A stretch of DNA of 64,000 bases, taken from positions 1,736,001 through 1,800,000 of the forward strand of contig NZ_CP126084.1 of assembly GCF_030122845.1 (NCBI RefSeq). The letters run 5' to 3'. This DNA is from Paenibacillus woosongensis. GTDB lineage: Bacteria; Bacillota; Bacilli; Paenibacillales; Paenibacillaceae. Positions 1 through 64,000 of the stretch are shown here, one piece after another. Within the stretch, counting starts at the first letter, position 1. Each line of letters starts with the position of its first letter. Below the pieces are notes generated by a model that searched no databases, had not been told where the DNA came from, and saw only the letters and a program-made list of their open reading frames with translations. A program made the position numbers and the translations under genes.

Positions 1-461
1 ATGCGGTAAAGGCCCAGCGGGCCGTAGAGCAGGGTGTAGCGACCAAGGCCGTGGAGGATACGATAGAGGCAACGATTTACCTGAGCGGCGTCGGCGCCGA
101 ATCAGGCGGTTTGGCCGCAGCCCATGCAATTCATAACGGCATGACCGCCGTTCCGTCGCTTCATAAGGCGCAGCATGGGGAGAAGGTCACCTTTGGGCTG
201 CTTGCCCAGCTTGTGCTGGAAAATGCTCCAAAGGAGGAGCTGGAGACAGTGATCGGCATCGTGAAAGGGGTCGGCCTTCCTCTAACCTTAAAGGATCTCG
301 GCGTAACCAAATTCGTCGAGGAGGAATGGCGCCAGGTGGCCGAGGCGGCCTGTGCGGAAGGTGATACGATGGGAAATATGCCATTCCCGGTCACCCCGGA
401 TGACGTGTATAATGCCATTGTGGCGGCCAATGCGATCGCAGAAGCGTACCGCGGTGAGTAA
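1..461 (+). CDS. gldA: Glycerol dehydrogenase, C-terminal part
   Basis: Partial gene; the frame is open from the first bases of the window, so the start lies upstream. The visible part carries the AAAHAIHNG segment and a following HGEKVTFG segment. In iron-containing-type polyol dehydrogenases these histidines bind the catalytic zinc. The family oxidises glycerol to dihydroxyacetone with NAD+. About 150 of the usual ~365 residues are visible, all from the helical C-terminal domain. A clear terminator follows at 491-527, so it is not co-transcribed with leuB. The family call is firm; substrate is inferred from family resemblance. Confidence 0.85.
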   Translation, partial: AVKAQRAVEQGVATKAVEDTIEATIYLSGVGAESGGLAAAHAIHNGMTAVPSLHKAQHGEKVTFGLLAQLVLENAPKEELETVIGIVKGVGLPLTLKDLGVTKFVEEEWRQVAEAACAEGDTMGNMPFPVTPDDVYNAIVAANAIAEAYRGE

Positions 462-490
462 TCCTCTGCCATGAAGTCAATGTAATTTTC

Positions 491-527
491 AGGGATGATC
501 CGCTACAGGCGGATATAATCCCTTTTT
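491..527 (+). terminator. Rho-independent terminator after gldA
   Basis: AGGGAT and ATCCGC arms pair with GCGGAT and ATCCCT around a short loop, followed by a TTTTT run. It separates the glycerol dehydrogenase gene from leuB. Confidence 0.8.
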
Positions 528-651
528 GTGTTATAGCTAAAACCTATAGCATTAATAGATTCTATATCTTTGTTTATCCTTACCCGTTATGTTACAACTA
601 GAAGAAGAGTATTGTTCGAAGAGTATAGTGATGAAGAGGGAGTTGTAAGTC

Positions 652-1731
652 ATGACAGAAGTGAAGAAAATTGCGGTTATCGCTGGAGATGGAATCGGCC
701 CTGAGGTTGTAGCTGAAGCAGAAAAAGTCCTCAAGCGTACGGAGGAAGTGTTCGGTTACCGTTTTGAGACGGAGCATGCTTTGTTTGGAGGCATTGCGAT
801 TGATGAGAAAGGCACTCCGCTGCCGCAGGAAACCTTGGAAATTTGTCAGCGTGCCGACGCTGTTCTGCTTGGGGCAGTTGGCGGTCCAAAATGGGACAAC
901 AATCCGAAGGAGCTTCGTCCGGAGACAGGGCTGCTTGGCATCCGCAAAGCGCTGGGATTGTTCTCGAACCTTCGTCCGGCAGTTGTGTTCGATTGCCTGA
1001 AGGATGCTTCCACACTGAAACCGGAAGTGCTTGAAGGAACCGATTTGATGGTTGTTCGCGAACTGACAGGCGGTATTTATTTCGGTGAGAAATTCCGCCG
1101 CGAAACCGAGAACGGGCAGGAAGCCGTGGACACTTGCGCATACAATGTAAACGAAGTGGAGCGCATCGTGCGCCAGGCGTTCGAGATTGCCCAGAAACGC
1201 CGCAAGAAACTGGCTTCTGTCGATAAGGCCAACGTTCTGGAGACTTCACGCCTATGGCGCGAAGTCGTCAACCGGGTTGCTCCCGAATATCCGGATGTTG
1301 AACTGGAACATGTGCTTGTAGACAATTGTGCGATGCAGCTGCTGCGCCGTCCAGCCAGCTTCGACGTTATCGTCACGGAGAACATGTTCGGCGATATTCT
1401 TAGCGATGAAGCAGCGATGCTGACCGGTTCGATCGGTATGCTCTCGTCCGCATCCCTAGGGGAAGGCAGCTTCGGTCTGTATGAGCCTGTGCACGGTTCT
1501 GCGCCTGACATTGCCGGACAGAACCTGGCGAACCCGATCGCGACGATTTTGTCCGTCGCTCTGATGTTCCGTCTGACCTTTGGTTACGCCGATGCCGCAG
1601 ATGCTATCGAGGCAGCGGTAGCCGAGGTATTGGACGCGGGTCACCGTACCGGGGATATTGCGGTCGACAAGAGCAAAGCCATCGGCACGAAAGAAATGGG
1701 AGACCTGATTGTAGCGGCTATCCGCAAATAG
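652..1731 (+). CDS. leuB: 3-isopropylmalate dehydrogenase
   Basis: Third enzyme of leucine biosynthesis: NAD-dependent oxidative decarboxylation of 3-isopropylmalate to 2-oxoisocaproate. The 359 residues match the usual length. The N-terminus [13 protein letters not shown], the central substrate-binding region, the metal-binding segment [13 protein letters not shown] and the nucleotide segment [12 protein letters not shown] are all present and intact. The ATG at 652 follows a GAGGGAG ribosome binding site. It stands alone between terminators here; leuCD are not in the window, so it may be the last gene of a dispersed pathway or have its own promoter in the A/T-rich 530-640 region. Confidence 0.96.
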
Positions 1732-1822
1732 AGTTCTAAGTTTATAACCGGAGGCCGCTGGCATCCGAAGTGGACTGGAACGAAGCGATAATAACTTGAG
1801 CTTTTGAACGGAATAATGATGT

Positions 1823-1863
1823 CCCCTGTCTGGCTGTTTGACCAGAGGCAGGGGGCTTTTTTT
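1823..1863 (+). terminator. Terminator after leuB
   Basis: CCCCTGTCTGG pairs with CCAGAGGCAGGGG around a short loop and is followed by a run of seven T. It lies about 90 bases after the leuB stop. Confidence 0.85.
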
Positions 1864-2012
1864 CCCTCATATATAGTAGAGAAATTTAGTTCTTTAAGCT
1901 CAAAAATCGCAAAAAGAGTGTATAATTACAAGGATTCGAAGGAATCTAAAGCAGCGGTCACGAATAAATTAAAGGAAATACCGAAGTCTAAATCGGGAAA
2001 GGGTGATGGGGA

Positions 2013-2420
2013 ATGAGTTTTTGCTGTGGAGCCAGCATGGTCGGGACTAAGGGGACGTTGAAGCATTATCGTACACAGGTTCATAATGTTCCCCTGCTGC
2101 TTTGTCCGGTATGCCATCGGGTGGAAGTTCATTATAAAGTAGAGCATGAATATGAGATACTGGCGGAATATGCGCATGGCGACGGCGTTTCGGAAATCGA
2201 CTTCGGGGATTTTATTATGGAGGACGAGGAGACGATTTTTGGCAATTGCGTCAACGTAGAGGATGAGGATCCTCTGGATATCGTGCAGAGCCAGATTGAT
2301 ATGGCGCTGGATCTGCTTGCGGTCGCCAAAGGCATTCAGGACGCGAAATGGGAAAGCGAGTTGAAGAAGCGTCTCGCCGTCATGAGCCGCCGTAAAGCAC
2401 GGCTCCATTACAATAAATAG
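2013..2420 (+). CDS. Small cysteine-rich (zinc-ribbon-like) protein
   Basis: A 135-residue acidic protein. Cysteines at residues 4-5 and a CPVC pair near residue 32 resemble the zinc ribbon at the N-terminus of YgiT/MqsA-like proteins, but no DNA-binding domain follows. The rest is acidic then basic and probably helical. The ATG follows a GGTGATGGGGA region that can serve as ribosome binding site. A TATAAT hexamer sits upstream at 1921 without a convincing -35. A terminator follows. Function unknown; it looks like a conserved Bacillales housekeeping protein rather than mobile DNA. Confidence 0.75.
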   Translation: MSFCCGASMVGTKGTLKHYRTQVHNVPLLLCPVCHRVEVHYKVEHEYEILAEYAHGDGVSEIDFGDFIMEDEETIFGNCVNVEDEDPLDIVQSQIDMALDLLAVAKGIQDAKWESELKKRLAVMSRRKARLHYNK

Positions 2421-2430
2421 GACGTTAGTA

Positions 2431-2465
2431 TGAAGTGGCCCCAAGCGGGCTGCTTCATTTTTTTA
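2431..2465 (+). terminator. Terminator after the zinc-ribbon gene
   Basis: TGAAGTGGCCC pairs (with G-U wobbles) with GGGCTGCTTCA and is followed by seven T. Confidence 0.8.
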
Positions 2466-2492
2466 TCCATCTTTTTTCGACAGTATCTCTGA

Positions 2493-2522
2493 TTGACGTT
2501 AAATAAAAATGTTTACTATGAT
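2493..2522 (+). promoter_or_regulatory. Sigma-A-type promoter for the histidine kinase
   Basis: TTGACG at 2493-2498 and TATGAT at 2517-2522, separated by 18 bases, lie about 190 bases before the kinase start. Confidence 0.5.
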
Positions 2523-2709
2523 AAGAGTGATTAAAGTTCTCTATTTTAGGGTAATAACATTTGATATTTGTCTGATTATAAATAGGAGAATCTAATCGGT
2601 CCTTTGTCTTAAGGAGCCCGAAGTTTGAAATGGTAAGGTTGCAGCTTGGAGTAGGGTTGAATGTTGTCGGATTGGCAGGGATACCATTATGGGAAAAGGG
2701 GGAATCAAC

Positions 2710-3831
2710 TTGTTAAGTGAGTTCCAGGAAACTTTGCTGCAGTCTGTCAAGGCATTTCAATCGACGCAGCTTGTCAAGAACAAGTATGAGAATGTCCTAG
2801 AAAATCTCGATAGTGGAATTATACTGTTTGATAGCGAAGGCGTATTAACTTTTATTAATGTACAAATGGCCAAGCTTATGGAGATGCCACGCCAGTCGCT
2901 GATCGGCTGCAACTTGCTGCAAATGCTGCGTCACCCTCACCTTAGTCGCTTCAAGAAGCGAAAAATATTGCGAATATACAGAGAAGCTATTTTTCACCGC
3001 AAAAAATATCATGAGCTCATTGACGAATACGGTCGTCATTGGCTGATCACGATTACTTACGGGGATCAGATGGATGGAGATTATTTGCTCAGCGTAAAGG
3101 ATGTATCGGATTACAAGCAGATCGAGCAGACGGCTTACCAGAACGACAAGCTCGCTATGCTCGGTAAAATCTCCGCGGCGATCGCCCATGAAATTCGCAA
3201 TCCCTTGACCGCAATCCGTGGATTCATCCAGCTATTACGCCCGCATTTGATTCAGCTTGGCCGCGATGAGTATGCGCGAATCATTCTGACAGAAATCGAT
3301 CGGGCCAATGACATTATCCATGAATTTCTGAACTCTTCCAAACCGTCTGCTCCCCAAAAAAGCGTCATCAGCGTTTCTTCTTTGCTGAAGGAAGTTGTTC
3401 TGCTGACAGAGAGCGAGGCACTGATGAAAGGGTGCGAAATCCATTTACAGGTCATGGATGGAGAAATGTACGTATCTATTGACGTTAAGCAGATCAAGCA
3501 GGTTCTGCTCAACATCATCAAGAATGCGATGGATGCGATTGAGGAAGTAAGCGATGCAGAGTATACCGGAACTATACATTTAGATGCGAAGCTGGTAGAT
3601 AAGTACGTCCATATTTCAATACAGGATAATGGGAATGGCATGGATAAGGGGTTATTAAGTCGATTGTTCGACCCGTTCTTTACGACGAAAGAGAAGGGAA
3701 CCGGCCTCGGGTTATCCGTCAGCTACCGGATCATCAGAAATCATAAAGGCAATATTTCTGTCGATAGTATGAAAGGGATTGGGACTGTTTTTGTGATAGC
3801 GCTTCCAATCGTGTCAAGTAAAGTCATTTAA
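2710..3831 (+). CDS. PAS-domain sensor histidine kinase (sporulation-kinase type)
   Basis: Soluble sensor kinase of about 373 residues. A short helical N-terminus is followed by a PAS domain (about residues 30-125), a HisKA dimerisation domain with the phospho-acceptor histidine in HEIRNPLTA near residue 160, and an HATPase domain with N box (NIIKNAMDAI), G1 box (DNGNGM), F box (LFDPFFTT) and G2 box (GTGLGLS). All catalytic motifs are intact. No partner response regulator is adjacent, as is typical of the Kin kinases that feed the Spo0F/Spo0A phosphorelay. An ATG at 2689 opens the frame, but the strongest ribosome binding site (AAAAGGGGG) sits 7-8 bases before the TTG at 2710, so that start is preferred. 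No membrane segment. Confidence 0.85.
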   Translation: MLSEFQETLLQSVKAFQSTQLVKNKYENVLENLDSGIILFDSEGVLTFINVQMAKLMEMPRQSLIGCNLLQMLRHPHLSRFKKRKILRIYREAIFHRKKYHELIDEYGRHWLITITYGDQMDGDYLLSVKDVSDYKQIEQTAYQNDKLAMLGKISAAIAHEIRNPLTAIRGFIQLLRPHLIQLGRDEYARIILTEIDRANDIIHEFLNSSKPSAPQKSVISVSSLLKEVVLLTESEALMKGCEIHLQVMDGEMYVSIDVKQIKQVLLNIIKNAMDAIEEVSDAEYTGTIHLDAKLVDKYVHISIQDNGNGMDKGLLSRLFDPFFTTKEKGTGLGLSVSYRIIRNHKGNISVDSMKGIGTVFVIALPIVSSKVI

Positions 3832-3833
3832 CC

Positions 3834-3871
3834 TTCAGGAGAACTGTGTTAAGTATCGCGGCTCTCCTGAA
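3834..3871 (+). other. Long-loop inverted repeat after the kinase gene
   Basis: TTCAGGAGA and TCTCCTGAA form a perfect 9-bp stem with a loop of about 20 bases and no T run. Role unknown. The rest of the 334-base gap to the next gene holds one probable terminator and no gene I can support. Confidence 0.5.
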
Positions 3872-3957
3872 CATAACCGAATATTAGTTAGAGCTGGAGG
3901 AAGGTGCTGAGGCATTATTGCAGCCTGCTGGACGGACGGGAGTTTTTCTGGGAGCAG

Positions 3958-3986
3958 GAGGCGCAGGCGCCTTTTTTGCTTTTTTA
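3958..3986 (+). terminator. Probable terminator in the 3832-4165 gap
   Basis: A short G+C-rich AGGCG/CGCCT stem around CAGG, followed by TTTTTTGCTTTTTT. Confidence 0.6.
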
Positions 3987-4165
3987 ATACCTAATATTAG
4001 GATGAAGATAATGATGCCAATCATGGAAGTAAATCAGTCCCGGTTACCCCGTACCAGTTGCTAACATATTCATAAGAAGAGGTTAGCTTACAATAATTAC
4101 TTTACTTTTTGAATTCTATTAAAGTAAGATGGATAGTAAAACATACGACGAAGGGAATCGGTAAC

Positions 4166-5125
4166 ATGAAAGTGAATCAGAGCAAGATTGTAGATTGCAC
4201 CATTCGCGACGGCGGATTAGTCAACAACTGGGATTTCAGTGTGGAGTTTGTGCAGAAGCTGTATGCCGGACTTAATGAAGCTGGCGTTGATTATATGGAA
4301 ATCGGATATAAAAACTCTCCGAAGCTGTTGAAGGGTGCCGATGATGCAGGTCCTTGGCGCTTCCTAGACGATGAATTTTTGCGTACAGTAATCCCACAAA
4401 AGGGTCATACTAAGCTTTCCGCGCTTGTAGATATTGGCCGCGTTGACGAGAATGATATTTTGCCGCGCAGCGAGAGCCTTCTCGACCTCATTCGCGTGGC
4501 TTGCTATGTTAAGGACGTAGATAAAGCTTTGCAGCTTGTCCAAGTATTCCATGACCGCGGATATGAGACGACGATTAATATCATGGCGCTGTCCAATGTG
4601 ATGGAGCACGAGCTGCTCGAAGCGTTCGAAATGATCAAGGAGAGCGTCGTAGACGTAGTTTACATTGTAGACTCCTACGGCAGCCTGGATTACAAAGATA
4701 TGGAGCACTTGGTGAATAAATTTAAGACGCATTTGCCGAATAAACGGCTTGGGGTCCATACGCATAACAATATGCAGCTAGCATTCTCTAATACGCTGGT
4801 CGCTGCAGACCTGGGGGTTGAGCTGCTGGATGCTTCAGTATACGGCATGGGCCGCGCGGCGGGCAACTGCCCTACGGAGCTGCTCGTTACTCATTTGAAA
4901 AATACAAAATACAATCTTCGCCCTGTACTTGGGGTATTGGAAGAACTGATGATTCCGCTTCGCGAGAAGGAAGAATGGGGTTACCTTATCCCTTACATGA
5001 TTACGGGAACTCTGGATGAGCATCCGCGTTCGGCCATGGCTTTGCGCGCTTCGGCTGATAAGGACAAAGCGGTAGAATTCTACGATAAGCTGACGACGCC
5101 TGAAGTGAGCTTTGAAAAAAAATAA
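4166..5125 (+). CDS. DRE-TIM-type aldolase / pyruvate-aldolase-like enzyme
   Basis: TIM-barrel enzyme of the HMGL-like DRE-TIM metallolyase superfamily. It has the N-terminal metal motif as DCTIRDGG (in place of the usual D-x-T-LRDG), a VDSYGSL segment, and the metal-binding HTHNN pair near the end of the barrel. Superfamily members perform aldol-type cleavage or condensation with pyruvate or acetyl-CoA; 4-hydroxy-2-oxovalerate aldolase and homocitrate synthase are the nearest styles. At about 319 residues it is shorter than homocitrate or isopropylmalate synthase and lacks their C-terminal regulatory domain. The frame opens earlier (4109), but the ATG at 4166 follows GAAGGGAA and puts the barrel at the N-terminus. 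Substrate unknown; it stands alone between terminators. Confidence 0.8.
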   Translation: MKVNQSKIVDCTIRDGGLVNNWDFSVEFVQKLYAGLNEAGVDYMEIGYKNSPKLLKGADDAGPWRFLDDEFLRTVIPQKGHTKLSALVDIGRVDENDILPRSESLLDLIRVACYVKDVDKALQLVQVFHDRGYETTINIMALSNVMEHELLEAFEMIKESVVDVVYIVDSYGSLDYKDMEHLVNKFKTHLPNKRLGVHTHNNMQLAFSNTLVAADLGVELLDASVYGMGRAAGNCPTELLVTHLKNTKYNLRPVLGVLEELMIPLREKEEWGYLIPYMITGTLDEHPRSAMALRASADKDKAVEFYDKLTTPEVSFEKK

Positions 5126-5135
5126 TGTAACTTTA

Positions 5136-5171
5136 GCGTCATGGTGAAACAAACCATGGCGCTTTTTTTTT
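5136..5171 (+). terminator. Terminator after the aldolase gene
   Basis: GCGTCATGGT pairs with ACCATGGCGC around GAAACAA and is followed by nine T. Confidence 0.9.
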
Positions 5172-5302
5172 GCTAAAGAAGCAGGAAAATAAACGAAAAA
5201 TGTTGAAATATTAATAGCTGCAAACCATCGGGATAATACCTAGTTTCGTTAAACGCAACATGACTGGGCACCGCATTTTACCATTTCCGGGGGTTGAATA
5301 TT

Positions 5303-7423
5303 ATGGAAATCAGGAAAGAAGAGAAGTCTACGATCATTCAGGGCTCGCTCGGTTTGCTGGCGATGCTGGGTGTTGTTTATCTTTCAACAGCCATTGATAC
5401 TCCCGTTATCTCTGCTTCGGCCCGTCTGGCGATGTATTTGCTCGCTGGGCTGATGTATGGATCGGTGGCCTTCGCAGTCTTTGCGCAGGGCTGGATGCTA
5501 TTTACGGACAAACTGTCCAGGCAGCGTCTTTACTCTGCCGTGTTGTTTTTCATCGTCGGTACATTGGATGTGCTTCATATCGCCACTTTCGTCGGCGTTT
5601 CTTTGTTTGGTTTTATGCCTGGATATACGGTCTCCGCGTGGTTCATGTTATTGTCCCATTTGCTCGGGGCGTTAGGGATGCTGTTTATTTTCAGTGTGCC
5701 GGACAAGCAGGTGTCCATGCGCCATAAAGCGGCTGCTTTTTCAGGAGCGTCAGTTTTACTGCTAGTAGGCATCGTACTGCTGTACAAATACCAGTTTCAG
5801 CTTCCCCAGCTTCTTGGGAATCAGGCTCCCGGGACAACGAAGCAGGCGGTCTGGATTGTCGTGCCCTTTCTGTATACGCTCGGAATATTCGCGATATTGT
5901 ACCGGTACCGGAAGGAGCGTCCGCCAGCGGCATTAACAGTCGTCTGTGCGCTTTTATTTATGATGATCGGGCATATATTACTGACGGCAGCGGAGCCCTT
6001 CGATATTGGAATTGCCCATGTTGCCGGGGAATGGTTTACGGCTATTTCCTATTATTACGTGCTAAAAGGGGTCTACCGCCTAACGATTGAGGAGCCGTTT
6101 CGCGGCCAACAGCTTGCGGAGGCTCAAATGATGCATATGGCCTATCACGATGATTTGACGAATCTGCCTAATCTTCGACGGCTGAAGGAACGTCTGGCCG
6201 GCCATCTGGTGCCAGAAGGCAGGACGGGGCTTTACACAGGAGTGGCCGTCCTGAACATCAATCGCTTCAAGGCGATTAATGATGCTTTTGGATATCGAGC
6301 GGGCGACAAGCTGCTAACCGATTTGGGAGCGCGGGTGAGCCGGCGTTGTTTACCAGAGGAGGGCGTCTACCGTTTGGGAGAAGACGAATTTGCGGTCACG
6401 ATCCCGGAATATTCGGATCCGCGGGCGATCGAGATCAGGGCATTGCAGCTGCTTAAATCGATTCACCCGGCGGTAACAATTGAAAATACCGAGTATCATA
6501 TTTCCCTGAGCATGGGGCTCTCCATATATCCCCTTGACGGCCAAAACGTAGAGCAAATCATTCAAAATGCCGATATGGCTGTACATAATGGGAAGGAACA
6601 GGGACTGGAATTCGTCCGCTATACGGCTGCGATCAAGAATCAGACCCAATCCCGAATAGAGCTGGAGAACGATATGCGGAAAGGCTTGGAGCGGGAGGAA
6701 TTTTTCCTGGAATTTCAGCCTCAGGTCAGCCTCGACAGCGGCCGGGTGGTTGGCATGGAGGCTCTGGTGCGCTGGAACCATCCACGCCGGGGAGTGCTTT
6801 CGCCGGGCGAGTTCATTCCGGTCGCTGAAGACAGCGGACTGATCGTTCCACTGGGGGAATGGGTGCTGCGTACCGCTTGCAGCTATAATAAGAGGTGGCA
6901 GGACGATGGTTATACCCCGATATGCGTGTCCGTCAACTTATCCATGCGGCAATTCCGCCAGCACAATTTGGCCGATAAAGTCGATTGCATTTTGCAGGAG
7001 GTCGGTCTGGAAGCAAAATATTTGGAGCTGGAGGTGACGGAAAGCATGACATTTGACATCGACACGGCTTTTGAGCAGCTTCAGAGGCTGAAGCGGCTAG
7101 GTGTTCACATTAGCATCGACGATTTCGGCACGGGATACAGCTCTCTTTACTATTTGAAGACGCTGCCGATCGATCGTCTCAAAATCGATCGTTCCTTCGT
7201 CAAGGAGGTTATGATGGACGGAAGCGGAGCGGCTATCGTCTCCACCATTACGATGATGGCGCATCATCTGCAGCTGAAAGTCACAGCTGAAGGGGTCGAG
7301 AACGAGGAGCAGCTTGAATTTCTCAAGCTTCAGAATTGCCATGAGGGGCAAGGTTATTTGTTCAGCAAGCCGGTGCCAGCAGGGTTGTTTGAGCGCCGTT
7401 TTCTCACCCGTATTGCCGGATAG
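5303..7423 (+). CDS. Membrane-bound GGDEF/EAL cyclic-di-GMP protein
   Basis: About 706 residues. Residues 1-260 hold seven or eight hydrophobic segments forming an integral membrane sensor of the MASE type. A diguanylate cyclase domain follows (starts DDLTNLPN; signature near residue 358), then an EAL phosphodiesterase domain. The cyclase signature reads GEDEF rather than GGDEF, so synthesis activity is uncertain. The EAL domain looks complete: MEALVRW, NHP, the DDFGTGYSSL loop, IDRSFV and AEGVE are present. Net activity is therefore probably hydrolysis of c-di-GMP, with the GEDEF domain regulatory. The frame opens at a TTG (5294), but GGGGG directly before it fits the ATG at 5303 by spacing. 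Confidence 0.88.
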   Translation: MEIRKEEKSTIIQGSLGLLAMLGVVYLSTAIDTPVISASARLAMYLLAGLMYGSVAFAVFAQGWMLFTDKLSRQRLYSAVLFFIVGTLDVLHIATFVGVSLFGFMPGYTVSAWFMLLSHLLGALGMLFIFSVPDKQVSMRHKAAAFSGASVLLLVGIVLLYKYQFQLPQLLGNQAPGTTKQAVWIVVPFLYTLGIFAILYRYRKERPPAALTVVCALLFMMIGHILLTAAEPFDIGIAHVAGEWFTAISYYYVLKGVYRLTIEEPFRGQQLAEAQMMHMAYHDDLTNLPNLRRLKERLAGHLVPEGRTGLYTGVAVLNINRFKAINDAFGYRAGDKLLTDLGARVSRRCLPEEGVYRLGEDEFAVTIPEYSDPRAIEIRALQLLKSIHPAVTIENTEYHISLSMGLSIYPLDGQNVEQIIQNADMAVHNGKEQGLEFVRYTAAIKNQTQSRIELENDMRKGLEREEFFLEFQPQVSLDSGRVVGMEALVRWNHPRRGVLSPGEFIPVAEDSGLIVPLGEWVLRTACSYNKRWQDDGYTPICVSVNLSMRQFRQHNLADKVDCILQEVGLEAKYLELEVTESMTFDIDTAFEQLQRLKRLGVHISIDDFGTGYSSLYYLKTLPIDRLKIDRSFVKEVMMDGSGAAIVSTITMMAHHLQLKVTAEGVENEEQLEFLKLQNCHEGQGYLFSKPVPAGLFERRFLTRIAG

Positions 7424-7487
7424 GGCAATCTTCATTGTTATAACAAAGTTGCGCAGGGTGCGCGGACCAATTGTAATAAATTAGCTG

Positions 7488-7516
7488 TTGCATTGATGGA
7501 ACAGAAGTGGTATATT
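7488..7516 (+). promoter_or_regulatory. Promoter of the tRNA-Pro/tRNA-Gly unit
   Basis: TTGCAT at 7488-7493 and TATATT at 7511-7516 with a 17-base spacer, about 40 bases before tRNA-Pro. Confidence 0.7.
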
Positions 7517-7555
7517 TATTTTTGTCTTCACGAGCAGCTTGCTCGATTGAAGCCT

Positions 7556-7632
7556 CGGGACGTAGCTCAGCTTGGTAGAGCACCTGGTTTGGGACCAGGG
7601 GGTCGCATGTTCAAATCGTGTCGTCCCGACCA
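7556..7632 (+). tRNA. tRNA-Pro (anticodon TGG)
   Basis: The acceptor stem CGGGACG pairs with CGTCCCG; discriminator A and an encoded CCA follow. The anticodon arm is CCTGG-TTTGGGA-CCAGG, giving TGG. The T arm and D arm are regular. This is the host copy; the prophage carries a second tRNA-Pro(TGG) at 26103. Confidence 0.96.
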
Positions 7633-7701
7633 TAATATAGTTGCCCTTGCAGAAGTAATCAGTTTTTACTGAAGCTTATCTTCACTTTTGTGGGCAGAGT
7701 T

Positions 7702-7772
7702 GCGGGTGTAGTTCAATGGTAGAACTCCAGCCTTCCAAGCTGGTAGCGTGGGTTCGATTCCCATCACCCGCT
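7702..7772 (+). tRNA. tRNA-Gly (anticodon TCC), prophage attachment gene
   Basis: The acceptor stem GCGGGTG pairs with CACCCGC, discriminator T. The anticodon arm is CCAGC-CTTCCAA-GCTGG, giving TCC. No CCA is encoded: the bases after the discriminator are TAG. The last 46 bases (7727-7772) are the attL core shared exactly with attR. At attR the same sequence is followed by CCA, so the unoccupied chromosome probably encoded CCA and the phage-derived 3' end removed it. Confidence 0.95.
7727..7772 (+). repeat. attL core (46-bp direct repeat, copy 1)
   Basis: Perfect 46-bp match to 50264-50309, starting CCAGCCTTCC and ending CACCCGCT. It covers the anticodon arm to the 3' end of tRNA-Gly. The integrase gene starts its reading away from this site about 1.3 kb inward, the usual arrangement for tRNA-integrating phages. 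Confidence 0.95.
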
Positions 7773-7791
7773 TAGTCATGTTTTCACCCTG

Positions 7792-7817
7792 AAACCCTTG
7801 CGCCACAAGGGTTTTTC
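7792..7817 (+). terminator. Terminator after tRNA-Gly (phage-derived)
   Basis: AAACCCTTG and CAAGGGTTT pair around CGCCA, followed by a T-rich run. It lies inside attL, so the phage supplies the terminator of the host tRNA unit after integration. Confidence 0.75.
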
Positions 7818-7868
7818 TTTTGCGCATTTTTCGACAAACGGCTGACGACTTTCGGCTTATGGGGCAAT

Positions 7869-9107
7869 TCATGGGGCAATTTTGAGCCTTTTAGGATTAA
7901 GGTCTTCAAGTTGATCCGCAGCAGCCCGGTTAATCTTTTCTAGCTTGTGGGTATAGATGTTAGCCGTTGTATCTAGTTTGGTGTGCCGCAATCTCTCCTG
8001 GATCGTTTTAAGGTCAGTTCCTGATTCGCGCAACAGCATCCCCGCGGTGTGTCTTAGCCCGTGCAGTTTGACATGGGGAAGTCCGTTCTTTTTAAGGAAC
8101 CGGCCCCAGGTCAGCGTCGGAGTGGTTGGATAATACATGACACCATTACCTCCATGAAATACATATTCCTTATTGCCGCCTTGCCAGTTCTTGGCGTTAA
8201 ATCTTTCCTTAAGCCATTCCTTCCGATATCTCCTTAGCTCGTCCATGTACCATTTTGGCATGGCGACCCAGCCCTCAGATTCTTCCGTTTTTACTTCGCC
8301 TTCTATCTTATTTCCCTCTTCGTCTAATGTAATCTGTTTCTCGATCCAGATTGCACATCGATCATAATCTAAATCAGGCCACTCTACGGCCAAGAATTCA
8401 CCCCGTCTGAAGCCCCCAAGCATTACCCCGGTAAAATATAGCCTCCACCCGTTAGGAAGCGCGTAGAGGGCAACCAGGAGCTTCTCAACCTCTGCTCGGT
8501 TATACGCCTGCTTCTTGGAGCGCATTTCCTTCTTCTCTTTTTTGCTTTGACTTGGACGTTTGACGCCATCCATGGGGTTCTCTTTGATTACTTTCCACTC
8601 TTTTGCATTTTCAAAAATCGAGCTTGCCGCTTTGTAGATGTTCAGTTTCGAATTTGTAGCAAGGGGCTTGCCGCTTTTCAGGTTCTTCAGATCGGCGAAC
8701 CATTCAGCTAGCTCGAGCGTTGTGATCTCATCGATCCAGCGGTCACCGAACTCGGGTATTAGCCTGGATTCAATAATACTCATGGTGTTTAAAATCGTTT
8801 TGCCACCCATGTTAGGGCCGGCATAGACTTTTTTCCAGGTCGGGATGAAATCAGCAAAGGTTACCTTGCGTTTGCTTTTACTCTTACTTCTGTTTTTCCC
8901 TTTGTTCTTGTACTCTCCGGATTTTACAAGCTCGCTCCAATCCTCTTCCTGGACGGCCAACCAAGCAGCTCTCTTCTTTTCGGATTTGGATCGCGCAATC
9001 TCTTCTGGCATTTCTACAGTAATAGATCGCTTCGGCATTTTTGCCAGTGCGGGATCCCGTTCTACGATCTTGTATTTATTGCCTCCTAGATGTTCACTCC
9101 AAGCCAT
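7869..9107 (-). CDS. int: Phage integrase (tyrosine recombinase)
   Basis: A 412-residue site-specific recombinase. A basic N-terminal arm-type region is followed by a SAM-like core-binding domain (about 85-185) and a C-terminal catalytic domain. Catalytic residues are visible: first Arg in GFRRGE (near 232), the HGLRH box (near 350), a following His in LRHTKLD, and the nucleophile Tyr in NIYTH (near 388). Located next to attL and transcribed toward it. It should integrate the phage into tRNA-Gly and, with an excisionase, excise it. A candidate excisionase-like HTH protein is at 11096. Confidence 0.96.
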   Translation of the reverse strand: MAWSEHLGGNKYKIVERDPALAKMPKRSITVEMPEEIARSKSEKKRAAWLAVQEEDWSELVKSGEYKNKGKNRSKSKSKRKVTFADFIPTWKKVYAGPNMGGKTILNTMSIIESRLIPEFGDRWIDEITTLELAEWFADLKNLKSGKPLATNSKLNIYKAASSIFENAKEWKVIKENPMDGVKRPSQSKKEKKEMRSKKQAYNRAEVEKLLVALYALPNGWRLYFTGVMLGGFRRGEFLAVEWPDLDYDRCAIWIEKQITLDEEGNKIEGEVKTEESEGWVAMPKWYMDELRRYRKEWLKERFNAKNWQGGNKEYVFHGGNGVMYYPTTPTLTWGRFLKKNGLPHVKLHGLRHTAGMLLRESGTDLKTIQERLRHTKLDTTANIYTHKLEKINRAAADQLEDLNPKRLKIAP

Positions 9108-9182
9108 TTTGTAACATCACTCCAAACGTATGTTCTATTTTTGGGTATATTTAAACAGCCCTTAGGCTGGAAAGCGCATAGG

Positions 9183-9593
9183 TTAGTAGAAAATATGAAA
9201 TTCTTCTGGAATGCCGCAGCGTTTCAGGAAGCTCCCCTTTGTTTCCTCGATCTCGGGCTTTGTATCTCCGATCATTAGGTGCAGGGCAAAGCGATTAGCC
9301 TCACGCTCTATTCTATCTACTGAAAAAAGGGTGTTTCTCCTTAGGAACGGAGTGTTTATCCCTTGGTGTAGAAAATGGTGTGCGAGCTCATGCGAAAGGG
9401 CAAATATAGCGGCGAACCCCTCTAGGCGGCTGTTAACATGGATAACCGGGATTCGCCTTATGCAGGTGTAGTACCCCCAGATATTTTCCCCTAAATCTTC
9501 GTACAGAACCATTAAATTAGACTCAGCTGCTATTCGTGTTGGATTGTTGGTTCCGTGGGCTTTGATCAGTCTCTTAGAAAGTAAAATTTCCAT
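9183..9593 (-). CDS. ImmA/IrrE-family metallopeptidase
   Basis: A 136-residue zinc protease with the HELAH motif (His68, Glu69, His72) and a downstream EREANRFA segment that supplies the third ligand. In ICEBs1, ImmA cleaves the repressor ImmR to trigger induction. Here the gene follows the XRE repressor gene by 18 bases on the same strand, so it most likely inactivates that repressor after damage. Small and complete. Confidence 0.92.
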   Translation of the reverse strand: MEILLSKRLIKAHGTNNPTRIAAESNLMVLYEDLGENIWGYYTCIRRIPVIHVNSRLEGFAAIFALSHELAHHFLHQGINTPFLRRNTLFSVDRIEREANRFALHLMIGDTKPEIEETKGSFLKRCGIPEEFHIFY

Positions 9594-9611
9594 TCGATAA
9601 CCCCCGGAAGG

Positions 9612-10037
9612 CTATTTTCTGAATTTCTTAGGCGTGAACTTCTTCTTTGCCATCTCTTTACTCATCCTCAAAGTATTCTCTAACGAAATACGCAGCAACT
9701 CGCGATCCTCGTCACTCATAGGCTCTCCCATGAATGCCATCGACGATCCGCTCTCGAGTTCTTCCATCATGCGCTCCAGGTCTTTGGCTATGTCACGTTC
9801 GTCTTTGTCTGTAAGGGCATAGTAGGGCTGTGACGTTTCTTTCTCATCAGTGCGCCCAAGAAGGTAATCTGTGGAGACTTTAAAGTAGTCGGCGACTTTT
9901 ATTAGGTTACTTCCTTTAGGAATGTTCTTTTTCCATGAATACAGTGTGTTTTTGCTCAAATCGAGATTTTCTTCGAGTTTGTTGACTGAAATTCCTTGCG
10001 AATCGCAAAGCTCTTTTAGGCGATCAAAAGCCGTCAT
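9612..10037 (-). CDS. XRE-family phage repressor
   Basis: 141 residues. A helix-turn-helix domain occupies residues 4-60 (GISVNKLEENLDLSKN, then TLYSWKK, then DYFKVSTDYLLGR). A helical acidic linker and a basic C-terminal tail follow. Role inferred: CI-like repressor keeping lysogeny, with the neighbouring ImmA-type protease as anti-repressor. Likely operators are the AAAACTAG palindromes at 10070, 10101 and 10258. The ATG follows GGAAATG on the minus strand. Confidence 0.92.
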   Translation of the reverse strand: MTAFDRLKELCDSQGISVNKLEENLDLSKNTLYSWKKNIPKGSNLIKVADYFKVSTDYLLGRTDEKETSQPYYALTDKDERDIAKDLERMMEELESGSSMAFMGEPMSDEDRELLRISLENTLRMSKEMAKKKFTPKKFRK

Positions 10038-10069
10038 GACAACATTTCCTTTCGTTACCCTACCGCATC

Positions 10070-10083
10070 TAAAACTAGATTTA
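10070..10083. promoter_or_regulatory. Operator O1 (imperfect palindrome)
   Basis: TAAAACTAGATTTA differs by one base from the perfect palindrome TAAAACTAGTTTTA found twice more in this intergenic region. It lies 32 bases upstream of the repressor start. Confidence 0.7.
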
Positions 10084-10092
10084 AAAAAATCA

Positions 10093-10121
10093 TTGACAAC
10101 TAAAACTAGTTTTAATATACT
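10093..10121 (+). promoter_or_regulatory. Rightward promoter with operator O2 in its spacer
   Basis: TTGACA (10093-10098), 17-base spacer, TATACT (10116-10121). The perfect 14-bp palindrome O2 (10101-10114) fills the spacer, so a bound repressor would block polymerase. The start would be near 10128, giving a leader of about 200 bases before the Cro-like gene. Confidence 0.75.
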
Positions 10122-10129
10122 CTAGGTAA

Positions 10130-10143
10130 GCTATTTGATTAGC
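10130..10143. repeat. 14-bp inverted repeat, left arm
   Basis: GCTATTTGATTAGC is the exact reverse complement of 10290-10303. The two arms bracket the middle of the lysogeny switch, 146 bases apart. Could be a second regulator site (for example the Cro-like protein) or a structural element. Confidence 0.7.
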
Positions 10144-10253
10144 CAAAGAAGACAATAAAAAATACGACCTAATAAATACAATTTTCGAAGCTGGGGAGCG
10201 GACAAAATGTATTGTGTCAGGCTTTTTTTAAAGTCTTATTTAGCTATGCCTAT

Positions 10254-10282
10254 ATATTAAAACTAGTTTTAATATTTGTCAA
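10254..10282 (-). promoter_or_regulatory. Leftward promoter with operator O3 in its spacer
   Basis: On the minus strand TTGACA (10282-10277), 17-base spacer, TAATAT (10259-10254). A 22-bp perfect palindrome centred at 10264/10265 contains the 14-bp operator O3 (10258-10271). It would drive the repressor, protease and perhaps integrase genes with a leader of about 210 bases. Confidence 0.7.
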
Positions 10283-10289
10283 TATTTTA

Positions 10290-10303
10290 GCTAATCAAAT
10301 AGC
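10290..10303. repeat. 14-bp inverted repeat, right arm
   Basis: GCTAATCAAATAGC, exact reverse complement of 10130-10143, just upstream (minus-strand sense) of the leftward promoter's -35. Confidence 0.7.
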
Positions 10304-10331
10304 AATTTTTCTCTTAAGGGAGGGGTGAAGG

Positions 10332-10523
10332 TTGGAAAAGTATTCAGAGTTCGGGGCGGAGGCAAGAAAGATCATGCTCCAAAGAGGAATCACCTTGAAA
10401 GATATTGCAGAAAAACTAAATGTTTCTGCGCCTTACGTTTCCGATATTTTGAGGGGGAATCGTAAAGGTGAGAAACAAAAGCCTATCATTGCTGAAATGT
10501 TGGGCTTGGAAAGCGAATCATGA
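10332..10523 (+). CDS. Cro-like XRE-family HTH protein
   Basis: 63 residues made almost entirely of one helix-turn-helix domain (ITLKDIAEKLNVSAPYVSDI). It starts with TTG at 10332 behind AGGGAGGGGTGA, a strong site. First gene of the rightward early operon and divergent from the repressor, as expected for a Cro or early-gene regulator. Confidence 0.85.
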   Translation: MEKYSEFGAEARKIMLQRGITLKDIAEKLNVSAPYVSDILRGNRKGEKQKPIIAEMLGLESES

Positions 10524-10610
10524 ATTTCCGTTCATCTGTTTTTCTCATTAATACTCTGTATCCCCAAGATTCTGGTATTTATACCTGTTTCGAAAGCGAG
10601 GTGACAATCC

Positions 10611-10793
10611 GTGACTATGTCGCTTAAGGATGCATCCACTAAATCATTGATTGATGAATTGTCTAATCGTACAGGGATAAAGGTGGTTTCCACAGGACTG
10701 TACGGGGAGTATGACTTGCGGAAGAAATACGACGCTGACCGCGAAACAGTCAGCGCCGAAATGATTTTGATTGTTGATCATCTGGAAGCTTGA
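10611..10793 (+). CDS. Small hypothetical phage protein
   Basis: 60 residues, not recognised. GTG start at 10611 with GAGGTG seven bases upstream; an in-frame ATG at 10617 is the alternative. The protein is acidic, with a short beta-rich centre (IKVVSTGLYGEYD). Its 3' end overlaps by 16 bases the 3' end of the convergent YozE-like gene. Confidence 0.65.
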   Translation: MTMSLKDASTKSLIDELSNRTGIKVVSTGLYGEYDLRKKYDADRETVSAEMILIVDHLEA

Positions 10794-11041
10794 TAGAAAT
10801 CCCAAACGGTTTCAAAAGTTTCGATTACGGCATGATGTTTGGCTTTACTAGACAAATAGCTGCGCAGCTCTTCGCGGTCTTCCGAATCGGGGAAATTTGG
10901 ATCACGAGAGATGTCCTGAGCTAAGTCACCTATTGGTAGGTCGACGCCATTGAAATTAGCTATCCAGTTTTTAAAAGTCCAAGGTATTGTTTTGGGCTTC
11001 AATCTTAACGCACTCCTCTCTTCTTTGGTCGGTATGGACAA
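10778..11041 (-). CDS. YozE-like SAM-fold protein
   Basis: 87 residues matching the YozE/UPF0346 style: a conserved pattern of PIGDLAQDISRDPNFP, then a YLSSKA helix, then ETFETVWDFYQ near the end. The family folds as a SAM-like helical bundle, possibly nucleic-acid binding, and is common in Firmicutes and their phages. On the minus strand inside the rightward early region, so it is transcribed separately, perhaps in the lysogen. An unusual orientation worth noting. Confidence 0.75.
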   Translation of the reverse strand: MSIPTKEERSALRLKPKTIPWTFKNWIANFNGVDLPIGDLAQDISRDPNFPDSEDREELRSYLSSKAKHHAVIETFETVWDFYQASR

Positions 11042-11095
11042 CTACCATTCTAGCAGAGGAATAGGGAATATTCGACAGATAGGAGGTTGGAGTCT

Positions 11096-11374
11096 ATGAC
11101 AACCACTGATTTCATCGAGGCGATCCGTTCAGATATTGAATCGAACTTGTTCGATCAGCTCCTCGAAAGGCTAAAGCCCGAAATAGAACGCCGGCTATAC
11201 GCGAATATTTTCGACGTCACGGAGGCCTCTCAGTATCTGAAAGTCTCGGCCTCAACGTTAAGGCGACTGGTGAAGGATGGCGAAGTTCCATTTTATCGTT
11301 TGCGAGGGCAGATATTTTTCAGGCAAATCGATCTGGACAAGCACATTGAAAACTTAATAGAGAACGGACGGTGA
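11096..11374 (+). CDS. MerR/excisionase-type HTH protein
   Basis: About 92 residues. An N-terminal helix is followed by an HTH_17-type domain (DVTEASQYLKVSASTLRRLVKDGEV, then PFYRL and a final helix). ATG at 11096 lies nine bases after AGGAGG (a TTG at 11087 directly abuts it and is unlikely). Such proteins act as excisionases or early regulators; with the integrase at the left end this is the best Xis candidate in the element. Confidence 0.8.
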   Translation: MTTTDFIEAIRSDIESNLFDQLLERLKPEIERRLYANIFDVTEASQYLKVSASTLRRLVKDGEVPFYRLRGQIFFRQIDLDKHIENLIENGR

Positions 11375-11380
11375 CAGCTT

Positions 11381-11578
11381 ATGAGTAAAGTACTCGACTT
11401 GGCTTCAAACGAAGTAATCGACATTTGCGCGGATCCCGATTGTAACGCTGAAATCTTCTTCGGCCAATCGGTCTGGAAGAGAGGCCACGATCTGATTTGC
11501 TCAACAGATTGCTTGCTTCGGGTGCTGGGGGCTAAAACGGTGATTGCGGGGAGGGAGGGATCAGTTAAAAATGAGTAG
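11381..11578 (+). CDS. Small zinc-finger-like phage protein
   Basis: 65 residues with four cysteines arranged CADPDC and CSTDC, a likely zinc-binding pair separated by about 24 residues. Follows the previous gene by six bases and overlaps the methylase start by eight, so it is translationally coupled. Function unknown. Confidence 0.7.
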   Translation: MSKVLDLASNEVIDICADPDCNAEIFFGQSVWKRGHDLICSTDCLLRVLGAKTVIAGREGSVKNE

Positions 11579-12449
11579 CCCACTTCTATGGTTCGGCGGT
11601 AAAGGCGTGGTTGCCAAGAAACACATTATCCCATTTTTACCTAAACACCGTTTCTATCGGGAACCTTGCGTAGGCGGCTGCCATGTTATAGCTCAAAAAA
11701 GTAGGGCAGCCCATGAGGTTGTAAACGACGTTGACGGAAACCTTGTGAATTTTCTCTTAGAAGTAAGACGGGATCCGGAATTATTTACTTACGAGGCTTT
11801 ACGGTTACCGTATTCAAGACTCCTTTACGATAAATTTCGTCAGGAACCTTGGCCGGACGATCCTTTCCAGCGCGCTGTGAGGTGGTTCTATCTGAATCGA
11901 TCAGGCATAAATGCCGGCAATGCTGAGGAAGTGCCAACTACTGGCTGGCGGCATAGCAATTCATCTAATCAAAATCCAGCTCAGGGTTACGCAAGCGCAT
12001 GTAATCGGATTATTGATTTTGCAGCTAGGATGTCAGGTGTGATGATTGAGTGCATGAGCTTTCATTATTTTATTCCGAAGTATGATAACCCCGGTGCTGT
12101 TTGGTACGTCGATCCTCCTTATGTTGGGAGAGAGAGACGTTACGCAGGAAACTGGACGATGGATCACCATGAGGAGTTGGCAGCACTGCTCAACAACACA
12201 AAAGGATTTGTCATTCTCTCCTATTACGATCATCCAATTCTTGAAAACTTATATCCTGGTTGGCATAGAAGATCGTTTAGTAATCCGAAGCAGGTGACGG
12301 TAACTGGAAGGGATTCGAAGGCAACTGAGTTATTGATAATGAATTTTGACCCCGAGAAGGAGGTGAACAAGACAAATGAACGTAACACGCGATGTCTGGC
12401 TGGAACTGACAAAGGACGAGCGCATGGTATGCCTGCGGTACGCCGCTAG
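11571..12449 (+). CDS. Dam-type DNA adenine methyltransferase
   Basis: About 292 residues, D12 class of N6-adenine methyltransferases. The AdoMet motif FGGKG is at residues 8-12 and the catalytic DPPY at about residues 180-183, preceded by WYVDPPY. The length matches the Dam family. Target sequence is unknown; GATC is the common target of the class but cannot be assumed. A lone methylase without a restriction gene suggests protection from host restriction or regulation of phage transcription or replication. ATG at 11571 overlaps the upstream stop; the 3' end overlaps the next small gene by 74 bases. Confidence 0.9.
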   Translation: MSSPLLWFGGKGVVAKKHIIPFLPKHRFYREPCVGGCHVIAQKSRAAHEVVNDVDGNLVNFLLEVRRDPELFTYEALRLPYSRLLYDKFRQEPWPDDPFQRAVRWFYLNRSGINAGNAEEVPTTGWRHSNSSNQNPAQGYASACNRIIDFAARMSGVMIECMSFHYFIPKYDNPGAVWYVDPPYVGRERRYAGNWTMDHHEELAALLNNTKGFVILSYYDHPILENLYPGWHRRSFSNPKQVTVTGRDSKATELLIMNFDPEKEVNKTNERNTRCLAGTDKGRAHGMPAVRR

Positions 12450-12531
12450 CGAGAACGCAAAACGCTGGGAAATGAAAAACAGCTTCCTGCGGGGTAGGAG
12501 CCCGGGAAGCTGCAAATCAAACCATATCTAA
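12376..12531 (+). CDS. Small hypothetical phage protein (51 aa)
   Basis: Starts MNVTRDVWLELTKDER and ends KSNHI. The ATG lies eight bases after AAGGAGGTGA, among the best ribosome binding sites in the window, so it is very probably translated despite overlapping the methylase 3' end in another frame. Basic, helical, no recognised domain. Possibly a regulator or inhibitor produced with the methylase. Confidence 0.7.
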   Translation: MNVTRDVWLELTKDERMVCLRYAASENAKRWEMKNSFLRGRSPGSCKSNHI

Positions 12532-12532
12532 G

Positions 12533-12549
12533 GCCAGTTTACCACTGGC
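12533..12549 (+). other. Hairpin before the AbrB-like gene
   Basis: GCCAGT and ACTGGC pair around a five-base loop directly upstream of the AbrB-like gene's AAAGGA site. May affect mRNA stability or translation; no T run, so not a terminator. Confidence 0.45.
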
Positions 12550-12564
12550 AGAAAGGAAATTGCA

Positions 12565-12819
12565 ATGAAAAGTACTGGAATTGTTCGCAAGGTTGATAAT
12601 CTTGGGCGCGTGGTACTACCGAAGGAGCTGCGCGATACCCTGGGGATCGCTGAACAGGATCCGCTAGAGGTGTTCGTCGATGGCGACAAAATCATTCTTC
12701 GGAAGTACCAGCCTGGCTGCTTCTTTTGCGAGGACACGACAGAACTTAAACACCTTTTTGGCAAGCCTGTTTGTTCTAAATGCGCCAAGGATATTACTCG
12801 GATTCATAACATTCATTAA
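12565..12819 (+). CDS. AbrB-family regulator with zinc-finger tail
   Basis: 84 residues. Residues 1-50 are a swapped-hairpin AbrB DNA-binding domain (GIVRKVDNLGRVVLPKELR, then LGIAEQDPLEVFVDG). The C-terminus carries CFFC and CSKC, a likely zinc-binding knuckle in place of the AbrB multimerisation domain. Probably a phage transcription regulator; hosts use AbrB for transition-state control, so it could also modulate host genes. Confidence 0.88.
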   Translation: MKSTGIVRKVDNLGRVVLPKELRDTLGIAEQDPLEVFVDGDKIILRKYQPGCFFCEDTTELKHLFGKPVCSKCAKDITRIHNIH

Positions 12820-12843
12820 TCATATTTTAGGAGGACTTATACT

Positions 12844-13350
12844 ATGCAAAATCTTGTACCCATTCAAATTACCCTACAGGCGGCCAACGCCGACAATGTG
12901 CAGCAGCTCGTTATGGACCTGGCTGGCAAGTTCTCCGGCGCGTCTCAATTGCAGACGGCGGGAGTAGCAGCCCCTGAAATTCCAGCGCAGCAGTATACAC
13001 CGCCTGCCAATCTAGCTGCTCCAGCTCAGCCCGCATATTCTCAGCAACCTCAGCAGCCTCAGCAGCCTCAGCAACCTCAGCCGCCTGCAGGAGTAGTGCC
13101 AACAACGCCTCCAGCGCAACAATATGCACCGCCAGCCCAGCAGCCGCCTGCAGGTGCAGTTCCGACAAGCGCGCCGCAATACGATTTGACGCAGCTTGGT
13201 GTAGCAGCTCAGCCGCTTGTGGACGCTGGCCAGAGCGCTCAAATTCTCGGATGGCTGAATCAGCACGGAGCCCAAGCGCTCACTGAGCTGAACCCTAGCT
13301 TGTATGGTGAGTTCGCCACGTTCCTACGCAGCCTGGGGGCGAAGATATGA
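12844..13350 (+). CDS. Pro/Gln-rich disordered phage protein
   Basis: 168 residues. A short folded N-terminus (about 1-35) is followed by a low-complexity region rich in P, Q and A (about 45-115; repeated QPQ units encoded by a 9-base CAGCAGCCT-like repeat). A folded C-terminus follows (about 117-168; IPQ-free, with LGWLNQHG and FATFLRSLGAKI). It overlaps the next gene by four bases. Not recognised. Position before the DUF2800/DUF2815 pair suggests a role in phage replication or recombination. Confidence 0.75.
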   Translation: MQNLVPIQITLQAANADNVQQLVMDLAGKFSGASQLQTAGVAAPEIPAQQYTPPANLAAPAQPAYSQQPQQPQQPQQPQPPAGVVPTTPPAQQYAPPAQQPPAGAVPTSAPQYDLTQLGVAAQPLVDAGQSAQILGWLNQHGAQALTELNPSLYGEFATFLRSLGAKI

Positions 13351-14534
13351 CCCAAATCGCACATGCAGAACGGGATCATGCCTTGCTCTCAGCGAGCGGG
13401 GCCCACCGTTGGCTAGTCTGTACTCCGTCTGCGCGGCTTGAAGATACTCTGCCGGATACAGAGAGCGAAGCGGCCAAACGTGGAACGCTGGCGCATGAGA
13501 TCGCTGAGCTCAAACTTCAAAAATTATTTTCAGGTCTGACAACCCGGAAGTATAACGCTGTGCTGAAAAAATTCAAAGCCCACGAATTGTACGAGCCGAA
13601 CATGGATGATCACACAGACGCCTATCTGGATTACATTCAGTCCATCGTCCACTCCTTCCCGTCTCCACCATTTGTGGCTATTGAACGGAAGGTGACTTAT
13701 GACCATATTGCTCCGGAAGGTTTCGGCACCAGCGACTGCATCATCATCGGGGCCGGCAAGCTTTATGTGATCGACTATAAGAACGGCCAGGGCGTACCCG
13801 TGCCGGCAGAGGACAATCCGCAGATGAAGCTGTATGCGCTGGGCGCGTTTAAAGCTTTCTCGCTGCTGTTCCCGATCGAAGAGGTTCACGTGGCCATCGT
13901 GCAACCGAAGGTATGGGATCAACCTTCTGAGTGGTCGCTTTCAGCGGCTGAGCTCTTAGCCTGGGGCGAGTCTATCAAGCCAATTGCGCAGCAGGCGTTT
14001 GCAGGGGAAGGGGATTACGTTGTCGGTGAACATTGTGGCTTTTGCCGGGCTCGCAATACCTGCAGAGCACGGGTAGGACAGCTGATGTCCGTTGAGGATA
14101 AAGCGCCTTTAAAGCCGCCGCTGATCAGCTGGGAGGAAGTCGGCGACGTGCTTCGCAGGGCGGACGGAATTGTCAGCTGGTACAACTCGCTGAAGAAGCT
14201 TGCCTTATCCGAAGTACTTAAAGGGGGTAACGTCCCCGGCTGGAAGGCTGTCGAGGGTCGAGGTAGCCGGGAGTTTGCAGACCTGGATGCCGCGTTCGCC
14301 TATCTCAAGGAAAAAGGAATTGACGAGGCGATCCTGTACGATCGGAAGCCTTTAACGCCGGCGCAGATTGAAAATTCTCTAACCAAGAAGGTTTACAAAG
14401 AGCTGCTGGAAGAACCGGGACATGTTATCAGTAAACCGGGCGCACCTACGCTTGCGCCAGAAGGAGACAAGCGGCCGGCGATCTCGGATCAAGTTAAACC
14501 GGAAGAGGCATTCAGCGAACCGGTAGGGAGCTAA
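13347..14534 (+). CDS. DUF2800 PD-(D/E)XK nuclease-like protein
   Basis: 395 residues with the DUF2800 layout: HALLSASGAHRWLVCTPSARLE at the N-terminus, RGTLAHEIAE, a YVIDYKNG segment carrying the D...D-x-K nuclease residues, and a CGFCRARNTCRA cysteine cluster resembling the iron-sulphur or zinc cluster of RecB/AddB/Cas4-like nucleases. Usually paired with DUF2815, as here. Likely the exonuclease of a two-component recombination or replication module. Substrate polarity unknown. Confidence 0.88.
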   Translation: MTQIAHAERDHALLSASGAHRWLVCTPSARLEDTLPDTESEAAKRGTLAHEIAELKLQKLFSGLTTRKYNAVLKKFKAHELYEPNMDDHTDAYLDYIQSIVHSFPSPPFVAIERKVTYDHIAPEGFGTSDCIIIGAGKLYVIDYKNGQGVPVPAEDNPQMKLYALGAFKAFSLLFPIEEVHVAIVQPKVWDQPSEWSLSAAELLAWGESIKPIAQQAFAGEGDYVVGEHCGFCRARNTCRARVGQLMSVEDKAPLKPPLISWEEVGDVLRRADGIVSWYNSLKKLALSEVLKGGNVPGWKAVEGRGSREFADLDAAFAYLKEKGIDEAILYDRKPLTPAQIENSLTKKVYKELLEEPGHVISKPGAPTLAPEGDKRPAISDQVKPEEAFSEPVGS

Positions 14535-14536
14535 CT

Positions 14537-15424
14537 ATGGGTGACATTGCTGATTATTATATCGATCAAATGACTTCGGGCCGCTGGTCAAGTGGCTCAT
14601 ACAAAAGTGAAAAGGGGAAACGACAAATGACAAATGAAGCGACAAACGTAACAACTGGACAGGTAAGACTGAGCTATGTACATCTTTTCCAACCGCATGC
14701 AAACCAACCCGGGCAAGAGCCTAAGTATAGCACGACGATTCTTATCCCTAAAACTGATGGGGCCACTATGCAGCGAATCAATGCGGCTATCGAAGCGGCA
14801 GCCCAAAAGGGTGTTTCCGGGGTCTGGAAAGGAGCTCGTCCGCCGCAACTTAAAACGCCAGTTTGGGATGGGGACGGAGTACGCCAGAATGGCGAGCCGT
14901 TCGGCCCTGAGTGCAAAGGCCATTGGGTTTTAACGGCCAGCAGCAAGCAACAGCAAGCGGTTGTCGATCTCAACATGAACCCGATTATCAACCAAACCGA
15001 AGTATACAGCGGCATGTACGCTCGGGTGAATATTAACTTCTTCGCATATTCCAGTAATGGCAATCGCGGTGTCGGTGCTGGCCTCGGTCCGGTGCAAAAG
15101 CTGGCTGACGGCGAACCGTTGGGCGGCCGGATCAGTGCTGAACAGGCTTTCGGCGGTAATGGCGGCGGCGTAGGTTACGCTCCTGCTCCGCAAGGTTATG
15201 ATCAGAATCCGCCGCAGCAGTACGGCCAACAGCCTCCAGTTGCGCCGCCGGCATATTCTCCGCAGCAAGGTTACGGTCAGCAACCACCAGCGCAGCCTGG
15301 GTATGGACAAGCTCCGGGGCAATATGGACAACCGCAACAGGGTTACGGTCAGCAGCCGGCACAACCGCCGCAAATTGATCCGATTACAGGCAAACCGCTC
15401 AATGGTGGGATTTGGGGCATCTAA
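14537..15424 (+). CDS. DUF2815 ssDNA-binding protein with Q/P/G/Y-rich tail
   Basis: 295 residues from 14537. The DUF2815 domain begins near residue 31 (TGQVRLSYVHLFQP) and runs to about 200; the family is thought to be an OB-fold ssDNA-binding partner of DUF2800. The C-terminal 95 residues are low complexity, with repeated GYGQQP units. Two starts are possible: ATG 14537 (AGGGAG seven bases upstream) adds an N-terminus MGDIADYYIDQM; ATG 14627 (AAAGGGGAAA upstream) begins MTNEATN and matches the domain boundary. I list the longer frame. Confidence 0.88.
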   Translation: MGDIADYYIDQMTSGRWSSGSYKSEKGKRQMTNEATNVTTGQVRLSYVHLFQPHANQPGQEPKYSTTILIPKTDGATMQRINAAIEAAAQKGVSGVWKGARPPQLKTPVWDGDGVRQNGEPFGPECKGHWVLTASSKQQQAVVDLNMNPIINQTEVYSGMYARVNINFFAYSSNGNRGVGAGLGPVQKLADGEPLGGRISAEQAFGGNGGGVGYAPAPQGYDQNPPQQYGQQPPVAPPAYSPQQGYGQQPPAQPGYGQAPGQYGQPQQGYGQQPAQPPQIDPITGKPLNGGIWGI

Positions 15425-15433
15425 GTGAAGCAT

Positions 15434-15460
15434 AGGGGTTCTTTTTAGAGCCCCTTTTCT
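15434..15460 (+). terminator. Probable terminator between DUF2815 and polymerase genes
   Basis: GGGGTTC pairs with GAGCCCC (one wobble) around TTTTTA, then TTTTCTTT. May attenuate early transcription before the polymerase gene. Confidence 0.6.
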
Positions 15461-15480
15461 TTACCCGAAAGGAGGCCATC

Positions 15481-17457
15481 ATGAGGCACTTATCAATTGA
15501 CATAGAGACATATAGCAGCGTCGACATCAAGAAATCCGGTCTTTATAAATACGTTCAATCCCCTGATTTTGAAATCCTCCTGTTCGCGTATTCGTGGGAC
15601 GGTGGCCCTGTGGAGATCGTGGATCTTAAACAAGGCGAGTTTATACCCCATGAGGTGATTCAGGCGTTGTTTGCGACCGATACAACCAAACACGCCTATA
15701 GCGCTGCTTTTGAATGGTATTGTCTCTGCAAACATTTTGCCGTCACTAGACCTGATACTTGGCTAAAACAATGGCGCTGTACGCAGATCCATGGCTTATA
15801 CCTCGGCTATCCTGCAGGGCTCGGCAAAGTGGGCGAAGCGATGGGGCTTCCCCAGGACAAGAAGAAAATGGGTGTCGGGGGCTCCCTGATTCGGACGTTC
15901 TGCGTGCCGTGTAAGCCGACCAAGGCAAACGGCCAGCGTACCCGGACGCTACCGCACCACGAACCGGAGAAATGGGAGCTGTTCAAACAATACTGTATCG
16001 GTGACGTTGTTGCGGAAATGGAAATCCTCCGCCGGCTGTCCGTGTTCCCGGTGCCTGATCAGGAATGGCAGCTATGGCAGCTTGATCAGAGAATCAATGC
16101 CCGCGGCATTGCCTGCGATTTGGAGCTTGTGGAGGGAGCGCTGGCCATCGATGAACAGATTACCGCTGAACTAATGGCCGAAGCTGTGCAGCTCTCAGGG
16201 CTCGATAATCCGAAGTCGGTTCAGCAGCTTAAGAAATGGCTTTCGGAAGAGATCGGCGAGGAAGTCGATAACTTACGAAAAGATACGGTTTCTGAATTGA
16301 TTCAAGGGGTTGAGGAAGGCCGGGCAAAGCGCGTGCTGGAGATTCGCCAGGAGCTCAGCAAAACTTCGGTCAAGAAATACCTTGCTATGAAGACAGTCGC
16401 CTGTGAGGATGGCCGGGTTCGGGGGCTCTTGCAGTTCTACGGCGCGAACCGGACCGGACGCTGGGCGGGGCGATTGGTTCAAGTTCAAAACCTGCCCCGA
16501 AACTACCTGTCAACGCTTGGCTTTGCCCGTGAGCTTGTTAGAGAGCGCAACATTAATATGCTCAAACTGATGTATGGAAACGTACCGGATACCCTCTCGC
16601 AGCTTATCCGGACGGCCTTTATAGCTCCAAACGGTAAAAAACTTCTGGTTGCAGATTTCTCTGCGATTGAGGCGCGGGTGATTGCCTGGTTGGCTGGGGA
16701 GCAGTGGCGGCTGGACGTATTCGCGAGCCACGGAAAAATATATGAAGCCTCGGCTTCTCAAATGTTCGGCGTGCCGATCGAATCCATCGGCAAAGACAGT
16801 GATCTACGGCAAAAGGGAAAGGTCTCAGAGCTGGCACTTGGTTATCAAGGCGGCAAAGGTGCGCTGATCAGCATGGGAGCCCTAGAAATGGGCCTGACAG
16901 AAGAGGAGCTGCCGGAGATTGTCATGCGATGGCGTAACGCGAACCGAAGAATTGTTGATCTATGGTTCACCTTGGAAGCAGCTGCGATCGAAGTCATGGA
17001 GACGGGGCAGCCTGTCGGTGTGAAAGGGCTCATATTCGCCCGGGAGAGTCATTACGGTAATGGGCTAGACTTCTTCACGATTCAACTACCTAGTGGCCGT
17101 AAGCTCTATTACGTGGAGCCTACGCTTGCGCTGAACGACTTCGGGAAAACGGCGCTTCACTATAAGGGCCCTGATCAGAAGACGGGCAAATGGACAACCC
17201 TTTCCACTTATGGCGGGAAGCTGACGGAGAACGTGGTTCAAGCCATCGCCCGGGATTGCCTAGCCGTTACGCTAATGCGAGCGGATCAGGCAGGGTTTGA
17301 AACTGTCCTGCATGTGCATGACGAGCTTGGGGTTGAATCAGAACGATCCGAGGACTTGGATCGGATATTAGAGCTCATGGCCCAGCCGGTTGTCTGGGCG
17401 CCAGGATTACCCCTTAAGGGAGACGGATTTGTAACTGAGTTTTATATGAAGGACTGA
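15481..17457 (+). CDS. Phage DNA polymerase, family A (PolI-like)
   Basis: 658 residues. The N-terminal 3'-5' exonuclease shows Exo I (DIETYSS), Exo II (YSAAFEW) and Exo III (YCIGDVVAE). The polymerase domain shows motif A (DFSAIEARVIAWLAG), motif B (LGYQGGKGAL) and motif C (HDELGVES). There is no 5'-nuclease domain. Replicative polymerase of the phage. AAAGGAGG precedes the ATG by about five bases. Acts with the VapE primase/helicase, DUF2815 protein and the nucleases of this module. Confidence 0.96.
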   Translation: MRHLSIDIETYSSVDIKKSGLYKYVQSPDFEILLFAYSWDGGPVEIVDLKQGEFIPHEVIQALFATDTTKHAYSAAFEWYCLCKHFAVTRPDTWLKQWRCTQIHGLYLGYPAGLGKVGEAMGLPQDKKKMGVGGSLIRTFCVPCKPTKANGQRTRTLPHHEPEKWELFKQYCIGDVVAEMEILRRLSVFPVPDQEWQLWQLDQRINARGIACDLELVEGALAIDEQITAELMAEAVQLSGLDNPKSVQQLKKWLSEEIGEEVDNLRKDTVSELIQGVEEGRAKRVLEIRQELSKTSVKKYLAMKTVACEDGRVRGLLQFYGANRTGRWAGRLVQVQNLPRNYLSTLGFARELVRERNINMLKLMYGNVPDTLSQLIRTAFIAPNGKKLLVADFSAIEARVIAWLAGEQWRLDVFASHGKIYEASASQMFGVPIESIGKDSDLRQKGKVSELALGYQGGKGALISMGALEMGLTEEELPEIVMRWRNANRRIVDLWFTLEAAAIEVMETGQPVGVKGLIFARESHYGNGLDFFTIQLPSGRKLYYVEPTLALNDFGKTALHYKGPDQKTGKWTTLSTYGGKLTENVVQAIARDCLAVTLMRADQAGFETVLHVHDELGVESERSEDLDRILELMAQPVVWAPGLPLKGDGFVTEFYMKD

Positions 17458-17462
17458 TACCT

Positions 17463-18398
17463 ATGGATGTTGTTATAAATGAAAAAGCTCGCCAAGCTTT
17501 GAACCGCCTTGCTGCAATGCCAGGAATGGCTCAGGTCAAAGATCAAGTAGAACAGATGATCCAATTCCGAAGAGTCGCTGAGCTTCGGAAGAAAAATCGA
17601 TTAAAGAATCAGCCGCAATCTAATCACATGGTTTTTACCGGGAATCCGGGTACAGGAAAAACGACAGCAGCCCGTTTGATTGGAGAAGCCTTTGCTGAGA
17701 TTGGACTTTTAAACCGTAAGGGTGACGAGGTTCCCTTTGTTGAGATAAATCACTCTAAGATTACAGGGCCTCATGTCGGAGAGAGTGAAAAGAATATAGC
17801 TGCAGCATTTAAAAAAGCTCGAGGCGGCGTTCTGTTTATCGATGAGGCATACGCCTTTATAGGGAAGTCTGAACATCGTACAGACGAGAAGGTAATTGCA
17901 ACAATGGTGCAATACATTGAGGATCTGAGAGACCAAATCATCGTAATTGCTGCCGGTTATCCGAAAAATATGGCAGAGTTCCTATCCTTCAATCCTGGGC
18001 TGGCCTCTCGTTTTCCGAACTCAATTCATTTTCCAGATTACAGTATTCCGGATCTTGTCCGGATTGCACAGCAAATGCTGCTGGATCAAGAATATCAACC
18101 TGAACAGGATTACCTGGATACGCTTGCTAGTGTGCTATGGGTCGAGAAAAGCAAGCCGAATTTCGGCAATGCCCGTACTGTTCGGAATCATGTTGAGCGT
18201 TCAATCCGAAGGCAATCCATGAGGGTTTCTCAAATGGTACAGCCTTCCCGTAAAGATCTGGCGGCTCTTACTGCAGCGGATATTGTACATTCTCCTGCAG
18301 GCGTGCAAGCGTCTGAACGTGAAGCCTTACAGCGAATTATCCAGGAGGCTCAGGGGCGATTGTTTGAGCTGGATCTGCGGTCAATTTTAAAAGTTTGA
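17463..18398 (+). CDS. AAA+ ATPase, CbxX/CfqX (SpoVK-like) family
   Basis: 311 residues. N-terminal PGMAQVKDQVEQ, Walker A GNPGTGKTT (near 60), a HVGESEKN pore segment, Walker B VLFIDEAY (near 125), sensor 1 AAGYP and Arg-finger segment NPGLASRFP. This is the CbxX/CfqX clade known from Rubisco activases and SpoVK, ring-forming remodelling ATPases. It sits five bases after the polymerase gene, so it is part of the replication operon. It may replace a helicase or clamp loader, or remodel a protein complex; its real target is unknown. Confidence 0.88.
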   Translation: MDVVINEKARQALNRLAAMPGMAQVKDQVEQMIQFRRVAELRKKNRLKNQPQSNHMVFTGNPGTGKTTAARLIGEAFAEIGLLNRKGDEVPFVEINHSKITGPHVGESEKNIAAAFKKARGGVLFIDEAYAFIGKSEHRTDEKVIATMVQYIEDLRDQIIVIAAGYPKNMAEFLSFNPGLASRFPNSIHFPDYSIPDLVRIAQQMLLDQEYQPEQDYLDTLASVLWVEKSKPNFGNARTVRNHVERSIRRQSMRVSQMVQPSRKDLAALTAADIVHSPAGVQASEREALQRIIQEAQGRLFELDLRSILKV

Positions 18399-18412
18399 TC
18401 GGAGGTTTGTAG

Positions 18413-18619
18413 ATGTTTCCTGATAGTGTTGATCTCTATGTTTCTGATGTTCCTTGGGATTTAGTCTTAAATGATAGCGGCAGGGTGATCGGGGAGGTTT
18501 ATATGCTCCTTCCCGATCCTCCGCCAAGGAGGCGACAAAACAAATGGGGCACTGGTTCTATATCACACCGGAAGAATATGCAGAAGCAGAAAAGTACGGA
18601 GTTAGGCCGGACATGCTAG
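18413..18619 (+). CDS. Small hypothetical phage protein
   Basis: 68 residues. The ATG lies about nine bases after CGGAGG. The first 40 residues look like a folded unit (VDLYVSDVPWDLVLNDSGRVIGEVYM); the tail is basic and overlaps the next gene in another frame by 76 bases. Not recognised. Confidence 0.6.
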   Translation: MFPDSVDLYVSDVPWDLVLNDSGRVIGEVYMLLPDPPPRRRQNKWGTGSISHRKNMQKQKSTELGRTC

Positions 18620-19062
18620 ATCGGAGAGTCCGGCAACAAGGCTGGAACAAACAGCGTGCTATGACTACGCCGCCCAGGAAGCTCACTAACCGGTTGTATT
18701 GGAAGGCTGAAGCTGAGAAAAACGGTATTAACTACGATACATTCATGTCTCGGGTTAACCGAGGGTGGACGATGGAGCGAGCGGCAACGCAGCCGCTTCA
18801 AACCCCAGAGGAGATCCGGCAGCAGGCTCTTCATGCGACTGAGCATGTGCGAGTCTACCCCAAAAAATATGTTCTTTTAGCAGAGAACAACGGTATACCT
18901 TATGCAACATTTCATCATCGGGTTAAATACTGCGGATGGGATTACGAACGAGCTGCGACTGAGCCAGTTTGGTCGCGTCATCAAATAGGGCGGCTAGGTG
19001 CTCAGCGGCTTCGTGAGCGCGAGGGCGATTGGGCTGCTCAAATTTTCGGAAAGAGAGGATGA
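18544..19062 (+). CDS. Three-repeat phage protein, unknown function
   Basis: 172 residues built of three repeats of about 45 residues. Each has a Y-x-AE-x-NGI-x-Y-x-TF core, then RV, then GW-x-x-ERA-x-T-x-P. The repeats are at about 6-45, 55-92 and 106-142. The pattern resembles small DNA-binding helical repeats found in phage and homing-endonuclease-associated proteins, but I cannot name a family. AAGGAGG precedes the ATG. Basic overall, so nucleic-acid binding is plausible. Confidence 0.7.
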   Translation: MGHWFYITPEEYAEAEKYGVRPDMLDRRVRQQGWNKQRAMTTPPRKLTNRLYWKAEAEKNGINYDTFMSRVNRGWTMERAATQPLQTPEEIRQQALHATEHVRVYPKKYVLLAENNGIPYATFHHRVKYCGWDYERAATEPVWSRHQIGRLGAQRLREREGDWAAQIFGKRG

Positions 19063-19067
19063 TAGAT

Positions 19068-19319
19068 ATGGAAATTAGATTTTGTTTTCGCCTGACGGCT
19101 GAGGCTGGTTGGGCTAGAGATACAGAGACCGGGGAGCCAGCGGAATGTTACACCCAGGTTAAACTGGGCGGTGCAAAAAATCTTCCTGAAAACTACGAAG
19201 CCATGCACAAATCGCTTTGTGGGGCTGTAGCTGCTCAAATCGGAGTTAATCCGGAGTACGTGATTCCAATTAGTCAAGAGGAATATGACGAGAACGTCGA
19301 TCCCGAGGAGGAACTATAG
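19068..19319 (+). CDS. Small hypothetical phage protein
   Basis: 83 residues, beginning MEIRFCFRLTAEAGW. Chosen ATG at 19068 follows GAGAGG; the frame opens earlier inside the previous gene. Acidic C-terminus (YDENVDPEEEL). The stop is immediately followed by the ATG of the MazG-like gene, so the two are coupled. Not recognised. Confidence 0.65.
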   Translation: MEIRFCFRLTAEAGWARDTETGEPAECYTQVKLGGAKNLPENYEAMHKSLCGAVAAQIGVNPEYVIPISQEEYDENVDPEEEL

Positions 19320-19943
19320 ATGGGTTATAAATTCGCAACAGTAAAAATCGCTGATATCGATACGCTGCTTAATGGTGAGGAAAGGGATCAACTTTATAGA
19401 CTGCTTAACTTAATTACTGATCGTAGAGTTGAAAATGGAAAAAAGTATAATCGTTATCTCGTTATTAACCAAGATGAGCAATATGCTCCAGCAGTTCTGA
19501 ATTTGATGAAGCAACAAGGACACTGGGAAAACAGCGACTTGGAATTACATCCAAAAAACCCTATTGGCGTTCTTTGTGATATAGCCCATCAGAATGCGGT
19601 GGGTAAGGGATGGTGGGACGAGGATCGGAGTTTCGGGGAAATTATCGCATTGATTCACAGTGAGGCTTCGGAGGCGCTGGAAGATTACCGGAATGGCCAT
19701 AACCCGAGTGAAGTCTGGTACGAGGTTAAAGTAGCCCAAGATGAAGAACCATTTCGGATGAATTGTGAAGGAACTCCTGATCCAACCTGGAAGCTCTGTG
19801 GCATCCCTTCGGAGCTGGCCGACATCGTAATTAGAGTTTTCGACGCTTGCGGGCGGTATGGCATCGATCTGGAAAAGGCGATCTCCGAGAAGATGGCCTA
19901 TAACGCAACACGGCCGCAGCGGCACGGTGGGAAAGTGTTATGA
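19320..19943 (+). CDS. MazG-like nucleotide pyrophosphohydrolase
   Basis: 207 residues. The C-terminal two thirds are MazG-like: GWWDEDRSFGEIIALIHSEASEALEDYR carries the E-x-x-E residues and SELADIVIRVFD the E-x-x-D residues that bind magnesium. The N-terminal 75 residues are a separate extension without a recognised match. The family hydrolyses non-canonical or signalling NTPs; in phages it is thought to clean nucleotide pools or lower (p)ppGpp. GAGGAGG in the upstream gene's end serves as ribosome binding site. Confidence 0.85.
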   Translation: MGYKFATVKIADIDTLLNGEERDQLYRLLNLITDRRVENGKKYNRYLVINQDEQYAPAVLNLMKQQGHWENSDLELHPKNPIGVLCDIAHQNAVGKGWWDEDRSFGEIIALIHSEASEALEDYRNGHNPSEVWYEVKVAQDEEPFRMNCEGTPDPTWKLCGIPSELADIVIRVFDACGRYGIDLEKAISEKMAYNATRPQRHGGKVL

Positions 19944-19984
19944 CGGTTGATACTTAGATTTAAACAGAAAGGCAGGCAGGCGTC

Positions 19985-22387
19985 ATGCAATACAACAGAC
20001 AACTAACTATATCCGCCGCCGGCAGTCGTCACTCTACGCACTGGCAACCTCAAGTCATCTACTGGTCTGAGCTGGTGGAGCGCCTGCGGACGGCTACAAG
20101 GGGTACGGAGACGCTGGCGCAGTACCTGGCAATGCCGAAGTCCCAGCAGGACGATCTGAAGGATGTCGGGGGCTTCGTCGCCGGGGCCCTCGCTGGAGGC
20201 CGCCGGAAGGCCGGGGCGGTGACCGGGCGTGATGTGATTACGCTCGACCTGGACAGCATTCCTGCGGGCGGTACGGCGGACGTGCTGCGGCGGCTGGACG
20301 CCCTTGGCTGCGCCTATGCCGTTTACAGTACCCGGAAGCATGAAGAGGCGAAGCCGCGGCTTCGGGCTCTTGTGCCAACGGATCGTACTATGACAGCCGA
20401 TGAATACGAGCCGCTAGCCCGTAAGCTGGCGGCCATCATAGGCATAGAGCTTTGTGATCCGACGACGTTTCAAGCAACACGGCTCATGTATTGGCCGAGC
20501 TGTAGCGCTGACAGTCAATACGTATTCACCTATGGAGACAAGCCGTTTCTATCTGCTGACGGTGTGCTCAGCATGTACGCCGATTGGCGGAACTGGCAGG
20601 AATGGCCGCAGGTTCCCGGGGCCAGTCAGGTGCATGTGCGGCTGGCCGCCAAGCAGGGTGATCCTACCACCAAGCCCGGAGTGGTTGGCGCGTTCTGCCG
20701 GGTTTATGATGTGCTGCAGGCGATGGAGACCTTTTTACCCGGCATCTATACACCGGCTGACGATGGCCGCTTTACGTACGTAGGCGGCTCGACCACGGGC
20801 GGGGCGATCGTATACGACGATGGTCAATTCCTATATAGTCACCACGCAACGGATCCCTGCGGTGGTCGCCTGGTCAATGCCTTCGACCTGGTCCGGTTGC
20901 ATAAGTTTGGTGACCAGGACGATGAGGCGAAGCCAGGGACGCCAACGAACCGAATGCCTTCATTCTCCGCAATGGTCACCTTTGCCTTGCAGGATGCTGG
21001 TGTTGCCGCCATTATGGCGCAGGAGCGGTATGAGCGTGCTGTGACGGCCTTCGACCAGCAGCAGCTGCCGGAGGCGAGCGAGGAAAGCATGGACTGGCTT
21101 AAGAAGCTGGAGCTAAGCCCGACGACGGGCCGGCCGGCAAAGACGGCTCATAACGTGCTAATCGTGCTTACACATGATCCAGCGGTAAAGGATAAAATTT
21201 ACCGCGATACCTTCACGGATCGGATCATGGGCAAAGGGCTGCTGCCGTGGCCGCCTCGAAACACGAGCGATCAGACATTTATCTGGTCCGATGCTGACGA
21301 ACACGGATTGTTTCTATATATCGAGCGTGTACTTGGTTACCGAACGGAGGGGGCCATTCGCAGCGCGCTGGTCTACTGTTCAGAGCAGAACGCCATTAAC
21401 CCGGTCGAGGAATATTTAATGTCGCTAAAGTGGGACGGAGTACCGCGGCTTGATAGCTTGTATATCGACTACTTAGGGGCCGAGGATTGTCCGTTCATCC
21501 GGACGATTACCCGTAAGGCCATGGTGGCTGCCGTTGCCCGAGCAGTGGCGGAGAACGTGAAATTTGACTACATGACCGTAGTGTGTGGCCCGCAAGGTAT
21601 CGGGAAAAGTACCTTGTTCCGTAGGATCGGTAAAGAGTGGTTTTCGGACAGCCTGAAGACGTTCGAAGGTAAAGAAGCTGAGGAACTGATCCAGGGCAAG
21701 TGGATTGTTGAGATCGCAGAGCTTCAGGCGTTTAACCGCGTGGACGTTAACCGGATTAAGCAGTTTCTATCGAAAACGGATGACCAATACCGTGAGGCAT
21801 ACGGCCGGAACGTTAAAAATCAGGTGCGGCGATCGATCTTCTTTGGAACAACCAATGACCATGAATACCTTCATGATCCGACGGGGAATCGGCGTTTTTG
21901 GCCGGTAGACACCCGGCCGGGCTTTGCCACCAAGAATGTATTTAGCGATCTAACTAATTCGGAAATCGACCAAATCTGGGCGGAGGCCGTTATGCGGTGG
22001 CGGATGGGTGAGCCCTTATATCTATCAGCTGAAATGGAAGAAGAGGCAGAGCGGCGACGTCAGGAGCATATGGTTCGGGATCCGCTAGAGGGTATTATTG
22101 AAGATTTCCTGGAGCGGGAGATCCCGGAGGACTGGCTGAAATGGGACTTAGAACGCCGTTTAATGTTTTGGGGCGGAGGCATGCAATACGATGGGCGGCT
22201 GGTGCCTCGTGATCGGATTTGTGCTGCGGAGATATGGCGAGAATGCCTGCAGGAGAGAAGGACAGCCACGAGAGCTGATGCGAATCGAATCAACTCAATC
22301 CTTGCGAAGATGGCCGGCTGGGATCGTTCAGGCGTGATAAGATTCGGCGCTGGGTACGGAAGTCAGAGAGGATTTATGAGGAAGTAA
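19985..22387 (+). CDS. VapE-family primase-helicase
   Basis: 800 residues. The N-terminal half (about 1-330) resembles a primase-polymerase region with VITLDLDS near residue 85 and an RLMYWPS segment. The C-terminal half is a VapE-type P-loop ATPase: Walker A GPQGIGKS near 535, Walker B VEIAEL near 577, and a TTNDHEYLHDPTGNRRFWP segment. These proteins initiate phage replication together with a family-A polymerase, as here. G+C-rich and intact. The repeat region directly downstream (22391-22600) is a candidate origin for it. Confidence 0.92.
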   Translation: MQYNRQLTISAAGSRHSTHWQPQVIYWSELVERLRTATRGTETLAQYLAMPKSQQDDLKDVGGFVAGALAGGRRKAGAVTGRDVITLDLDSIPAGGTADVLRRLDALGCAYAVYSTRKHEEAKPRLRALVPTDRTMTADEYEPLARKLAAIIGIELCDPTTFQATRLMYWPSCSADSQYVFTYGDKPFLSADGVLSMYADWRNWQEWPQVPGASQVHVRLAAKQGDPTTKPGVVGAFCRVYDVLQAMETFLPGIYTPADDGRFTYVGGSTTGGAIVYDDGQFLYSHHATDPCGGRLVNAFDLVRLHKFGDQDDEAKPGTPTNRMPSFSAMVTFALQDAGVAAIMAQERYERAVTAFDQQQLPEASEESMDWLKKLELSPTTGRPAKTAHNVLIVLTHDPAVKDKIYRDTFTDRIMGKGLLPWPPRNTSDQTFIWSDADEHGLFLYIERVLGYRTEGAIRSALVYCSEQNAINPVEEYLMSLKWDGVPRLDSLYIDYLGAEDCPFIRTITRKAMVAAVARAVAENVKFDYMTVVCGPQGIGKSTLFRRIGKEWFSDSLKTFEGKEAEELIQGKWIVEIAELQAFNRVDVNRIKQFLSKTDDQYREAYGRNVKNQVRRSIFFGTTNDHEYLHDPTGNRRFWPVDTRPGFATKNVFSDLTNSEIDQIWAEAVMRWRMGEPLYLSAEMEEEAERRRQEHMVRDPLEGIIEDFLEREIPEDWLKWDLERRLMFWGGGMQYDGRLVPRDRICAAEIWRECLQERRTATRADANRINSILAKMAGWDRSGVIRFGAGYGSQRGFMRK

Positions 22388-22390
22388 ATA

Positions 22391-22600
22391 CGTCAACAAT
22401 GTCAACAAAGTAGCCCGAAATGTCAACATTACCTAAAAACTGGGATTGTTGACGTTGTTGACAATTGAAAACCCGTTAGACCTTGATATATAAGGCTTTA
22501 TCTATATGTCAACAATGTCAACAATATATATAAAAGAATATGAATTAGAGAGATTAGAGAGATTAGAGGAATTATATAACGCCTAATACGCCTAATTTAA
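22391..22600. repeat. Cluster of short tandem repeats, candidate replication origin
   Basis: Seven copies of GTCAACA: forward at 22392, 22401, 22422, 22508 and 22517; inverted (TGTTGAC) at 22447 and 22456. Paired copies are spaced exactly 9 bases apart. Two other 9-base tandem units follow: TTAGAGAGA from 22545 (almost three copies) and GCCTAATAC/GCCTAATTT from 22581. The region is A/T-rich and non-coding, between the VapE and VRR-NUC genes. Iteron-type origin is the favoured reading; an operator cluster is the alternative. Confidence 0.7.
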
Positions 22601-22646
22601 ATACGTCATACACGTATACATGAGAATGTTGCTGGAGGTTGAGAGC

Positions 22647-22928
22647 ATGAGAGAGCGAGACATAGAAACGTATTTGCGGGAACGGGTCAAAGAGGCGGGA
22701 GGCTGGGCGCCGAAATGGACGAGCCCAGGGAATAACGGGGTGCCTGACCGTATCGTATTCTTGCCAGGGGGGCACATCGTATTTGTGGAGTTAAAAGCGC
22801 CTGGAGCAAAACCGCGACCAGTACAGCTTGCACAGCATAAACGAATTCGATCATACCGACAAGACGTCCGGGTAATCGATAGCCGGCAGCAGGTAGACGA
22901 GCTGCTTCAGGAGCTGATGCGATCGTGA
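22647..22928 (+). CDS. VRR-NUC domain nuclease
   Basis: 93 residues, a minimal VRR-NUC (PD-D/E-x-K) nuclease: N-terminal RERDIETYL, GVPDRIVF carrying the catalytic Asp, and FVELKAPG carrying the E-x-K pair, then a Q-x-x-H segment. Phage stand-alone VRR-NUC proteins often cut branched DNA. Start at ATG 22647 chosen because GGAGG lies about eight bases upstream; the frame opens at 22620. Follows the repeat region. Confidence 0.92.
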   Translation: MRERDIETYLRERVKEAGGWAPKWTSPGNNGVPDRIVFLPGGHIVFVELKAPGAKPRPVQLAQHKRIRSYRQDVRVIDSRQQVDELLQELMRS

Positions 22929-23407
22929 GTAAGATCAAGGTCACCTGCCTTTGGTGCGGAAAGGAAATTTTAAGGTACCCGAGCCAGGTTAAAGAGCGAA
23001 ACTTTTGTAGTAAGCAGTGCAAAGATTGCCACGTCACCAAAAAGTTGAACCCGGAAGGCTACGTACGCAACTTTAATGCGCACCATTTACCGGAACTAAA
23101 CCGCAGGCTTAACCCGACGCGTATGAACGACGAAACAAGAAAGAAGCTTAGGTTAGCAAGGTTGGACACAGGAAGCGGCAAATCATACGAAAAATACTAT
23201 GGACGGCATTTACATCGAATTCTGGCGGAGCAGAAATTAGGCCGGAAATTAAAGCCTGGAGAAGTGGTTCACCACATCAACGGTAATAGACGAGATAACA
23301 GACTTGAGAATTTAATGGTGTTTCCATCCCAAGAAGAACACGCCGCATGGCACGCAGCTGAGGCGAGACTCCTCAAAGGGAGCAAAGGAGGTGGTGCCGA
23401 TGAATAA
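22925..23407 (+). CDS. HNH endonuclease
   Basis: 160 residues. The N-terminus has a CLWC...CSKQC zinc ribbon. The C-terminus has an HNH core: VVHHINGNRRDNRLENL followed by H residues in EEHAAWH. GTG start overlaps the previous stop (GTGA). Typical of free-standing HNH homing-type nucleases inserted in phage operons. It lies immediately before the disrupted SNF2 gene. Confidence 0.9.
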   Translation: MSKIKVTCLWCGKEILRYPSQVKERNFCSKQCKDCHVTKKLNPEGYVRNFNAHHLPELNRRLNPTRMNDETRKKLRLARLDTGSGKSYEKYYGRHLHRILAEQKLGRKLKPGEVVHHINGNRRDNRLENLMVFPSQEEHAAWHAAEARLLKGSKGGGADE

Positions 23408-24774
23408 GTTCATACCCCATAACTACCAGAAGTATTGCATTAATCGCTTGCTGGCAGACGAGGCCCTAGGTCTATTTTTGGATATGGGCTTAGGTTAGCA
23501 AAACTGTCATCACCTTAACGGCAGTCAATGACTTAAAGTATAACCGCTTTGCGATTAGGCGCTGCCTGGTTGTAGCCCCGAAAAAGGTTGCAGAGGCAAC
23601 TTGGACAAACGAAGCAGCCAAATGGCAGCACCTTAAGCATCTACGGATCATACCTGTACTGGGGGCGCAGCAGAAGCGGATCCGCGCGCTGAACACGCCG
23701 GGGGATATATGGGTCATTAGCCGGGATAATCTGGCCTGGCTCGTAGAGCATTACCGCAACGCCTGGCCGTTTGACATGGTTGTTCTGGACGAGCTCTCTA
23801 GCTTCAAGAATCACCAAGCGAAGCGATTCAAGGTGTTAACCTGGGTGCGGCCGCACATTAAGCGTATCGTAGGGCTGACCGGTACACCAGCGCCGAACGG
23901 GCTACTTGATTTATGGGCGCAGGTGAATCTGTTGGACCAAGGCAAACGGCTTGAAAAACTTATTACACATTACCGGACAAAGTATTTTGAAAAGAATTAC
24001 AACGGCTACGGCTATACGGCCAAGCCAGGAGCGGATGACGCAATCCAGCGCAAGATAGCAGACATTTGCATCAGCATGAAAGCCGAGGATTACTTGGAGC
24101 TGCCGGACGCAATCACGAACATTATTCCGGTCGTACTGGAGGATAAAGCCCTGAAGCAGTACAAGCAGATGGAGAAAGAGCTGCTGCTGGAGATTGACGA
24201 CGATACGGAGATAACCGCAACTAGTGCGGCCGTTCTAACTGGAAAGCTGTTGCAGCTTTGTAATGGTGCTTTGTATGACGGGGAACGTAATGTACATGAG
24301 ATTCATAATTGCAAGATTGAGGCGTTCATGGAGCTGATCGAGCAGCTGAACGGAAAGCCGGCGTTAGTATTTTATAGCTATCAGCATGACCGGGACCGGA
24401 TCCTAAAGGCTCTTGAAAAGTCTGGCCTTCGGATCCGGGAGCTTAAAACCCCGCAGGATCAACTTGACTGGAATACCGGCAAGATCGATATTCTTTTAGC
24501 GCATCCGGCCAGTGCGGCCTACGGGCTCAATCTTCAAGACGGCGGTAACCATGTCGTGTGGTTCAGCTTACCGTGGAGCCTGGAACTATACGAGCAGGCG
24601 AACAAGCGGCTGCACAGGCAAGGCCAAAAGCAAAAAGTTATTCTGCATCACCTGGTTGTCCAGGACGGCGCTGACGAGGATGTCATGGCTGCACTAGAAG
24701 CGAAGGCGACGACCCAGGAGAAATTGCTTAACGCTTTGAAGGTGAGAGCGGAGCAAATCCGGAAAGGAGCTTGA
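23400..24774 (+). pseudogene. SNF2-family helicase, disrupted in Walker A
   Basis: The first frame runs MNKFIPHNYQKYCINRLL to FLDMGLG and hits TAG at 23496-23498. Another frame resumes at 23500 with KTVITLTAV and continues without stop to 24774. Together they make a normal SNF2-type ATPase: motif II VLDELSS, motif III GLTGTPAPN, and motif VI region KRLHRQGQ. Comparison with the expected MGLGKT shows four extra bases within 23490-23499. The gene start has AAAGGAGGTGG upstream. Without repair the protein loses its ATP-binding loop. The downstream part has an internal ATG at 23776 but would lack the P-loop. Confidence 0.88.
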
Positions 24775-24779
24775 TCTAT

Positions 24780-25319
24780 ATGATGGATAAACGAGCCCAA
24801 AGGGAATTATACCTAGAGCATAACCCCGATGTGGCAAAAAACATCAAAGATATAGATGCGCAGGCACTAAAACAAGTAGAAAGTTATCCCATGACTAAAC
24901 AGAAAACATTCTTTGAAGGGTATAAGCCACAGTTTCATTTCCAGCATAAGGATACGGAACTTCCTAGTTACTCAGAAATGTTAATGCGAGTTGCCAAAGC
25001 AAACGATCGAGCGGATAAGGCCGAGAGAGCATTACGAGAGCAAACAGAAGAAACAGCCCATTGGATATGCAAATATAACGGGGATGTTTCGCGGTTCCAA
25101 CGGCAGAAGAAGGAACTGGCGGCGGCAGAAGAGCGGGCAGATAAGGCAGAAGCGGAACGCGATACAGCGATACAAGCCTATAAAGAGGCTATGAAAACAG
25201 TATACAGGGGTGTTGAAACAATACTGCAATATATACCGAAAGAGGCGCGGGAAGCCCATGGGTTCGACAGTTTTCTGGCATCCCTTTACCCCGATAAGGA
25301 GCGTGAACCCAATGGCTAA
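24780..25319 (+). CDS. Coiled-coil hypothetical phage protein
   Basis: About 179 residues. The middle (about 75-145) is a charged coiled coil rich in A, E, K and R (repeated ADKAE units). The C-terminus has YIPKEAREAHGFDSFLASLYP. ATG at 24780 lies ten bases after AAAGGAG. Not recognised; possibly a structural or regulatory early protein. Confidence 0.65.
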   Translation: MMDKRAQRELYLEHNPDVAKNIKDIDAQALKQVESYPMTKQKTFFEGYKPQFHFQHKDTELPSYSEMLMRVAKANDRADKAERALREQTEETAHWICKYNGDVSRFQRQKKELAAAEERADKAEAERDTAIQAYKEAMKTVYRGVETILQYIPKEAREAHGFDSFLASLYPDKEREPNG

Positions 25320-25464
25320 ATACCGCCGGCCTTATTCGATGCGTTACAAGGTATGCACAGTCTGCCGGAAACGATATACACTGAGTTGGTTTCCGAAACA
25401 TAAATGCGAGGTGAAGACAGATGGACTTCGTGAGAACTTACAACGACATCACCAAAGAGATTGA
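25312..25464 (+). CDS. Small zinc-knuckle protein (50 aa)
   Basis: 50 residues starting MAKYRRPYSMRYKVCTVC. Two cysteines (CTVC) plus a downstream HKC give a possible metal site. Basic throughout. AAGGAG lies about ten bases before the ATG. Overlaps the previous stop by eight bases and the next start by 44. Probably real; function unknown. Confidence 0.6.
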   Translation: MAKYRRPYSMRYKVCTVCRKRYTLSWFPKHKCEVKTDGLRENLQRHHQRD

Positions 25465-25870
25465 AATCCTGGAGTTACGGCTGATTGATCTAGAGGACGA
25501 GCTTAAAGAGGCTCGGAAGCTTTGCTTCTCTGGGCGCTTACCTTCCGATCCACTTCCTGTTCACGTTCCGTTGGACAAGGCCTTGGAATATTATGATGCT
25601 GTAGTGCAAAGGATCGGGGAGACCTCTAACCGATTGGAAGCAAAAAAGCTAATACGGAAGAAGATCGAGGCGAACATTAGGGGGTTTCAGGGGATTGAGT
25701 ATCAGGTGGCATACATGCGGGATATTGAGCGAAAACCGCTGTATAAAATCGCCGATGAACTGGGATATTCATATGACTGGATCAAGAAAATAAGTAGTCG
25801 GATCCGAAGTGCAAAAAGAGTGAAAAGCAAAATTGATTTTCCTAGCGTAAAACAAGAAGGCACTTTTTAG
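25421..25870 (+). CDS. ArpU/sigma-region-4-like late transcription regulator
   Basis: 149 residues. An N-terminal coiled coil (about 5-35) and a second helical stretch precede a C-terminal helix-turn-helix resembling sigma-70 region 4 (YMRDIERKPLYKIADELGYSYDWIKKI). Such proteins (ArpU, RinA types) sit just before the packaging genes and switch on late transcription. GAGGTGA precedes the ATG. Position matches that role exactly. Confidence 0.75.
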   Translation: MDFVRTYNDITKEIEILELRLIDLEDELKEARKLCFSGRLPSDPLPVHVPLDKALEYYDAVVQRIGETSNRLEAKKLIRKKIEANIRGFQGIEYQVAYMRDIERKPLYKIADELGYSYDWIKKISSRIRSAKRVKSKIDFPSVKQEGTF

Positions 25871-26015
25871 GCACTTTTAATTTGAAAAATCCTGATATAG
25901 TAATAGCATAGCAAATTGTATAGACGAGTTTTCACCTGGACAGTGTTTCTCGTTTATGTATTCGTAGGCGCAGCTGGCAATGGTTTCAGACTGTTCGGCG
26001 GCTGCGTCTTACATC

Positions 26016-26099
26016 ATCCCTGTAGCTTAGTGGGAAAGCGTGAAGGCGGCCGCAATAACAGACTTCAGGTCCGGGGTTCGATTCCCCGCAGGGGTGCCA
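26016..26099 (+). tRNA. tRNA-like gene with a 17-nt anticodon loop
   Basis: Acceptor ATCCCTG pairs with CAGGGGT (one wobble), then G and encoded CCA. D stem GCTT/AAGC, T arm CGGGG-TTCGATT-CCCCG and a four-base variable loop are regular. The anticodon stem TGAAG/CTTCA is perfect, but its loop is GCGGCCGCAATAACAGA, 17 bases rather than 7. No anticodon can be assigned. Without the ten extra bases the length would be normal. Either an inactivated tRNA or a tRNA mimic. It is followed three bases later by tRNA-Pro. Confidence 0.7.
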
Positions 26100-26102
26100 T
26101 AA

Positions 26103-26176
26103 CCGGATGTAGTGTAGCCAGGTAGCACGCTTGCCTTGGGAGCAAGTAGTCGCAGGTTCAAATCCTGCCATTCGGA
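26103..26176 (+). tRNA. Phage tRNA-Pro (anticodon TGG)
   Basis: Acceptor CCGGATG/CATTCGG (one G-U), discriminator A, no encoded CCA. D stem GTGT/GCAC; anticodon arm CTTGC-CTTGGGA-GCAAG gives TGG; T arm GCAGG-TTCAAAT-CCTGC. It duplicates the host isoacceptor at 7556 but is clearly a different sequence. Confidence 0.93.
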
Positions 26177-26207
26177 TTATTCATCATTTTTAGATCCCCC
26201 TTGACTA

Positions 26208-26235
26208 GCCGCTTCCTTGTGAGGCGGCGTTTTTA
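26208..26235 (+). terminator. Terminator after the tRNA pair
   Basis: GCCGCTTC pairs with GAGGCGGC (one wobble) around CTTGT, then GTTTTTATT. Forms the left boundary of the two-gene cassette. Confidence 0.85.
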
Positions 26236-26274
26236 TTAAACAATTAAAGGATTTTTCCTAATTAGTAGATATAA

Positions 26275-26303
26275 TTCATAAAACTAATTGTCTGTGATAA
26301 AAT
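26275..26303 (+). promoter_or_regulatory. Candidate promoter of the two-gene cassette
   Basis: TTCATA and TAAAAT with a 17-base spacer, ending 23 bases before the GTG start. A second TATAAT is at 26270 without a good -35. Confidence 0.45.
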
Positions 26304-26325
26304 AATCACGAAGGGGGATGAAGCG

Positions 26326-27042
26326 GTGAGTACAATTTATGTCGTATTAAAAGTATTAAAATATGTCATTATGTATATCCCCGCTGTATTTGGGGTACAT
26401 ACATGGCTCTACAGTAAATCCCCAAAATATTATTTCTTTTTCGTTAGGCTGTTCTCAAAGTGGCGCGATACTACCTGGAACGTGAATGTGGAATTTAGGC
26501 TGAACGAGCTAGGTGATTCGTATAAAAAGCTAGAAGATGTCTTGAAATTTAAATACAAAAATAGTAGCAAGTACAGTAGACCCGTTAATATGACCAACAA
26601 AAAGATGTATGATGTTGATATTTTCAAAGTGCTTGTTCAAGATGATTTCCAAGACGGGCAATTTTCGCGCAATATCATGTTTTTGAATATATCGCAATTA
26701 AACGTCACCCTTAATAAAGCAGAAGAAAAGCTTCGGGAACTTCGTGAACTGTTCAATGATATAGAGAGAGCTTTAAGACCTAATACAGTGAGTTATAACT
26801 TGGATGTTCATTTTTCAAAAGGGAAAAATCCATTTTACGGATTGATGGTGCAACGTTTGGGGAAAAATAACATTACACATTTTGAATGTTTTTTTCCTAT
26901 AAGTGCAATTGTTCCTCGATCGAAAGATGGAGGCCCAGGAAGCAATCACCAAGTGCGAGTTTTTAAAGATAAGCTAACAATCAATGAAACATCTTTCGAT
27001 ATAATAGAGGAGACTGCAAGGAGGGCTCTATTATTTAAGTGA
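26326..27042 (+). CDS. Membrane-anchored protein of unknown function (cassette gene 1)
   Basis: 238 residues. One hydrophobic segment near the N-terminus (about 5-30, VLKVLKYVIMYIPAVFGVH) suggests a membrane anchor. The remainder is basic, soluble and mixed alpha/beta, with an amphipathic helix around 145-165 (KAEEKLRELRELFNDIERAL). GTG start with AGGGGGATG upstream. Much richer in A/T than neighbouring phage genes. Bracketed by terminators with its own possible promoter. No family recognised. The next gene starts 14 bases later, so they form a unit. Confidence 0.8.
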   Translation: MSTIYVVLKVLKYVIMYIPAVFGVHTWLYSKSPKYYFFFVRLFSKWRDTTWNVNVEFRLNELGDSYKKLEDVLKFKYKNSSKYSRPVNMTNKKMYDVDIFKVLVQDDFQDGQFSRNIMFLNISQLNVTLNKAEEKLRELRELFNDIERALRPNTVSYNLDVHFSKGKNPFYGLMVQRLGKNNITHFECFFPISAIVPRSKDGGPGSNHQVRVFKDKLTINETSFDIIEETARRALLFK

Positions 27043-27056
27043 GGTGGTAAATTAAA

Positions 27057-27716
27057 TTGTTTAGTGTCAGTTGCTTTGATGTCACTCCAATTAATCAAGA
27101 ACATATTGGTGAAATTGTAAGGGAGGCTCATCATTTCCAAGAAACACAACGGGTAAATAATTTTGATGAGAACCTGGATACTTACATTTACGCTAACGAA
27201 ACCTCTCCGACTGGCTATCAAAATTACAGAATTGTTACAGATGAAGTCATTGACTACCGAGCGAGGGTAAAGGGAGAATTCATTGATCAGGTAGTTAAAC
27301 AAGGTTTATATGAAATTTACTACCATCCTGATCGTAGACGGTTGGTTGCACTTTGTCGAAAAGATGATGCTTTTAAAGCGACTGGAATTTTCGAAAATAG
27401 GTTTCCGATGCAACTAGAAAAACACAGATTTAATATCTTGGGCATCATTGATGACTCAACCGATGTCCGAAGTGCACGGTTTGATGTAAAAATAGAAACA
27501 GTAACTGGAGTTTCATTGAAAGGATCAGGAATTAATAATACTCAATATTATGCTAACATGCTTAGTTCCGGCCAGTTAACAGGTGTAATTGTCACTTACG
27601 ACCATGGAGATAAAACAGTGACCTTCAGGGTCTCGGTCGATGGGACTTTGCTTTTTTATACAAATCTTAGTGAATACGAATGTCTGGATTTTATTGACAT
27701 GCTTTATGCTATCTAA
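27057..27716 (+). CDS. Soluble protein of unknown function (cassette gene 2)
   Basis: 219 residues, no membrane segment or signal peptide. Start TTG at 27057 with GAGGTGGT about eight bases upstream. Predicted mixed alpha/beta; [20 protein letters not shown] near the N-terminus and a beta-rich second half ([20 protein letters not shown]). A/T-rich like its partner. A perfect terminator overlaps its stop codon. I do not recognise it. Arrangement (membrane plus cytosolic pair, own transcription unit, placed just before the terminase genes) fits a lysogeny-expressed accessory gene pair, possibly anti-phage defence; this is inference only. Confidence 0.8.
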
Positions 27717-27738
27717 GCACCCTAACCGGTGCTTTTTC
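27716..27738 (+). terminator. Terminator closing the two-gene cassette
   Basis: AGCACC and GGTGCT pair around CTAACC and are followed by TTTT. Confidence 0.88.
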
Positions 27739-27781
27739 TATTTTCAAAACCAACACAACTGCCGGGGGTGGTGATTATGTA

Positions 27782-28507
27782 ATGGCTGAAGCCTACAAAT
27801 TAGCCGAACAGGATTACATGGACGGCATGAAATATAAGGACATCGCCGAGAAATACGGTGTATCCCTTAACACGGTCAAGAGCTGGAAGCAGAGGCACGG
27901 ATGGGATCGTAAAAAGGGTGCACACAAACCAAAAAGGGTGCACACAAATAAAGGAGGCGCCCCGCCGGGTAATCAGAACGCCAGGGGGAATCGGGGCGGT
28001 CCTGGAGGGCCTCCACGGAACAGCAAGGCCGTTAAGCATGGTCTGTTTCAGAAGTATCTGCCGGCAGAGTCGCTGGAGATCATGGAGCAGCTGCAGACGA
28101 AGCAGCCGCTTGATATCGTTTGGGATAACATCATGATTCAATATACAGCGATTATACGGGCACAGCAGATCATGTACGTCCGGGATCGTGAAGACATGAC
28201 GACGACGCAGATCGAAGAGAAGCGCGGGAACGTCAGCGGCGAACGCTGGGAAGTGCAACAGGCCTGGGATAAACAGGCGACCTTCCTGCAAGCGCAAAGC
28301 AGGGCCATGGGTACGCTACAGAGCTTGATCAAGCAATATGATGAGCTGCTGAAGACGGAGCTTGCTACGGAAGAGCAGAAAGCTCGTATCGAAGTCTTAC
28401 GGTCTAAAGTGCCTAATAGAGACGGCATTGATCCGAATGCGCAGATTACAGCGCTAGCGGATCTGATCAATAACCCCGCACCAGAACGGGTGATTGACGA
28501 TGATTGA
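27782..28507 (+). CDS. terS: Terminase small subunit (YqaS-like)
   Basis: 241 residues. An N-terminal HTH ([22 protein letters not shown]) is followed by a basic Gly-rich linker ([16 protein letters not shown]) and a helical oligomerisation region. The family recognises the phage packaging site and loads the large subunit. An 18-base direct repeat lies inside the gene at 27911 and 27931, in different reading frames; it may mark the packaging site. Overlaps terL by eight bases. Confidence 0.93.
27911..27948. repeat. 18-bp direct repeat inside terS
   Basis: AAAAAGGGTGCACACAAA occurs at 27911-27928 and 27931-27948 with a period of 20 bases. The period is not a multiple of three, so it is not explained by protein repeats. 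Each copy contains the palindrome GTGCAC. Candidate pac or TerS binding site. Confidence 0.6.
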
Positions 28508-29819
28508 GTATGCGCCATTAACGGCCAAGCAGACCGAATATATACGCCGTAGCGTCGATTCCTGGCTGAACGTTGCGGAAGGCGGAAAGCGGGCCGGGAA
28601 GAATATTATTAACCTGATCGCTTATGCTACGTGCCTGGAGATCCATCCGGATAAGCTGCATCTTGTGGCCGGCGTTTCATTGGCAGCAGCCAAGATGAAC
28701 GCAATCGACTCGAACGGCTTTGGCCTGCAGCACCTTTTCGCAGGAAGATGTCGAGAGGGTGAATACAAAAACCGTGACGCTTTGTACATCCAGACCAAAA
28801 CTGGTGAAAAGATCGTTATTGTCGCCGGCGGAGGGAAGGCGAACGACGCGGCCCGGATTAAGGGTAACTCCTACGGTACGGTATACATTACCGAGGTTAA
28901 CGAGTGTCATCAGTCCTTCGTTCAAGAAGTATTTGACCGGACGCTGGCGAGTTCTAACCGTCAGTTATTCTTTGACCTTAACCCGAAGCCTCCGGCGCAT
29001 TGGTTCTACCGTGACGTGCTGGATTACCAGGACGAGCTCAAAGCCCGAGGGGAAAATCCGGGTTACAATTACGAGCATTTCACCGTATTTGATAATCTGT
29101 CGATTCCAGACGACCGCTTAAAGGCTACGCTCGCGACTTATGATAAGTCGAGCCTTTGGTTTCAGGCCGATATCAAAGGCAAGCGCACAGCGGCCACGGG
29201 GCGGATATATACCGGATATACAAGCAAAGATGTTATAGTCACCCGAGACCAGGTTAAGGATCTCCGATTCCTGGAGTTCTCGATCGGGATAGACATCGGT
29301 GGTACGGCTGCCACGGTAGCGACGTTGACGGGCTTTACGATGCAATATAAAGATGTGATTCTGCTTGATGGGTATTATCATAAGCAAGGCAAAGAGTCAG
29401 GATATACGCACGATCGGTATGCCAAGGAGATCGTCGATAAGGTAGCAGAGTGGTCAGAGACTTACCCTGCTTTTTTTGCGTCCGTTCATATTTTTGCGGA
29501 ATCAGCAGACAAGTTATTTCGCCAGGCTTTAGCCAACGAGCTGCGCCGAAGGGGGTTCAATATTTCGGTGACAGCAGCCTATAAGAAAGAGGGTATCGTG
29601 GATCGGATCAGGCTCACGAATATTCTGATTAATCAGGGGCGGTACAAGGTTATGCAGCATTTAAAACCCTGGATTGAAGCGCTAGAGAATGCCACTTGGG
29701 ATGAGGACGAACGACAAAAGGGTGAATGGGTACGAACGGATGATGGCAGCTATCCTGTTGACTGCCTGGACAGCAGCGAGTACGCGGTACAGCCGTTTAA
29801 GCGCAGATTGGAGGTTTAG
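28500..29819 (+). CDS. terL: Terminase large subunit
   Basis: 439 residues from the ATG at 28500. ATPase domain: Walker A-like EGGKRAGKN near residue 30 and Walker B VYITEVNE near 133. Nuclease domain: [15 protein letters not shown] near 262 and a later acidic cluster. PBSX-type terminase that pumps DNA into proheads and makes the cuts. Coupled to terS by overlap. Confidence 0.95.
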
Positions 29820-29821
29820 AA

Positions 29822-31330
29822 ATGGGGTGGTTTAAGAACATGGTCATGAAGATATTGCGGATCCAGCCCGCACAGGATAATAAGACGATAATCATCCAGG
29901 AGCCGTTTAGCTACCAGACAAGCGTGCTGCGGAATCGGCTTTGGTATCGAGGCGATCCGTCCGAGCTGGATCAATTCTATAAGCAGACGGCTTCTGATAG
30001 CGTAAGCAAGTCCCGCTTTTGGGCGGCTGTACCTTCTGAGGATCTCTCGATCAGAAAAATTCACTCAGGATTGCCTGCTATGATCGTTGAGCGCCTGGCG
30101 GATATTGTGATAGCGGATCTGGACGGCATCGAGCTGAAGACCGAGGAGCAGACAGAGCTCTGGAAGGAGATCGCCGAGGATAACGAGATTGACGAGCTGC
30201 TGGGCGATAGTATTGCCGAGGCGCTGGTCGCCGGGGATGGGGCGTTCAAGATTACCGTGGATCCGGATGTGACGGAATATCCGATCATCGAGTTTTATAG
30301 CGGCGATCAAGTCGAATACAAGCGAGAACGGGGTCGATTACGGGAAGTCATTTTCTATACGGATTATCGATTCAAGGATAAAGACTATCGGCTTGAAGAG
30401 AGTTACGGCTTTAACTATATTCGCAGCCGGCTCCTGGATGATCAAGGAAAAGAGGCTCCTTTGTCCGCGATTCCTGATACAGCTGAGCTGGCTCCAGAGG
30501 TCGCATTCGATGGTGATTTCATTATGGCCGTTCCGCTCATGTTTTTCCGATCGAAGAAGTGGAAAGGCCGGGGTAAGTCGATATTCGACTCCAAAGCTGA
30601 CAACTTCGACGCATTGGATGAAGTGATCAGTCAATGGATCGATGCGATCAGGAGCGGTAGGGTCCAGAAATACATCCCGGAGGATCTGATACCTAAGAAT
30701 CCCAAAACAGGGGCCCTTCTCAAACCGAACCCTTTTGACAATCAGTTTATCAGGATCGGTAGCGTGATGGCCGAGGATGCAAAAGGTCAGATCGATATGG
30801 TTCAGCCGCAGATTCTCTATGAGGCGTTCGTCAGCTCCTACTCATCAACACTGGATATGTGCTTGCAGGGAATTATTTCCCCAGCTACGTTGGGGATCGA
30901 CCTCAAGAAGACAGACAACGCCGAGGCTCAGCGGGAAAAAGAAAAGGCCACGCTGTACACTCGAGGGAAAATCATCGAACGGCTGAATGATATTATTCCG
31001 CAGCTGGTGGCTACGGTGATGAAGGTTTACGACACGATGAAGGGCCGCAACGCTGGGGAGTATGAGGCCAGTGTAAACTTCGGGGAGTATGCCAGCCCGA
31101 GCTTTGACAGCGTGGTGGAGACAGTTGGCAAGGCCCGCACTTATGGCATCATGTCCGTGGAGCGTGCAGTGGATGAACTTTATGGCGATACCTGGACCGA
31201 TGATGAAAAGGCCGAAGAGGTAAAGCGCCTGAAAGCGGAGGAAGGGCTAGTGAGTATGAACGAGCCGGAAATTCGGAAACATGACGATCCTCCAGGGGCT
31301 GAGGACGATGATCCAGGCGGTGAAGAATAA
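29822..31330 (+). CDS. Portal protein (SPP1 gp6-like)
   Basis: 502 residues, dodecameric ring at the head vertex through which DNA passes. Recognised by length, by its place between TerL and the MuF-like head protein, and by features such as YRGDPSELDQFYKQ near the N-terminus, GAFKITVDP, and the long helical region before an acidic C-terminal tail (EDDDPGGEE). Starts two bases after terL. Confidence 0.92.
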   Translation: MGWFKNMVMKILRIQPAQDNKTIIIQEPFSYQTSVLRNRLWYRGDPSELDQFYKQTASDSVSKSRFWAAVPSEDLSIRKIHSGLPAMIVERLADIVIADLDGIELKTEEQTELWKEIAEDNEIDELLGDSIAEALVAGDGAFKITVDPDVTEYPIIEFYSGDQVEYKRERGRLREVIFYTDYRFKDKDYRLEESYGFNYIRSRLLDDQGKEAPLSAIPDTAELAPEVAFDGDFIMAVPLMFFRSKKWKGRGKSIFDSKADNFDALDEVISQWIDAIRSGRVQKYIPEDLIPKNPKTGALLKPNPFDNQFIRIGSVMAEDAKGQIDMVQPQILYEAFVSSYSSTLDMCLQGIISPATLGIDLKKTDNAEAQREKEKATLYTRGKIIERLNDIIPQLVATVMKVYDTMKGRNAGEYEASVNFGEYASPSFDSVVETVGKARTYGIMSVERAVDELYGDTWTDDEKAEEVKRLKAEEGLVSMNEPEIRKHDDPPGAEDDDPGGEE

Positions 31331-33069
31331 TGGCTCGTGATCCGTATGATATCCGAGCCATCTTTGACGAGATGACCATGAACCTGATCGCCAGTCTTAA
31401 GCGAAACCTTTCTCGGCATGAGGCTGAGGAAGAGCGTGTAGGATTCCGGTTTGATCAATGGCAGCTCGCCAAGCTCCGGGCCTTACACAGGTACAGGCAG
31501 GATAACAAGCGACTTATTGGAGAGGCTGGCAGCGAAGCAAACAAGTTGATTGACGACGTGCTGCAGCAGAGCTTTGATGACGGGCAAAGTAGATTTTCCC
31601 GGATGTGGGATAAATTCACCAATGCCATTTTGAAGCCGTTTGGCAGAAAGCGAGTGCCGGTAACGGGCGAGATTGAATTCCCGCAGGACTTCAAGGAAAC
31701 TATCGAACCGCCGAAACCTAGGCAGCCTTCAAGGTCTAAGCCCGCGGATCCGTCGAAGCCTATTCCCGATATGCACCAACCACTTCCTGTGCCCAAGCCC
31801 AAACCGCACAGCGAGCTTCCGAAAGCACCGCCTGAAAGTGACTTCTTCGGCATGAATGATAAGAAGCTGAAGGCCCTCCAGGATAGCGTGAAGGATGATC
31901 TTAGGAAGGGGAGCGAGGCTGCTTTGCGTAAGATGGATGACGTGTATCGGCAGGTTATCTTTAAGGCTGAGGCGCATATGGCAGCCGGGGCGATCACACT
32001 CGACCAGGCAATCGATAAGGCGACCAAGGACTTTCTGGAGAGAGGATTGGATGTCATCGTTTTTAAAGACGGCCGTCGTGTTCCGCTGCCTTATTATGCT
32101 GAAATGGCGTTACGGACGGCCAGCCAGCGGGCTACATTCCTGGGTGAAGGAAAGAAGCGCGACGAATGGGGCATCTTCACCGTAGTAATGAGTAGCCATG
32201 ATAACTGCTCACCTTGGTGCCTACCTTTCCAGGGCACGGTGCTGATCGATGACGTGTATACCTCAATCAGCAAGGAGCAGGCTGAACAGCTCTCACGGGA
32301 TACAGGCTATTTGTTGCTGTCCTACGCCATGGAGCAAGGAGCGTTTCATCCAGCCTGCCGGCATACTTTAGCGACATACTTCCCTGGGATTACTCAGTTG
32401 CCTAAGCCAGCGGATCCCGAAGAGGCTGTTGCGCTTTATGAAGCTGAGCAGAAGCAGCGCTATATGGAGAACGTGATCAGGAAGTACAAGCGTCTGGAAC
32501 TTGGCTCGATCGATGAGGCGAACCAAGTCAAGTACGGGAACAAGGTTATTGAGTGGCAGGAACGGCTTAAGGCGCATCTTGCCGAGTATCCGCATCTCCG
32601 GCGCGACAAACGGCGAGAGAAGATTGACGGCGAAGTGCCGGCAGCCGAACGGAAGGAGCTCTTGAAAAATGCAGAGCTTAATGCCAAGATTGAAGAAACG
32701 CGGAAGCTCATTCGCGATCAGCATCCGAAAGACATCCTTCGCGGCCAACAGAACAAGCACATACCGGGTACTCATGAATATAACCAGTACGTGGATAAGC
32801 TGAAGGCCAAAGGACAACACGGTCCGTCGAGGCTGACCATAACACAGGATGAAGCTGCTGAGTTGGTGAAGCAGTACGCGGGAACAGGTAAAGCACTGTT
32901 TGGTAAAAATGGTTGGACTAATAAGGAATTGATAGTGACCAATGACCGAGTAATTGGCGTTGCCGTCGATAACCTGACAGGCAAGGAAGCTGAAACGACG
33001 GTCTTTAAAATACATTACGGGAAAAAGGGAGTCCATATTGTACCGGACTACCCAAGCAAAAAGGGGTGA
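31330..33069 (+). CDS. MuF-type minor head protein with C-terminal toxin domain
   Basis: 579 residues. The central part (about 180-355) is the phage Mu F / SPP1 gp7 head-morphogenesis domain, with cysteines and histidines in SSHDNCSPWC and HPACRHTLA. Residues 95-165 are a Pro/Lys-rich linker. The C-terminal 105 residues (from about 470) match the style of polymorphic toxin domain type 50: QNKHIPGTHEYNQY, LTITQDEAAELV, IGVAVDNLTG and IHYGKKGVHIVP. Such MuF-toxin fusions may be packaged and delivered with DNA. The next gene is a candidate immunity protein. Domain assignment is from memory of the family pattern. Confidence 0.88.
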   Translation: MARDPYDIRAIFDEMTMNLIASLKRNLSRHEAEEERVGFRFDQWQLAKLRALHRYRQDNKRLIGEAGSEANKLIDDVLQQSFDDGQSRFSRMWDKFTNAILKPFGRKRVPVTGEIEFPQDFKETIEPPKPRQPSRSKPADPSKPIPDMHQPLPVPKPKPHSELPKAPPESDFFGMNDKKLKALQDSVKDDLRKGSEAALRKMDDVYRQVIFKAEAHMAAGAITLDQAIDKATKDFLERGLDVIVFKDGRRVPLPYYAEMALRTASQRATFLGEGKKRDEWGIFTVVMSSHDNCSPWCLPFQGTVLIDDVYTSISKEQAEQLSRDTGYLLLSYAMEQGAFHPACRHTLATYFPGITQLPKPADPEEAVALYEAEQKQRYMENVIRKYKRLELGSIDEANQVKYGNKVIEWQERLKAHLAEYPHLRRDKRREKIDGEVPAAERKELLKNAELNAKIEETRKLIRDQHPKDILRGQQNKHIPGTHEYNQYVDKLKAKGQHGPSRLTITQDEAAELVKQYAGTGKALFGKNGWTNKELIVTNDRVIGVAVDNLTGKEAETTVFKIHYGKKGVHIVPDYPSKKG

Positions 33070-33074
33070 TAACA

Positions 33075-33272
33075 TTGGAGAAATTAACAAGTTATATGCA
33101 TAAGCGCCTTCGCATTGTGACCAAGGATGACGAGGTTTTCGAAGGCGAGGCCATCAGTTATGAAGTAGGCGAGATGGAGGATCGGGATTATGATTCCATT
33201 GGGCTTGACCAGAGCTCACACGTGGCTATGATCGATGAGCCAGATATTAAAAGCATAGAAGTCATTGAGTAG
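33075..33272 (+). CDS. Small acidic protein, candidate immunity to the MuF toxin
   Basis: About 65 residues, strongly acidic, probably an Lsm/SH3-like beta barrel (KRLRIVTKDDEVFEGEAISYEVG...IDEPDIKSIEVI). TTG at 33075 lies seven bases after AAGGGGTGA, which overlaps the MuF stop. A terminator follows. Acidic, tiny and placed directly behind a toxin-tipped gene, it fits an immunity protein; not proven. Confidence 0.65.
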   Translation: MEKLTSYMHKRLRIVTKDDEVFEGEAISYEVGEMEDRDYDSIGLDQSSHVAMIDEPDIKSIEVIE

Positions 33273-33273
33273 A

Positions 33274-33306
33274 GCACTCACGCAATAAGCGAGGGTGCTT
33301 TTTCTA
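33274..33306 (+). terminator. Terminator after the candidate immunity gene
   Basis: AGCACTC-CGC arms pair (one mismatch) with GCG-GGGTGCT around AATAA, then TTTTT. A second G+C-rich hairpin (33309-33333, GGCTCCGGT/ACCGGGGCC) follows before the scaffold gene. Confidence 0.7.
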
Positions 33307-33308
33307 TG

Positions 33309-33333
33309 GGCTCCGGTTGAGACTACCGGGGCC
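33309..33333 (+). other. G+C-rich hairpin upstream of the scaffold gene
   Basis: A nine-base stem with one wobble and a seven-base loop. Together with the preceding terminator it may tune head-gene expression or protect a processed mRNA end for the highly expressed scaffold and capsid genes. Confidence 0.55.
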
Positions 33334-33413
33334 TTATTTGCTCAGGCCGGAGCATAGCGGCCCGCTCCCGTAGCTGGAGAGCAGCTATAAAAATCAATGG
33401 AGGCTGATTATAA

Positions 33414-34004
33414 ATGGATTGGTTGAAAGAGCTTTTGAAGAAATTGGGCGTTGCGGAAGCAGATGTGGACAAGATCGATGCTGAAGTCCGCAAGGAGCTG
33501 CCTATGCATTTTGTACCGAAGTCTCAGTATAACGAATTGTCCGAAGCCAAGAAGAAGGCCGAGAAGGATATCGCTGAACGTGACAAGCAGATTGCGGATT
33601 TAGGCAAAACGGCCGGGCTGTCTGAAGAACTGAAAAAGCAGATTGAGACGCTACAGACAGAGAACCAGGCAGCTGCAGAAAGATACGCAGCTGAACTGCA
33701 CGATATTAAGATGACAAATGCTTTAAGGCAGAAGCTTGAAGGCAAGGTTCACGATGTAGATCTAGTTATCGGCATGCTTGATAAGCAAGTCATCAAGCTT
33801 GGAGACGATGGGAACATCGTTCAAGGCTATGAAGAGCAAGAAAAGACGCTGCAAGAGTCTAAGGCGTTTCTATGGAAACAAGAAGACAACCAGCAACAGC
33901 AGCAGTCGCCTCCAGGCTTCCGAGTTGGTGGAGGCGGTAACCCTAACCCACCTGCAGCTACGTTGACCCTTAAGGACGCAATTGCAGCACATTTTCAAAA
34001 ATAA
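33414..34004 (+). CDS. Phage scaffolding protein (GP20-like)
   Basis: 196 residues, mostly a charged coiled coil (about 40-105), then a more folded region and a Gln/Gly/Pro-rich linker before a short C-terminal helix (LKDAIAAHFQK). The length, coiled-coil character and position just before the capsid gene match GP20-type scaffolds. TGGAGG lies upstream of the ATG. The C-terminal helix would bind the capsid protein. Confidence 0.9.
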   Translation: MDWLKELLKKLGVAEADVDKIDAEVRKELPMHFVPKSQYNELSEAKKKAEKDIAERDKQIADLGKTAGLSEELKKQIETLQTENQAAAERYAAELHDIKMTNALRQKLEGKVHDVDLVIGMLDKQVIKLGDDGNIVQGYEEQEKTLQESKAFLWKQEDNQQQQQSPPGFRVGGGGNPNPPAATLTLKDAIAAHFQK

Positions 34005-34022
34005 CGAAATGGAGTGATTTAA

Positions 34023-34976
34023 ATGGCAGTAACTCTGAGTGAAGCGAAGAAAAACGTCCAGGACGCATTGACGATGGGCGTGATCGATGAGTTTCGAAAA
34101 AATAACTTTTTACTGGAGAATCTGACGTTCGATGATGCAGTATCCCCGACTGGCGGCGGTGCAACATTGACCTATGGTTATACCCGCCTGATTACGCAAC
34201 CGACAGCTCAATTCCGAGCCGTGAACGAAGAATACACACCGCAAGAGGTCAGCAAACAGCGTTTTAATGTGGACTTGAAAGTCTTCGGCGGTGCATTTGA
34301 ACTCGATCGTATTATTGCAGGTATGGGTGGCATTGCCGATGAGGTACAGTTGCAAATGTCGCAGAAGATCAAGGCAGCGCAAGCGCTATTCAATGATACG
34401 GTTATCAACGGGGACAGTGCAGTCGAAGCAAAATCATTCGATGGATTGGATAAGGCTTTGGCGGGATCTGCAACAGAATTCATCCCTAGTGAGGCAATTG
34501 ACTTATCCACTTCGGCGGCGCTTGATACTAATTACAAGGAGTTTCTAGACGTATTGGATGAATTTTTGATGGGCTTGGATGGTACGCCGTCTGCCATAAT
34601 GGGTAACCTCAAGCTGATCGCCAAAATTCGCGCCGTTGCTCGTCGGTCCGGTATGTATATGACAAAGCTGAATGAATTCGGCAACCAAGTTGAGTACTAC
34701 GGTCAAATTCCGTTGATCGACTTGGGAGCAAAGCCAGGAACGAATGATCCAATTGTCGGAACAAACGGATCGGGTGAAACAAGTCTTTACGTTGCTCGTC
34801 TAGGTTTGGATGGATTCCACGGCGTAAGCATGGCAGGTCACCCACCTGTAAAGGCATGGCTGCCTGATTTCTCCACAGCTGGAGCAGTCAAAAAGGGTGA
34901 GGCTGAGATGGTTGCAGCCGTTGCACTAAAGGCGACTAAAGCAGCTGGCGTTATGCGGAAAATCAAAGTCCAATAA
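34023..34976 (+). CDS. Major capsid protein
   Basis: 317 residues, HK97-like style of phage capsid. N-terminal helical arm (SEAKKNVQDALTMGVIDEF), E-loop-like segment, and VARLGLDGFHGVSMAG toward the end. It follows the scaffold gene as in most siphoviruses, and GGAGTGA precedes the ATG. No separate protease gene is seen, which agrees with a scaffold-based, non-cleaved head. Confidence 0.93.
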   Translation: MAVTLSEAKKNVQDALTMGVIDEFRKNNFLLENLTFDDAVSPTGGGATLTYGYTRLITQPTAQFRAVNEEYTPQEVSKQRFNVDLKVFGGAFELDRIIAGMGGIADEVQLQMSQKIKAAQALFNDTVINGDSAVEAKSFDGLDKALAGSATEFIPSEAIDLSTSAALDTNYKEFLDVLDEFLMGLDGTPSAIMGNLKLIAKIRAVARRSGMYMTKLNEFGNQVEYYGQIPLIDLGAKPGTNDPIVGTNGSGETSLYVARLGLDGFHGVSMAGHPPVKAWLPDFSTAGAVKKGEAEMVAAVALKATKAAGVMRKIKVQ

Positions 34977-34989
34977 GGAGGGCTGACTG

Positions 34990-35181
34990 ATGCAGTATAA
35001 AGACGATTTAGCAAACGGTTATGTTAACGGCCACTATGTCGGTATTCGGCAGGGTACGCCTACACCGGATAAGCTGGAGCCTGCTGCGGACGGCTATGAA
35101 GTGCCTCGCGGAACGGTGAGACAGGGCACGGTAACGCCAGATGCTTTGGAGCCTAATTATCCAGAACCGGTTGATCCGTAA
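34990..35181 (+). CDS. Small repeat-containing head protein
   Basis: 63 residues with two copies of a motif I/VRQGT-x-TPD-x-LEP (about residues 20-30 and 43-53). Acidic, beta/Pro-rich. AGGAGGG precedes the ATG. Position after the capsid gene suggests a head decoration or completion protein. Not recognised as a named family. Confidence 0.65.
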   Translation: MQYKDDLANGYVNGHYVGIRQGTPTPDKLEPAADGYEVPRGTVRQGTVTPDALEPNYPEPVDP

Positions 35182-35198
35182 TTTGGGAGGGAAAAACA

Positions 35199-35540
35199 AT
35201 GACGAAAGTATACGCGCCGAATAAACAATATAATGGCTTGTCAGCATCTGTCATGTTTTTGAATGGTGTGGGCGAGACAGACGATCCGCATTTGCTTGCA
35301 TGGTTTGAGTCTAAGGGCTATACGGTGGAGCATCCAGAGCTAGATAGTTCGAATAGCGATGTGCCGATCGACAAAATGACGGTTCCCCAGCTCAAGGAAT
35401 ACGCTGCAGAGAAGAAGATTGACCTAGGAGAGGCTACTAAGAAAGAAGATATCCTCAAGGTAATTCAAGATGCCCAGCAGCTAAGTGACGGTAAAGATCA
35501 GCAAAAAGGCGAGGATCAACCGCCGGCCGATAAAGAATAG
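35199..35540 (+). CDS. Head-associated protein with SAP/HeH-like motif
   Basis: 113 residues. The N-terminal 45 residues are beta-rich (YNGLSASVMFLNGVGETDD); residues 55-90 form a helix-extended-helix pattern (MTVPQLKEYAAEKKIDL...ILKVIQ) resembling SAP/HeH or Rho N-type nucleic-acid binding motifs. The tail is acidic and disordered. Common next to capsid genes of Firmicutes phages; may touch DNA inside the head. Confidence 0.7.
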   Translation: MTKVYAPNKQYNGLSASVMFLNGVGETDDPHLLAWFESKGYTVEHPELDSSNSDVPIDKMTVPQLKEYAAEKKIDLGEATKKEDILKVIQDAQQLSDGKDQQKGEDQPPADKE

Positions 35541-35551
35541 GCGGTGATCCT

Positions 35552-35917
35552 ATGGCCTACGCAACACCAGAGGATTACGATCGGTACGGTGATGGAGTAA
35601 TTCCCGTCGAGCAGCTGGAGAAGGCACTGGACCGGGCATCCGATCAGATCGACCGCTTAACCTATAACCGGATAGTGGCGTGTGGTTTCGATAACCTCAC
35701 TCCTTTTCAGCAACTCAACGTAACCAAGGCGACCTGTCAGCAGGCTGATTTTGTTTACAAGTACGGTGATTACTTGACCATGCCGTTATCTGGATATAGT
35801 GCCGGCAGCACCAGCATGACTTTTAAGGCGGCCACGGGAGCGGGCGGCGTGCAGACCTCTGACGCTGTACTTGACTTGCTGCTGCCTACAGGTTTGACGG
35901 ATCGGAGGCTGCGGTGA
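35552..35917 (+). CDS. Head-tail connector protein
   Basis: 121 residues beginning MAYATPEDYDRYGDGVIP, a typical start of gp15/gp6-like adaptor proteins that dock below the portal. Helical N-terminal half (EKALDRASDQIDRLTYNRI). The position, first of four small head-tail genes, agrees. GGCGGTGAT precedes the ATG. Confidence 0.85.
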   Translation: MAYATPEDYDRYGDGVIPVEQLEKALDRASDQIDRLTYNRIVACGFDNLTPFQQLNVTKATCQQADFVYKYGDYLTMPLSGYSAGSTSMTFKAATGAGGVQTSDAVLDLLLPTGLTDRRLR

Positions 35918-35918
35918 T

Positions 35919-36236
35919 ATGAAATTTCCCTTCCCAAAATGGAACCAGGTCACTCCTGTTAAGGTGTATCAGATAGAGCAAGGCAGGTATGGTGAGGAAG
36001 AGACGCTGATCTATGACGGCAAGTGCTTTTACGACGAGAAGTCCAGACAGGTACTCGACGCTGAACGTCGCCTGGTGCTGCTCTCTGGATTGATTGTCAT
36101 TGAGGGTGACATTAACCCGGGCAAGGTCATTGAGGGGTATGTGGTTGTCGATGGTGAGAGAAAGAACATTTACCGGGCAAAGCGGCCGCGTAACCCTGAC
36201 GGCAGCGTATTCTCGACAGAGTTGGAGTTGAGCTAA
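35919..36236 (+). CDS. Head closure / stopper protein
   Basis: 105 residues, beta-rich (VKVYQIEQGRYGEEETLIYDGKCFYDE). Size and second place in the connector cluster correspond to gp16-like stoppers that seal the head after packaging. The stop overlaps nothing but lies one base before the next start. Function by position. Confidence 0.72.
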   Translation: MKFPFPKWNQVTPVKVYQIEQGRYGEEETLIYDGKCFYDEKSRQVLDAERRLVLLSGLIVIEGDINPGKVIEGYVVVDGERKNIYRAKRPRNPDGSVFSTELELS

Positions 36237-36237
36237 C

Positions 36238-36612
36238 ATGAAGGTGAATGTTAAGGTAACGCTTAACCAGGCAGCCCTTAAGAACCTAGAGCAGATCCAG
36301 CAGCAGGCTATCGAAATGACTGCGGATGCTGTCAAGTCGGATATCGTCACATCTGCTGTTGTTCCAAAGGATATAGGGGAGCTCGAGCGCAGCGGCCATG
36401 TTGTTCCTGGAAAAGGGAAAGCCAAACTGGTGTATGATACCCCTTATGCCCGAAGGTTGTACTGGCATCCGGAATATGATTTCCGTACGGATAAAAACCC
36501 GAACGCTCGGGGTAAATGGATGGAGCCTTATTATGCTGGCGAAAAGAAGAAGTTTGTTCAGCAGACCTTTGGGCAGTTTGTGAAGCAGCTCAGCAAGGGG
36601 ATGATCAAATGA
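36238..36612 (+). CDS. HK97 gp10-like minor head-tail protein
   Basis: 124 residues: a helical N-terminus, DIGELERSGHVVPGK, then VYDTPYARRLYWHPEYDF, and a C-terminal helix. This is the pattern of the minor-capsid/gp10-like family involved in head-tail joining. Overlaps the next start (ATGA). Confidence 0.85.
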   Translation: MKVNVKVTLNQAALKNLEQIQQQAIEMTADAVKSDIVTSAVVPKDIGELERSGHVVPGKGKAKLVYDTPYARRLYWHPEYDFRTDKNPNARGKWMEPYYAGEKKKFVQQTFGQFVKQLSKGMIK

Positions 36613-37004
36613 CAATAACGCTGGGTGATGTAGTGAATTGGCTTGAAACTGTGATCGATAGCACCTATTGGTACGTTGGAAAAATCGACGGGAAAAAGGA
36701 ACAATGTATAGGCTTGTATAACACAACTGGAGCGCAGCCCCGGCTTGCCTTGGGCGGATTGGAAGCTACCGGGTATGTTATCAAGCCTATTTCTATTCTC
36801 GTCCATTGGGGGCGAAATGCAGACGTTGCAGAGCGTAAGGCTCAGGAAGTATACAATGCCTTCTTTGGCGTTTCTGGCGCCATGATCGGCGGCAAGCGGG
36901 TAACCCAGTTTCAAATGGTCACGCCACAGCCGGTTAACGTTGGGACCGATAGCGAAGGCGTTTTCGAATATGTAATTGAAGTACACATTTATCACGAAAG
37001 GTAG
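36609..37004 (+). CDS. Tail terminator / minor capsid protein
   Basis: 131 residues starting MTITLGDVVNWLET. The ATG overlaps the upstream stop, indicating translational coupling; the frame opens earlier but that part lies within the upstream gene. Alpha/beta with LVHWGRNADVAERKAQEVYNAFFG, as in tail terminators (gp17/gpU-like). Fourth and last of the connector genes, next to the tail tube. Confidence 0.82.
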   Translation: MTITLGDVVNWLETVIDSTYWYVGKIDGKKEQCIGLYNTTGAQPRLALGGLEATGYVIKPISILVHWGRNADVAERKAQEVYNAFFGVSGAMIGGKRVTQFQMVTPQPVNVGTDSEGVFEYVIEVHIYHER

Positions 37005-37012
37005 TGAGCTTG

Positions 37013-37459
37013 ATGCCAAAAGTAACAAGTGGCGTGTTTCCCGTTTTCGACATTAAGTTTAAGATCGGGACTAATGGTCGCGACAGCACAGAGGCTGAAA
37101 TGGAGCTAATTAAGGAAATGGAGACGTTTCAAATCGCGATTGACGGTAATGTTGAAGAGTGGACACCAATGGAGACAGAGGGCTGGATCCGTCGATTGAT
37201 GACTGGAAAGGGATTTAGCATTACCCTCAACGGCAAGCGGCACGTAGGCGACCCAGGTAATGATTACGTTGCCAACACAGCTTGGCAGTCTGGACTGGAT
37301 TGCTCCAGTAAAGCAGAGATTGAATTTCCAGACGGTAGCAAGTTGACTTTCGACTGCATCGTAAACGTCACAGCTCCCAACGGAGGCGACAGCACAGCGG
37401 TGTCGGCTCTTGAATGCGAACTGATGAGCGACGGGAAGCCAGTCTATACAGCAGCTTAA
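37013..37459 (+). CDS. Major tail tube protein
   Basis: About 148 residues. SGVFPVFDIKFKIG at the start, then a beta-sandwich pattern with MEEWTPMETEGW-like segment and a central NDYVANTAWQSG. Stacked hexamers of it form the tail. The start could be ATG 37013, TTG 37010 or GTG 37004; AAAGG at 36998 best fits 37010-37013. Confidence 0.85.
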   Translation: MPKVTSGVFPVFDIKFKIGTNGRDSTEAEMELIKEMETFQIAIDGNVEEWTPMETEGWIRRLMTGKGFSITLNGKRHVGDPGNDYVANTAWQSGLDCSSKAEIEFPDGSKLTFDCIVNVTAPNGGDSTAVSALECELMSDGKPVYTAA

Positions 37460-37460
37460 T

Positions 37461-37480
37461 GGTGGCCTTCGTGGCCGCCT
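37461..37480 (+). other. Hairpin between tail tube and tail chaperone genes
   Basis: GGTGGCC pairs with GGCCGCC (one wobble) around TTCGT. It may serve as a partial terminator so that tube protein is made in excess of chaperone. Confidence 0.55.
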
Positions 37481-37507
37481 TATTTCATAATTTGGAGGAT
37501 GACAATC

Positions 37508-37831
37508 ATGTCAAGGACAATTGATATTACTAGTAAGTTGACCAATGAGCGCCCGAAGCTGAAACTGGGCGATAAAACGTATGAAATCGATAATAGAAAG
37601 AATACCGTCCTGGCAATCCAAGCCAAGATGGATGAAGGTTCTGAAGGTGTGGGCTATTTTGACGAAGTACTTGAAATGGCGCTCGGTAAGAAAGCCGTAA
37701 AGGAGATCAATGATTCTGATATCTCTTTTGCTGATTATCAGATCATTTTTATTGCCACGATGGCAGGAGCGCTTGACGATGATTACGAGGCCGTAGAGGC
37801 GCGATTTCTTACGGCCAAGCAAGCAACCTGA
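37508..37831 (+). CDS. Tail assembly chaperone, upstream frame (gpG-like)
   Basis: 107 residues, starting MSRTIDITSKL. TTTGGAGG lies nine bases before the ATG at 37508. Helical, acidic. In siphoviruses this protein is followed by an overlapping frame made by ribosomal frameshift; both bind the tape measure during tail assembly. The downstream frame here is at +1, open from 37797, so a +1 shift near the end of this gene would give the long form. Confidence 0.85.
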   Translation: MSRTIDITSKLTNERPKLKLGDKTYEIDNRKNTVLAIQAKMDEGSEGVGYFDEVLEMALGKKAVKEINDSDISFADYQIIFIATMAGALDDDYEAVEARFLTAKQAT

Positions 37832-38159
37832 GCAGTGGTATGACCTGTATGAGGATTGGGGCCTGATCGAGTCCTCCATCGCGATGCAATATGGCATTCG
37901 GCTGCGCGCTGAACCAGATATGTCCTGGGATGAGTTTTGCACTCTACTGGCCGGCATTATGCCGGAGACACCGCTGGGGCAGATCGTGCAGATCCGCTCA
38001 GAGAACGACCGGGAGAAGCTGAAGAACTTTTCCCCTGAGCAGAAGCGGATCCGAAACGAGTGGCGAACCCGGGAGCTTAAACAGGCGAAGTGGACGGACG
38101 AAGAAGCCAGAAAGGCTGTACAGGAATTCCAGAAAATAATTCAGCAAGCATTCGGTTAG
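37797..38159 (+). CDS. Tail assembly chaperone, frameshifted part (gpGT-like, Gp15 family)
   Basis: This frame opens after TAG at 37794 and reads through EQWYDLYEDWGLIESSIAMQ to the Gp15-like core MSWDEFCTLLAGIMPETPLGQIVQIR. The first ATG (37884) has no good ribosome binding site and cuts into the conserved region, so independent initiation is unlikely. A +1 shift from the upstream chaperone frame is the likely source. Candidate slip sites are TTT-C at 37805 and ACC-TGA at 37826. Confidence 0.75.
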   Translation, partial: RRDFLRPSKQPEQWYDLYEDWGLIESSIAMQYGIRLRAEPDMSWDEFCTLLAGIMPETPLGQIVQIRSENDREKLKNFSPEQKRIRNEWRTRELKQAKWTDEEARKAVQEFQKIIQQAFG

Positions 38160-38160
38160 G

Positions 38161-38191
38161 GGCGACTCCGAAATAGGGGCCGCCTTTTTTT
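38161..38191 (+). terminator. Terminator before the tape measure gene
   Basis: GGCGACTCC pairs with GGGGCCGCC (one mismatch) around GAAATA and is followed by seven T. Confidence 0.75.
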
Positions 38192-38217
38192 ACGTTGTCT
38201 GGCGAGGGGGTGAACGA

Positions 38218-41031
38218 ATGTCAGACGAAGTTGGTAAGGTCAGTTTAGGGCTGGAGCTAGTGGGTGGCAGCGATCTAAATAGACAGATCACTATGGCCGC
38301 CGGAGCGATCGGCCAGCAGCTGACCAAGTCCCTGCAATCTACGTTCGGCGGCTTTAGCCTGAAAGGCTTTGCGTCGAACATTTCACAGACGCTTAAAGCT
38401 ACCACCGAGACGGCCATGAGAGGTATAGCTGACGGTATGGAGCAATCCGTGGCAGCTGTAGAGGCCCGCTTAGTGAAGTCTATCGATACGGCAAGCCAAG
38501 CCATGAAGCAGTCCATTGAAGAGAACAAAACGGCTGCCGAACAAGCGATTGACAGCATATCTGATAAATTGGCTGGATTAAAAGCTCCGTCAATATTTAG
38601 TAGACTGGTGCCGAATCTTCAACCAGCAGCCGCAGGAGCTGCCACGCCAGCCGTTGCTACTCCCAAAGCAAAGACTCCAAAAATAGATGTCGAAGCGGCT
38701 AAGGCTGAGATGGAGAGGTTAACCGCTGTCTTAGATAACGTGAACGCAAAGATCGAGATACAGGAGCGGAAACTAGGGGAGCTGAGGTTGGCTTATGCCG
38801 AGACATTTAACGAGGACAAGAAAAACAAGCTTCAGGAGAAAATCGTCAACACCGAAGCCGCTTTGCTCCGGCTGACTCAGACCTCCGACAAGACAGCTAA
38901 GAAGATCTGGGAGCTGGATGATAGCATCAAGAATGCCAGCGAAGTTGCGGATAACGCTGAGAAGCCAGTTCAAAATCTTGGGCAGAAGCTCGTTAACACA
39001 AACAAGCCGATTAAGCAGGTAAAGGACAATTTAAACAAAGCGGCCAAGGCAGCTGCAGGAGCAGACAAGTCGTTTTCTTCCGCTGGGCGCAGCGCGGGTA
39101 TGATGGGTAATTCCTTCACTCGAGCGTTGGGGCGAATACTTAAGCAGGTGTTTGTCTTCGCGGTACTGTATAAGGCAATCCGGGACTTTAATTCTTACCT
39201 GGGCAGCTCGCTTAAGACTAACGCTCAATTCGCAGCCAGTCTGAACGCTATTCAGACGAACCTGCGAGTAGCCTTCCAGCCGATCTATGAGGCGATCTTG
39301 CCAGCGATTAATGCGCTCATGGCGGGACTCGCTAAGATTACGGCCTACATCGCGGCGTTTATCTCTGCGCTGTTTGGCAAGACATATCAGCAATCCTATC
39401 AGGCGGCTAAGGGGATCGAAACGGCCAAGAAGGCGATGGAGGGTTACGGCAAGAAGGCGAAGAAGGCCGGCAAGGATGCCAAGGGAGCGCTGGCCTCATT
39501 TGATGAGCTCAACACCTTAGACTTTTCCAAAAGCGACGCTGACGCCGATACAGGCGGCGGGTCCAAAGGCTTTGAGATGCAAATGCCTGACATGGATATC
39601 ACAGGCATACAGGCTAAGATGGATACTCTGGCTGCTAACGTTAAGGCTGCATTTGATAGAGCTTGGGCTGGCGTTAAGCAAGGCTGGGATTGGGTTGTAT
39701 CTACATTCGGCCCGTCGTTCCAAACTGCCTGGAGCTCTATCTCACCTGAACTTGAAAAGTGGAAACAACAGTTCGGGAAGATGTTCAACGATGTAATGGC
39801 ATTAGGAGAGCCATTGAAGAGTTGGTTCCATGAACACTTGGTTCCAAGCTGGCAAAATGGGATTGAGTTAGTAGGTCACATATGGTCTGGTTTGCTCGAA
39901 TCAATCCGTAATGTGGTGTCGAGTATCTGGGATGCAGTGTTTCCGATTTGGGAGAAGTTAATATCAGAAGGTCTGCCAAGATTCACAGAATTCTTAAACG
40001 GTGTGCAAGAGATTTTCGGCAAATTATTCGATCTCGTTAAAGAAATATTTGATGACATTTGGCGAGATGCAGTTGACCCGGCAATGAAGCTTGTCTCTAA
40101 CATTATCCAGGACACTCTCGATATCATTTTCGACTGGTGGGATAAATGGGGAAAGAAGATTGTCGATGGTTTAAAAGAGTCTCTCGATAAGATTAAGGAG
40201 CTCTGGAATAACATATGGGAAAACTTCCTGGAACCTTTCATTTCAAACATGTTGGATATGCTGGAATGGCTTTGGGAGGAACATCTTAAAGACTTAGTAA
40301 AAGAGATTGGCAACTTTATTGGCAAGCTTGTTACAGCGGCACAGGATATTTTTAATAAATTCATCATGCCGGTTATAAACTGGCTTGTTAAAACGCTGGG
40401 TCCGACTTGGGCGAATATGATGTCGTTTATCGGTGACGTGATCGGCACTGCGCTAGGAGTTATTTCCGATGTATCGAAAGGGATCATTAAAGCGCTTGGC
40501 GGCGTTGCAGACTTTCTGGCCGGTGTCTTTACACTGGACTGGAAACGCGCTTGGGAAGGTATTCAGACCTTTATGGAGGGCTGGAAGGACGCACTGGTCG
40601 GCATCTTCAAGGGTGCTGTTAACCTTATCATAGATGCACTGAACTACATGATTAGGCAGGTTAACAAGGTCAACATCGACGTGCCGGAGTGGGTGCCAGG
40701 CATTGGCGGTAAGAGCCTCGGGTTCACTGTTAAGGAAATTCCGAAACTCGCAAAAGGCGGCCTTGCATACGGCCCAACATTAGCCATGGTCGGGGACAAC
40801 AAAGGGGCTGCAGCGGATCCGGAAGTTATCTCGCCGCTCTCAACGTTGCAGGATATGCTTAGCTCCAGTAACCAGGCCGTTGTGGACGTGCTGGTGATGA
40901 TTTTGGACGCTCTACGGAGCAGCGACAAAGAGACAGTAATCAAAGTTGGGGAAACAGAGCTCGGACGCATTGCGGCCCGGGCTATTGGTGCTGCCGAAAG
41001 ACAAGCCGGTAGACCGCTGTTTGCCAGATAG
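38218..41031 (+). CDS. Tape measure protein
   Basis: 937 residues. Alternating helical coiled-coil stretches (about 30-300), hydrophobic helices (about 340-400, AFISALFGKTYQQ), and a long Trp-spaced helical region (about 490-800) typical of tape measures. Length sets tail length; at roughly 0.15 nm per residue this predicts a tail of about 140 nm. AGGGGGTGA precedes the ATG. Works with the two chaperone forms encoded just before it. Confidence 0.93.
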   Translation: MSDEVGKVSLGLELVGGSDLNRQITMAAGAIGQQLTKSLQSTFGGFSLKGFASNISQTLKATTETAMRGIADGMEQSVAAVEARLVKSIDTASQAMKQSIEENKTAAEQAIDSISDKLAGLKAPSIFSRLVPNLQPAAAGAATPAVATPKAKTPKIDVEAAKAEMERLTAVLDNVNAKIEIQERKLGELRLAYAETFNEDKKNKLQEKIVNTEAALLRLTQTSDKTAKKIWELDDSIKNASEVADNAEKPVQNLGQKLVNTNKPIKQVKDNLNKAAKAAAGADKSFSSAGRSAGMMGNSFTRALGRILKQVFVFAVLYKAIRDFNSYLGSSLKTNAQFAASLNAIQTNLRVAFQPIYEAILPAINALMAGLAKITAYIAAFISALFGKTYQQSYQAAKGIETAKKAMEGYGKKAKKAGKDAKGALASFDELNTLDFSKSDADADTGGGSKGFEMQMPDMDITGIQAKMDTLAANVKAAFDRAWAGVKQGWDWVVSTFGPSFQTAWSSISPELEKWKQQFGKMFNDVMALGEPLKSWFHEHLVPSWQNGIELVGHIWSGLLESIRNVVSSIWDAVFPIWEKLISEGLPRFTEFLNGVQEIFGKLFDLVKEIFDDIWRDAVDPAMKLVSNIIQDTLDIIFDWWDKWGKKIVDGLKESLDKIKELWNNIWENFLEPFISNMLDMLEWLWEEHLKDLVKEIGNFIGKLVTAAQDIFNKFIMPVINWLVKTLGPTWANMMSFIGDVIGTALGVISDVSKGIIKALGGVADFLAGVFTLDWKRAWEGIQTFMEGWKDALVGIFKGAVNLIIDALNYMIRQVNKVNIDVPEWVPGIGGKSLGFTVKEIPKLAKGGLAYGPTLAMVGDNKGAAADPEVISPLSTLQDMLSSSNQAVVDVLVMILDALRSSDKETVIKVGETELGRIAARAIGAAERQAGRPLFAR

Positions 41032-41042
41032 GAGGACGCGGA

Positions 41043-41405
41043 ATGGAACTGCTGAGATTTAACGGCCAAGAGCCCGCTGCGTACCCGTCCTCTTTTATGG
41101 TTACGGTGCTCGACTTGGATGACGGTGAATCATCCGTCCGGACAACCGACGGAAAATTAAGCCGGGACAGGATCGCCGTGAAACGGCAAATTGAAATGAC
41201 GTGGGGGCCGCTCAGATGGGCTGAAATATCCTCTATTCTGCGGTCGATGGAAGACGTATTTTTTCCAGTCACCTACCCGGACCCGATGACCGGACGGTAT
41301 GAAACCAAGACTTTTTACGTGGGCAACAGGCCCGCACCGTTTGCCGTGGCCCAGGGCAATGAAATTATGTGGAATGGGTTGAAAGTAACCCTAACGGAGC
41401 AGTGA
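41043..41405 (+). CDS. Distal-tail-like protein (DUF6711 style)
   Basis: 120 residues, beta-rich, MELLRFNGQEPAAYPSSFMV at the start, with a FPVTYPDPMTGRYETKTFYVG segment typical of small tail proteins between tape measure and tail-tip genes. Probably forms or caps the distal tail ring. Family name is from memory, medium certainty. Confidence 0.75.
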   Translation: MELLRFNGQEPAAYPSSFMVTVLDLDDGESSVRTTDGKLSRDRIAVKRQIEMTWGPLRWAEISSILRSMEDVFFPVTYPDPMTGRYETKTFYVGNRPAPFAVAQGNEIMWNGLKVTLTEQ

Positions 41406-41409
41406 TATT

Positions 41410-43449
41410 ATGTATCCAATTAGCCCTATATTTGCGGATTACATTAAGCGCCGCGACAAGACTTATAAAGTTAAGGCGCTGATCGATGGAGTAGAGTACA
41501 CCAGTGCCAATATCGTGGAATTTGAGATCGAGAACATCCTAGCAGCAGCTGACGAGTTTGAGATCGGGACGGCCATACCGTCCAAACTCATAATGAAGCT
41601 TCGGCTCCCGGATGCGATCAAACCTAATGCCAAAGTGATTCCCTATCTGGCGCTATCCCTGGAAAGCATGACCTGGCTGGATGCGAAATACCCATGGCAG
41701 GACATGCACATTCCCTGGGCGACTGGAATGACGGAATGGCTGCCGCTGGGTGAATTCTACATCGATAGCCGCGAGAAGATCAATGACGTTTGGACGTACA
41801 CTTGCTATGACAAACTGATTATGGCCGACGTGGCCTATATCTCTCAGCTCAATTACCCTGCCAGTCAGAAGGCTGTTTTTGATGAGATATGTTCTCGAAT
41901 CGGCTTTACGTATGACAGCAGCGTGGTTATTAATTCGAGCTATCAAATTCAGGCAGGGCCTGCCGGCTACACATGCCGTCAGGTACTGGCCTATATCGCC
42001 GGAGCCAACGGCGCCAGCATATACATGGGCAAAGACGGCATCATGCGCTTCAAGCGTTTTTCGGCCGGGGAACCGGCAGCGGTGGAGCTAACCACGGCAG
42101 ATTATATCAGGGTCAAGCAGTTGAACCCGATCAAGACTTTTACGCGGATAGTGGTCACGTATAACACGGAGGACGGCCTGACCTACGAAGCTGGCAGCGG
42201 GGATGAAAATCATACACTATACTTGGAAAATCCGTTTATGACGCAGGCGCAGGTTAATGCGTTGCATGTGAGGCTCAACGGCTTAACCTACTTGCCGCTG
42301 CAAATGACTGCTCGCGGTTTTCCGCAATTTGACCAGGGCGACGTGATCGGCTTTGAGCAGCGGGAAGGCGGCAGCTGGATTGATACGAATGTTGCCTGGC
42401 AGGATATGCACATCCCCTGGGATGGAATTATGCGCTACACGACTTACATCCTGCGGCAAACATACAGCTTTAAAGGTGGCCTGACGCACAAGATCGAGGC
42501 GCCGTCCAAGTCTGATCAACAGTCTGAATTCCAACTTGAAGGCGGTCTGACGCAACAAGTCAACCGGCTGAATCAAAATACGGTCCGCTATGGCAAGCCG
42601 TACTTCGGGGTAACTCACAGCCGCACTGAGGGGATCGTAATTGAGCGGGAAGACCATAAGAGTAAGCTGACTCTTAACTCCGATAAGATGGACTGGCAAG
42701 TCAACGGGCGGTCGTCTCTTTATTATGATGCTCAGGCCAATCGGCTTAAATTTACTGGGCACCTGGAGGCCGCTACAGGAACCTTTTCGGGCGACCTGTC
42801 GGCAGCCGGAGGGACTTTCCGCGGCACGCTGCAAGGCGTTGATGGTACATTCAGCGGTTCGCTGCAAGCCGCTACGGGGACTTTTTCGGGTAACCTATCC
42901 GCAGCCGGTGGAACGTTCACCGGGACGCTACAGGGTGTTGACGGCACTTTTAGCGGAACCATCACAGCATCCAATATTAGCGGTAGTACCATCACTGGTA
43001 GCACACTTCGAACCGCCGCGAGTGGGCGACGGATTGAAATTGACCAGTCCGGGCTCAGAATCTATGACAGTAGTGGACGGGAGCGTATCAGCGTAGACTC
43101 CGCCGACGGTAACGACATGGGGGGACTTTACCTCTCGGGGCCTAGCGGCTCATGGAGCGGTACCCTAATAGGGTTAGGCTCGTACCTGCAACTGCTTGCG
43201 AGTAGTAGTATGATGTTAGCAGCTTTAGGGGGCAGTATCTACTTGCAGGGGCCTGTCCATTTCACAAATGGCTCATCTGTAACGGGGCTGAGCCTTAGTA
43301 TAGCAGATATATCGGGATTGCGAAGTGAGTTGGAATCTATTAAATCGGAGTTGAGAAATCACACTCATACCGTCAATATCGGCACGCACAACCATGGCAA
43401 TACAGCCAACCAGAACTGGGGCGGAACCTTTACGACCTCTCGTCCGTAA
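41410..43449 (+). CDS. Tail-tip / baseplate protein with beta-helical repeats
   Basis: 679 residues. Residues 1-390 resemble gp27-like tail-hub proteins; two WQDMHIPW segments repeat within it. Residues about 455-520 contain six 11-residue units (pattern xxGTFxGxLxA) arranged as two nearly identical 33-residue blocks, forming a needle-like beta-helix. The C-terminus has NHTHTV and THNHG, the metal-binding H-x-H type tip known from phage needles. Forms the tail tip that contacts the cell wall. Confidence 0.85.
   Translation: MYPISPIFADYIKRRDKTYKVKALIDGVEYTSANIVEFEIENILAAADEFEIGTAIPSKLIMKLRLPDAIKPNAKVIPYLALSLESMTWLDAKYPWQDMHIPWATGMTEWLPLGEFYIDSREKINDVWTYTCYDKLIMADVAYISQLNYPASQKAVFDEICSRIGFTYDSSVVINSSYQIQAGPAGYTCRQVLAYIAGANGASIYMGKDGIMRFKRFSAGEPAAVELTTADYIRVKQLNPIKTFTRIVVTYNTEDGLTYEAGSGDENHTLYLENPFMTQAQVNALHVRLNGLTYLPLQMTARGFPQFDQGDVIGFEQREGGSWIDTNVAWQDMHIPWDGIMRYTTYILRQTYSFKGGLTHKIEAPSKSDQQSEFQLEGGLTQQVNRLNQNTVRYGKPYFGVTHSRTEGIVIEREDHKSKLTLNSDKMDWQVNGRSSLYYDAQANRLKFTGHLEAATGTFSGDLSAAGGTFRGTLQGVDGTFSGSLQAATGTFSGNLSAAGGTFTGTLQGVDGTFSGTITASNISGSTITGSTLRTAASGRRIEIDQSGLRIYDSSGRERISVDSADGNDMGGLYLSGPSGSWSGTLIGLGSYLQLLASSSMMLAALGGSIYLQGPVHFTNGSSVTGLSLSIADISGLRSELESIKSELRNHTHTVNIGTHNHGNTANQNWGGTFTTSRP
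42772..42969 (+). repeat. Two 99-bp coding repeats in the tail-tip gene
   Basis: Two tandem 99-base blocks, each coding three 11-residue units beginning ATGTFSG, AGGTF and VDGTFSG. DNA has diverged more than protein, so the repeat is old and selected. Confidence 0.85.
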
Positions 43450-43489
43450 GGTATTATATAGGATAAATATACCATTCGGAGGTCAAGTC

Positions 43490-44056
43490 ATGAAAAAATG
43501 GGTGTCTATTGCTGCAGCGTTTTTGCTAGGGGTTGTTGTAACGTTATCTGCTGGAGATGTGTCCGCTCAAGTTAAGAGTCTGATAGGGAAAAAAGTAACA
43601 GGTGAATATACTGTATTTGTAAATGGCGTCGAATTGGCTGACAAAGGCGCAATAATTGATAGTAAGGCCAATGTGCCTGCTCGCGCCTTATCAGAAGCAA
43701 TGGGGGCTGATGTACAAGTGAGTGGTAAGGTGATAACTATTACTACCGATCAAAGCGGAACAGATTCGGCACCGGGGACACTGCCATCAACGGATAATCC
43801 TTACGTTGGGCAACCTGAGGCTTCACTTGAGAAAATTAAAAGTGGTTTGGAGAATGATACTTTGAAAGTACTTGGCTCAGAGCGAAGTGAAATCCTAGCC
43901 GATATTGAGATTCTAAAGACTTCAGGGATAAACGGTGAACCTTCACCTGGTTTAGAAGCAAAGGAAAAGCAGCTCGAACAGTATAATGCAGATATTAAGA
44001 AATACACCGAAGAACTTCGCTTAGTAAACGAAGCTCTACAGCTTCTAGAAAAATAA
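43490..44056 (+). CDS. Secreted stalk-domain (copper-amine-oxidase N-like) protein
   Basis: 188 residues. A signal peptide (KKWVSIAAAFLLGVVVTLSAGDVSA) with probable cleavage after VSA. Residues 35-85 match the copper-amine-oxidase N-terminal-like 'stalk' domain (YTVFVNGVELADKG...VPARALSEAMGADV...ITIT), very common in Paenibacillus surface proteins. The C-terminal half is a charged coiled coil. CGGAGG precedes the ATG. Surprising in a tail module: it would be exported, not packaged. Possible lysogenic-conversion factor or cell-wall receptor modifier. Confidence 0.85.
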   Translation: MKKWVSIAAAFLLGVVVTLSAGDVSAQVKSLIGKKVTGEYTVFVNGVELADKGAIIDSKANVPARALSEAMGADVQVSGKVITITTDQSGTDSAPGTLPSTDNPYVGQPEASLEKIKSGLENDTLKVLGSERSEILADIEILKTSGINGEPSPGLEAKEKQLEQYNADIKKYTEELRLVNEALQLLEK

Positions 44057-44062
44057 TCATTG

Positions 44063-44090
44063 AGGTCTCGCTGATCAGCGGGGCCTTTTA
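44063..44090 (+). terminator. Terminator after the stalk-domain gene
   Basis: GGTCTCGCT pairs with AGCGGGGCC (wobbles) around GATC, then TTTTATTAT. Confidence 0.75.
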
Positions 44091-44115
44091 TTATGCATTG
44101 AAAGGGTGAAGATGG

Positions 44116-44343
44116 ATGGGAATCACAGGCGGAACAATCAAGAGTAGTGATATTGTTGAGAAATCTCAATATGAACTAGATAAGGAAAAAGGTTTCCCGT
44201 TGCGGAACTATATTCGGGAGATTGTGAGAGAGGAAATAGCCGCTCATGAGGAACGGCTAAATATTATCCCTGAGATCATTGGTTTAAGTAAAGATAAGAA
44301 ACAGGCTTTAGCTGATTATCTGAAGCTTAATCCAATGATTTGA
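44116..44343 (+). CDS. Small hypothetical protein
   Basis: 75 residues, mostly helical, charged (NYIREIVREEIAAHEERLN). GGGTGAAG lies upstream of the ATG. Its last 28 bases overlap the 3' end of the opposing gene at 44316. Not recognised. Confidence 0.6.
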   Translation: MGITGGTIKSSDIVEKSQYELDKEKGFPLRNYIREIVREEIAAHEERLNIIPEIIGLSKDKKQALADYLKLNPMI

Positions 44344-44654
44344 TCAGTGAACAATACCATATCTTTTACAATGTGAGCTGGCTGCTTTTCCCCATAAGGT
44401 GTTATCTTAGCATCCTTTAGATGGAGTGCAGGAAGATCGGTGATGTTTGCTAGTTCAACAGCTCCAGTGAATATTGTAGCGACAGGGTCATTATCAACAT
44501 TTTCTGGTTTTGCTAGGTGGCATTCAATATGACCAAAGTTTGTGAAAATAAGAATCGGTACGTTACTATTCCCTGACTTATCTAGCTTTGATTCTATTTC
44601 TTTTAGATATTGATGTAGTTTGACTGTCAAATCCCGTTTATAATTTTCACCCAT
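44316..44654 (-). CDS. Minus-strand accessory protein in the tail module
   Basis: 112 residues on the minus strand. The start has AAAGGAGG eight bases upstream, a near-perfect site, so it is very likely expressed. The content is alpha/beta with VPILIFTNFGHIECHLAKPE. It lies against the direction of the late operon, which marks it as an insertion expressed separately, perhaps in the lysogen. No family recognised. Confidence 0.72.
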   Translation of the reverse strand: MGENYKRDLTVKLHQYLKEIESKLDKSGNSNVPILIFTNFGHIECHLAKPENVDNDPVATIFTGAVELANITDLPALHLKDAKITPYGEKQPAHIVKDMVLFTDQIIGLSFR

Positions 44655-44746
44655 TTATAAAACCTCCTTTCTAACGATAATAGGTCTGACCGCCTATACC
44701 TTCGACAATTAGGGAGGTTTTACCTTTTATTCCAACAAGGAAGGTG

Positions 44747-44968
44747 ATGAACTTGGCTCAGATACAAAATGTACTCAGGGTTGAACTTGACCCGAATAAT
44801 CCAGTTCCTGAAGCTTGCCAGGTTATCCAGGCTATTATCAGCATGTATACAATAGCTGAACGGGCTGCCATCATTGAAGCGATTCAGGACGAGCTCGGCG
44901 TTGCAGTTAAGCAATTGAAAGGAGTTGAGGCACATGGCGAACCGGTACGGAGGAATAACCGGAAGTAA
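44747..44968 (+). CDS. Small hypothetical tail-region protein
   Basis: About 73 residues; helical with LAQIQNVLRVELDPNNPVPEACQVIQAII. Start may be ATG 44747 or TTG 44753 behind AAGGAAGGTGA. The end overlaps the fibre gene by 35 bases. Not recognised. Confidence 0.6.
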   Translation: MNLAQIQNVLRVELDPNNPVPEACQVIQAIISMYTIAERAAIIEAIQDELGVAVKQLKGVEAHGEPVRRNNRK

Positions 44969-47900
44969 GAAGATTAGCGAGGATTGGAACAATATAAACC
45001 TCGCATTTGATAAAGTCCAGGCCGATGTGGACGCGAAGGCCGCAACAGTCAATAGCCATATCGCAAATGCTGATATCCACGTCACTAAGGCCGATAAGAC
45101 TAAATGGGACGGCCATGTAGCCAACGCTGATATCCACGTCACAGCGGCCCAAAAGGCTGCATGGGACGCGAAGGCCGACGGTAGCACTTCTACCGAACTG
45201 GCTGCGCACATTGCCGATCAGGAGGTACACGTTACCCAGGCTGATCACGACAAGCTAGGCAGCATCGAAACGGGCGCCCAGGTTAACCAGAACGCCTTCG
45301 CCAAGGTGAATGATATCGAGGCGGCGGATCCGTCCTCTCAGTTTTATATCGTCGGCGGGATTGGGATAACAGTGACTACTAATCCGAATACTGGTGAAAT
45401 TACCGTAACGGCTACCGGGTCAGCTGCCCCAGGGGCTCACGGCATAACCCACACCGAACACGGAGCAGACCCGATTCCCACAGCCACACTAACCGAAGGC
45501 GGTTTGCTGTCAGCTGCCCAGCTTGCGGAGATCATCACCCATGGCGAGCTGCTAGATGAGCACGCTGCGGCTATAACAGATCTGGAGGATCGTCTGGACG
45601 CAGCCGAAGTTGTTCCGGTTACACTTCAGCCGGGCCTACAGGTGGTCACAGCAGCCAAGGACGCGCGGTTTAAGCTGGGCGAGATCCGGGGTCGTACGTT
45701 GATTAACTTGTTAGGTAACCGGGGCAACTGTGATTCAACAAACCCGTCATACTATCTTGGCAGAGCCACACTAAGCGTTGATACAGCGGTTAAGCATAGC
45801 GGGTCAGCATCACTACAAGTACTCTCCAATACAGCGGCAGGCTCACACTATTTTCGCTTCATGAACACATTAGAAAATTTAATACCCGTTACACCGGGTG
45901 AAAAGGTACTGCTTGGCGCTTGGGTTAAACCGCTTATAAATAGCGGAGCATCGGTTACTCTTATCTTTTTTGATGCGTCTTTTACATCTAATATAGGAGG
46001 GGCAAACTCTGAGCCGACATTTGATACGACGAGATTTTCGCCCGTAACAGTATCGGCAACAGTGCCGGCAGGGGCGGCGTGGCTTATGGTGCAAGTTAGC
46101 ATCACAGATAGTAACGGACAGCTAGATTTTACCGGAACCGGGGCAGAAGGCTTAAACCTTGATTCTGCATATCTATATAAGATTTCCGACGCTGAATACG
46201 CTGCGCTAGACGGGATGACAAACGATCAAATTGCCGACAAATATCCACTCGTTCCCTCGGGTATAATCGGTTCGGAAAATCCGTATGCGATTGCTACATC
46301 TGACAATTTGTTGCCGCCGTTTTATGATGGTTGGGTTACTCGGATATCTTACTCCGGCATTAAAGAGCCTTACAGTACAAGCCTTCCGGCAGCCACGGCT
46401 CAAGTTTTATTTGCGGACATTAATGTGATTCCTGAGTTGGAGTACACTCTATCAATAGACATTCTTAGGTGCCGATACGTTGTTATACACGATAATAATG
46501 CTTCGGTGCCGACTTATCTAATTAAGGAGAGTAGAAATCCGGATGATGGAGCCCCGTATAGTGTGTCCTTTACTGCAACACAGACAGGCGTGGTTAGAGT
46601 ACATTTTTACGCTTACGACGTACAAGCCGAAATAGATGGTGCCGATCGAAATACCTTAGACGCCTATACTATTCATGTGGTGCGGCCGATGCTCTCTGTC
46701 GGGGCCGCCCCTAAGCCTTTTGAGCCGCAGCGCAAATCTGTGCTTGCGTTTCAAACGGAGATACATGCAAATCCAGTTGACGGTAGCGATCAAGACGTGC
46801 TGTTTGAGCAGGACGGTGAGTACCGTAAGCTGGCGAAATGGAAAAAGGTTATAGTCGATGGGTCACTACCTTGGCGTCTTATTCATGCGGCGGGGACTGG
46901 ATATAAAAATCCAATTGCATCCATTTCGGGCTTGCCTAAAATAAAAGGTACTAATCAGGGCTGTGTAACGAACTATAGAGGTTCTATACTATCTCCGTCT
47001 ACACCAAACGCTGAAGGTGGATTTTATATCGACAGTAGCAACATAGTACTTTCTATACCCAACACAGACAGTGGATGGGGAGATACCTACTCACCCACAG
47101 CGGACGAAATTAAGGCTTATTTCAACGGATGGAAGATGTATCAAGAGGGAAACCGCGACACTCCTTACACGAGCGGGAAAAAGCAATGGTTCAAGATAAA
47201 TAAAATCAATGAATCAAGCGTGGATGTTCTCCCTACGAGTTCTTACGCTGAGTGGACGCCGTACCAGCTATTGTACCGCCTTGCCCTTGAAGCCGTTGAG
47301 TCTATCACATTAGAAGGGAGTCTGACGCTAACCGAAGGTAATAACATGGTCGAGGTCGGTACTGGAATTGTGCTGCGAGAAAGTGTAAAGCCGAAGCAGC
47401 ACGCCAATACAAACTGGATAATCAATAATATGGGCGTAGGAACATCGCTCTCTAATAAGGTATCTGCAATTAAGGCGATATATCGAGATTCCCGACGCGA
47501 CTATAAATGGGTTAAGGAGGCTGTAATCGGGGCATGGGGTATCGAGCAGGCGTATATAAGCAACGCGAACTATGACCAATCCGCAGCCTATAGCGTCACT
47601 TATCTTAAGCTAGACAAGTCACCTATTGCCCCTATCACAGGCAGCCTAGCGGCAAACGAAAAAGCGCAGCTCTCAGACTTGACTGCAGGCGTGGCCGAAG
47701 CACTGCAGCGGGTAAGCGTGGTCGAACAGAAGAAGGCGGAGAAGGACGCTCCGGGGTGGATCAAGCCGGTATTGCTGAATGGGTGGCTTGATTACAGCGG
47801 CGTTTACCCTGCTGCCTTTTTTAAAGACTCTTCCGGGATAGTCCATATACGCGGACTTATTAAAAGCGGGGCGACCGTCTCGGATACAATCATTTTTACT

Positions 47901-48080
47901 TTGCCACCGGGATACAGACCTAAGACTGCTAATATGCAAATACCGCAAGTTACACTAGATAGCAGTACAAGCACAGAGTCCGTGGGCCGTATAATGATTG
48001 ACACGCTAGGCCATGTGAGAGTTGGTAAGGCATCCACCGGATTTTTAACATTACACGCTTCATTCTTGGCCGAACAGTAA
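44934..48080 (+). CDS. Phage tail fibre / receptor-binding protein
   Basis: About 1048 residues. The N-terminal part has three related units (HIANADIHVT, HVANADIHVT, HIADQEVHVT) typical of fibre shafts, then GITHTEHGADPIP, a coiled coil near 205-230, a carbohydrate-binding-like beta-sandwich region (about 250-420, 470-600), and a C-terminal beta-sheet domain ending near HVRVGKASTGF. It is the largest tail gene and codes for the host-binding fibre. AAAGGAG precedes ATG 44934. Confidence 0.82.
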   Translation: MANRYGGITGSKKISEDWNNINLAFDKVQADVDAKAATVNSHIANADIHVTKADKTKWDGHVANADIHVTAAQKAAWDAKADGSTSTELAAHIADQEVHVTQADHDKLGSIETGAQVNQNAFAKVNDIEAADPSSQFYIVGGIGITVTTNPNTGEITVTATGSAAPGAHGITHTEHGADPIPTATLTEGGLLSAAQLAEIITHGELLDEHAAAITDLEDRLDAAEVVPVTLQPGLQVVTAAKDARFKLGEIRGRTLINLLGNRGNCDSTNPSYYLGRATLSVDTAVKHSGSASLQVLSNTAAGSHYFRFMNTLENLIPVTPGEKVLLGAWVKPLINSGASVTLIFFDASFTSNIGGANSEPTFDTTRFSPVTVSATVPAGAAWLMVQVSITDSNGQLDFTGTGAEGLNLDSAYLYKISDAEYAALDGMTNDQIADKYPLVPSGIIGSENPYAIATSDNLLPPFYDGWVTRISYSGIKEPYSTSLPAATAQVLFADINVIPELEYTLSIDILRCRYVVIHDNNASVPTYLIKESRNPDDGAPYSVSFTATQTGVVRVHFYAYDVQAEIDGADRNTLDAYTIHVVRPMLSVGAAPKPFEPQRKSVLAFQTEIHANPVDGSDQDVLFEQDGEYRKLAKWKKVIVDGSLPWRLIHAAGTGYKNPIASISGLPKIKGTNQGCVTNYRGSILSPSTPNAEGGFYIDSSNIVLSIPNTDSGWGDTYSPTADEIKAYFNGWKMYQEGNRDTPYTSGKKQWFKINKINESSVDVLPTSSYAEWTPYQLLYRLALEAVESITLEGSLTLTEGNNMVEVGTGIVLRESVKPKQHANTNWIINNMGVGTSLSNKVSAIKAIYRDSRRDYKWVKEAVIGAWGIEQAYISNANYDQSAAYSVTYLKLDKSPIAPITGSLAANEKAQLSDLTAGVAEALQRVSVVEQKKAEKDAPGWIKPVLLNGWLDYSGVYPAAFFKDSSGIVHIRGLIKSGATVSDTIIFTLPPGYRPKTANMQIPQVTLDSSTSTESVGRIMIDTLGHVRVGKASTGFLTLHASFLAEQ

Positions 48081-48094
48081 AGGAGTGAATTCAA

Positions 48095-48598
48095 TTGAAA
48101 GCAGTACCTAAAGTAAATATGGACGGCTTATATCTGGATGTCGAATTAGTGGACGATTCCTTTTTAGGTGTCGTCCCTTTTTACGATCCACCCGAACGGA
48201 CGGAAGAGATCGAGCCTGAGGCTGCTGGTTATATCGTCGGTGTGCCTGTACCACAGGGATTGTTTCGGCCGAGGTTCGATTTAGAAGCCTGGAACAAGGA
48301 CAACTCTCTGGAACCTACAGCCTACTGGACTGAAGACATGACGAAGAAGGAAATTGAACAGCTTATGGAGCCTGAGGATGTGATCACTTCGGATAGGGTG
48401 CTGGCTGCTGAGTCAGTTCGGCGCGAATTGGAGGTATTAGAGCTTAAGCAGCAAAACACCACGCTGGGCGCTCAGGTTGTTGCTCAGGAGTTGCTGATTC
48501 GTGACTTATCTACGCAGTATGAGGCATTAGGCAAATCGATGGTAGCGCTGGAGCTGAAGCTTCTTGATGTTACAAATAGAGGAGGAGGCGATGAGTAG
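48095..48598 (+). CDS. Fibre-associated / assembly chaperone-like protein
   Basis: 167 residues. TTG start with AAAGGAGTG upstream. A beta-rich N-terminal half (LDVELVDDSFLGVVPFYDPPE) with a DLEAWNKDNS motif is followed by a C-terminal coiled coil (about 110-160). The last bases overlap the xkdX-like start. Its layout resembles fibre assembly proteins; not certain. Confidence 0.65.
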   Translation: MKAVPKVNMDGLYLDVELVDDSFLGVVPFYDPPERTEEIEPEAAGYIVGVPVPQGLFRPRFDLEAWNKDNSLEPTAYWTEDMTKKEIEQLMEPEDVITSDRVLAAESVRRELEVLELKQQNTTLGAQVVAQELLIRDLSTQYEALGKSMVALELKLLDVTNRGGGDE

Positions 48599-48740
48599 GA
48601 TGTTTAATAGCGAATATGACCGCCTGATCTACTTTTACAAGTACAAATGGGTCAGTGAAGCGCAGCTCCGGCTCTATGTACAGTTCGGGGTGATCAACAC
48701 ATCGGAGTTTAAAGCCATCACCGGCAACAAGTACAAATAA
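48591..48740 (+). CDS. xkdX: XkdX-family small tail protein
   Basis: 49 residues starting MSRMFNSEYDRLIYFYKYKWVS (shown in part) and ending ITGNKYK. The YDRLIYFYKYKWVSE and FKAITG pattern is that of the XkdX family found between fibre and lysis genes of PBSX-type phages. GGAGGAGG lies directly upstream. Overlaps the previous gene by eight bases. Confidence 0.85.
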   Translation: MSRMFNSEYDRLIYFYKYKWVSEAQLRLYVQFGVINTSEFKAITGNKYK

Positions 48741-48748
48741 GCTATTAT

Positions 48749-48775
48749 GCCCTCGGGATCCCCGGGGGCTATTTA
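48749..48775 (+). terminator. Hairpin / weak terminator before the lysis genes
   Basis: GCCCTCGGG pairs with CCCGGGGGC (one wobble) around a tiny loop; the following TATTTATATTT is only moderately T-rich. Confidence 0.55.
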
Positions 48776-48799
48776 TATTTCCGAGAGGATGGGTGAACC

Positions 48800-49261
48800 A
48801 TGTTAAATCAAATTAAGGTATTTGGTAGTACTGTACTGGCCGCTGCGGCTGGTGCTTCAGGTAAAGAGGCTGCTGCCGGCGGGGTAGCTGCAGCTGTCGG
48901 CCTAATTGCAACTTTGCTGGGCGGTTGGGATAAGCCGTTACAACTTCTCGTCGTTCTCATGGTCGCTGATTACATTACAGGAATTTTGGGGGCAATCAAG
49001 ACAAAGACACTTAATAGCGAAGTAATGTTCTGGGGAGGTATCCGCAAGATTACGGTGCTTTTTGTTGTCGGACTCGCCGTGCTAATTGACGGTTGGGTTG
49101 GAGGGGATGCATCTGTGTTTCGTATCTTGGCCGTTTACTTTTATGCTGGCCGAGAAGGTCTTTCCGTAGTGGAAAATCTAGGCGTACTGGGCGTGTACCT
49201 GCCTCCGAAGATTAAAGATTTCTTGGAGCAGTTGAACGAAAAAGGAGGGGCTACTAAATGA
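48800..49261 (+). CDS. Holin (phage holin 4_1 type)
   Basis: 153 residues with three or four hydrophobic segments (about 8-45, 50-70, 85-105, 110-130) and VADYITGILGAIKTK, the signature segment of the Cph1/holin 4_1 family. Makes holes in the membrane so that the amidase reaches the wall. Overlaps the amidase start (ATGA). Confidence 0.92.
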   Translation: MLNQIKVFGSTVLAAAAGASGKEAAAGGVAAAVGLIATLLGGWDKPLQLLVVLMVADYITGILGAIKTKTLNSEVMFWGGIRKITVLFVVGLAVLIDGWVGGDASVFRILAVYFYAGREGLSVVENLGVLGVYLPPKIKDFLEQLNEKGGATK

Positions 49262-49977
49262 AAAAAGTATTCATCGATGCTGGTCATGGCGGTAAGGACC
49301 CGGGAGCAGTAGCAAACGGATTACAGGAAAAAGACATCGTGCTTGCGGTGTCCCTTGGTGTTAAGAGGCAGCTAGAATCGCAGTATGACGGCGTTCAGGT
49401 GTTGTTCTCCCGTAGCACAGACATTTATTTGACGCTTAAGGAGCGCACCGACAAAGCAAATAAGGCAGGCGCCGATGTACTGGTATCCATTCACTGCAAT
49501 GCTGGCGGCGGTGCTGGTGGCTTTGAGACGTTCCGTTATACAAATGCATCCTCTAAAAGTACATCGTTTCAAAATGTATTACACGCCGAGATCATGGCCG
49601 CGCTGAAGCCTCTTGGTGTCAGCGACAGGGGGAAGAAGTCGAAGAACTTGCACATGGTACGGGAAAGTAAAATGCCCGCGGTGCTGACAGAGAATTTGTT
49701 CATTGACGTGGCAGCTGACGCAGTCAGGCTTAAGCGGACAGAGTTCATCGACGCGATCATAGCTGGTCACGTAATCGGGATCGCTAAATATTTAGGCTTG
49801 AAGCGAAAGGAGAGGGCAGCCGAGGCAGATGATAAGAATGCAGCACAAGCACAGCCTTGGAAAGAGAAAGGCCGGGAATGGCTGATAAAGAATGCGGGAA
49901 TCAGTCCAGACTGGAAGGCAACCGATCCGGTGGACGTAGGCACGCTGGGAACTATACTTGGAAGATTGATTAAATAA
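49258..49977 (+). CDS. N-acetylmuramoyl-L-alanine amidase (endolysin)
   Basis: 239 residues. Amidase_3 domain (1-180): FIDAGHGGKDPGAV with the first zinc His, later ERTDKANKAGADVLVSIHCNA with the second, and a TENLFIDV segment with the catalytic Glu. The C-terminal 50 residues, with WLIKNAGISPDWKATDPV, form a small wall-binding-like domain. Cuts the amide between MurNAc and the stem peptide. Last gene of the phage. Confidence 0.94.
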   Translation: MKKVFIDAGHGGKDPGAVANGLQEKDIVLAVSLGVKRQLESQYDGVQVLFSRSTDIYLTLKERTDKANKAGADVLVSIHCNAGGGAGGFETFRYTNASSKSTSFQNVLHAEIMAALKPLGVSDRGKKSKNLHMVRESKMPAVLTENLFIDVAADAVRLKRTEFIDAIIAGHVIGIAKYLGLKRKERAAEADDKNAAQAQPWKEKGREWLIKNAGISPDWKATDPVDVGTLGTILGRLIK

Positions 49978-50035
49978 ATGGTATAATATGGTCAACATAT
50001 CAGCACCCCTGATATGCAATCCGATAGCCTCGGTA

Positions 50036-50080
50036 AAAAGGAGCTCTGCTGGCACTTTGCTGGCGGGGCTCCTTTTTTTG
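50036..50080 (+). terminator. Terminator after the lysis genes
   Basis: AAGGAGC pairs with GCTCCTT across a loop that is itself partly paired, then a run of seven T. Ends the late operon before attR. Confidence 0.85.
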
Positions 50081-50263
50081 TCTTTAGCTAACTGCTATAT
50101 AATGAAGGAAAAAATTAATGCCCCTTATCAAAAGGGGCAAAAATGGGGCAGATACTCTGATTAATCCTGCTCAAATAATTCAACTCTTGATTAATCTGTT
50201 TTTGCGAACCCGCTTAACATAAGGGTTCTTAACATCTCTGATCTCTATTGCAAAGCCCCAAGG
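50081..50263. other. Non-coding phage end next to attR
   Basis: No gene seen. It holds a hairpin at 50120-50138 (GCCCCTT / AAAGGGGC), and AACCC/AGGGTT-type short repeats near 50210-50232. These could be integrase arm-binding sites, but no set of matching repeats is convincing. Confidence 0.5.
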
Positions 50264-50309
50264 CCAGCCTTCCAAGCTGGTAGCGTGGGTTCGATTCCCA
50301 TCACCCGCT
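50264..50309 (+). repeat. attR core (46-bp direct repeat, copy 2)
   Basis: Identical to 7727-7772. It is the 3' fragment of the tRNA-Gly gene, followed by CCA at 50310, the probable original 3' end of the host gene. It lacks the acceptor 5' strand and D arm and so is not a tRNA. Confidence 0.95.
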
Positions 50310-50326
50310 CCATAAAGCAATGACAA

Positions 50327-50350
50327 ACTGCCTAGTAGGCGGTTTTTTTA
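50327..50350 (+). terminator. Original host terminator of the tRNA unit
   Basis: ACTGCCT pairs with AGGCGGT (one wobble) around AGT, followed by TTTTTTT. Separated from the tRNA gene by the prophage. Confidence 0.7.
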
Positions 50351-51041
50351 TTTTACAACAGCTTTAGGGAAGAGAACCCAATAGAGGATCTGAAACGATA
50401 CGGCTTCTTAACCGATGACATTTCTGTGGTCGGGCGGAACAAAGACCACATGGATGTCATGCGCGAGGAGACGGGAACGAAAGCGCCGGAAGGCGTCGCT
50501 TCGGGAGCGGCTGCTGGAGGCCTCGTAGGCGGTCTTACAGGACTGCTGGCAGGGCTGGGAGCGCTGGCGATACCAGGAATCGGCCCGATCGTCGCAGCAG
50601 GCCCTATTGCAGCTACACTTACGGGTGCGGCAGTTGGCGCGGGAGCAGGAGGTCTGGTCGGAGGATTAATTGGCTTAGGTATCCCCGAAACTGAAGCCAA
50701 GGAATACAGCAGTCACGTAGAGCGTGGTAGAATTCTAGTCATCGTGGACGGGAATGATGCCCAAAGAAACGATATATATCAGATTTTCCGCAATAACCAA
50801 GGCCATGAACTCCCGGAACTTCGGACTAACCGGCGTTCATCCTGCGAATGCCACCATGCCTAGAGAGACTGAAGCGCCAAGCGCTGGAACGGGAATGGAG
50901 ACGAGAGAAACAGCGGGAACTTTTTATCAAGAAATTCCGCCGGAGAACGGAGAGGAAGCTATGAGGGAACGGGACGAAGATGGGGAGCAGACGAATTATC
51001 GCAGATCAAGAGATATAGGGAAGGATCGCAGAACTTGGTAA
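50345..51041 (+). pseudogene. General-stress YflT/GsiB-like protein, decayed
   Basis: The frame reads EDLKRYGFLTDDISVVGRN, a Gly/Ala-rich hydrophobic hairpin (about 80 residues of G, A and L) and SSHVERGRILVIVDGNDAQR, the layout of heat/low-temperature-induced membrane-associated YflT-domain proteins. But no start precedes the domain: the usual first ~20 residues are missing, replaced by the tRNA terminator sequence. The first possible starts are GTG 50426 or ATG 50447, within the domain. Near 50790-50800 the reading shifts: a second frame (to 51041) continues MNSRNFGLTGVHPANATM and an acidic tail. Truncated and frameshifted. Confidence 0.72.
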
Positions 51042-51077
51042 CGAAGTATTTCAGAAATGTTAGAAAATATAGAAGAA

Positions 51078-51108
51078 GAACGGGCAGCACTCGCTGCCCG
51101 TTCTGTTT
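51078..51108. terminator. Strong terminator, probably bidirectional
   Basis: GAACGGGCAGC and GCTGCCCGTTC form a perfect 11-bp stem around ACTC, then TGTTTTGG. On the other side an A-rich run allows use by the leftward ywbE gene. Confidence 0.88.
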
Positions 51109-51128
51109 TGGTTATAGAATCCGGAAAT

Positions 51129-51353
51129 TTATTCTGTCGGCCGTATTTCGTTACTGGGGTCGGCTATAATCGTTTTAACGCGGCCTACCTGGCCATCCTG
51201 CAGGCGAACTTTGATTCCATGGGGATGGTTCGGCGAGTTGGTCAGGATGTCCTTTACGATCCCGCGGGTCAGCCGGCCGGTGGCCTGATCTTTTTTGAGA
51301 ACGATATCAACGGTAAGGCCAGGTTTAACATTGCTGCGGAGGTTGCCGTTCAT
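51129..51353 (-). CDS. ywbE: YwbE family protein (DUF2196)
   Basis: 74 residues, beta-barrel-like: VKPGLTVDIVLKKDQATGRLTRG then IVKDILTNSPNHPHGIKVRL and GRVKTI. This is the short, well conserved YwbE family of Bacillales with unknown role, probably RNA- or protein-binding (KOW/SH3-like). Complete. Minus strand, sharing the terminator at 51078. Confidence 0.88.
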   Translation of the reverse strand: MNGNLRSNVKPGLTVDIVLKKDQATGRLTRGIVKDILTNSPNHPHGIKVRLQDGQVGRVKTIIADPSNEIRPTE

Positions 51354-51431
51354 TTTGTCAGCTCCTTGGACATTAGGTCAGTGTATTTAATTTAACATAT
51401 TTACGGCATATGATAAAATAAAGCACCAGCC

Positions 51432-51460
51432 TTGCCATCACTGCGAACTTTTCATATAAT
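51432..51460 (+). promoter_or_regulatory. Promoter of the pheST operon
   Basis: TTGCCA (51432) and TATAAT (51455) with a 17-base spacer. Transcription would start near 51467 and read the T-box leader. Confidence 0.8.
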
Positions 51461-51479
51461 AACAGATAAGCCATCGCCT

Positions 51480-51842
51480 TAGGGCTATGAAGACGAGGCG
51501 ATAATTAAAGTAAATGCAATGATGGAGAAGAGTAAGCAGAAGCCTCCTAACAGGGAAGAGCCGCCGCAGATTGAGAGCGTCTCTAGGGAAACAGACTGCC
51601 GAAGTTCGCTCCTGAGCAGTTCCTTGAACCCGCGTGCAGCAATGTTTTGGGCAGCGATAAGTAGGGGATACCGGCCGCGATCCGTTATATCGTTCAAGTG
51701 AGAGTCAACTGGCAGGTTAGCGGTTTGTCCTGAATTGCGGCAATGCTTTGCGAGGCATGTATGTGCAAATCCTGCTTATGCTCTAACAAGGGTGGTACCA
51801 CGGTCTTTTCGTCCCTTTCAGGGAGAGAAGGCCTTTTTTTGT
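51480..51842 (+). promoter_or_regulatory. T-box riboswitch (Phe-specific) upstream of pheST
   Basis: Leader of about 360 bases. The T-box sequence AAGGGTGGTACCACGG at 51788 is diagnostic and pairs with the free CCA end of uncharged tRNA. It overlaps the antiterminator choice. The terminator is at 51802-51841 (GGTCTTTTC and CCC arms pairing with GGG and GAGAAGGCC, then seven T). Upstream part forms the Stem I region; a TTC triplet in GAAGTTCGCTCC near 51601 could be the Phe specifier, but I cannot fold it with certainty. Low charged tRNA-Phe should turn on pheST. Confidence 0.92.
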
Positions 51843-51920
51843 TGGATATAGGCGGTCTGTCTGCTGAGAATGTACGTCGATAGACGTTTTTCTTTTATTC
51901 AATACTAAGGAGGATTATCC

Positions 51921-52955
51921 ATGAAAGAACGTTTGGAAGCACTCAAACATGAAGCTGTGGCCCAATTGAATGCCGTGGCTGATGCAGCTCAATTGAACGA
52001 CCTTCGGGTCAAATATTTGGGCAAGAAGGGTGCATTGACTGAAATTTTGCGGGGCATGGGCGCGTTGAGCGCGGAGGAACGTCCCGTCATCGGGCAGGTA
52101 GCGAATGAAGTTCGCTCAGCGATCGAAGAGCTGGTGGAAGAGAAGCAGCAGTATTTCCAAAGACGCGAGACGGAAGAGCGTCTTGCGGCGGAGAAGGTAG
52201 ACGTCACCTTGCCTGGCCGCCCATTAAAGCAGGGAGGCATCCATCCACTCAACCAGGTTATCCAGGATATCGAGGATATTTTCATCGGGATGGGCTATCG
52301 CATTGCGGAAGGTCCAGAGGTTGAGACGGATTACTATAACTTTGAGGCGCTGAATCTGCCCAAGAATCACCCTGCTCGTGACATGCAGGACTCTTTCTAT
52401 TTGACCGAAGATTTGCTGATGCGCACGCAGACTTCTCCGGTTCAGGTGCGGACAATGGAAGCGATGAAGGGCGAGGTCCCTGTCAAGGTGATTTGCCCGG
52501 GGCGCGTGTACCGGCGCGATGATGACGATGCTACGCATTCGTTCCAGTTCCACCAGATCGAAGGGCTCGTGATCGGCAAAAACATCCGGATGAGCGACTT
52601 GAAGGGCACCTTGCTCCAATTTACGCGCGAGATGTTCGGACCGAACACGCAAATCCGGCTGCGGCCAAGCTTTTTCCCGTTCACCGAACCTAGCGTTGAA
52701 GTGGACGTTACCTGCGTCAAGTGCGGCGGGAACGGCTGCCGGGTATGTAAGCAGACCGGATGGCTGGAGATTTTGGGCAGCGGCATGGTACATCCTCGCG
52801 TCCTGGAAATGAGCGGCTACGATCCGGAGCAATACAGCGGTTTTGCCTTCGGGATGGGCGTAGAGCGGATTGCGATGCTTAAATATGGCGTAGACGATAT
52901 TCGTCATTTCTTTAATAATGATTTGCGCTTTTTGGGGCAGTTCGCCCGAATTTAA
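51921..52955 (+). CDS. pheS: Phenylalanyl-tRNA synthetase alpha subunit
   Basis: 344 residues, catalytic subunit of the alpha2-beta2 enzyme that charges tRNA-Phe. N-terminal coiled coil (1-85), then class II core: motif 1 region [19 protein letters not shown], motif 2 [20 protein letters not shown], and motif 3 [27 protein letters not shown] cysteine cluster lies before motif 3. AAGGAGG precedes the ATG. T-box controlled. Confidence 0.97.
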
Positions 52956-52982
52956 ACCTGTATAAGAAAGAAGGGAACTGGC

Positions 52983-55433
52983 ATGAAAGTATCAACCGAA
53001 TGGTTGTCGGAATATGTATCACTGGAGCAAGTCAACATCGAGGATTTGGCGGAGCAAATTACCCGCTCCGGCATTGAGATCGATGCAATTGAGGACCGGA
53101 ACAAGGGAGTTACGAAAGTAGTTGCCGGTTATGTGAAAAGCAAGGAGAAGCATCCTGATGCGGATAAGCTGAACGTATGCATCGTCGATGCCGGCCAGGA
53201 GGAAGACCTGCAGATCGTCTGCGGTGCCAAAAACGTGGATGCCGGCCAAATGGTGCCTGTCGCGCTCGTTGGCGCCAAGCTGCCGGGCGGGCTGGACATC
53301 AAGAAGGCCAAGCTGCGGGGCGTGCTCTCCCAAGGGATGATCTGCTCGGCCAAAGAGCTTGGCCTGAATGACAAGCTGCTGCCGAAGGAGCAGCAGGAGG
53401 GCATTCTCGTACTGCCGGAGAGCACCGAAATCGGTACGCCGATCTCGCAGCTGCTCGGGCTTGACGATAAGGTGCTTGATTTCGATCTTACGCCGAACAG
53501 ATCGGACTGCCTGAGCATGCTCGGAGCAGCCTATGAGGTGGCGGCGATTCTTGGCAGGGACGTGAGACTGCCGGAGCCGGACAAGAACCTGATCGAGGCA
53601 GGAGAACCTGCCAAGGAACGGATTTCCGTCAGAATCGACGCGAAAGGGCTGTGCAGCCGCTATGCGGTCAGATATATTTCCGGAGTGACGATCGGCTCCT
53701 CCCCGCAATGGATGCAAAATCGTCTGATGGCGGCGGGCATCCGTCCGATCAATAACATTGTGGACATTACGAATTACGTCATGCTGGAATACGGTCAGCC
53801 GCTGCATGCTTTTGACGCGGATACCCTTCAAGGCGGCGTAATCGGGGTACGCGAAGCAAAAGCAGGCGAGAAACTGGTCACGCTGGATGGCCAGGAGAGG
53901 GAATTGGAAGCGGGCGCCTTGTTGATCGTCGACGGCGAAGATCGGCCGGTCGGCCTCGCCGGAGTCATGGGCGGTCTTCATACGGAGGTTACAGAGAACA
54001 CGGTAAATATCGTTCTCGAATCGGCTAAATTCGATGGGGGCTCCGTACGCAAAACATCGCGTAATCTGGGACTGCGTTCCGAGGCTTCGCTGCGTTTCGA
54101 GAAGGAGGTCGATCCTGCTGCGGTGCTGCCTGCTCTAAACCGGGCGGCTGAATTGATGGCGCTCTATGCCGGGGGCAAGGTGCACCAGGGAATCGTTGAA
54201 TCCGTCGTGTCAGAGGCGGAGGACAAGATCATTCGTCTCTCCTTGACGAAATTGAACGCGTATTTGGGAACGGATATTTCCACGCTGGAGACCAAGGCGA
54301 TTTTTGCAAGACTGCATTTCGAGTGCGGGGATTCAGCGGATAATGTGCTGGAGGTTTGCGTGCCGACACGCCGCGGTGATATTACGCGTGACGTGGATCT
54401 CATTGAGGAGGTAGCGCGCCTGTATGGCTACGACAACATCCCGACGACAGCAATCGAAGGGCCGACAACGGCAGGCGGATATACGAAACCGCAGGCACTT
54501 CGCCGCGCCTTGAAAGGTTTACTCGTACACGGAGGCTTGCAGGAGGTCATGGGCTACTCCTTCATCCATGAAGGTTTTGGCCCGCAGTTCCCTAAGCTGG
54601 CGGCAGGCGGAAGCGAAGTGAAGCTGGCGATGCCGATGAGCGAGGATCGCAGCGTGCTACGCATGAGCCTCATTCCAGGCCTTATTCAGATTGCCGCCTA
54701 CAACCGTAATCGCAAGCAGGACAATCTGGCCTTGTTCGAGATGGGCAGCGTCTTCCTGACGGACGAGGAGAAATTAACGAAGCAGCCTGCGGAGGTTCCA
54801 GTGCTGGGCTTGCTGCTTGCAGGGGATCGCGAAGAGAAGCGTTGGAACGCAAGTCCGGATAAGGTCGATTTCTTCGATCTCAAGGGTGTGCTGGAGAGCA
54901 TTTTCGCATATCTTGGAATCAGCGATCTTGTCAGCTACGAAGCGGATGCGCCGGAAGGCTTCCATCCTGGGCGGTCGGCTTCCGTCTATTTAAATGCGCC
55001 TGCAGGCAAACAACATCTCGGCTCGCTTGGTCAGCTTCATCCTGAACTGCAGCGTGAGCACGATCTTGAGGATACTTATGTTGCGGAGCTGCTTCTGGAG
55101 CCGGTATACCAGTATGCGGGGGATACTGCCGTATACCGCGAGCTGCCTAGATTCCCTTCCATGCAGCGCGACATTGCCGTTGTCGTGGATGCGGACGTAG
55201 AGGCGGGAGCTCTTCTGGCCGCTATTCGGAATACGGCTGGCGAACTGCTGGAAGAACTGAGTGTATTTGACGTCTACACGGGCAGCAAGCTTGGCGAGAA
55301 CAAGAAGAGCGTCGCCTTGTCTTTAGTATACCGCCACAAAGAGCGCACACTGACCGATGAGGAGATCGCTGCCGTTCATGGCCAAGTCGTGTCGGTGCTT
55401 GAGCAAACTTTTGCAGCTGAATTAAGAAAATAG
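52983..55433 (+). CDS. pheT: Phenylalanyl-tRNA synthetase beta subunit
   Basis: 816 residues, beta subunit. N-terminal tRNA-binding EMAP-like domain (about 40-150; KVVAGYVKSKEKHPDADKLN), B3/B4 editing domain (about 205-375) that removes mis-charged Tyr, B5 domain, and the C-terminal anticodon-binding FDX-ACB domain (about 720-816; RFPSMQRDIAVVV). Normal length. Follows pheS by 27 bases in the same operon. Confidence 0.97.
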   Translation: MKVSTEWLSEYVSLEQVNIEDLAEQITRSGIEIDAIEDRNKGVTKVVAGYVKSKEKHPDADKLNVCIVDAGQEEDLQIVCGAKNVDAGQMVPVALVGAKLPGGLDIKKAKLRGVLSQGMICSAKELGLNDKLLPKEQQEGILVLPESTEIGTPISQLLGLDDKVLDFDLTPNRSDCLSMLGAAYEVAAILGRDVRLPEPDKNLIEAGEPAKERISVRIDAKGLCSRYAVRYISGVTIGSSPQWMQNRLMAAGIRPINNIVDITNYVMLEYGQPLHAFDADTLQGGVIGVREAKAGEKLVTLDGQERELEAGALLIVDGEDRPVGLAGVMGGLHTEVTENTVNIVLESAKFDGGSVRKTSRNLGLRSEASLRFEKEVDPAAVLPALNRAAELMALYAGGKVHQGIVESVVSEAEDKIIRLSLTKLNAYLGTDISTLETKAIFARLHFECGDSADNVLEVCVPTRRGDITRDVDLIEEVARLYGYDNIPTTAIEGPTTAGGYTKPQALRRALKGLLVHGGLQEVMGYSFIHEGFGPQFPKLAAGGSEVKLAMPMSEDRSVLRMSLIPGLIQIAAYNRNRKQDNLALFEMGSVFLTDEEKLTKQPAEVPVLGLLLAGDREEKRWNASPDKVDFFDLKGVLESIFAYLGISDLVSYEADAPEGFHPGRSASVYLNAPAGKQHLGSLGQLHPELQREHDLEDTYVAELLLEPVYQYAGDTAVYRELPRFPSMQRDIAVVVDADVEAGALLAAIRNTAGELLEELSVFDVYTGSKLGENKKSVALSLVYRHKERTLTDEEIAAVHGQVVSVLEQTFAAELRK

Positions 55434-55448
55434 CAGGAATTGAACAGA

Positions 55449-55490
55449 GTCACATCGAATCAAGTGTAAGCATCGATTCGATGTGACTTT
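55449..55490 (+). terminator. Hairpin / probable terminator after pheST
   Basis: GTCACATCGAATC and GATTCGATGTGAC form a perfect 13-bp stem, loop of 13, then only TTT. Strong hairpin, weak T run. Confidence 0.7.
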
Positions 55491-55545
55491 CGTGCAAGGA
55501 CAGACACCTTAGATGAAACGTAAGGACCGAAGGAGGCACAACATT

Positions 55546-57096
55546 TTGACTACCCCTGACCGTATTAGTGTAAATGTTGAAATTTACGGTACATCTTATA
55601 AGATCGTAGGCAGCAGCGCCGATTACATGAAAGAGGTAGCGCGCCGCGTCGATAACCATATGCAAGCCATAGCCAAAATGTACTCCCATTTGGATACCCC
55701 GCGTTTAGCGGTGCTCGCTGCTGTCCGCATGGCCGAAGAGGCGATGAAGACGGAGCAGCTCAAGGAAGAACTGCAGAAGATGGAGCATGAGAAGGCGGGT
55801 CTTGTTCAGGAAATATCCGTGATGCAGGCGCTCCAATCCAAGCAGGAGAAGGCGCATCAGCAGCTGCAGGAGGAGCATCACCAGCTCAAGAGCGAGAAGA
55901 AAGCGTCCTCCGAGCAGCTAACCAAGGCCGAGGCGTCGCTCAAGGAGCAGGAAGCGATCGTCCGCAAGCTTCATGCTCGTATCAGCGATCTGGAGCGCGA
56001 GCTCAAGGAGCAGAGAGCGAGCTCGACTCAGCTGCAGGCGAAGCTGCGCGGGACGGAACAGGAGGTCAAACGCGAGAAGGAAGAACGTGAGAAGCTCGCC
56101 GAGCAGCTGAAGGGAGCCATGCAGCGCGAGCATAGCGCGAAGGCTGCGGAGCAGCGCTTGAAGGATAGTGTCGCGAAGCTGGAGCGGCAAACGAATAGCC
56201 TTCAGCAGTCGCTGCAAGCAGCTGAAGAGGAGAAGAAGCGGCAGCAGGGGCAGCTTCAGGAAGCCAAAGCCCGTGAGGAGAAGCTCCGTGCGGAAGCATC
56301 CGAAGCGGCTCAGAACGAGAAATCATGGCAGAGGTTGGCCGAGAAAAGAAATGAAGAGATCAGCCGGCTTGAAATCAGCCTCTTAGAGGCTTCCGAGCTG
56401 GGAGAACAGCTGCAAGCCGAATTAAATTCGGCGAAGAAGGAGGCTGCGGCTGCTCGGGAGAACTATGAGAGCGAACAGGCTAGTGCAGTCAAACTGGTCC
56501 AGGAAGCGGAATTTTTTAAATCCGAATTAAACCGGATCAGACAGGAGCATGAGAATACCTTGCAGTCTGCGGGGACAACCGCACAGGAAAATGCCCGGTT
56601 GCGTGAGGAAGTGCAGCGGCTTGGCGACAAGCTGACAGAATTGGAACAGGAGTTGCAGGGCTATGTCGCCCTTGCCGAGGAGCAGGAGAACTCTCGCCTT
56701 GCTGCCGAACGGAGAGAGCAGGAGTGGAGACAGCAGCTCGCTTCAGCCGAGCAGGAGCTCGTCTCCTGGCGTGAGACAGAAGCTGAGCTTCAGCGCCAGC
56801 TGCAGGAATGGCAGCAGCAGTGCGCGGCAGGCGGAGAGCAGGTGATGGATCTGTCTTCACAATATCGCGAGCTGGAGGAGCAGAAGCAGCGGCTTGAAGA
56901 GCAGCTTCAAGAAATCTCGGGCAGCTATGAGGTCGTTTCCCACGAATACAGGCTGCTGCAAACGGCTCGCGAAATGGAGCGCGAGAGCTTGGAGAAGACG
57001 AAGGCCGAGTACGAACGGTTGAAGGACGATTATACGAAGCTCCAGACAGAATTTAATGAGTGGATCGAACTGATCGAACAGGCCGGAAGTGATTGA
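55546..57096 (+). CDS. zapA: ZapA domain fused to a long coiled coil
   Basis: About 516 residues. Residues 1-80 match ZapA (TTPDRISVNVEIYGTSYKIVGSS, then YMKEVARRVDNHM and LAVLAAVRMAEE), the FtsZ-ring-associated protein. The following ~430 residues are one long charged coiled coil with heptads. B. subtilis ZapA ends near residue 85, so this is a six-fold longer form. Start TTG 55546 lies nine bases after AGGAGG and matches the usual N-terminus; an ATG at 55513 opens the frame. Likely bundles FtsZ filaments and links to other division proteins. Confidence 0.88.
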   Translation: MTTPDRISVNVEIYGTSYKIVGSSADYMKEVARRVDNHMQAIAKMYSHLDTPRLAVLAAVRMAEEAMKTEQLKEELQKMEHEKAGLVQEISVMQALQSKQEKAHQQLQEEHHQLKSEKKASSEQLTKAEASLKEQEAIVRKLHARISDLERELKEQRASSTQLQAKLRGTEQEVKREKEEREKLAEQLKGAMQREHSAKAAEQRLKDSVAKLERQTNSLQQSLQAAEEEKKRQQGQLQEAKAREEKLRAEASEAAQNEKSWQRLAEKRNEEISRLEISLLEASELGEQLQAELNSAKKEAAAARENYESEQASAVKLVQEAEFFKSELNRIRQEHENTLQSAGTTAQENARLREEVQRLGDKLTELEQELQGYVALAEEQENSRLAAERREQEWRQQLASAEQELVSWRETEAELQRQLQEWQQQCAAGGEQVMDLSSQYRELEEQKQRLEEQLQEISGSYEVVSHEYRLLQTAREMERESLEKTKAEYERLKDDYTKLQTEFNEWIELIEQAGSD

Positions 57097-57103
57097 TGGC
57101 ATA

Positions 57104-57142
57104 AGAGAAGAGCCCTCGGATGACCGAAGGCTCTTCGTTATG
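57104..57142. terminator. Bidirectional terminator between zapA and the lipoprotein gene
   Basis: GAAGAGCC and CTCGG arms pair with CCGA and GGCTCTTC around ATGA. Shared by the two convergent genes. Confidence 0.75.
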
Positions 57143-57144
57143 GT

Positions 57145-57516
57145 TTATTCTTCGACGATCAGTTTGGAGACCATGCCAGAGTGTCCGGAACCGCACATAA
57201 TGGAGCAGGCGATTTCAAATTCTCCTGTTTCTTTAGGAACAACCACTTTGGATTGGCTTTTGCCTTTAAGCTCCAGCTTGAGGGCAGGAATGATGATTCC
57301 GTGGTTGCCTTCAACGTTCTTGAACGTAATTTTTACCGGAGAATCCTTCTTGACGCGATATTCCTCCTGATCGAATTTGAAGTTTGTCGCCTCGATGACG
57401 ATTTCCGATTCGGGTGTCAGATTGCTTTCCCCGGCACCGCTGCTGGAGTCGCCGCCGCATGCAGCCAGGAGAACCAATAGCATAGAACTAATCATAATAG
57501 CAATGGCTTTTTTCAT
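57145..57516 (-). CDS. CuA-type cupredoxin lipoprotein
   Basis: 123 residues. Lipoprotein signal peptide with lipobox LAAC (Cys20), then a Ser/Gly linker and a cupredoxin domain. Ligands of a CuA centre are visible: His in EGNHGII, then C-x3-C-x3-H-x2-M in CSIMCGSGHSGM. This is the CuA domain of cytochrome c oxidase subunit II without the membrane hairpin. Anchored on the outer face of the membrane. May carry electrons or copper, or help assemble a copper oxidase. Alone, no oxidase genes nearby. Confidence 0.9.
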   Translation of the reverse strand: MKKAIAIMISSMLLVLLAACGGDSSSGAGESNLTPESEIVIEATNFKFDQEEYRVKKDSPVKITFKNVEGNHGIIIPALKLELKGKSQSKVVVPKETGEFEIACSIMCGSGHSGMVSKLIVEE

Positions 57517-57635
57517 AAAAATCCCCCTAAATACAAAGTATTTTGTGACAAATCGCGAATTTATTTATATCATAACGCAAAAAAATGGACTTGACTGCCA
57601 AGGATTTGAAATATTCATGAACTCTCGGGTTAAAT

Positions 57636-57674
57636 GCAAGCAGCTCCCTGCTTATAAGGCAGGGAGCTGCTTGC
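57636..57674. terminator. Perfect 16-bp hairpin (bidirectional terminator)
   Basis: GCAAGCAGCTCCCTGC and its exact complement around TTATAAG. T-runs on both sides are weak, but the stem is very stable. Lies at the 3' end of the YvlD-like gene. Confidence 0.7.
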
Positions 57675-57692
57675 AAACCGGCAGCCTGAGGG

Positions 57693-58055
57693 CTAACGGT
57701 CTGATTTGTCTTTCGCTGCATCGAACGGCGAGCCGACCGGGATGAACAGGTCGATAATCCCAATGACGAGAGCGGCCAGCAGCGCCCCGAGAATCGAGAC
57801 GGATACGCCCGAGATGATAAACTGCGCAAGCCAGATGACCAAAGCGCTGGCGAGAAATCCGACGATACCGCGGCCGAAAGGGGTAACACGTTTGCCGAAG
57901 ATCCCTTCAATAGCCCAGCCCAGAAGCGCGATGACCAGAGCAAGCAGAAGGGCGCTGCCGAAACCGCCTACGCTGAATTGCGGGACGATCCAGCCAACGA
58001 CGAGCAGTACCAGGGCAGATACGATAAAGCGAACGACGTGTCCCAGGAAATTCAT
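57693..58055 (-). CDS. YvlD-like membrane protein (phage_holin_4_2 family)
   Basis: 120 residues with four hydrophobic segments: 8-27, 31-50, 63-85 and 88-108 approximately. FRVIVSALVLLVVGWIVP-like N-terminus and GFLASALVIWLAQFI are typical of the YvlD family, once named after holin-like proteins but chromosomal in Bacillales and linked to cell-envelope stress. Minus strand, AGGAGGCC before the ATG. Not part of the prophage. Confidence 0.85.
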   Translation of the reverse strand: MNFLGHVVRFIVSALVLLVVGWIVPQFSVGGFGSALLLALVIALLGWAIEGIFGKRVTPFGRGIVGFLASALVIWLAQFIISGVSVSILGALLAALVIGIIDLFIPVGSPFDAAKDKSDR

Positions 58056-58251
58056 GGCACAAGGCCTCCTTTGTCAAGTTAACGTTTCGTATACGTGTAT
58101 ATAATGTTCCGTAAGTGCGTTTCTTATGTGTGTTACTTTGCAAAATGGCGCAAAATGTGTGATTTCGCTATAATAGGAGTTGTTCAAAAAGCTCCATTTT
58201 GATCACGCTGAAGTATTTAGAACATAGTCCCGAGGGGAGTTGTGATCGTTT

Positions 58252-60618
58252 TTGGATGAGAAAATTTTGAAAACGATGGAATATCATAAAATTATAGATA
58301 TGCTTGTGAAATATGCTCAGACATCGCTGGGCAAGACGGCGGCGGAACGCCTAGCACCCGTCTCTGACCTTGAAGAAGTCAAACGGCTGCTGCAGGGAAC
58401 AGACGAAGCCTTTAAGGTGGATCGGCTAAAAGGGGCTCCATCCTTCGGCGGGATTGTCGATATTATGCCTGCCGTGAAGCGGGCGCGGATCGGCGGCACA
58501 CTGAATCCGCATGAGCTGCTGGGCATCGCGACCACGCTTGAGGGCTCGCGCCGCGTGAAGCGGTATATTGCCAACATCCATGAGGATGAGCCCGTAGAGC
58601 AGCTATTTACGCTAACCGATATGCTCAGCGAGCAGAAACCGCTCGAGGATCAGATCAAACGTTGTATCGACGATAGCGCGGAGGTGCTGGATTCGGCCAG
58701 TCCCGAGCTGGCACAAATACGCCGGGAGCTGCGCGGCGGCGAAGTGCGGATTCGGGAGAAGCTGGATGCGATGATTCGTTCCTCCAGCGTTGCGAAGATG
58801 CTGCAGGATCAGCTGATCACAATCCGTGGAGACCGCTTCGTCATTCCCGTGAAGGCGGAGTACCGTGCGCATTTTGGCGGCATTGTCCATGATCAGTCCG
58901 GCTCCGGTGCAACCTTGTTCATCGAGCCTGAATCGATCGTAGCCATGAACAACAAGCTGCGGGAGACGAGGCTGAAGGAAGAGCGGGAAATCGAAGTGAT
59001 TTTGCAGAAGCTGACGGCGCTCGTCGGCGAGCAAGCCGAGCTTCTCAGCTACGATAGCGACGTGCTGGCCCAGCTCGACTTCATTTTTGCGAAAGCCCGC
59101 TTGGCCAGAGAGATGAAGGCTGAGCTGCCGCGCATGAACGACCGCGGCTTTCTGAAGCTGAAGAAGGGGCGCCACCCGCTTATCCCGGCGGATCAAGTCG
59201 TACCTATTGATGTGGAGCTGGGCAACCAGTATACCTCGATCATTGTTACTGGCCCGAATACCGGGGGAAAGACGGTAACTTTGAAGACGATCGGACTGCT
59301 GAGCCTGATGGCGATGTCGGGTTTGTTTGTTCCGGCGGAGGATGGCAGCCAGCTCTGCGTGTTTGATGCAATCTATGCCGATATTGGCGATGAGCAGAGC
59401 ATTGAACAGAGTCTCAGTACGTTTTCCAGCCATATGACGAATATTATTTCCATTTTGCGCCGGATGACGGCCAAGAGCCTGGTGCTGCTGGACGAAGTCG
59501 GAGCGGGAACGGATCCGGCAGAGGGCTCGGCGCTCGCCATTGCCATTCTGGAGCATATTCATTCGCTAGGATGCCGGATGGTAGCGAGCACGCATTACAG
59601 TGAACTCAAAGCCTATGCGTACGAACGTAAAGGCGTCATCAATGCGAGCATGGAATTTGACGTGAACACGCTGAGTCCGACCTATCGGCTGCTTGTTGGA
59701 GTGCCTGGGCGAAGCAACGCGTTTGCGATTGCAGAACGCCTGGGATTGTCGGAGCAGATCCTCGATTTTGCCCGCGGTGAAGTCAAGGAAGAGGATTTGC
59801 GGGTCGAGCACATGATTGCTTCGCTTGAAGAGAACCGTCTTGGCGCCGAGCAGGAACGGGAGACGGCGCAGCGGCTGCGCAAAGAGCTCGAGGAGCTGCG
59901 GAAGCGGCATGAAGCCGAGCTGGACAAGCTGACGCGTGAACGCGACAAGCGGATCGACAAGGCCGAGGATGAAGCGAGAGCGATCATAGCCAAGGCGCGC
60001 AGCGAAGCCGAGCGGATCATTGAGGACCTGCGGAAGCTTGCCCTTGAAGAGGGCGCATCCGTGAAGGAGCATAAGCTGATTGCCGCCAGGAAGGAACTGG
60101 AGGAGGCCGAGCCGAAGCGGAAGAAGAGCGGGCCGGCTCGCCAAGGGAATAAAGCTTCGCGCAAAATCGAGGCCGGCGACGAGGTTATGGTCTACAGCCT
60201 GAACCAGAAAGGGCATGTCGTGGAGCTCGCCGGAAAAGAGGCGCTTGTTCAGCTCGGAATTATGAAGATGAAGGTGAGCCTTGATGATCTGGAGCTTATA
60301 TCAACCTCGGCCCCGTCTGCGGCGAAGGCCGCTCAAAAGGCTGTAGCCAGCGTCAAGCGTACGCGCGACGAGAACGTGCGCAGCGAACTCGATCTGCGGG
60401 GCGCTAACCTGGAGGAAGCGCTGATTGAGGTGGACCGCTTCATTGACGAGGCATATCTCGGCAACCTGGGGCAGATTTACATCATTCACGGCAAAGGAAC
60501 GGGAATTTTGCGGACAGGAATATCAGAGTATCTCCGCAAGCATAAACATATAAAAAGCTACCGGTTGGGCAATTACGGAGAAGGCGGTACGGGAGTTACG
60601 GTAGCCGAGCTGAAATAA
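58252..60618 (+). CDS. mutS2: MutS2 (endonuclease MutS2, Smr domain)
   Basis: 788 residues. Core MutS-like domains with Walker A TGPNTGGKTVTLK (near 337), Walker B LLDEVGAGTDP, and THYSELK. A coiled coil (about 520-640) follows, and then the C-terminal Smr nuclease domain (710-788) with DLRGANLEEAL and HGKGTGILR. The family suppresses homologous recombination and, in Bacillus, splits stalled collided ribosomes. Start TTG 58252, GAGGGGAG about 12 bases upstream. Complete. Confidence 0.95.
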   Translation: MDEKILKTMEYHKIIDMLVKYAQTSLGKTAAERLAPVSDLEEVKRLLQGTDEAFKVDRLKGAPSFGGIVDIMPAVKRARIGGTLNPHELLGIATTLEGSRRVKRYIANIHEDEPVEQLFTLTDMLSEQKPLEDQIKRCIDDSAEVLDSASPELAQIRRELRGGEVRIREKLDAMIRSSSVAKMLQDQLITIRGDRFVIPVKAEYRAHFGGIVHDQSGSGATLFIEPESIVAMNNKLRETRLKEEREIEVILQKLTALVGEQAELLSYDSDVLAQLDFIFAKARLAREMKAELPRMNDRGFLKLKKGRHPLIPADQVVPIDVELGNQYTSIIVTGPNTGGKTVTLKTIGLLSLMAMSGLFVPAEDGSQLCVFDAIYADIGDEQSIEQSLSTFSSHMTNIISILRRMTAKSLVLLDEVGAGTDPAEGSALAIAILEHIHSLGCRMVASTHYSELKAYAYERKGVINASMEFDVNTLSPTYRLLVGVPGRSNAFAIAERLGLSEQILDFARGEVKEEDLRVEHMIASLEENRLGAEQERETAQRLRKELEELRKRHEAELDKLTRERDKRIDKAEDEARAIIAKARSEAERIIEDLRKLALEEGASVKEHKLIAARKELEEAEPKRKKSGPARQGNKASRKIEAGDEVMVYSLNQKGHVVELAGKEALVQLGIMKMKVSLDDLELISTSAPSAAKAAQKAVASVKRTRDENVRSELDLRGANLEEALIEVDRFIDEAYLGNLGQIYIIHGKGTGILRTGISEYLRKHKHIKSYRLGNYGEGGTGVTVAELK

Positions 60619-60638
60619 GCGGGAGGAGCGAAGGCGAA

Positions 60639-61055
60639 TTGACAGGAAACATTGAGCCGTTGCTGGAGCAGCCGTTCGGGCTGATGATCGGCTATCTATC
60701 CATCGCTGTAATGGAATTGATCGTGTTTTTGTCCTGCTTCGAACTGGTGGCCAAGTATCGCTGCTGGCAGGAAATCAAGCAGGGCAACCTGGCGGCATCG
60801 ATCGCCACGGGCGGCAAAATCTTCGGTATCAGCAACGTCATTCGTTATGCTGCAGTCCATTCCCCGATTTATGAATTCATGATTTGGTCATTGGTCGGGG
60901 CCGTACTGCTCTTTGCAGCTTATATTTTGTTTGAATTTTTAACCCCGGTGTTCCGCATCGATGAGGAAATCGCCAAGGGCAATGTCGCTGTTGGATTCAT
61001 TGCGATGTCTGTATCGGTATCGGTATCTTTTTTGATCGGAGTCTGCATAGGATAA
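60639..61055 (+). CDS. DUF350 membrane protein
   Basis: 138 residues with four membrane segments (LSIAVMELIVFLSCFE, IATGGKIFG region, FMIWSLVGAVLLFAAYILFEF, and the C-terminal VGFIAMSVSVSVSFLIGVC). Two DUF350 repeats with the KQGNLAASIATGGKIFG and AKGNVAVGFIAMSVS pattern. TTG start behind GGGAGGAG, 20 bases after mutS2, so probably one operon. Function unknown. Confidence 0.88.
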   Translation: MTGNIEPLLEQPFGLMIGYLSIAVMELIVFLSCFELVAKYRCWQEIKQGNLAASIATGGKIFGISNVIRYAAVHSPIYEFMIWSLVGAVLLFAAYILFEFLTPVFRIDEEIAKGNVAVGFIAMSVSVSVSFLIGVCIG

Positions 61056-61065
61056 GGGGGGCGTC

Positions 61066-61158
61066 ATGCGAAATTTTATTAAAAACCTGACAAGCGTCAT
61101 ACTTGTGGCCGCCATATTGTTCCTGATCGGCGGGATTGTTTTTCTGTGGAAGTCATAA
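61066..61158 (+). CDS. Small single-span membrane protein (30 aa)
   Basis: 30 residues: a short basic N-terminus (MRNFIKNL) then one hydrophobic span (TSVILVAAILFLIGGIVFLW). ATG follows GGGGGG by five bases, ten bases after the DUF350 stop. The strong site and tight spacing in an operon make it likely real. Perhaps a partner of the DUF350 protein. Confidence 0.6.
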   Translation: MRNFIKNLTSVILVAAILFLIGGIVFLWKS

Positions 61159-61183
61159 ACGAGTTAGAAAGGACGGGCTGTAT

Positions 61184-61711
61184 ATGGAGTCGACGATTTG
61201 TCCCTGGTGTCAAACGGAAATCGTGTGGGATGAGGAACTGGGAGCGGAGGAGCAATGCCCTTATTGCCATAATGAGCTGAAGGGCTACCGCACCTTGAAC
61301 ATTCAGCTTGGAGATGAAGAAGAGTTCGAGGACGAAGCTGACGGTGACGAGGAAGAGGCGGATTATTGGGAAGAGGGCGATACGCACCTGGACGCGATTC
61401 GCCGGGTTGAGAGCTTTGTAGCCGGCGGAGGCGATCTGCTCGCTTATGAATCCGGCGTAGAGAAAGTGCTGGATGGCCAGGATGAAGTTCCGGAATGCCC
61501 GCATTGCCGCGAGTACATGCTGCACGCAGGGCAACAGGAGATCAGCGGCGGCTCGTTTGAACCGGTCGTCCCGAAGGGCATGCAGAGTCCGCTGCTGTCC
61601 GGCACGCTGAAGCTTAACGTCTATGTATGTTCGGCCTGCTTCAGCGTAAGCCGCTTTTTGGCCGAGGAAGAGCGCAATACCTTCATCCGTACAGTGAGTG
61701 AAAAAGCATGA
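61184..61711 (+). CDS. Zinc-ribbon protein, four C-x2-C pairs
   Basis: 175 residues. Two N-terminal pairs, CPWC and CPYC, form one zinc ribbon (about 6-30). A very acidic linker (about 40-70) follows, and two more pairs, CPHC and CSAC, form a second site. No known catalytic domain. ATG 61184 follows GAAAGGA. Fourth gene in the mutS2-DUF350 unit. The stop codon lies in the terminator hairpin. Confidence 0.75.
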   Translation: MESTICPWCQTEIVWDEELGAEEQCPYCHNELKGYRTLNIQLGDEEEFEDEADGDEEEADYWEEGDTHLDAIRRVESFVAGGGDLLAYESGVEKVLDGQDEVPECPHCREYMLHAGQQEISGGSFEPVVPKGMQSPLLSGTLKLNVYVCSACFSVSRFLAEEERNTFIRTVSEKA

Positions 61712-61737
61712 TTTGATCATGCTTTTTTCTTTTTTTG
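61703..61737 (+). terminator. Terminator after the zinc-ribbon gene
   Basis: AAAGCATGAT pairs with ATCATGCTTT around TTG, then TTTCTTTTTTT. Includes the stop codon. Confidence 0.88.
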
Positions 61738-61780
61738 GGCATCCTTACTGGGGAAATCAGTAACCTGTGGAGGAGCAAGC

Positions 61781-62968
61781 ATGAAGAGCGCGCTAGATCA
61801 ACAATGCAAGCTGCTGTTAACCGTTAATAGTTTGTTCGTACTCGCTGGAGCATTGTCCGGCACCTTCCTGAACGTATACTTATGGAAATTCAAGCAGGAC
61901 TTCACAATGATCGGCTGGTTCGCCTTTAGCCAGCAGTTGGCTATAGGCCTTACGTTCTGGATTGCCGGCAAATGGGTGAAGGAGCGGGATAAAATGATTA
62001 TTCTGCGGTTGGGGATCATCATTTCCGGACTGTTCTATTTGCTGGTGCTAGCGAGCGGCGCTCGAATGGTGCATTATATTTGGCCCCTTGGCATCCTATC
62101 CGGCATTGGGGCGGGCATCTTCTGGCTCGCGTTCAACGTCGTTTACTTTGAAGTGACCGACAAGGCTAATCGGGATCTCTTTAACGGCTGGGTAGGTGTT
62201 ATGGGGTCGGTGATCGGGATCATCGGTCCGTGGCTGTCCGGATGGCTGATTTCAGTGATGCCTGGCATACGGGGGTACAGGGTTATTTTCACGATATCGT
62301 TGATCGTGTATGGAGGAGGAGTCCTGCTAAGCTTCCGTTTAAAAAAACGGGAGAGGGGCAAGGGGTACCGATGGCTGGAGCCCGTGCGGCGCCTTAAGCC
62401 AGGAAGCCCCTGGAGACAGGCCGTTCCCGCGTCGATCGCTTACGGTCTTAGAGAAGGGGTCTTCATATTTATGATTAATCTGCTCGTCTATATTAGCACG
62501 TCTTCGGAGTGGAAGGTCGGGCAATATATGCTGATCACTTCCCTGGTATCCTTGGTCAGCTACTGGGCGGCAGGCAAGTGGCTGGCCATACGTCACCGCT
62601 GGTTGGAGATGCTGATAGGCGCATTCATGATGACGCTCATCGTCATTCCGCTGCTATGGAAAATAAGCTATATGACCTTGCTTATTTTTGGGGTAGGCAC
62701 CTCGTTGTTCATGCCGCTGTACATTATCCCCATGATCTCTTCGGTGTTCGATTTAATGGGTCGGGACAAAACGGATGCCGAGCATCGCGTGGAATTGATC
62801 GTTCTGCGCGAAATCAGCATGATGGTCGGAAGATTAGCAGGCATAGCCATCTTTATCTGGCTCTACACCCGTTCCCCGCACATGTCGACGATCTTATGGC
62901 TGATGGCCGGTTTAGGGGCCGCTCCCCTGATGAGCTGGCTTGCCATGCGGAAGCTGCTGACGGCTTAG
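61781..62968 (+). CDS. MFS transporter
   Basis: 395 residues with about twelve hydrophobic segments in two halves separated by a basic loop (KKRERGKGYRW). The R-G-x-x-K-x-x type loop is degenerate (KWVKERDK). Similar in style to small uncharacterised Bacillales MFS carriers (YqgE-like). Substrate unknown. GGAGGAG precedes the ATG. Ends 21 bases before the convergent oxidoreductase stop. Confidence 0.85.
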   Translation: MKSALDQQCKLLLTVNSLFVLAGALSGTFLNVYLWKFKQDFTMIGWFAFSQQLAIGLTFWIAGKWVKERDKMIILRLGIIISGLFYLLVLASGARMVHYIWPLGILSGIGAGIFWLAFNVVYFEVTDKANRDLFNGWVGVMGSVIGIIGPWLSGWLISVMPGIRGYRVIFTISLIVYGGGVLLSFRLKKRERGKGYRWLEPVRRLKPGSPWRQAVPASIAYGLREGVFIFMINLLVYISTSSEWKVGQYMLITSLVSLVSYWAAGKWLAIRHRWLEMLIGAFMMTLIVIPLLWKISYMTLLIFGVGTSLFMPLYIIPMISSVFDLMGRDKTDAEHRVELIVLREISMMVGRLAGIAIFIWLYTRSPHMSTILWLMAGLGAAPLMSWLAMRKLLTA

Positions 62969-62988
62969 GTCTTGAAACTCCTTCAGTT

Positions 62989-64000
62989 TCAGCGCCTGGT
63001 TCTTAAGTGGCTCGCTGCCGGGGCTGGTTTCGAGGTTCTTGTCAGCGAAAACCATTCCATGTCTGGCCGATCCTTTCCCAGAAGCACGTCGGTCAGCATT
63101 TCCGCGGCGATCATGCTGTATACCGTGCCATTGCCTCCATAGCCCTCGATGAAATAACAGCAGGGATAACTCGGGTGAGTGCCGATGAACGGCAATCCGT
63201 CCCGGCTTTGTCCAAACACGGCACCCCAAGCATAATCAGCCTTCAACTCCCGTTTACCCGGAAACAGCTCATGCAACTTCTTCAGCAGTCTCTTCCCCTG
63301 GTTCAAATACCGGCTCTCATTCAGCTTCCCGCCTGGCAGCGGCTCATCGAGGCCGCCGATTAATATGCGCTTGTCCGGCGTTGTCCGCAAATAAAGATAC
63401 GGCCGGGCTGTTTCCCAAAGAAGGCAGCGTTCGAACCAATCGTCAAAATGCTCAGCGGGTTCGGTGACCACCACATAGCTTGATGACAAATATGCGCCTT
63501 TTTCTTTATGGAACTCCTGAGTCTCATATCCCGTTGCAAAAATAACATGCCGTGCCCGGATCACATAGTTCCCAGCGCGGCACAGGACACCGTGCTGCTC
63601 AAATTCAAAGCCGGTCGCTTCAGTGTTCTCGAAGACGGCCAGTCCCATGGCGGAAGCGGCTTCGATCAGCCCATGAACGAAAGCGACGGGATTTCCCTCA
63701 CCATCTCCAACGTTATAAATAGCTCCCGGCTTCTCGAATGGGAAGCGGTCTGCAATATGCGTTCTGTCCCACCATTCGACCGGAAAATGGTATTTTCGAA
63801 GCGTTTCATATTCCTGATGCAGCATGCCTACATCGTCATCGGTACTGGCGAAGTACAGGCTGTTTCTCGTAAGGAAACGAGCTTCCGGCTTCAGGCCCTG
63901 ACTAAGCTTAAACAGCTTGCTTACGGCTTCCCGGCACATTTGATAGAACCGGACGGCCTGCTTCTCTCCAAACGTATGGATTAATGATGTCAATGTTTTG
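62989..64000 (-). CDS. FAD-dependent oxidoreductase (DAO family), partial
   Basis: The frame is open to the window edge; the N-terminal Rossmann GxGxxG lies outside. About 337 residues seen. FATGYE, the GDGEGNPVAFVHGLIEAA substrate-loop region, PYLYLRTTPDKRILIGGLDE and the C-terminal YAWGAVFGQSRDGLPFIG, then YGGNGTVYSM, are typical of glycine/D-amino-acid-type or gamma-glutamylputrescine oxidase-like flavoproteins. The actual substrate cannot be told. Confidence 0.88.
   Translation of the reverse strand, partial: KTLTSLIHTFGEKQAVRFYQMCREAVSKLFKLSQGLKPEARFLTRNSLYFASTDDDVGMLHQEYETLRKYHFPVEWWDRTHIADRFPFEKPGAIYNVGDGEGNPVAFVHGLIEAASAMGLAVFENTEATGFEFEQHGVLCRAGNYVIRARHVIFATGYETQEFHKEKGAYLSSSYVVVTEPAEHFDDWFERCLLWETARPYLYLRTTPDKRILIGGLDEPLPGGKLNESRYLNQGKRLLKKLHELFPGKRELKADYAWGAVFGQSRDGLPFIGTHPSYPCCYFIEGYGGNGTVYSMIAAEMLTDVLLGKDRPDMEWFSLTRTSKPAPAASHLRTRR

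Follow-up and report, generated by a model that had tools for sequence, protein, structure and literature searches.

Prophage exclusion systems of the RexAB type combine a DNA-binding RexA-like sensor with a membrane effector; once activated, they damage the membrane and the infection aborts (PMC12894663, PMC7542560). The archetype, RexAB of phage λ, counts among the classical abortive-infection systems, and what triggers it is still being worked out. An excess of RexA is by itself sufficient to trigger RexB (PMC12894663). Both domains of λ RexA are reported to be common to RdgC, a protein that limits RecA, and to IML3/CHL4, and RexA of λ also affects the lysis-lysogeny switch (PMC11077077). 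Outside λ, our reading of the literature turned up few relatives of RexAB, all from Pseudomonadota and Actinomycetota: RexABpp of the Pseudomonas putida prophage P1, Sbash gp30/31, CarolAnn gp44/43 and Butters gp30/31. All of them pair a RexA-like cytosolic protein with a membrane partner in a prophage, and for all of them the exclusion of other phages is proven (PMC12894663, PMC6426596, PMC7542560). A proven abortive-infection gene of Staphylococcus aureus prophages is pdpSau, always located downstream of the amidase gene; its product carries a single membrane helix, and the abortive infection that it brings about is accompanied by changes of the membrane (PMC10127798).

The DNA that we analyzed, a stretch of 64,000 nucleotides from Paenibacillus woosongensis (hereafter the window), contains at 7727 a piece of a tRNA-Gly gene that is repeated at 50264 over at least 40 bp, the maximum length tested. 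These repeats correspond to att sites and so delimit a prophage of ~7.7-50.3 kb (7727 to ~50303), whose integrase, ImmA-like and XRE repressor genes occupy 7869-10037 on the minus strand. Inside this prophage, between two tRNA genes of the phage and the gene for the small terminase, lies the cassette described here (Table 1). In the window it lies 16 kb from the repressor and outside the immunity region.

Table 1. Features of the cassette and of the slot that it occupies (window coordinates)
Feature	Position	Strand	Evidence and remarks
tRNA-Pro (TGG)	26103..26176	+	Flanks the cargo hot spot on its left side; ARAGORN and Rfam; precedes cargo in L047, L048, L049, L051 and L056
Intrinsic terminator, left slot border	26208..26228	+	Hairpin scan; sequence conserved in five related phages
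Candidate promoter of the cassette	26275..26303	+	TTCATA, 17 nt, TGaTAAAAT extended -10; inferred
ORF1, membrane-anchored, 238 aa	26326..27042	+	phrog_19015; N-terminal hydrophobic helix 6-24; cytosolic alpha/beta domain ~48-237
ORF2, cytosolic, 219 aa	27057..27716	+	phrog_18260; RdgC/RexA-type predicted fold; TTG after GAGGTGG ribosome-binding site
Cassette intrinsic terminator	27715..27734	+	Hairpin scan
Conserved right slot border	27742..27775	.	CAAAACCAACACAAC...GGGGGTGGTGA, immediately before TerS

A preliminary description of this DNA had portrayed the cassette as one A/T-rich unit of two genes, placed just before the terminase genes, bracketed by terminators and provided with its own candidate promoter, and our analysis bears this out. 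Both genes point rightward with a 14-nt gap between them, ORF1 starting with GTG and ORF2 with TTG, and TerS and TerL follow directly downstream. The G+C content over 26231-27738 is 0.357, compared to a prophage mean of 0.491 (sd 0.039) in windows of equal size, and the lowest-G+C windows of the prophage all overlap the cassette. The GC3 values tell the same (0.36 for ORF1 and 0.31 for ORF2, versus 0.58-0.63 for TerL, TerS, portal and VapE). When compared with the copies in loci L002, L003 and L011/L018, both genes gave a pN of 0.14-0.27 with a pS of ~0.8, which is near saturation, indicating that ORF1 and ORF2 are real proteins under strong protein-level constraint.

The terminators and the promoter are weak by scan alone, with three terminator-like hairpins found versus 1.5 expected and nine promoters versus 5.9 expected. 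The sequence of the left hairpin beside the tRNA-Pro is kept in related phages, however, as is the right border, and an extended -10 of the form TGNTA[A/T]AAT lies upstream of ORF1 in the window, in L002, in L018 and in the S. aureus copy, which suggests that the cassette has a vegetative promoter of its own. Two further motifs were considered and set aside: an operator-like site at 26279, within the candidate promoter, which might have pointed to repressor control, has three mismatches and is at chance level, and a GTGAT-N6-ATCAC palindrome at 26294 is the sole exact copy in the window, where two matches with at most one mismatch are about what chance would give.

Relatives of the small terminase are encoded by 80 viral contigs, and in a comparison across 61 loci the kilobase 5' of the terminase is the A/T-rich part (mean G+C 0.396 versus 0.461 downstream; Wilcoxon p 3e-11). 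What the slot contains differs from phage to phage: a DUF6731 protein with a membrane protein in L039, a SLATT-like protein in L048, other membrane proteins in L051 and L067, the candidate defence gene PDC-M30A in L061, and almost nothing in L049. In five of these phages (L047, L048, L049, L051 and L056) the layout is that of the window: tRNA-Pro(TGG) and a GCCGTCTCGGATCGAGGCGGC-type terminator open the slot, and the conserved CAAAACCAACACAAC...GGGGGTGGTGA closes it right before the terminase. As judged by these comparisons, the interval from tRNA-Pro and terminator to terminase is a cargo hot spot, and its conserved borders mean that the interval singled out in the preliminary description, 26208-27738, marks the slot almost exactly. 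The same interval in related phages is a place in which to seek new defence genes.

The preliminary description had also stated that neither protein belongs to a recognizable family. For curated families this stands: no convincing match of ORF1 or ORF2 was obtained in Pfam or NCBIfam, and no PADLOC 2.0 profile matched the two proteins of the window or those of the convergent class described below. Neither protein found a match in a plasmid search or, by sequence, in the PDB, and ORF1 and ORF2 are unrelated to each other. The statement fails for PHROG, where ORF2 is a direct member by sequence of phrog_18260 (E 3.9e-55) and ORF1 of phrog_19015 (E 3.7e-7), two families for which no function is recorded, and it fails as well for the fold of ORF2. 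Matches of both proteins to structural or lysis proteins, named beforehand as the outcome that would speak against a defence role, were not found. A match to phrog_18260 turned up in Bacteroides ihuae too, in a genome control search, and the family of ORF2 may therefore not be confined to Bacillota.

Hydropathy agrees with the proposed division into a membrane-anchored and a cytosolic protein. ORF1 of the window has one hydrophobic segment, at residues 6-24, followed by a soluble domain of ~190 aa, while no membrane segment was seen in ORF2. The predicted model of ORF1 (pLDDT 76, less certain than that of ORF2) shows the N-terminal hydrophobic helix followed by an alpha/beta domain. This domain matches folds of the AdoMetDC type best (Z ~8.2; Foldseek E 0.002-0.08). 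Phage SAM lyase and SAM-AMP lyase folds also resemble this domain weakly, unrelated alpha/beta folds are listed in the same search, and no catalytic motif was identified in ORF1. With fold similarity this weak, we do not claim an AdoMetDC-like or SAM-lyase-like enzyme.

The AlphaFold model of ORF2, built from seven sequences, has a pLDDT of 83.7 and a pTM of 0.77. Its top PDB match is RdgC (2owl; Foldseek E 3.8e-6), on which it superposes over 206 of its 219 residues (Z 11.7, rmsd 5.4), and CENP-L/Iml3, which are kinetochore proteins, come next (Z ~8). In a search of viral models, RdgC proteins of phages are among the named top matches. On λ RexA (8twq_B) the model superposes poorly (Z 4.8, rmsd 13.1), which would not be surprising for a RexA crystal form that is closed. 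At the sequence level, hhalign gave a probability of 0.1% for ORF2 and λ RexA, with a single sequence on the RexA side, and the RdgC family PF04381 matched none of seven ORF2 relatives. ORF2 is acidic overall (32 D+E versus 22 K+R). In several copies its start codon is weak or odd (TTG, ATT, GTG); the apparent ATT, a rare start, is found in the orthologs of L002 (5001) and L011 (6001) after a conserved ribosome-binding site. We conjecture that such starts may keep the level of ORF2 low, which would fit a need for little of this protein, given the effect of excess RexA on RexB (PMC12894663).

The two genes travel together. An ORF1 relative adjoins every ORF2 relative that has enough flanking DNA, and the pair is present in at least 11 independent Bacillota (Firmicutes) loci, those of S. 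aureus prophages included. Counted were the window, L002, L003, L026, L011/L018, L012/L019, S. aureus (L014-L025), L031, L029, L028 and L027; the weak matches in G641 (E 4e-4) and G1113 (E 6.5e-4) were not. The closest copies are from Paenibacillus. The preliminary description had proposed looking for the pair at other phage hot spots, and it was indeed found in several unrelated places: before the terminase in L012 and in L026 (genome G348), after the lysis genes in L011/L018, near the prophage end, as judged by gene content, in L002, and, in S. aureus, in the interval that separates endolysin from integrase, both in phage 29 and in several prophages (L006, L014-L025). In a second class, comprising L031, L029, L027 and L028, the genes face each other. 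In two members of this convergent class the pair has the XRE repressor on one side; on the other side lies a serine recombinase in L031 and ImmA in L029. With hhalign probabilities of 97.7% for ORF2 and 98.2% for ORF1, the co-directional and convergent classes are, by sequence comparison, homologous in both proteins. Their ORF1 proteins differ in hydropathy: co-directional copies show a single membrane segment and convergent ones (L031, L027, L029) show two, L029 with a third, weaker peak. The pair is rare and sporadic, occurring in 1 of 198 near relatives and in 3 of 399 genomes of the class, and relatives of the terminase are common by comparison (33/139). Some copies are disrupted. In L026, from a Bacillaceae-type prophage, ORF2 (11470-12166) is broken near its C-terminus, with in-frame stops and the tail in another frame, next to an intact ORF1. 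In L027 an insertion sequence separates the convergent genes (6684-9551), and in L028 the N-terminus of ORF1 is replaced by an apparent transposase start at the contig end (10350-10880).

Defence genes are often close to the pair. In L011 an ABC-3C set (SMEK/CTD10, MC6, DUF2326) lies immediately downstream, and a Panacea-domain gene is also carried; in L012 a putAbiC/AbiC-like membrane gene lies upstream; in L003 the pair adjoins an Mrr-type nuclease, and its neighbors in L027 are an AlbA-TIR gene and TmtA (Tiamat, E 1.6e-148). The S. aureus copy replaces pdpSau in the slot between amidase and integrase, with phages 29 and 53 sharing the DNA that flanks it. PdpSau resembles ORF1 in being membrane-anchored through one N-terminal helix and in sharing slot and flanks with the S. 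aureus pair; it differs in being an AbiP-like protein of 278 aa encoded by a single gene (PMC10127798). Homology between the two was considered and rejected, since hhalign gave a probability of 0.3% for ORF1 and PdpSau (phage 53 ORF016).

How does the pair compare with RexAB? Like RexAB of λ (8TWQ; PMC11077077), it consists of adjacent, sporadically distributed prophage genes for a cytosolic protein of the RdgC fold, predicted in the case of ORF2, and a membrane protein; placement beside the repressor, resembling cI-rexA-rexB, is seen in the two relatives L029 and L031. It differs in that the membrane gene comes first, in that RexA is longer (279 aa), superposes poorly in its closed form and has no detectable sequence similarity to ORF2, and in that RexB has four membrane helices, whereas ORF1 combines a cytosolic domain with one or two such helices. 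Four-helix membrane partners are also a feature of RexABpp, Sbash, CarolAnn and Butters, whose RexA-like proteins are longer (370-372 aa for Sbash gp30 and CarolAnn gp44) and whose hosts are Pseudomonadota and Actinomycetota rather than Bacillota. E. coli RdgC (2OWL/2OWY) shares the predicted ORF2 fold over nearly the whole length, but is a chromosomal, ring-forming protein of ~300 aa without a membrane partner, and ORF2 lacks a Pfam RdgC match. Because hydropathy reveals no four-helix RexB-type partner in ORF1 and similarity between the ORF2 and RexA sequences is undetectable, we do not file the pair as RexAB; by analogy, it probably works like RexAB with an unrelated membrane partner.

The two roles recognizable from fold and topology, the prophage home, the two relatives in immunity regions and the defence neighbors lead us to infer that the cassette is a module for prophage exclusion that resembles Rex, with ORF2 as the would-be sensor of phage DNA that would trigger the membrane effector ORF1, and we hold this reading to be somewhat better than an even bet. 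The preliminary description had likewise suggested an anti-phage sensor with a membrane effector, and the support gained here is comparative: a mobile pair in at least 11 contexts, repressor-side placement in L029 and L031, the pdpSau slot, neighbors of the ABC-3C, AbiC-like, Tiamat and Mrr types, and a predicted RdgC/RexA fold that would suit a DNA-sensing partner. In the proposed mechanism, soluble ORF2 would be made at a low level in the lysogen, its dimer enclosing DNA without sequence preference. Replication or recombination intermediates of an invading phage, or a phage DNA-binding protein, would change the state of ORF2, which would then engage the cytosolic alpha/beta domain of ORF1, a protein that a single helix, or two helices in convergent copies, would anchor in the membrane. 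ORF1 would oligomerize and permeabilize or depolarize the membrane, so that the infection aborts and the lysogen would be protected. Against such a module count the hhalign value and poor superposition obtained with RexA, the lack of four helices in ORF1, the acidity of ORF2, the location of the window pair outside the immunity region and the chance-level operator-like site in its promoter.

Other readings fit parts of these data. The pair could be a defence module with different wiring, in which ORF1 keeps ORF2, here the effector, inactive at the membrane, or in which ORF1, through its AdoMetDC-like domain, acts by binding or producing a small molecule; we regard this as rather unlikely. Reversed roles have a proposed precedent in Butters gp30/gp31, a Rex-type pair (PMC7542560, PMC12894663), and a channel built from a single membrane helix would be unusual, but single-helix PdpSau does cause abortive infection with membrane changes (PMC10127798). 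For the small molecule speaks the resemblance of the ORF1 domain to the SAM-related folds listed above, and against it the weakness of those matches in a model of limited confidence, the unrelated folds among them and the lack of an identified catalytic motif. We consider it conceivable, though not probable, that the pair represents a defence family distinct from RexAB, found in Bacillota prophages and islands in co-directional and convergent architectures, in which an RdgC-fold DNA sensor works with a membrane-tethered, AdoMetDC-like alpha/beta domain acting as an enzyme or ligand-binding switch.

That a membrane-tethered RdgC-like protein instead controls lysogeny or recombination, by modulating RecA, SOS induction or prophage stability, seems improbable to us. 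The best fold match of ORF2 is to a limiter of RecA, bona fide RdgC is encoded by phages, λ RexA acts on the lysis-lysogeny switch too (PMC11077077), and the pair sits beside the repressor in L029 and L031; however, ORF2 is shorter than RdgC (219 versus ~300 aa), has a membrane protein partner wherever the flank suffices to tell, and lies in L003 and L027 in defence-rich contexts with no recognizable phage lysogeny module nearby. Very improbable is an ordinary A/T-rich late gene pair, such as a packaging or lysis accessory, or a decaying insertion without function. The genes do lie immediately 5' of the terminase in the direction of the late genes, and the broken ORF2 in G348 implies that ORF2 is dispensable. 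Yet late genes or debris would fit poorly with a pair so much rarer than the terminase, with the other cargo that related phages hold in the slot, with the pair's own terminators and conserved promoter-like element, with its quite different positions in other phages, and with the strong constraint on both proteins.

If the Rex-like reading is true, the Bacillota pair, S. aureus prophages included, would open the question of what the RdgC/RexA fold senses to study in another lineage, independent of the first. This lineage has a compact RdgC-fold protein and a simpler membrane partner, the fold being paired with unrelated membrane effectors, and two PHROG families without recorded function (18260 and 19015) would gain a testable one.

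Several observations were made in passing. The A/T-rich two-gene unit in the pre-terminase slot of L039 (2005-3517), encoding the DUF6731 protein (Pfam E 2.4e-105) and then the membrane protein, is a candidate second system; its architecture resembles that of ORF1-ORF2, and kinship with the pair was rejected since there is no sequence signal for it. More A/T-rich cargo, mostly of uncharacterized genes, fills the tRNA-to-terminase slot of L048 (3181-3918), L051 (2306-3010), L056 (2217-3053), L060 (2380-3874) and L067 (3150-3917). Around the divergent immunity promoters of the window prophage (10070-10271), the palindrome TAAAACTAGTTTTA occurs three times, twice exactly and once with one mismatch, and these copies are likely the repressor operators. 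A tRNA-Ala-like prophage gene (26016-26099; Rfam 45 bits as tRNA) has an anticodon loop of ~17 nt instead of the usual 7 and, by eye, a five-pair stem TGAAG/CTTCA, which makes decoding doubtful. Finally, the gene for a SNF2-type helicase (23404-24774) carries a short frame-disrupting insertion near 23494, in the Walker A region, the listed ORF beginning only at the DEXX motif; at the same place in related phages, L041, L042 and L045 among them, the gene is intact.
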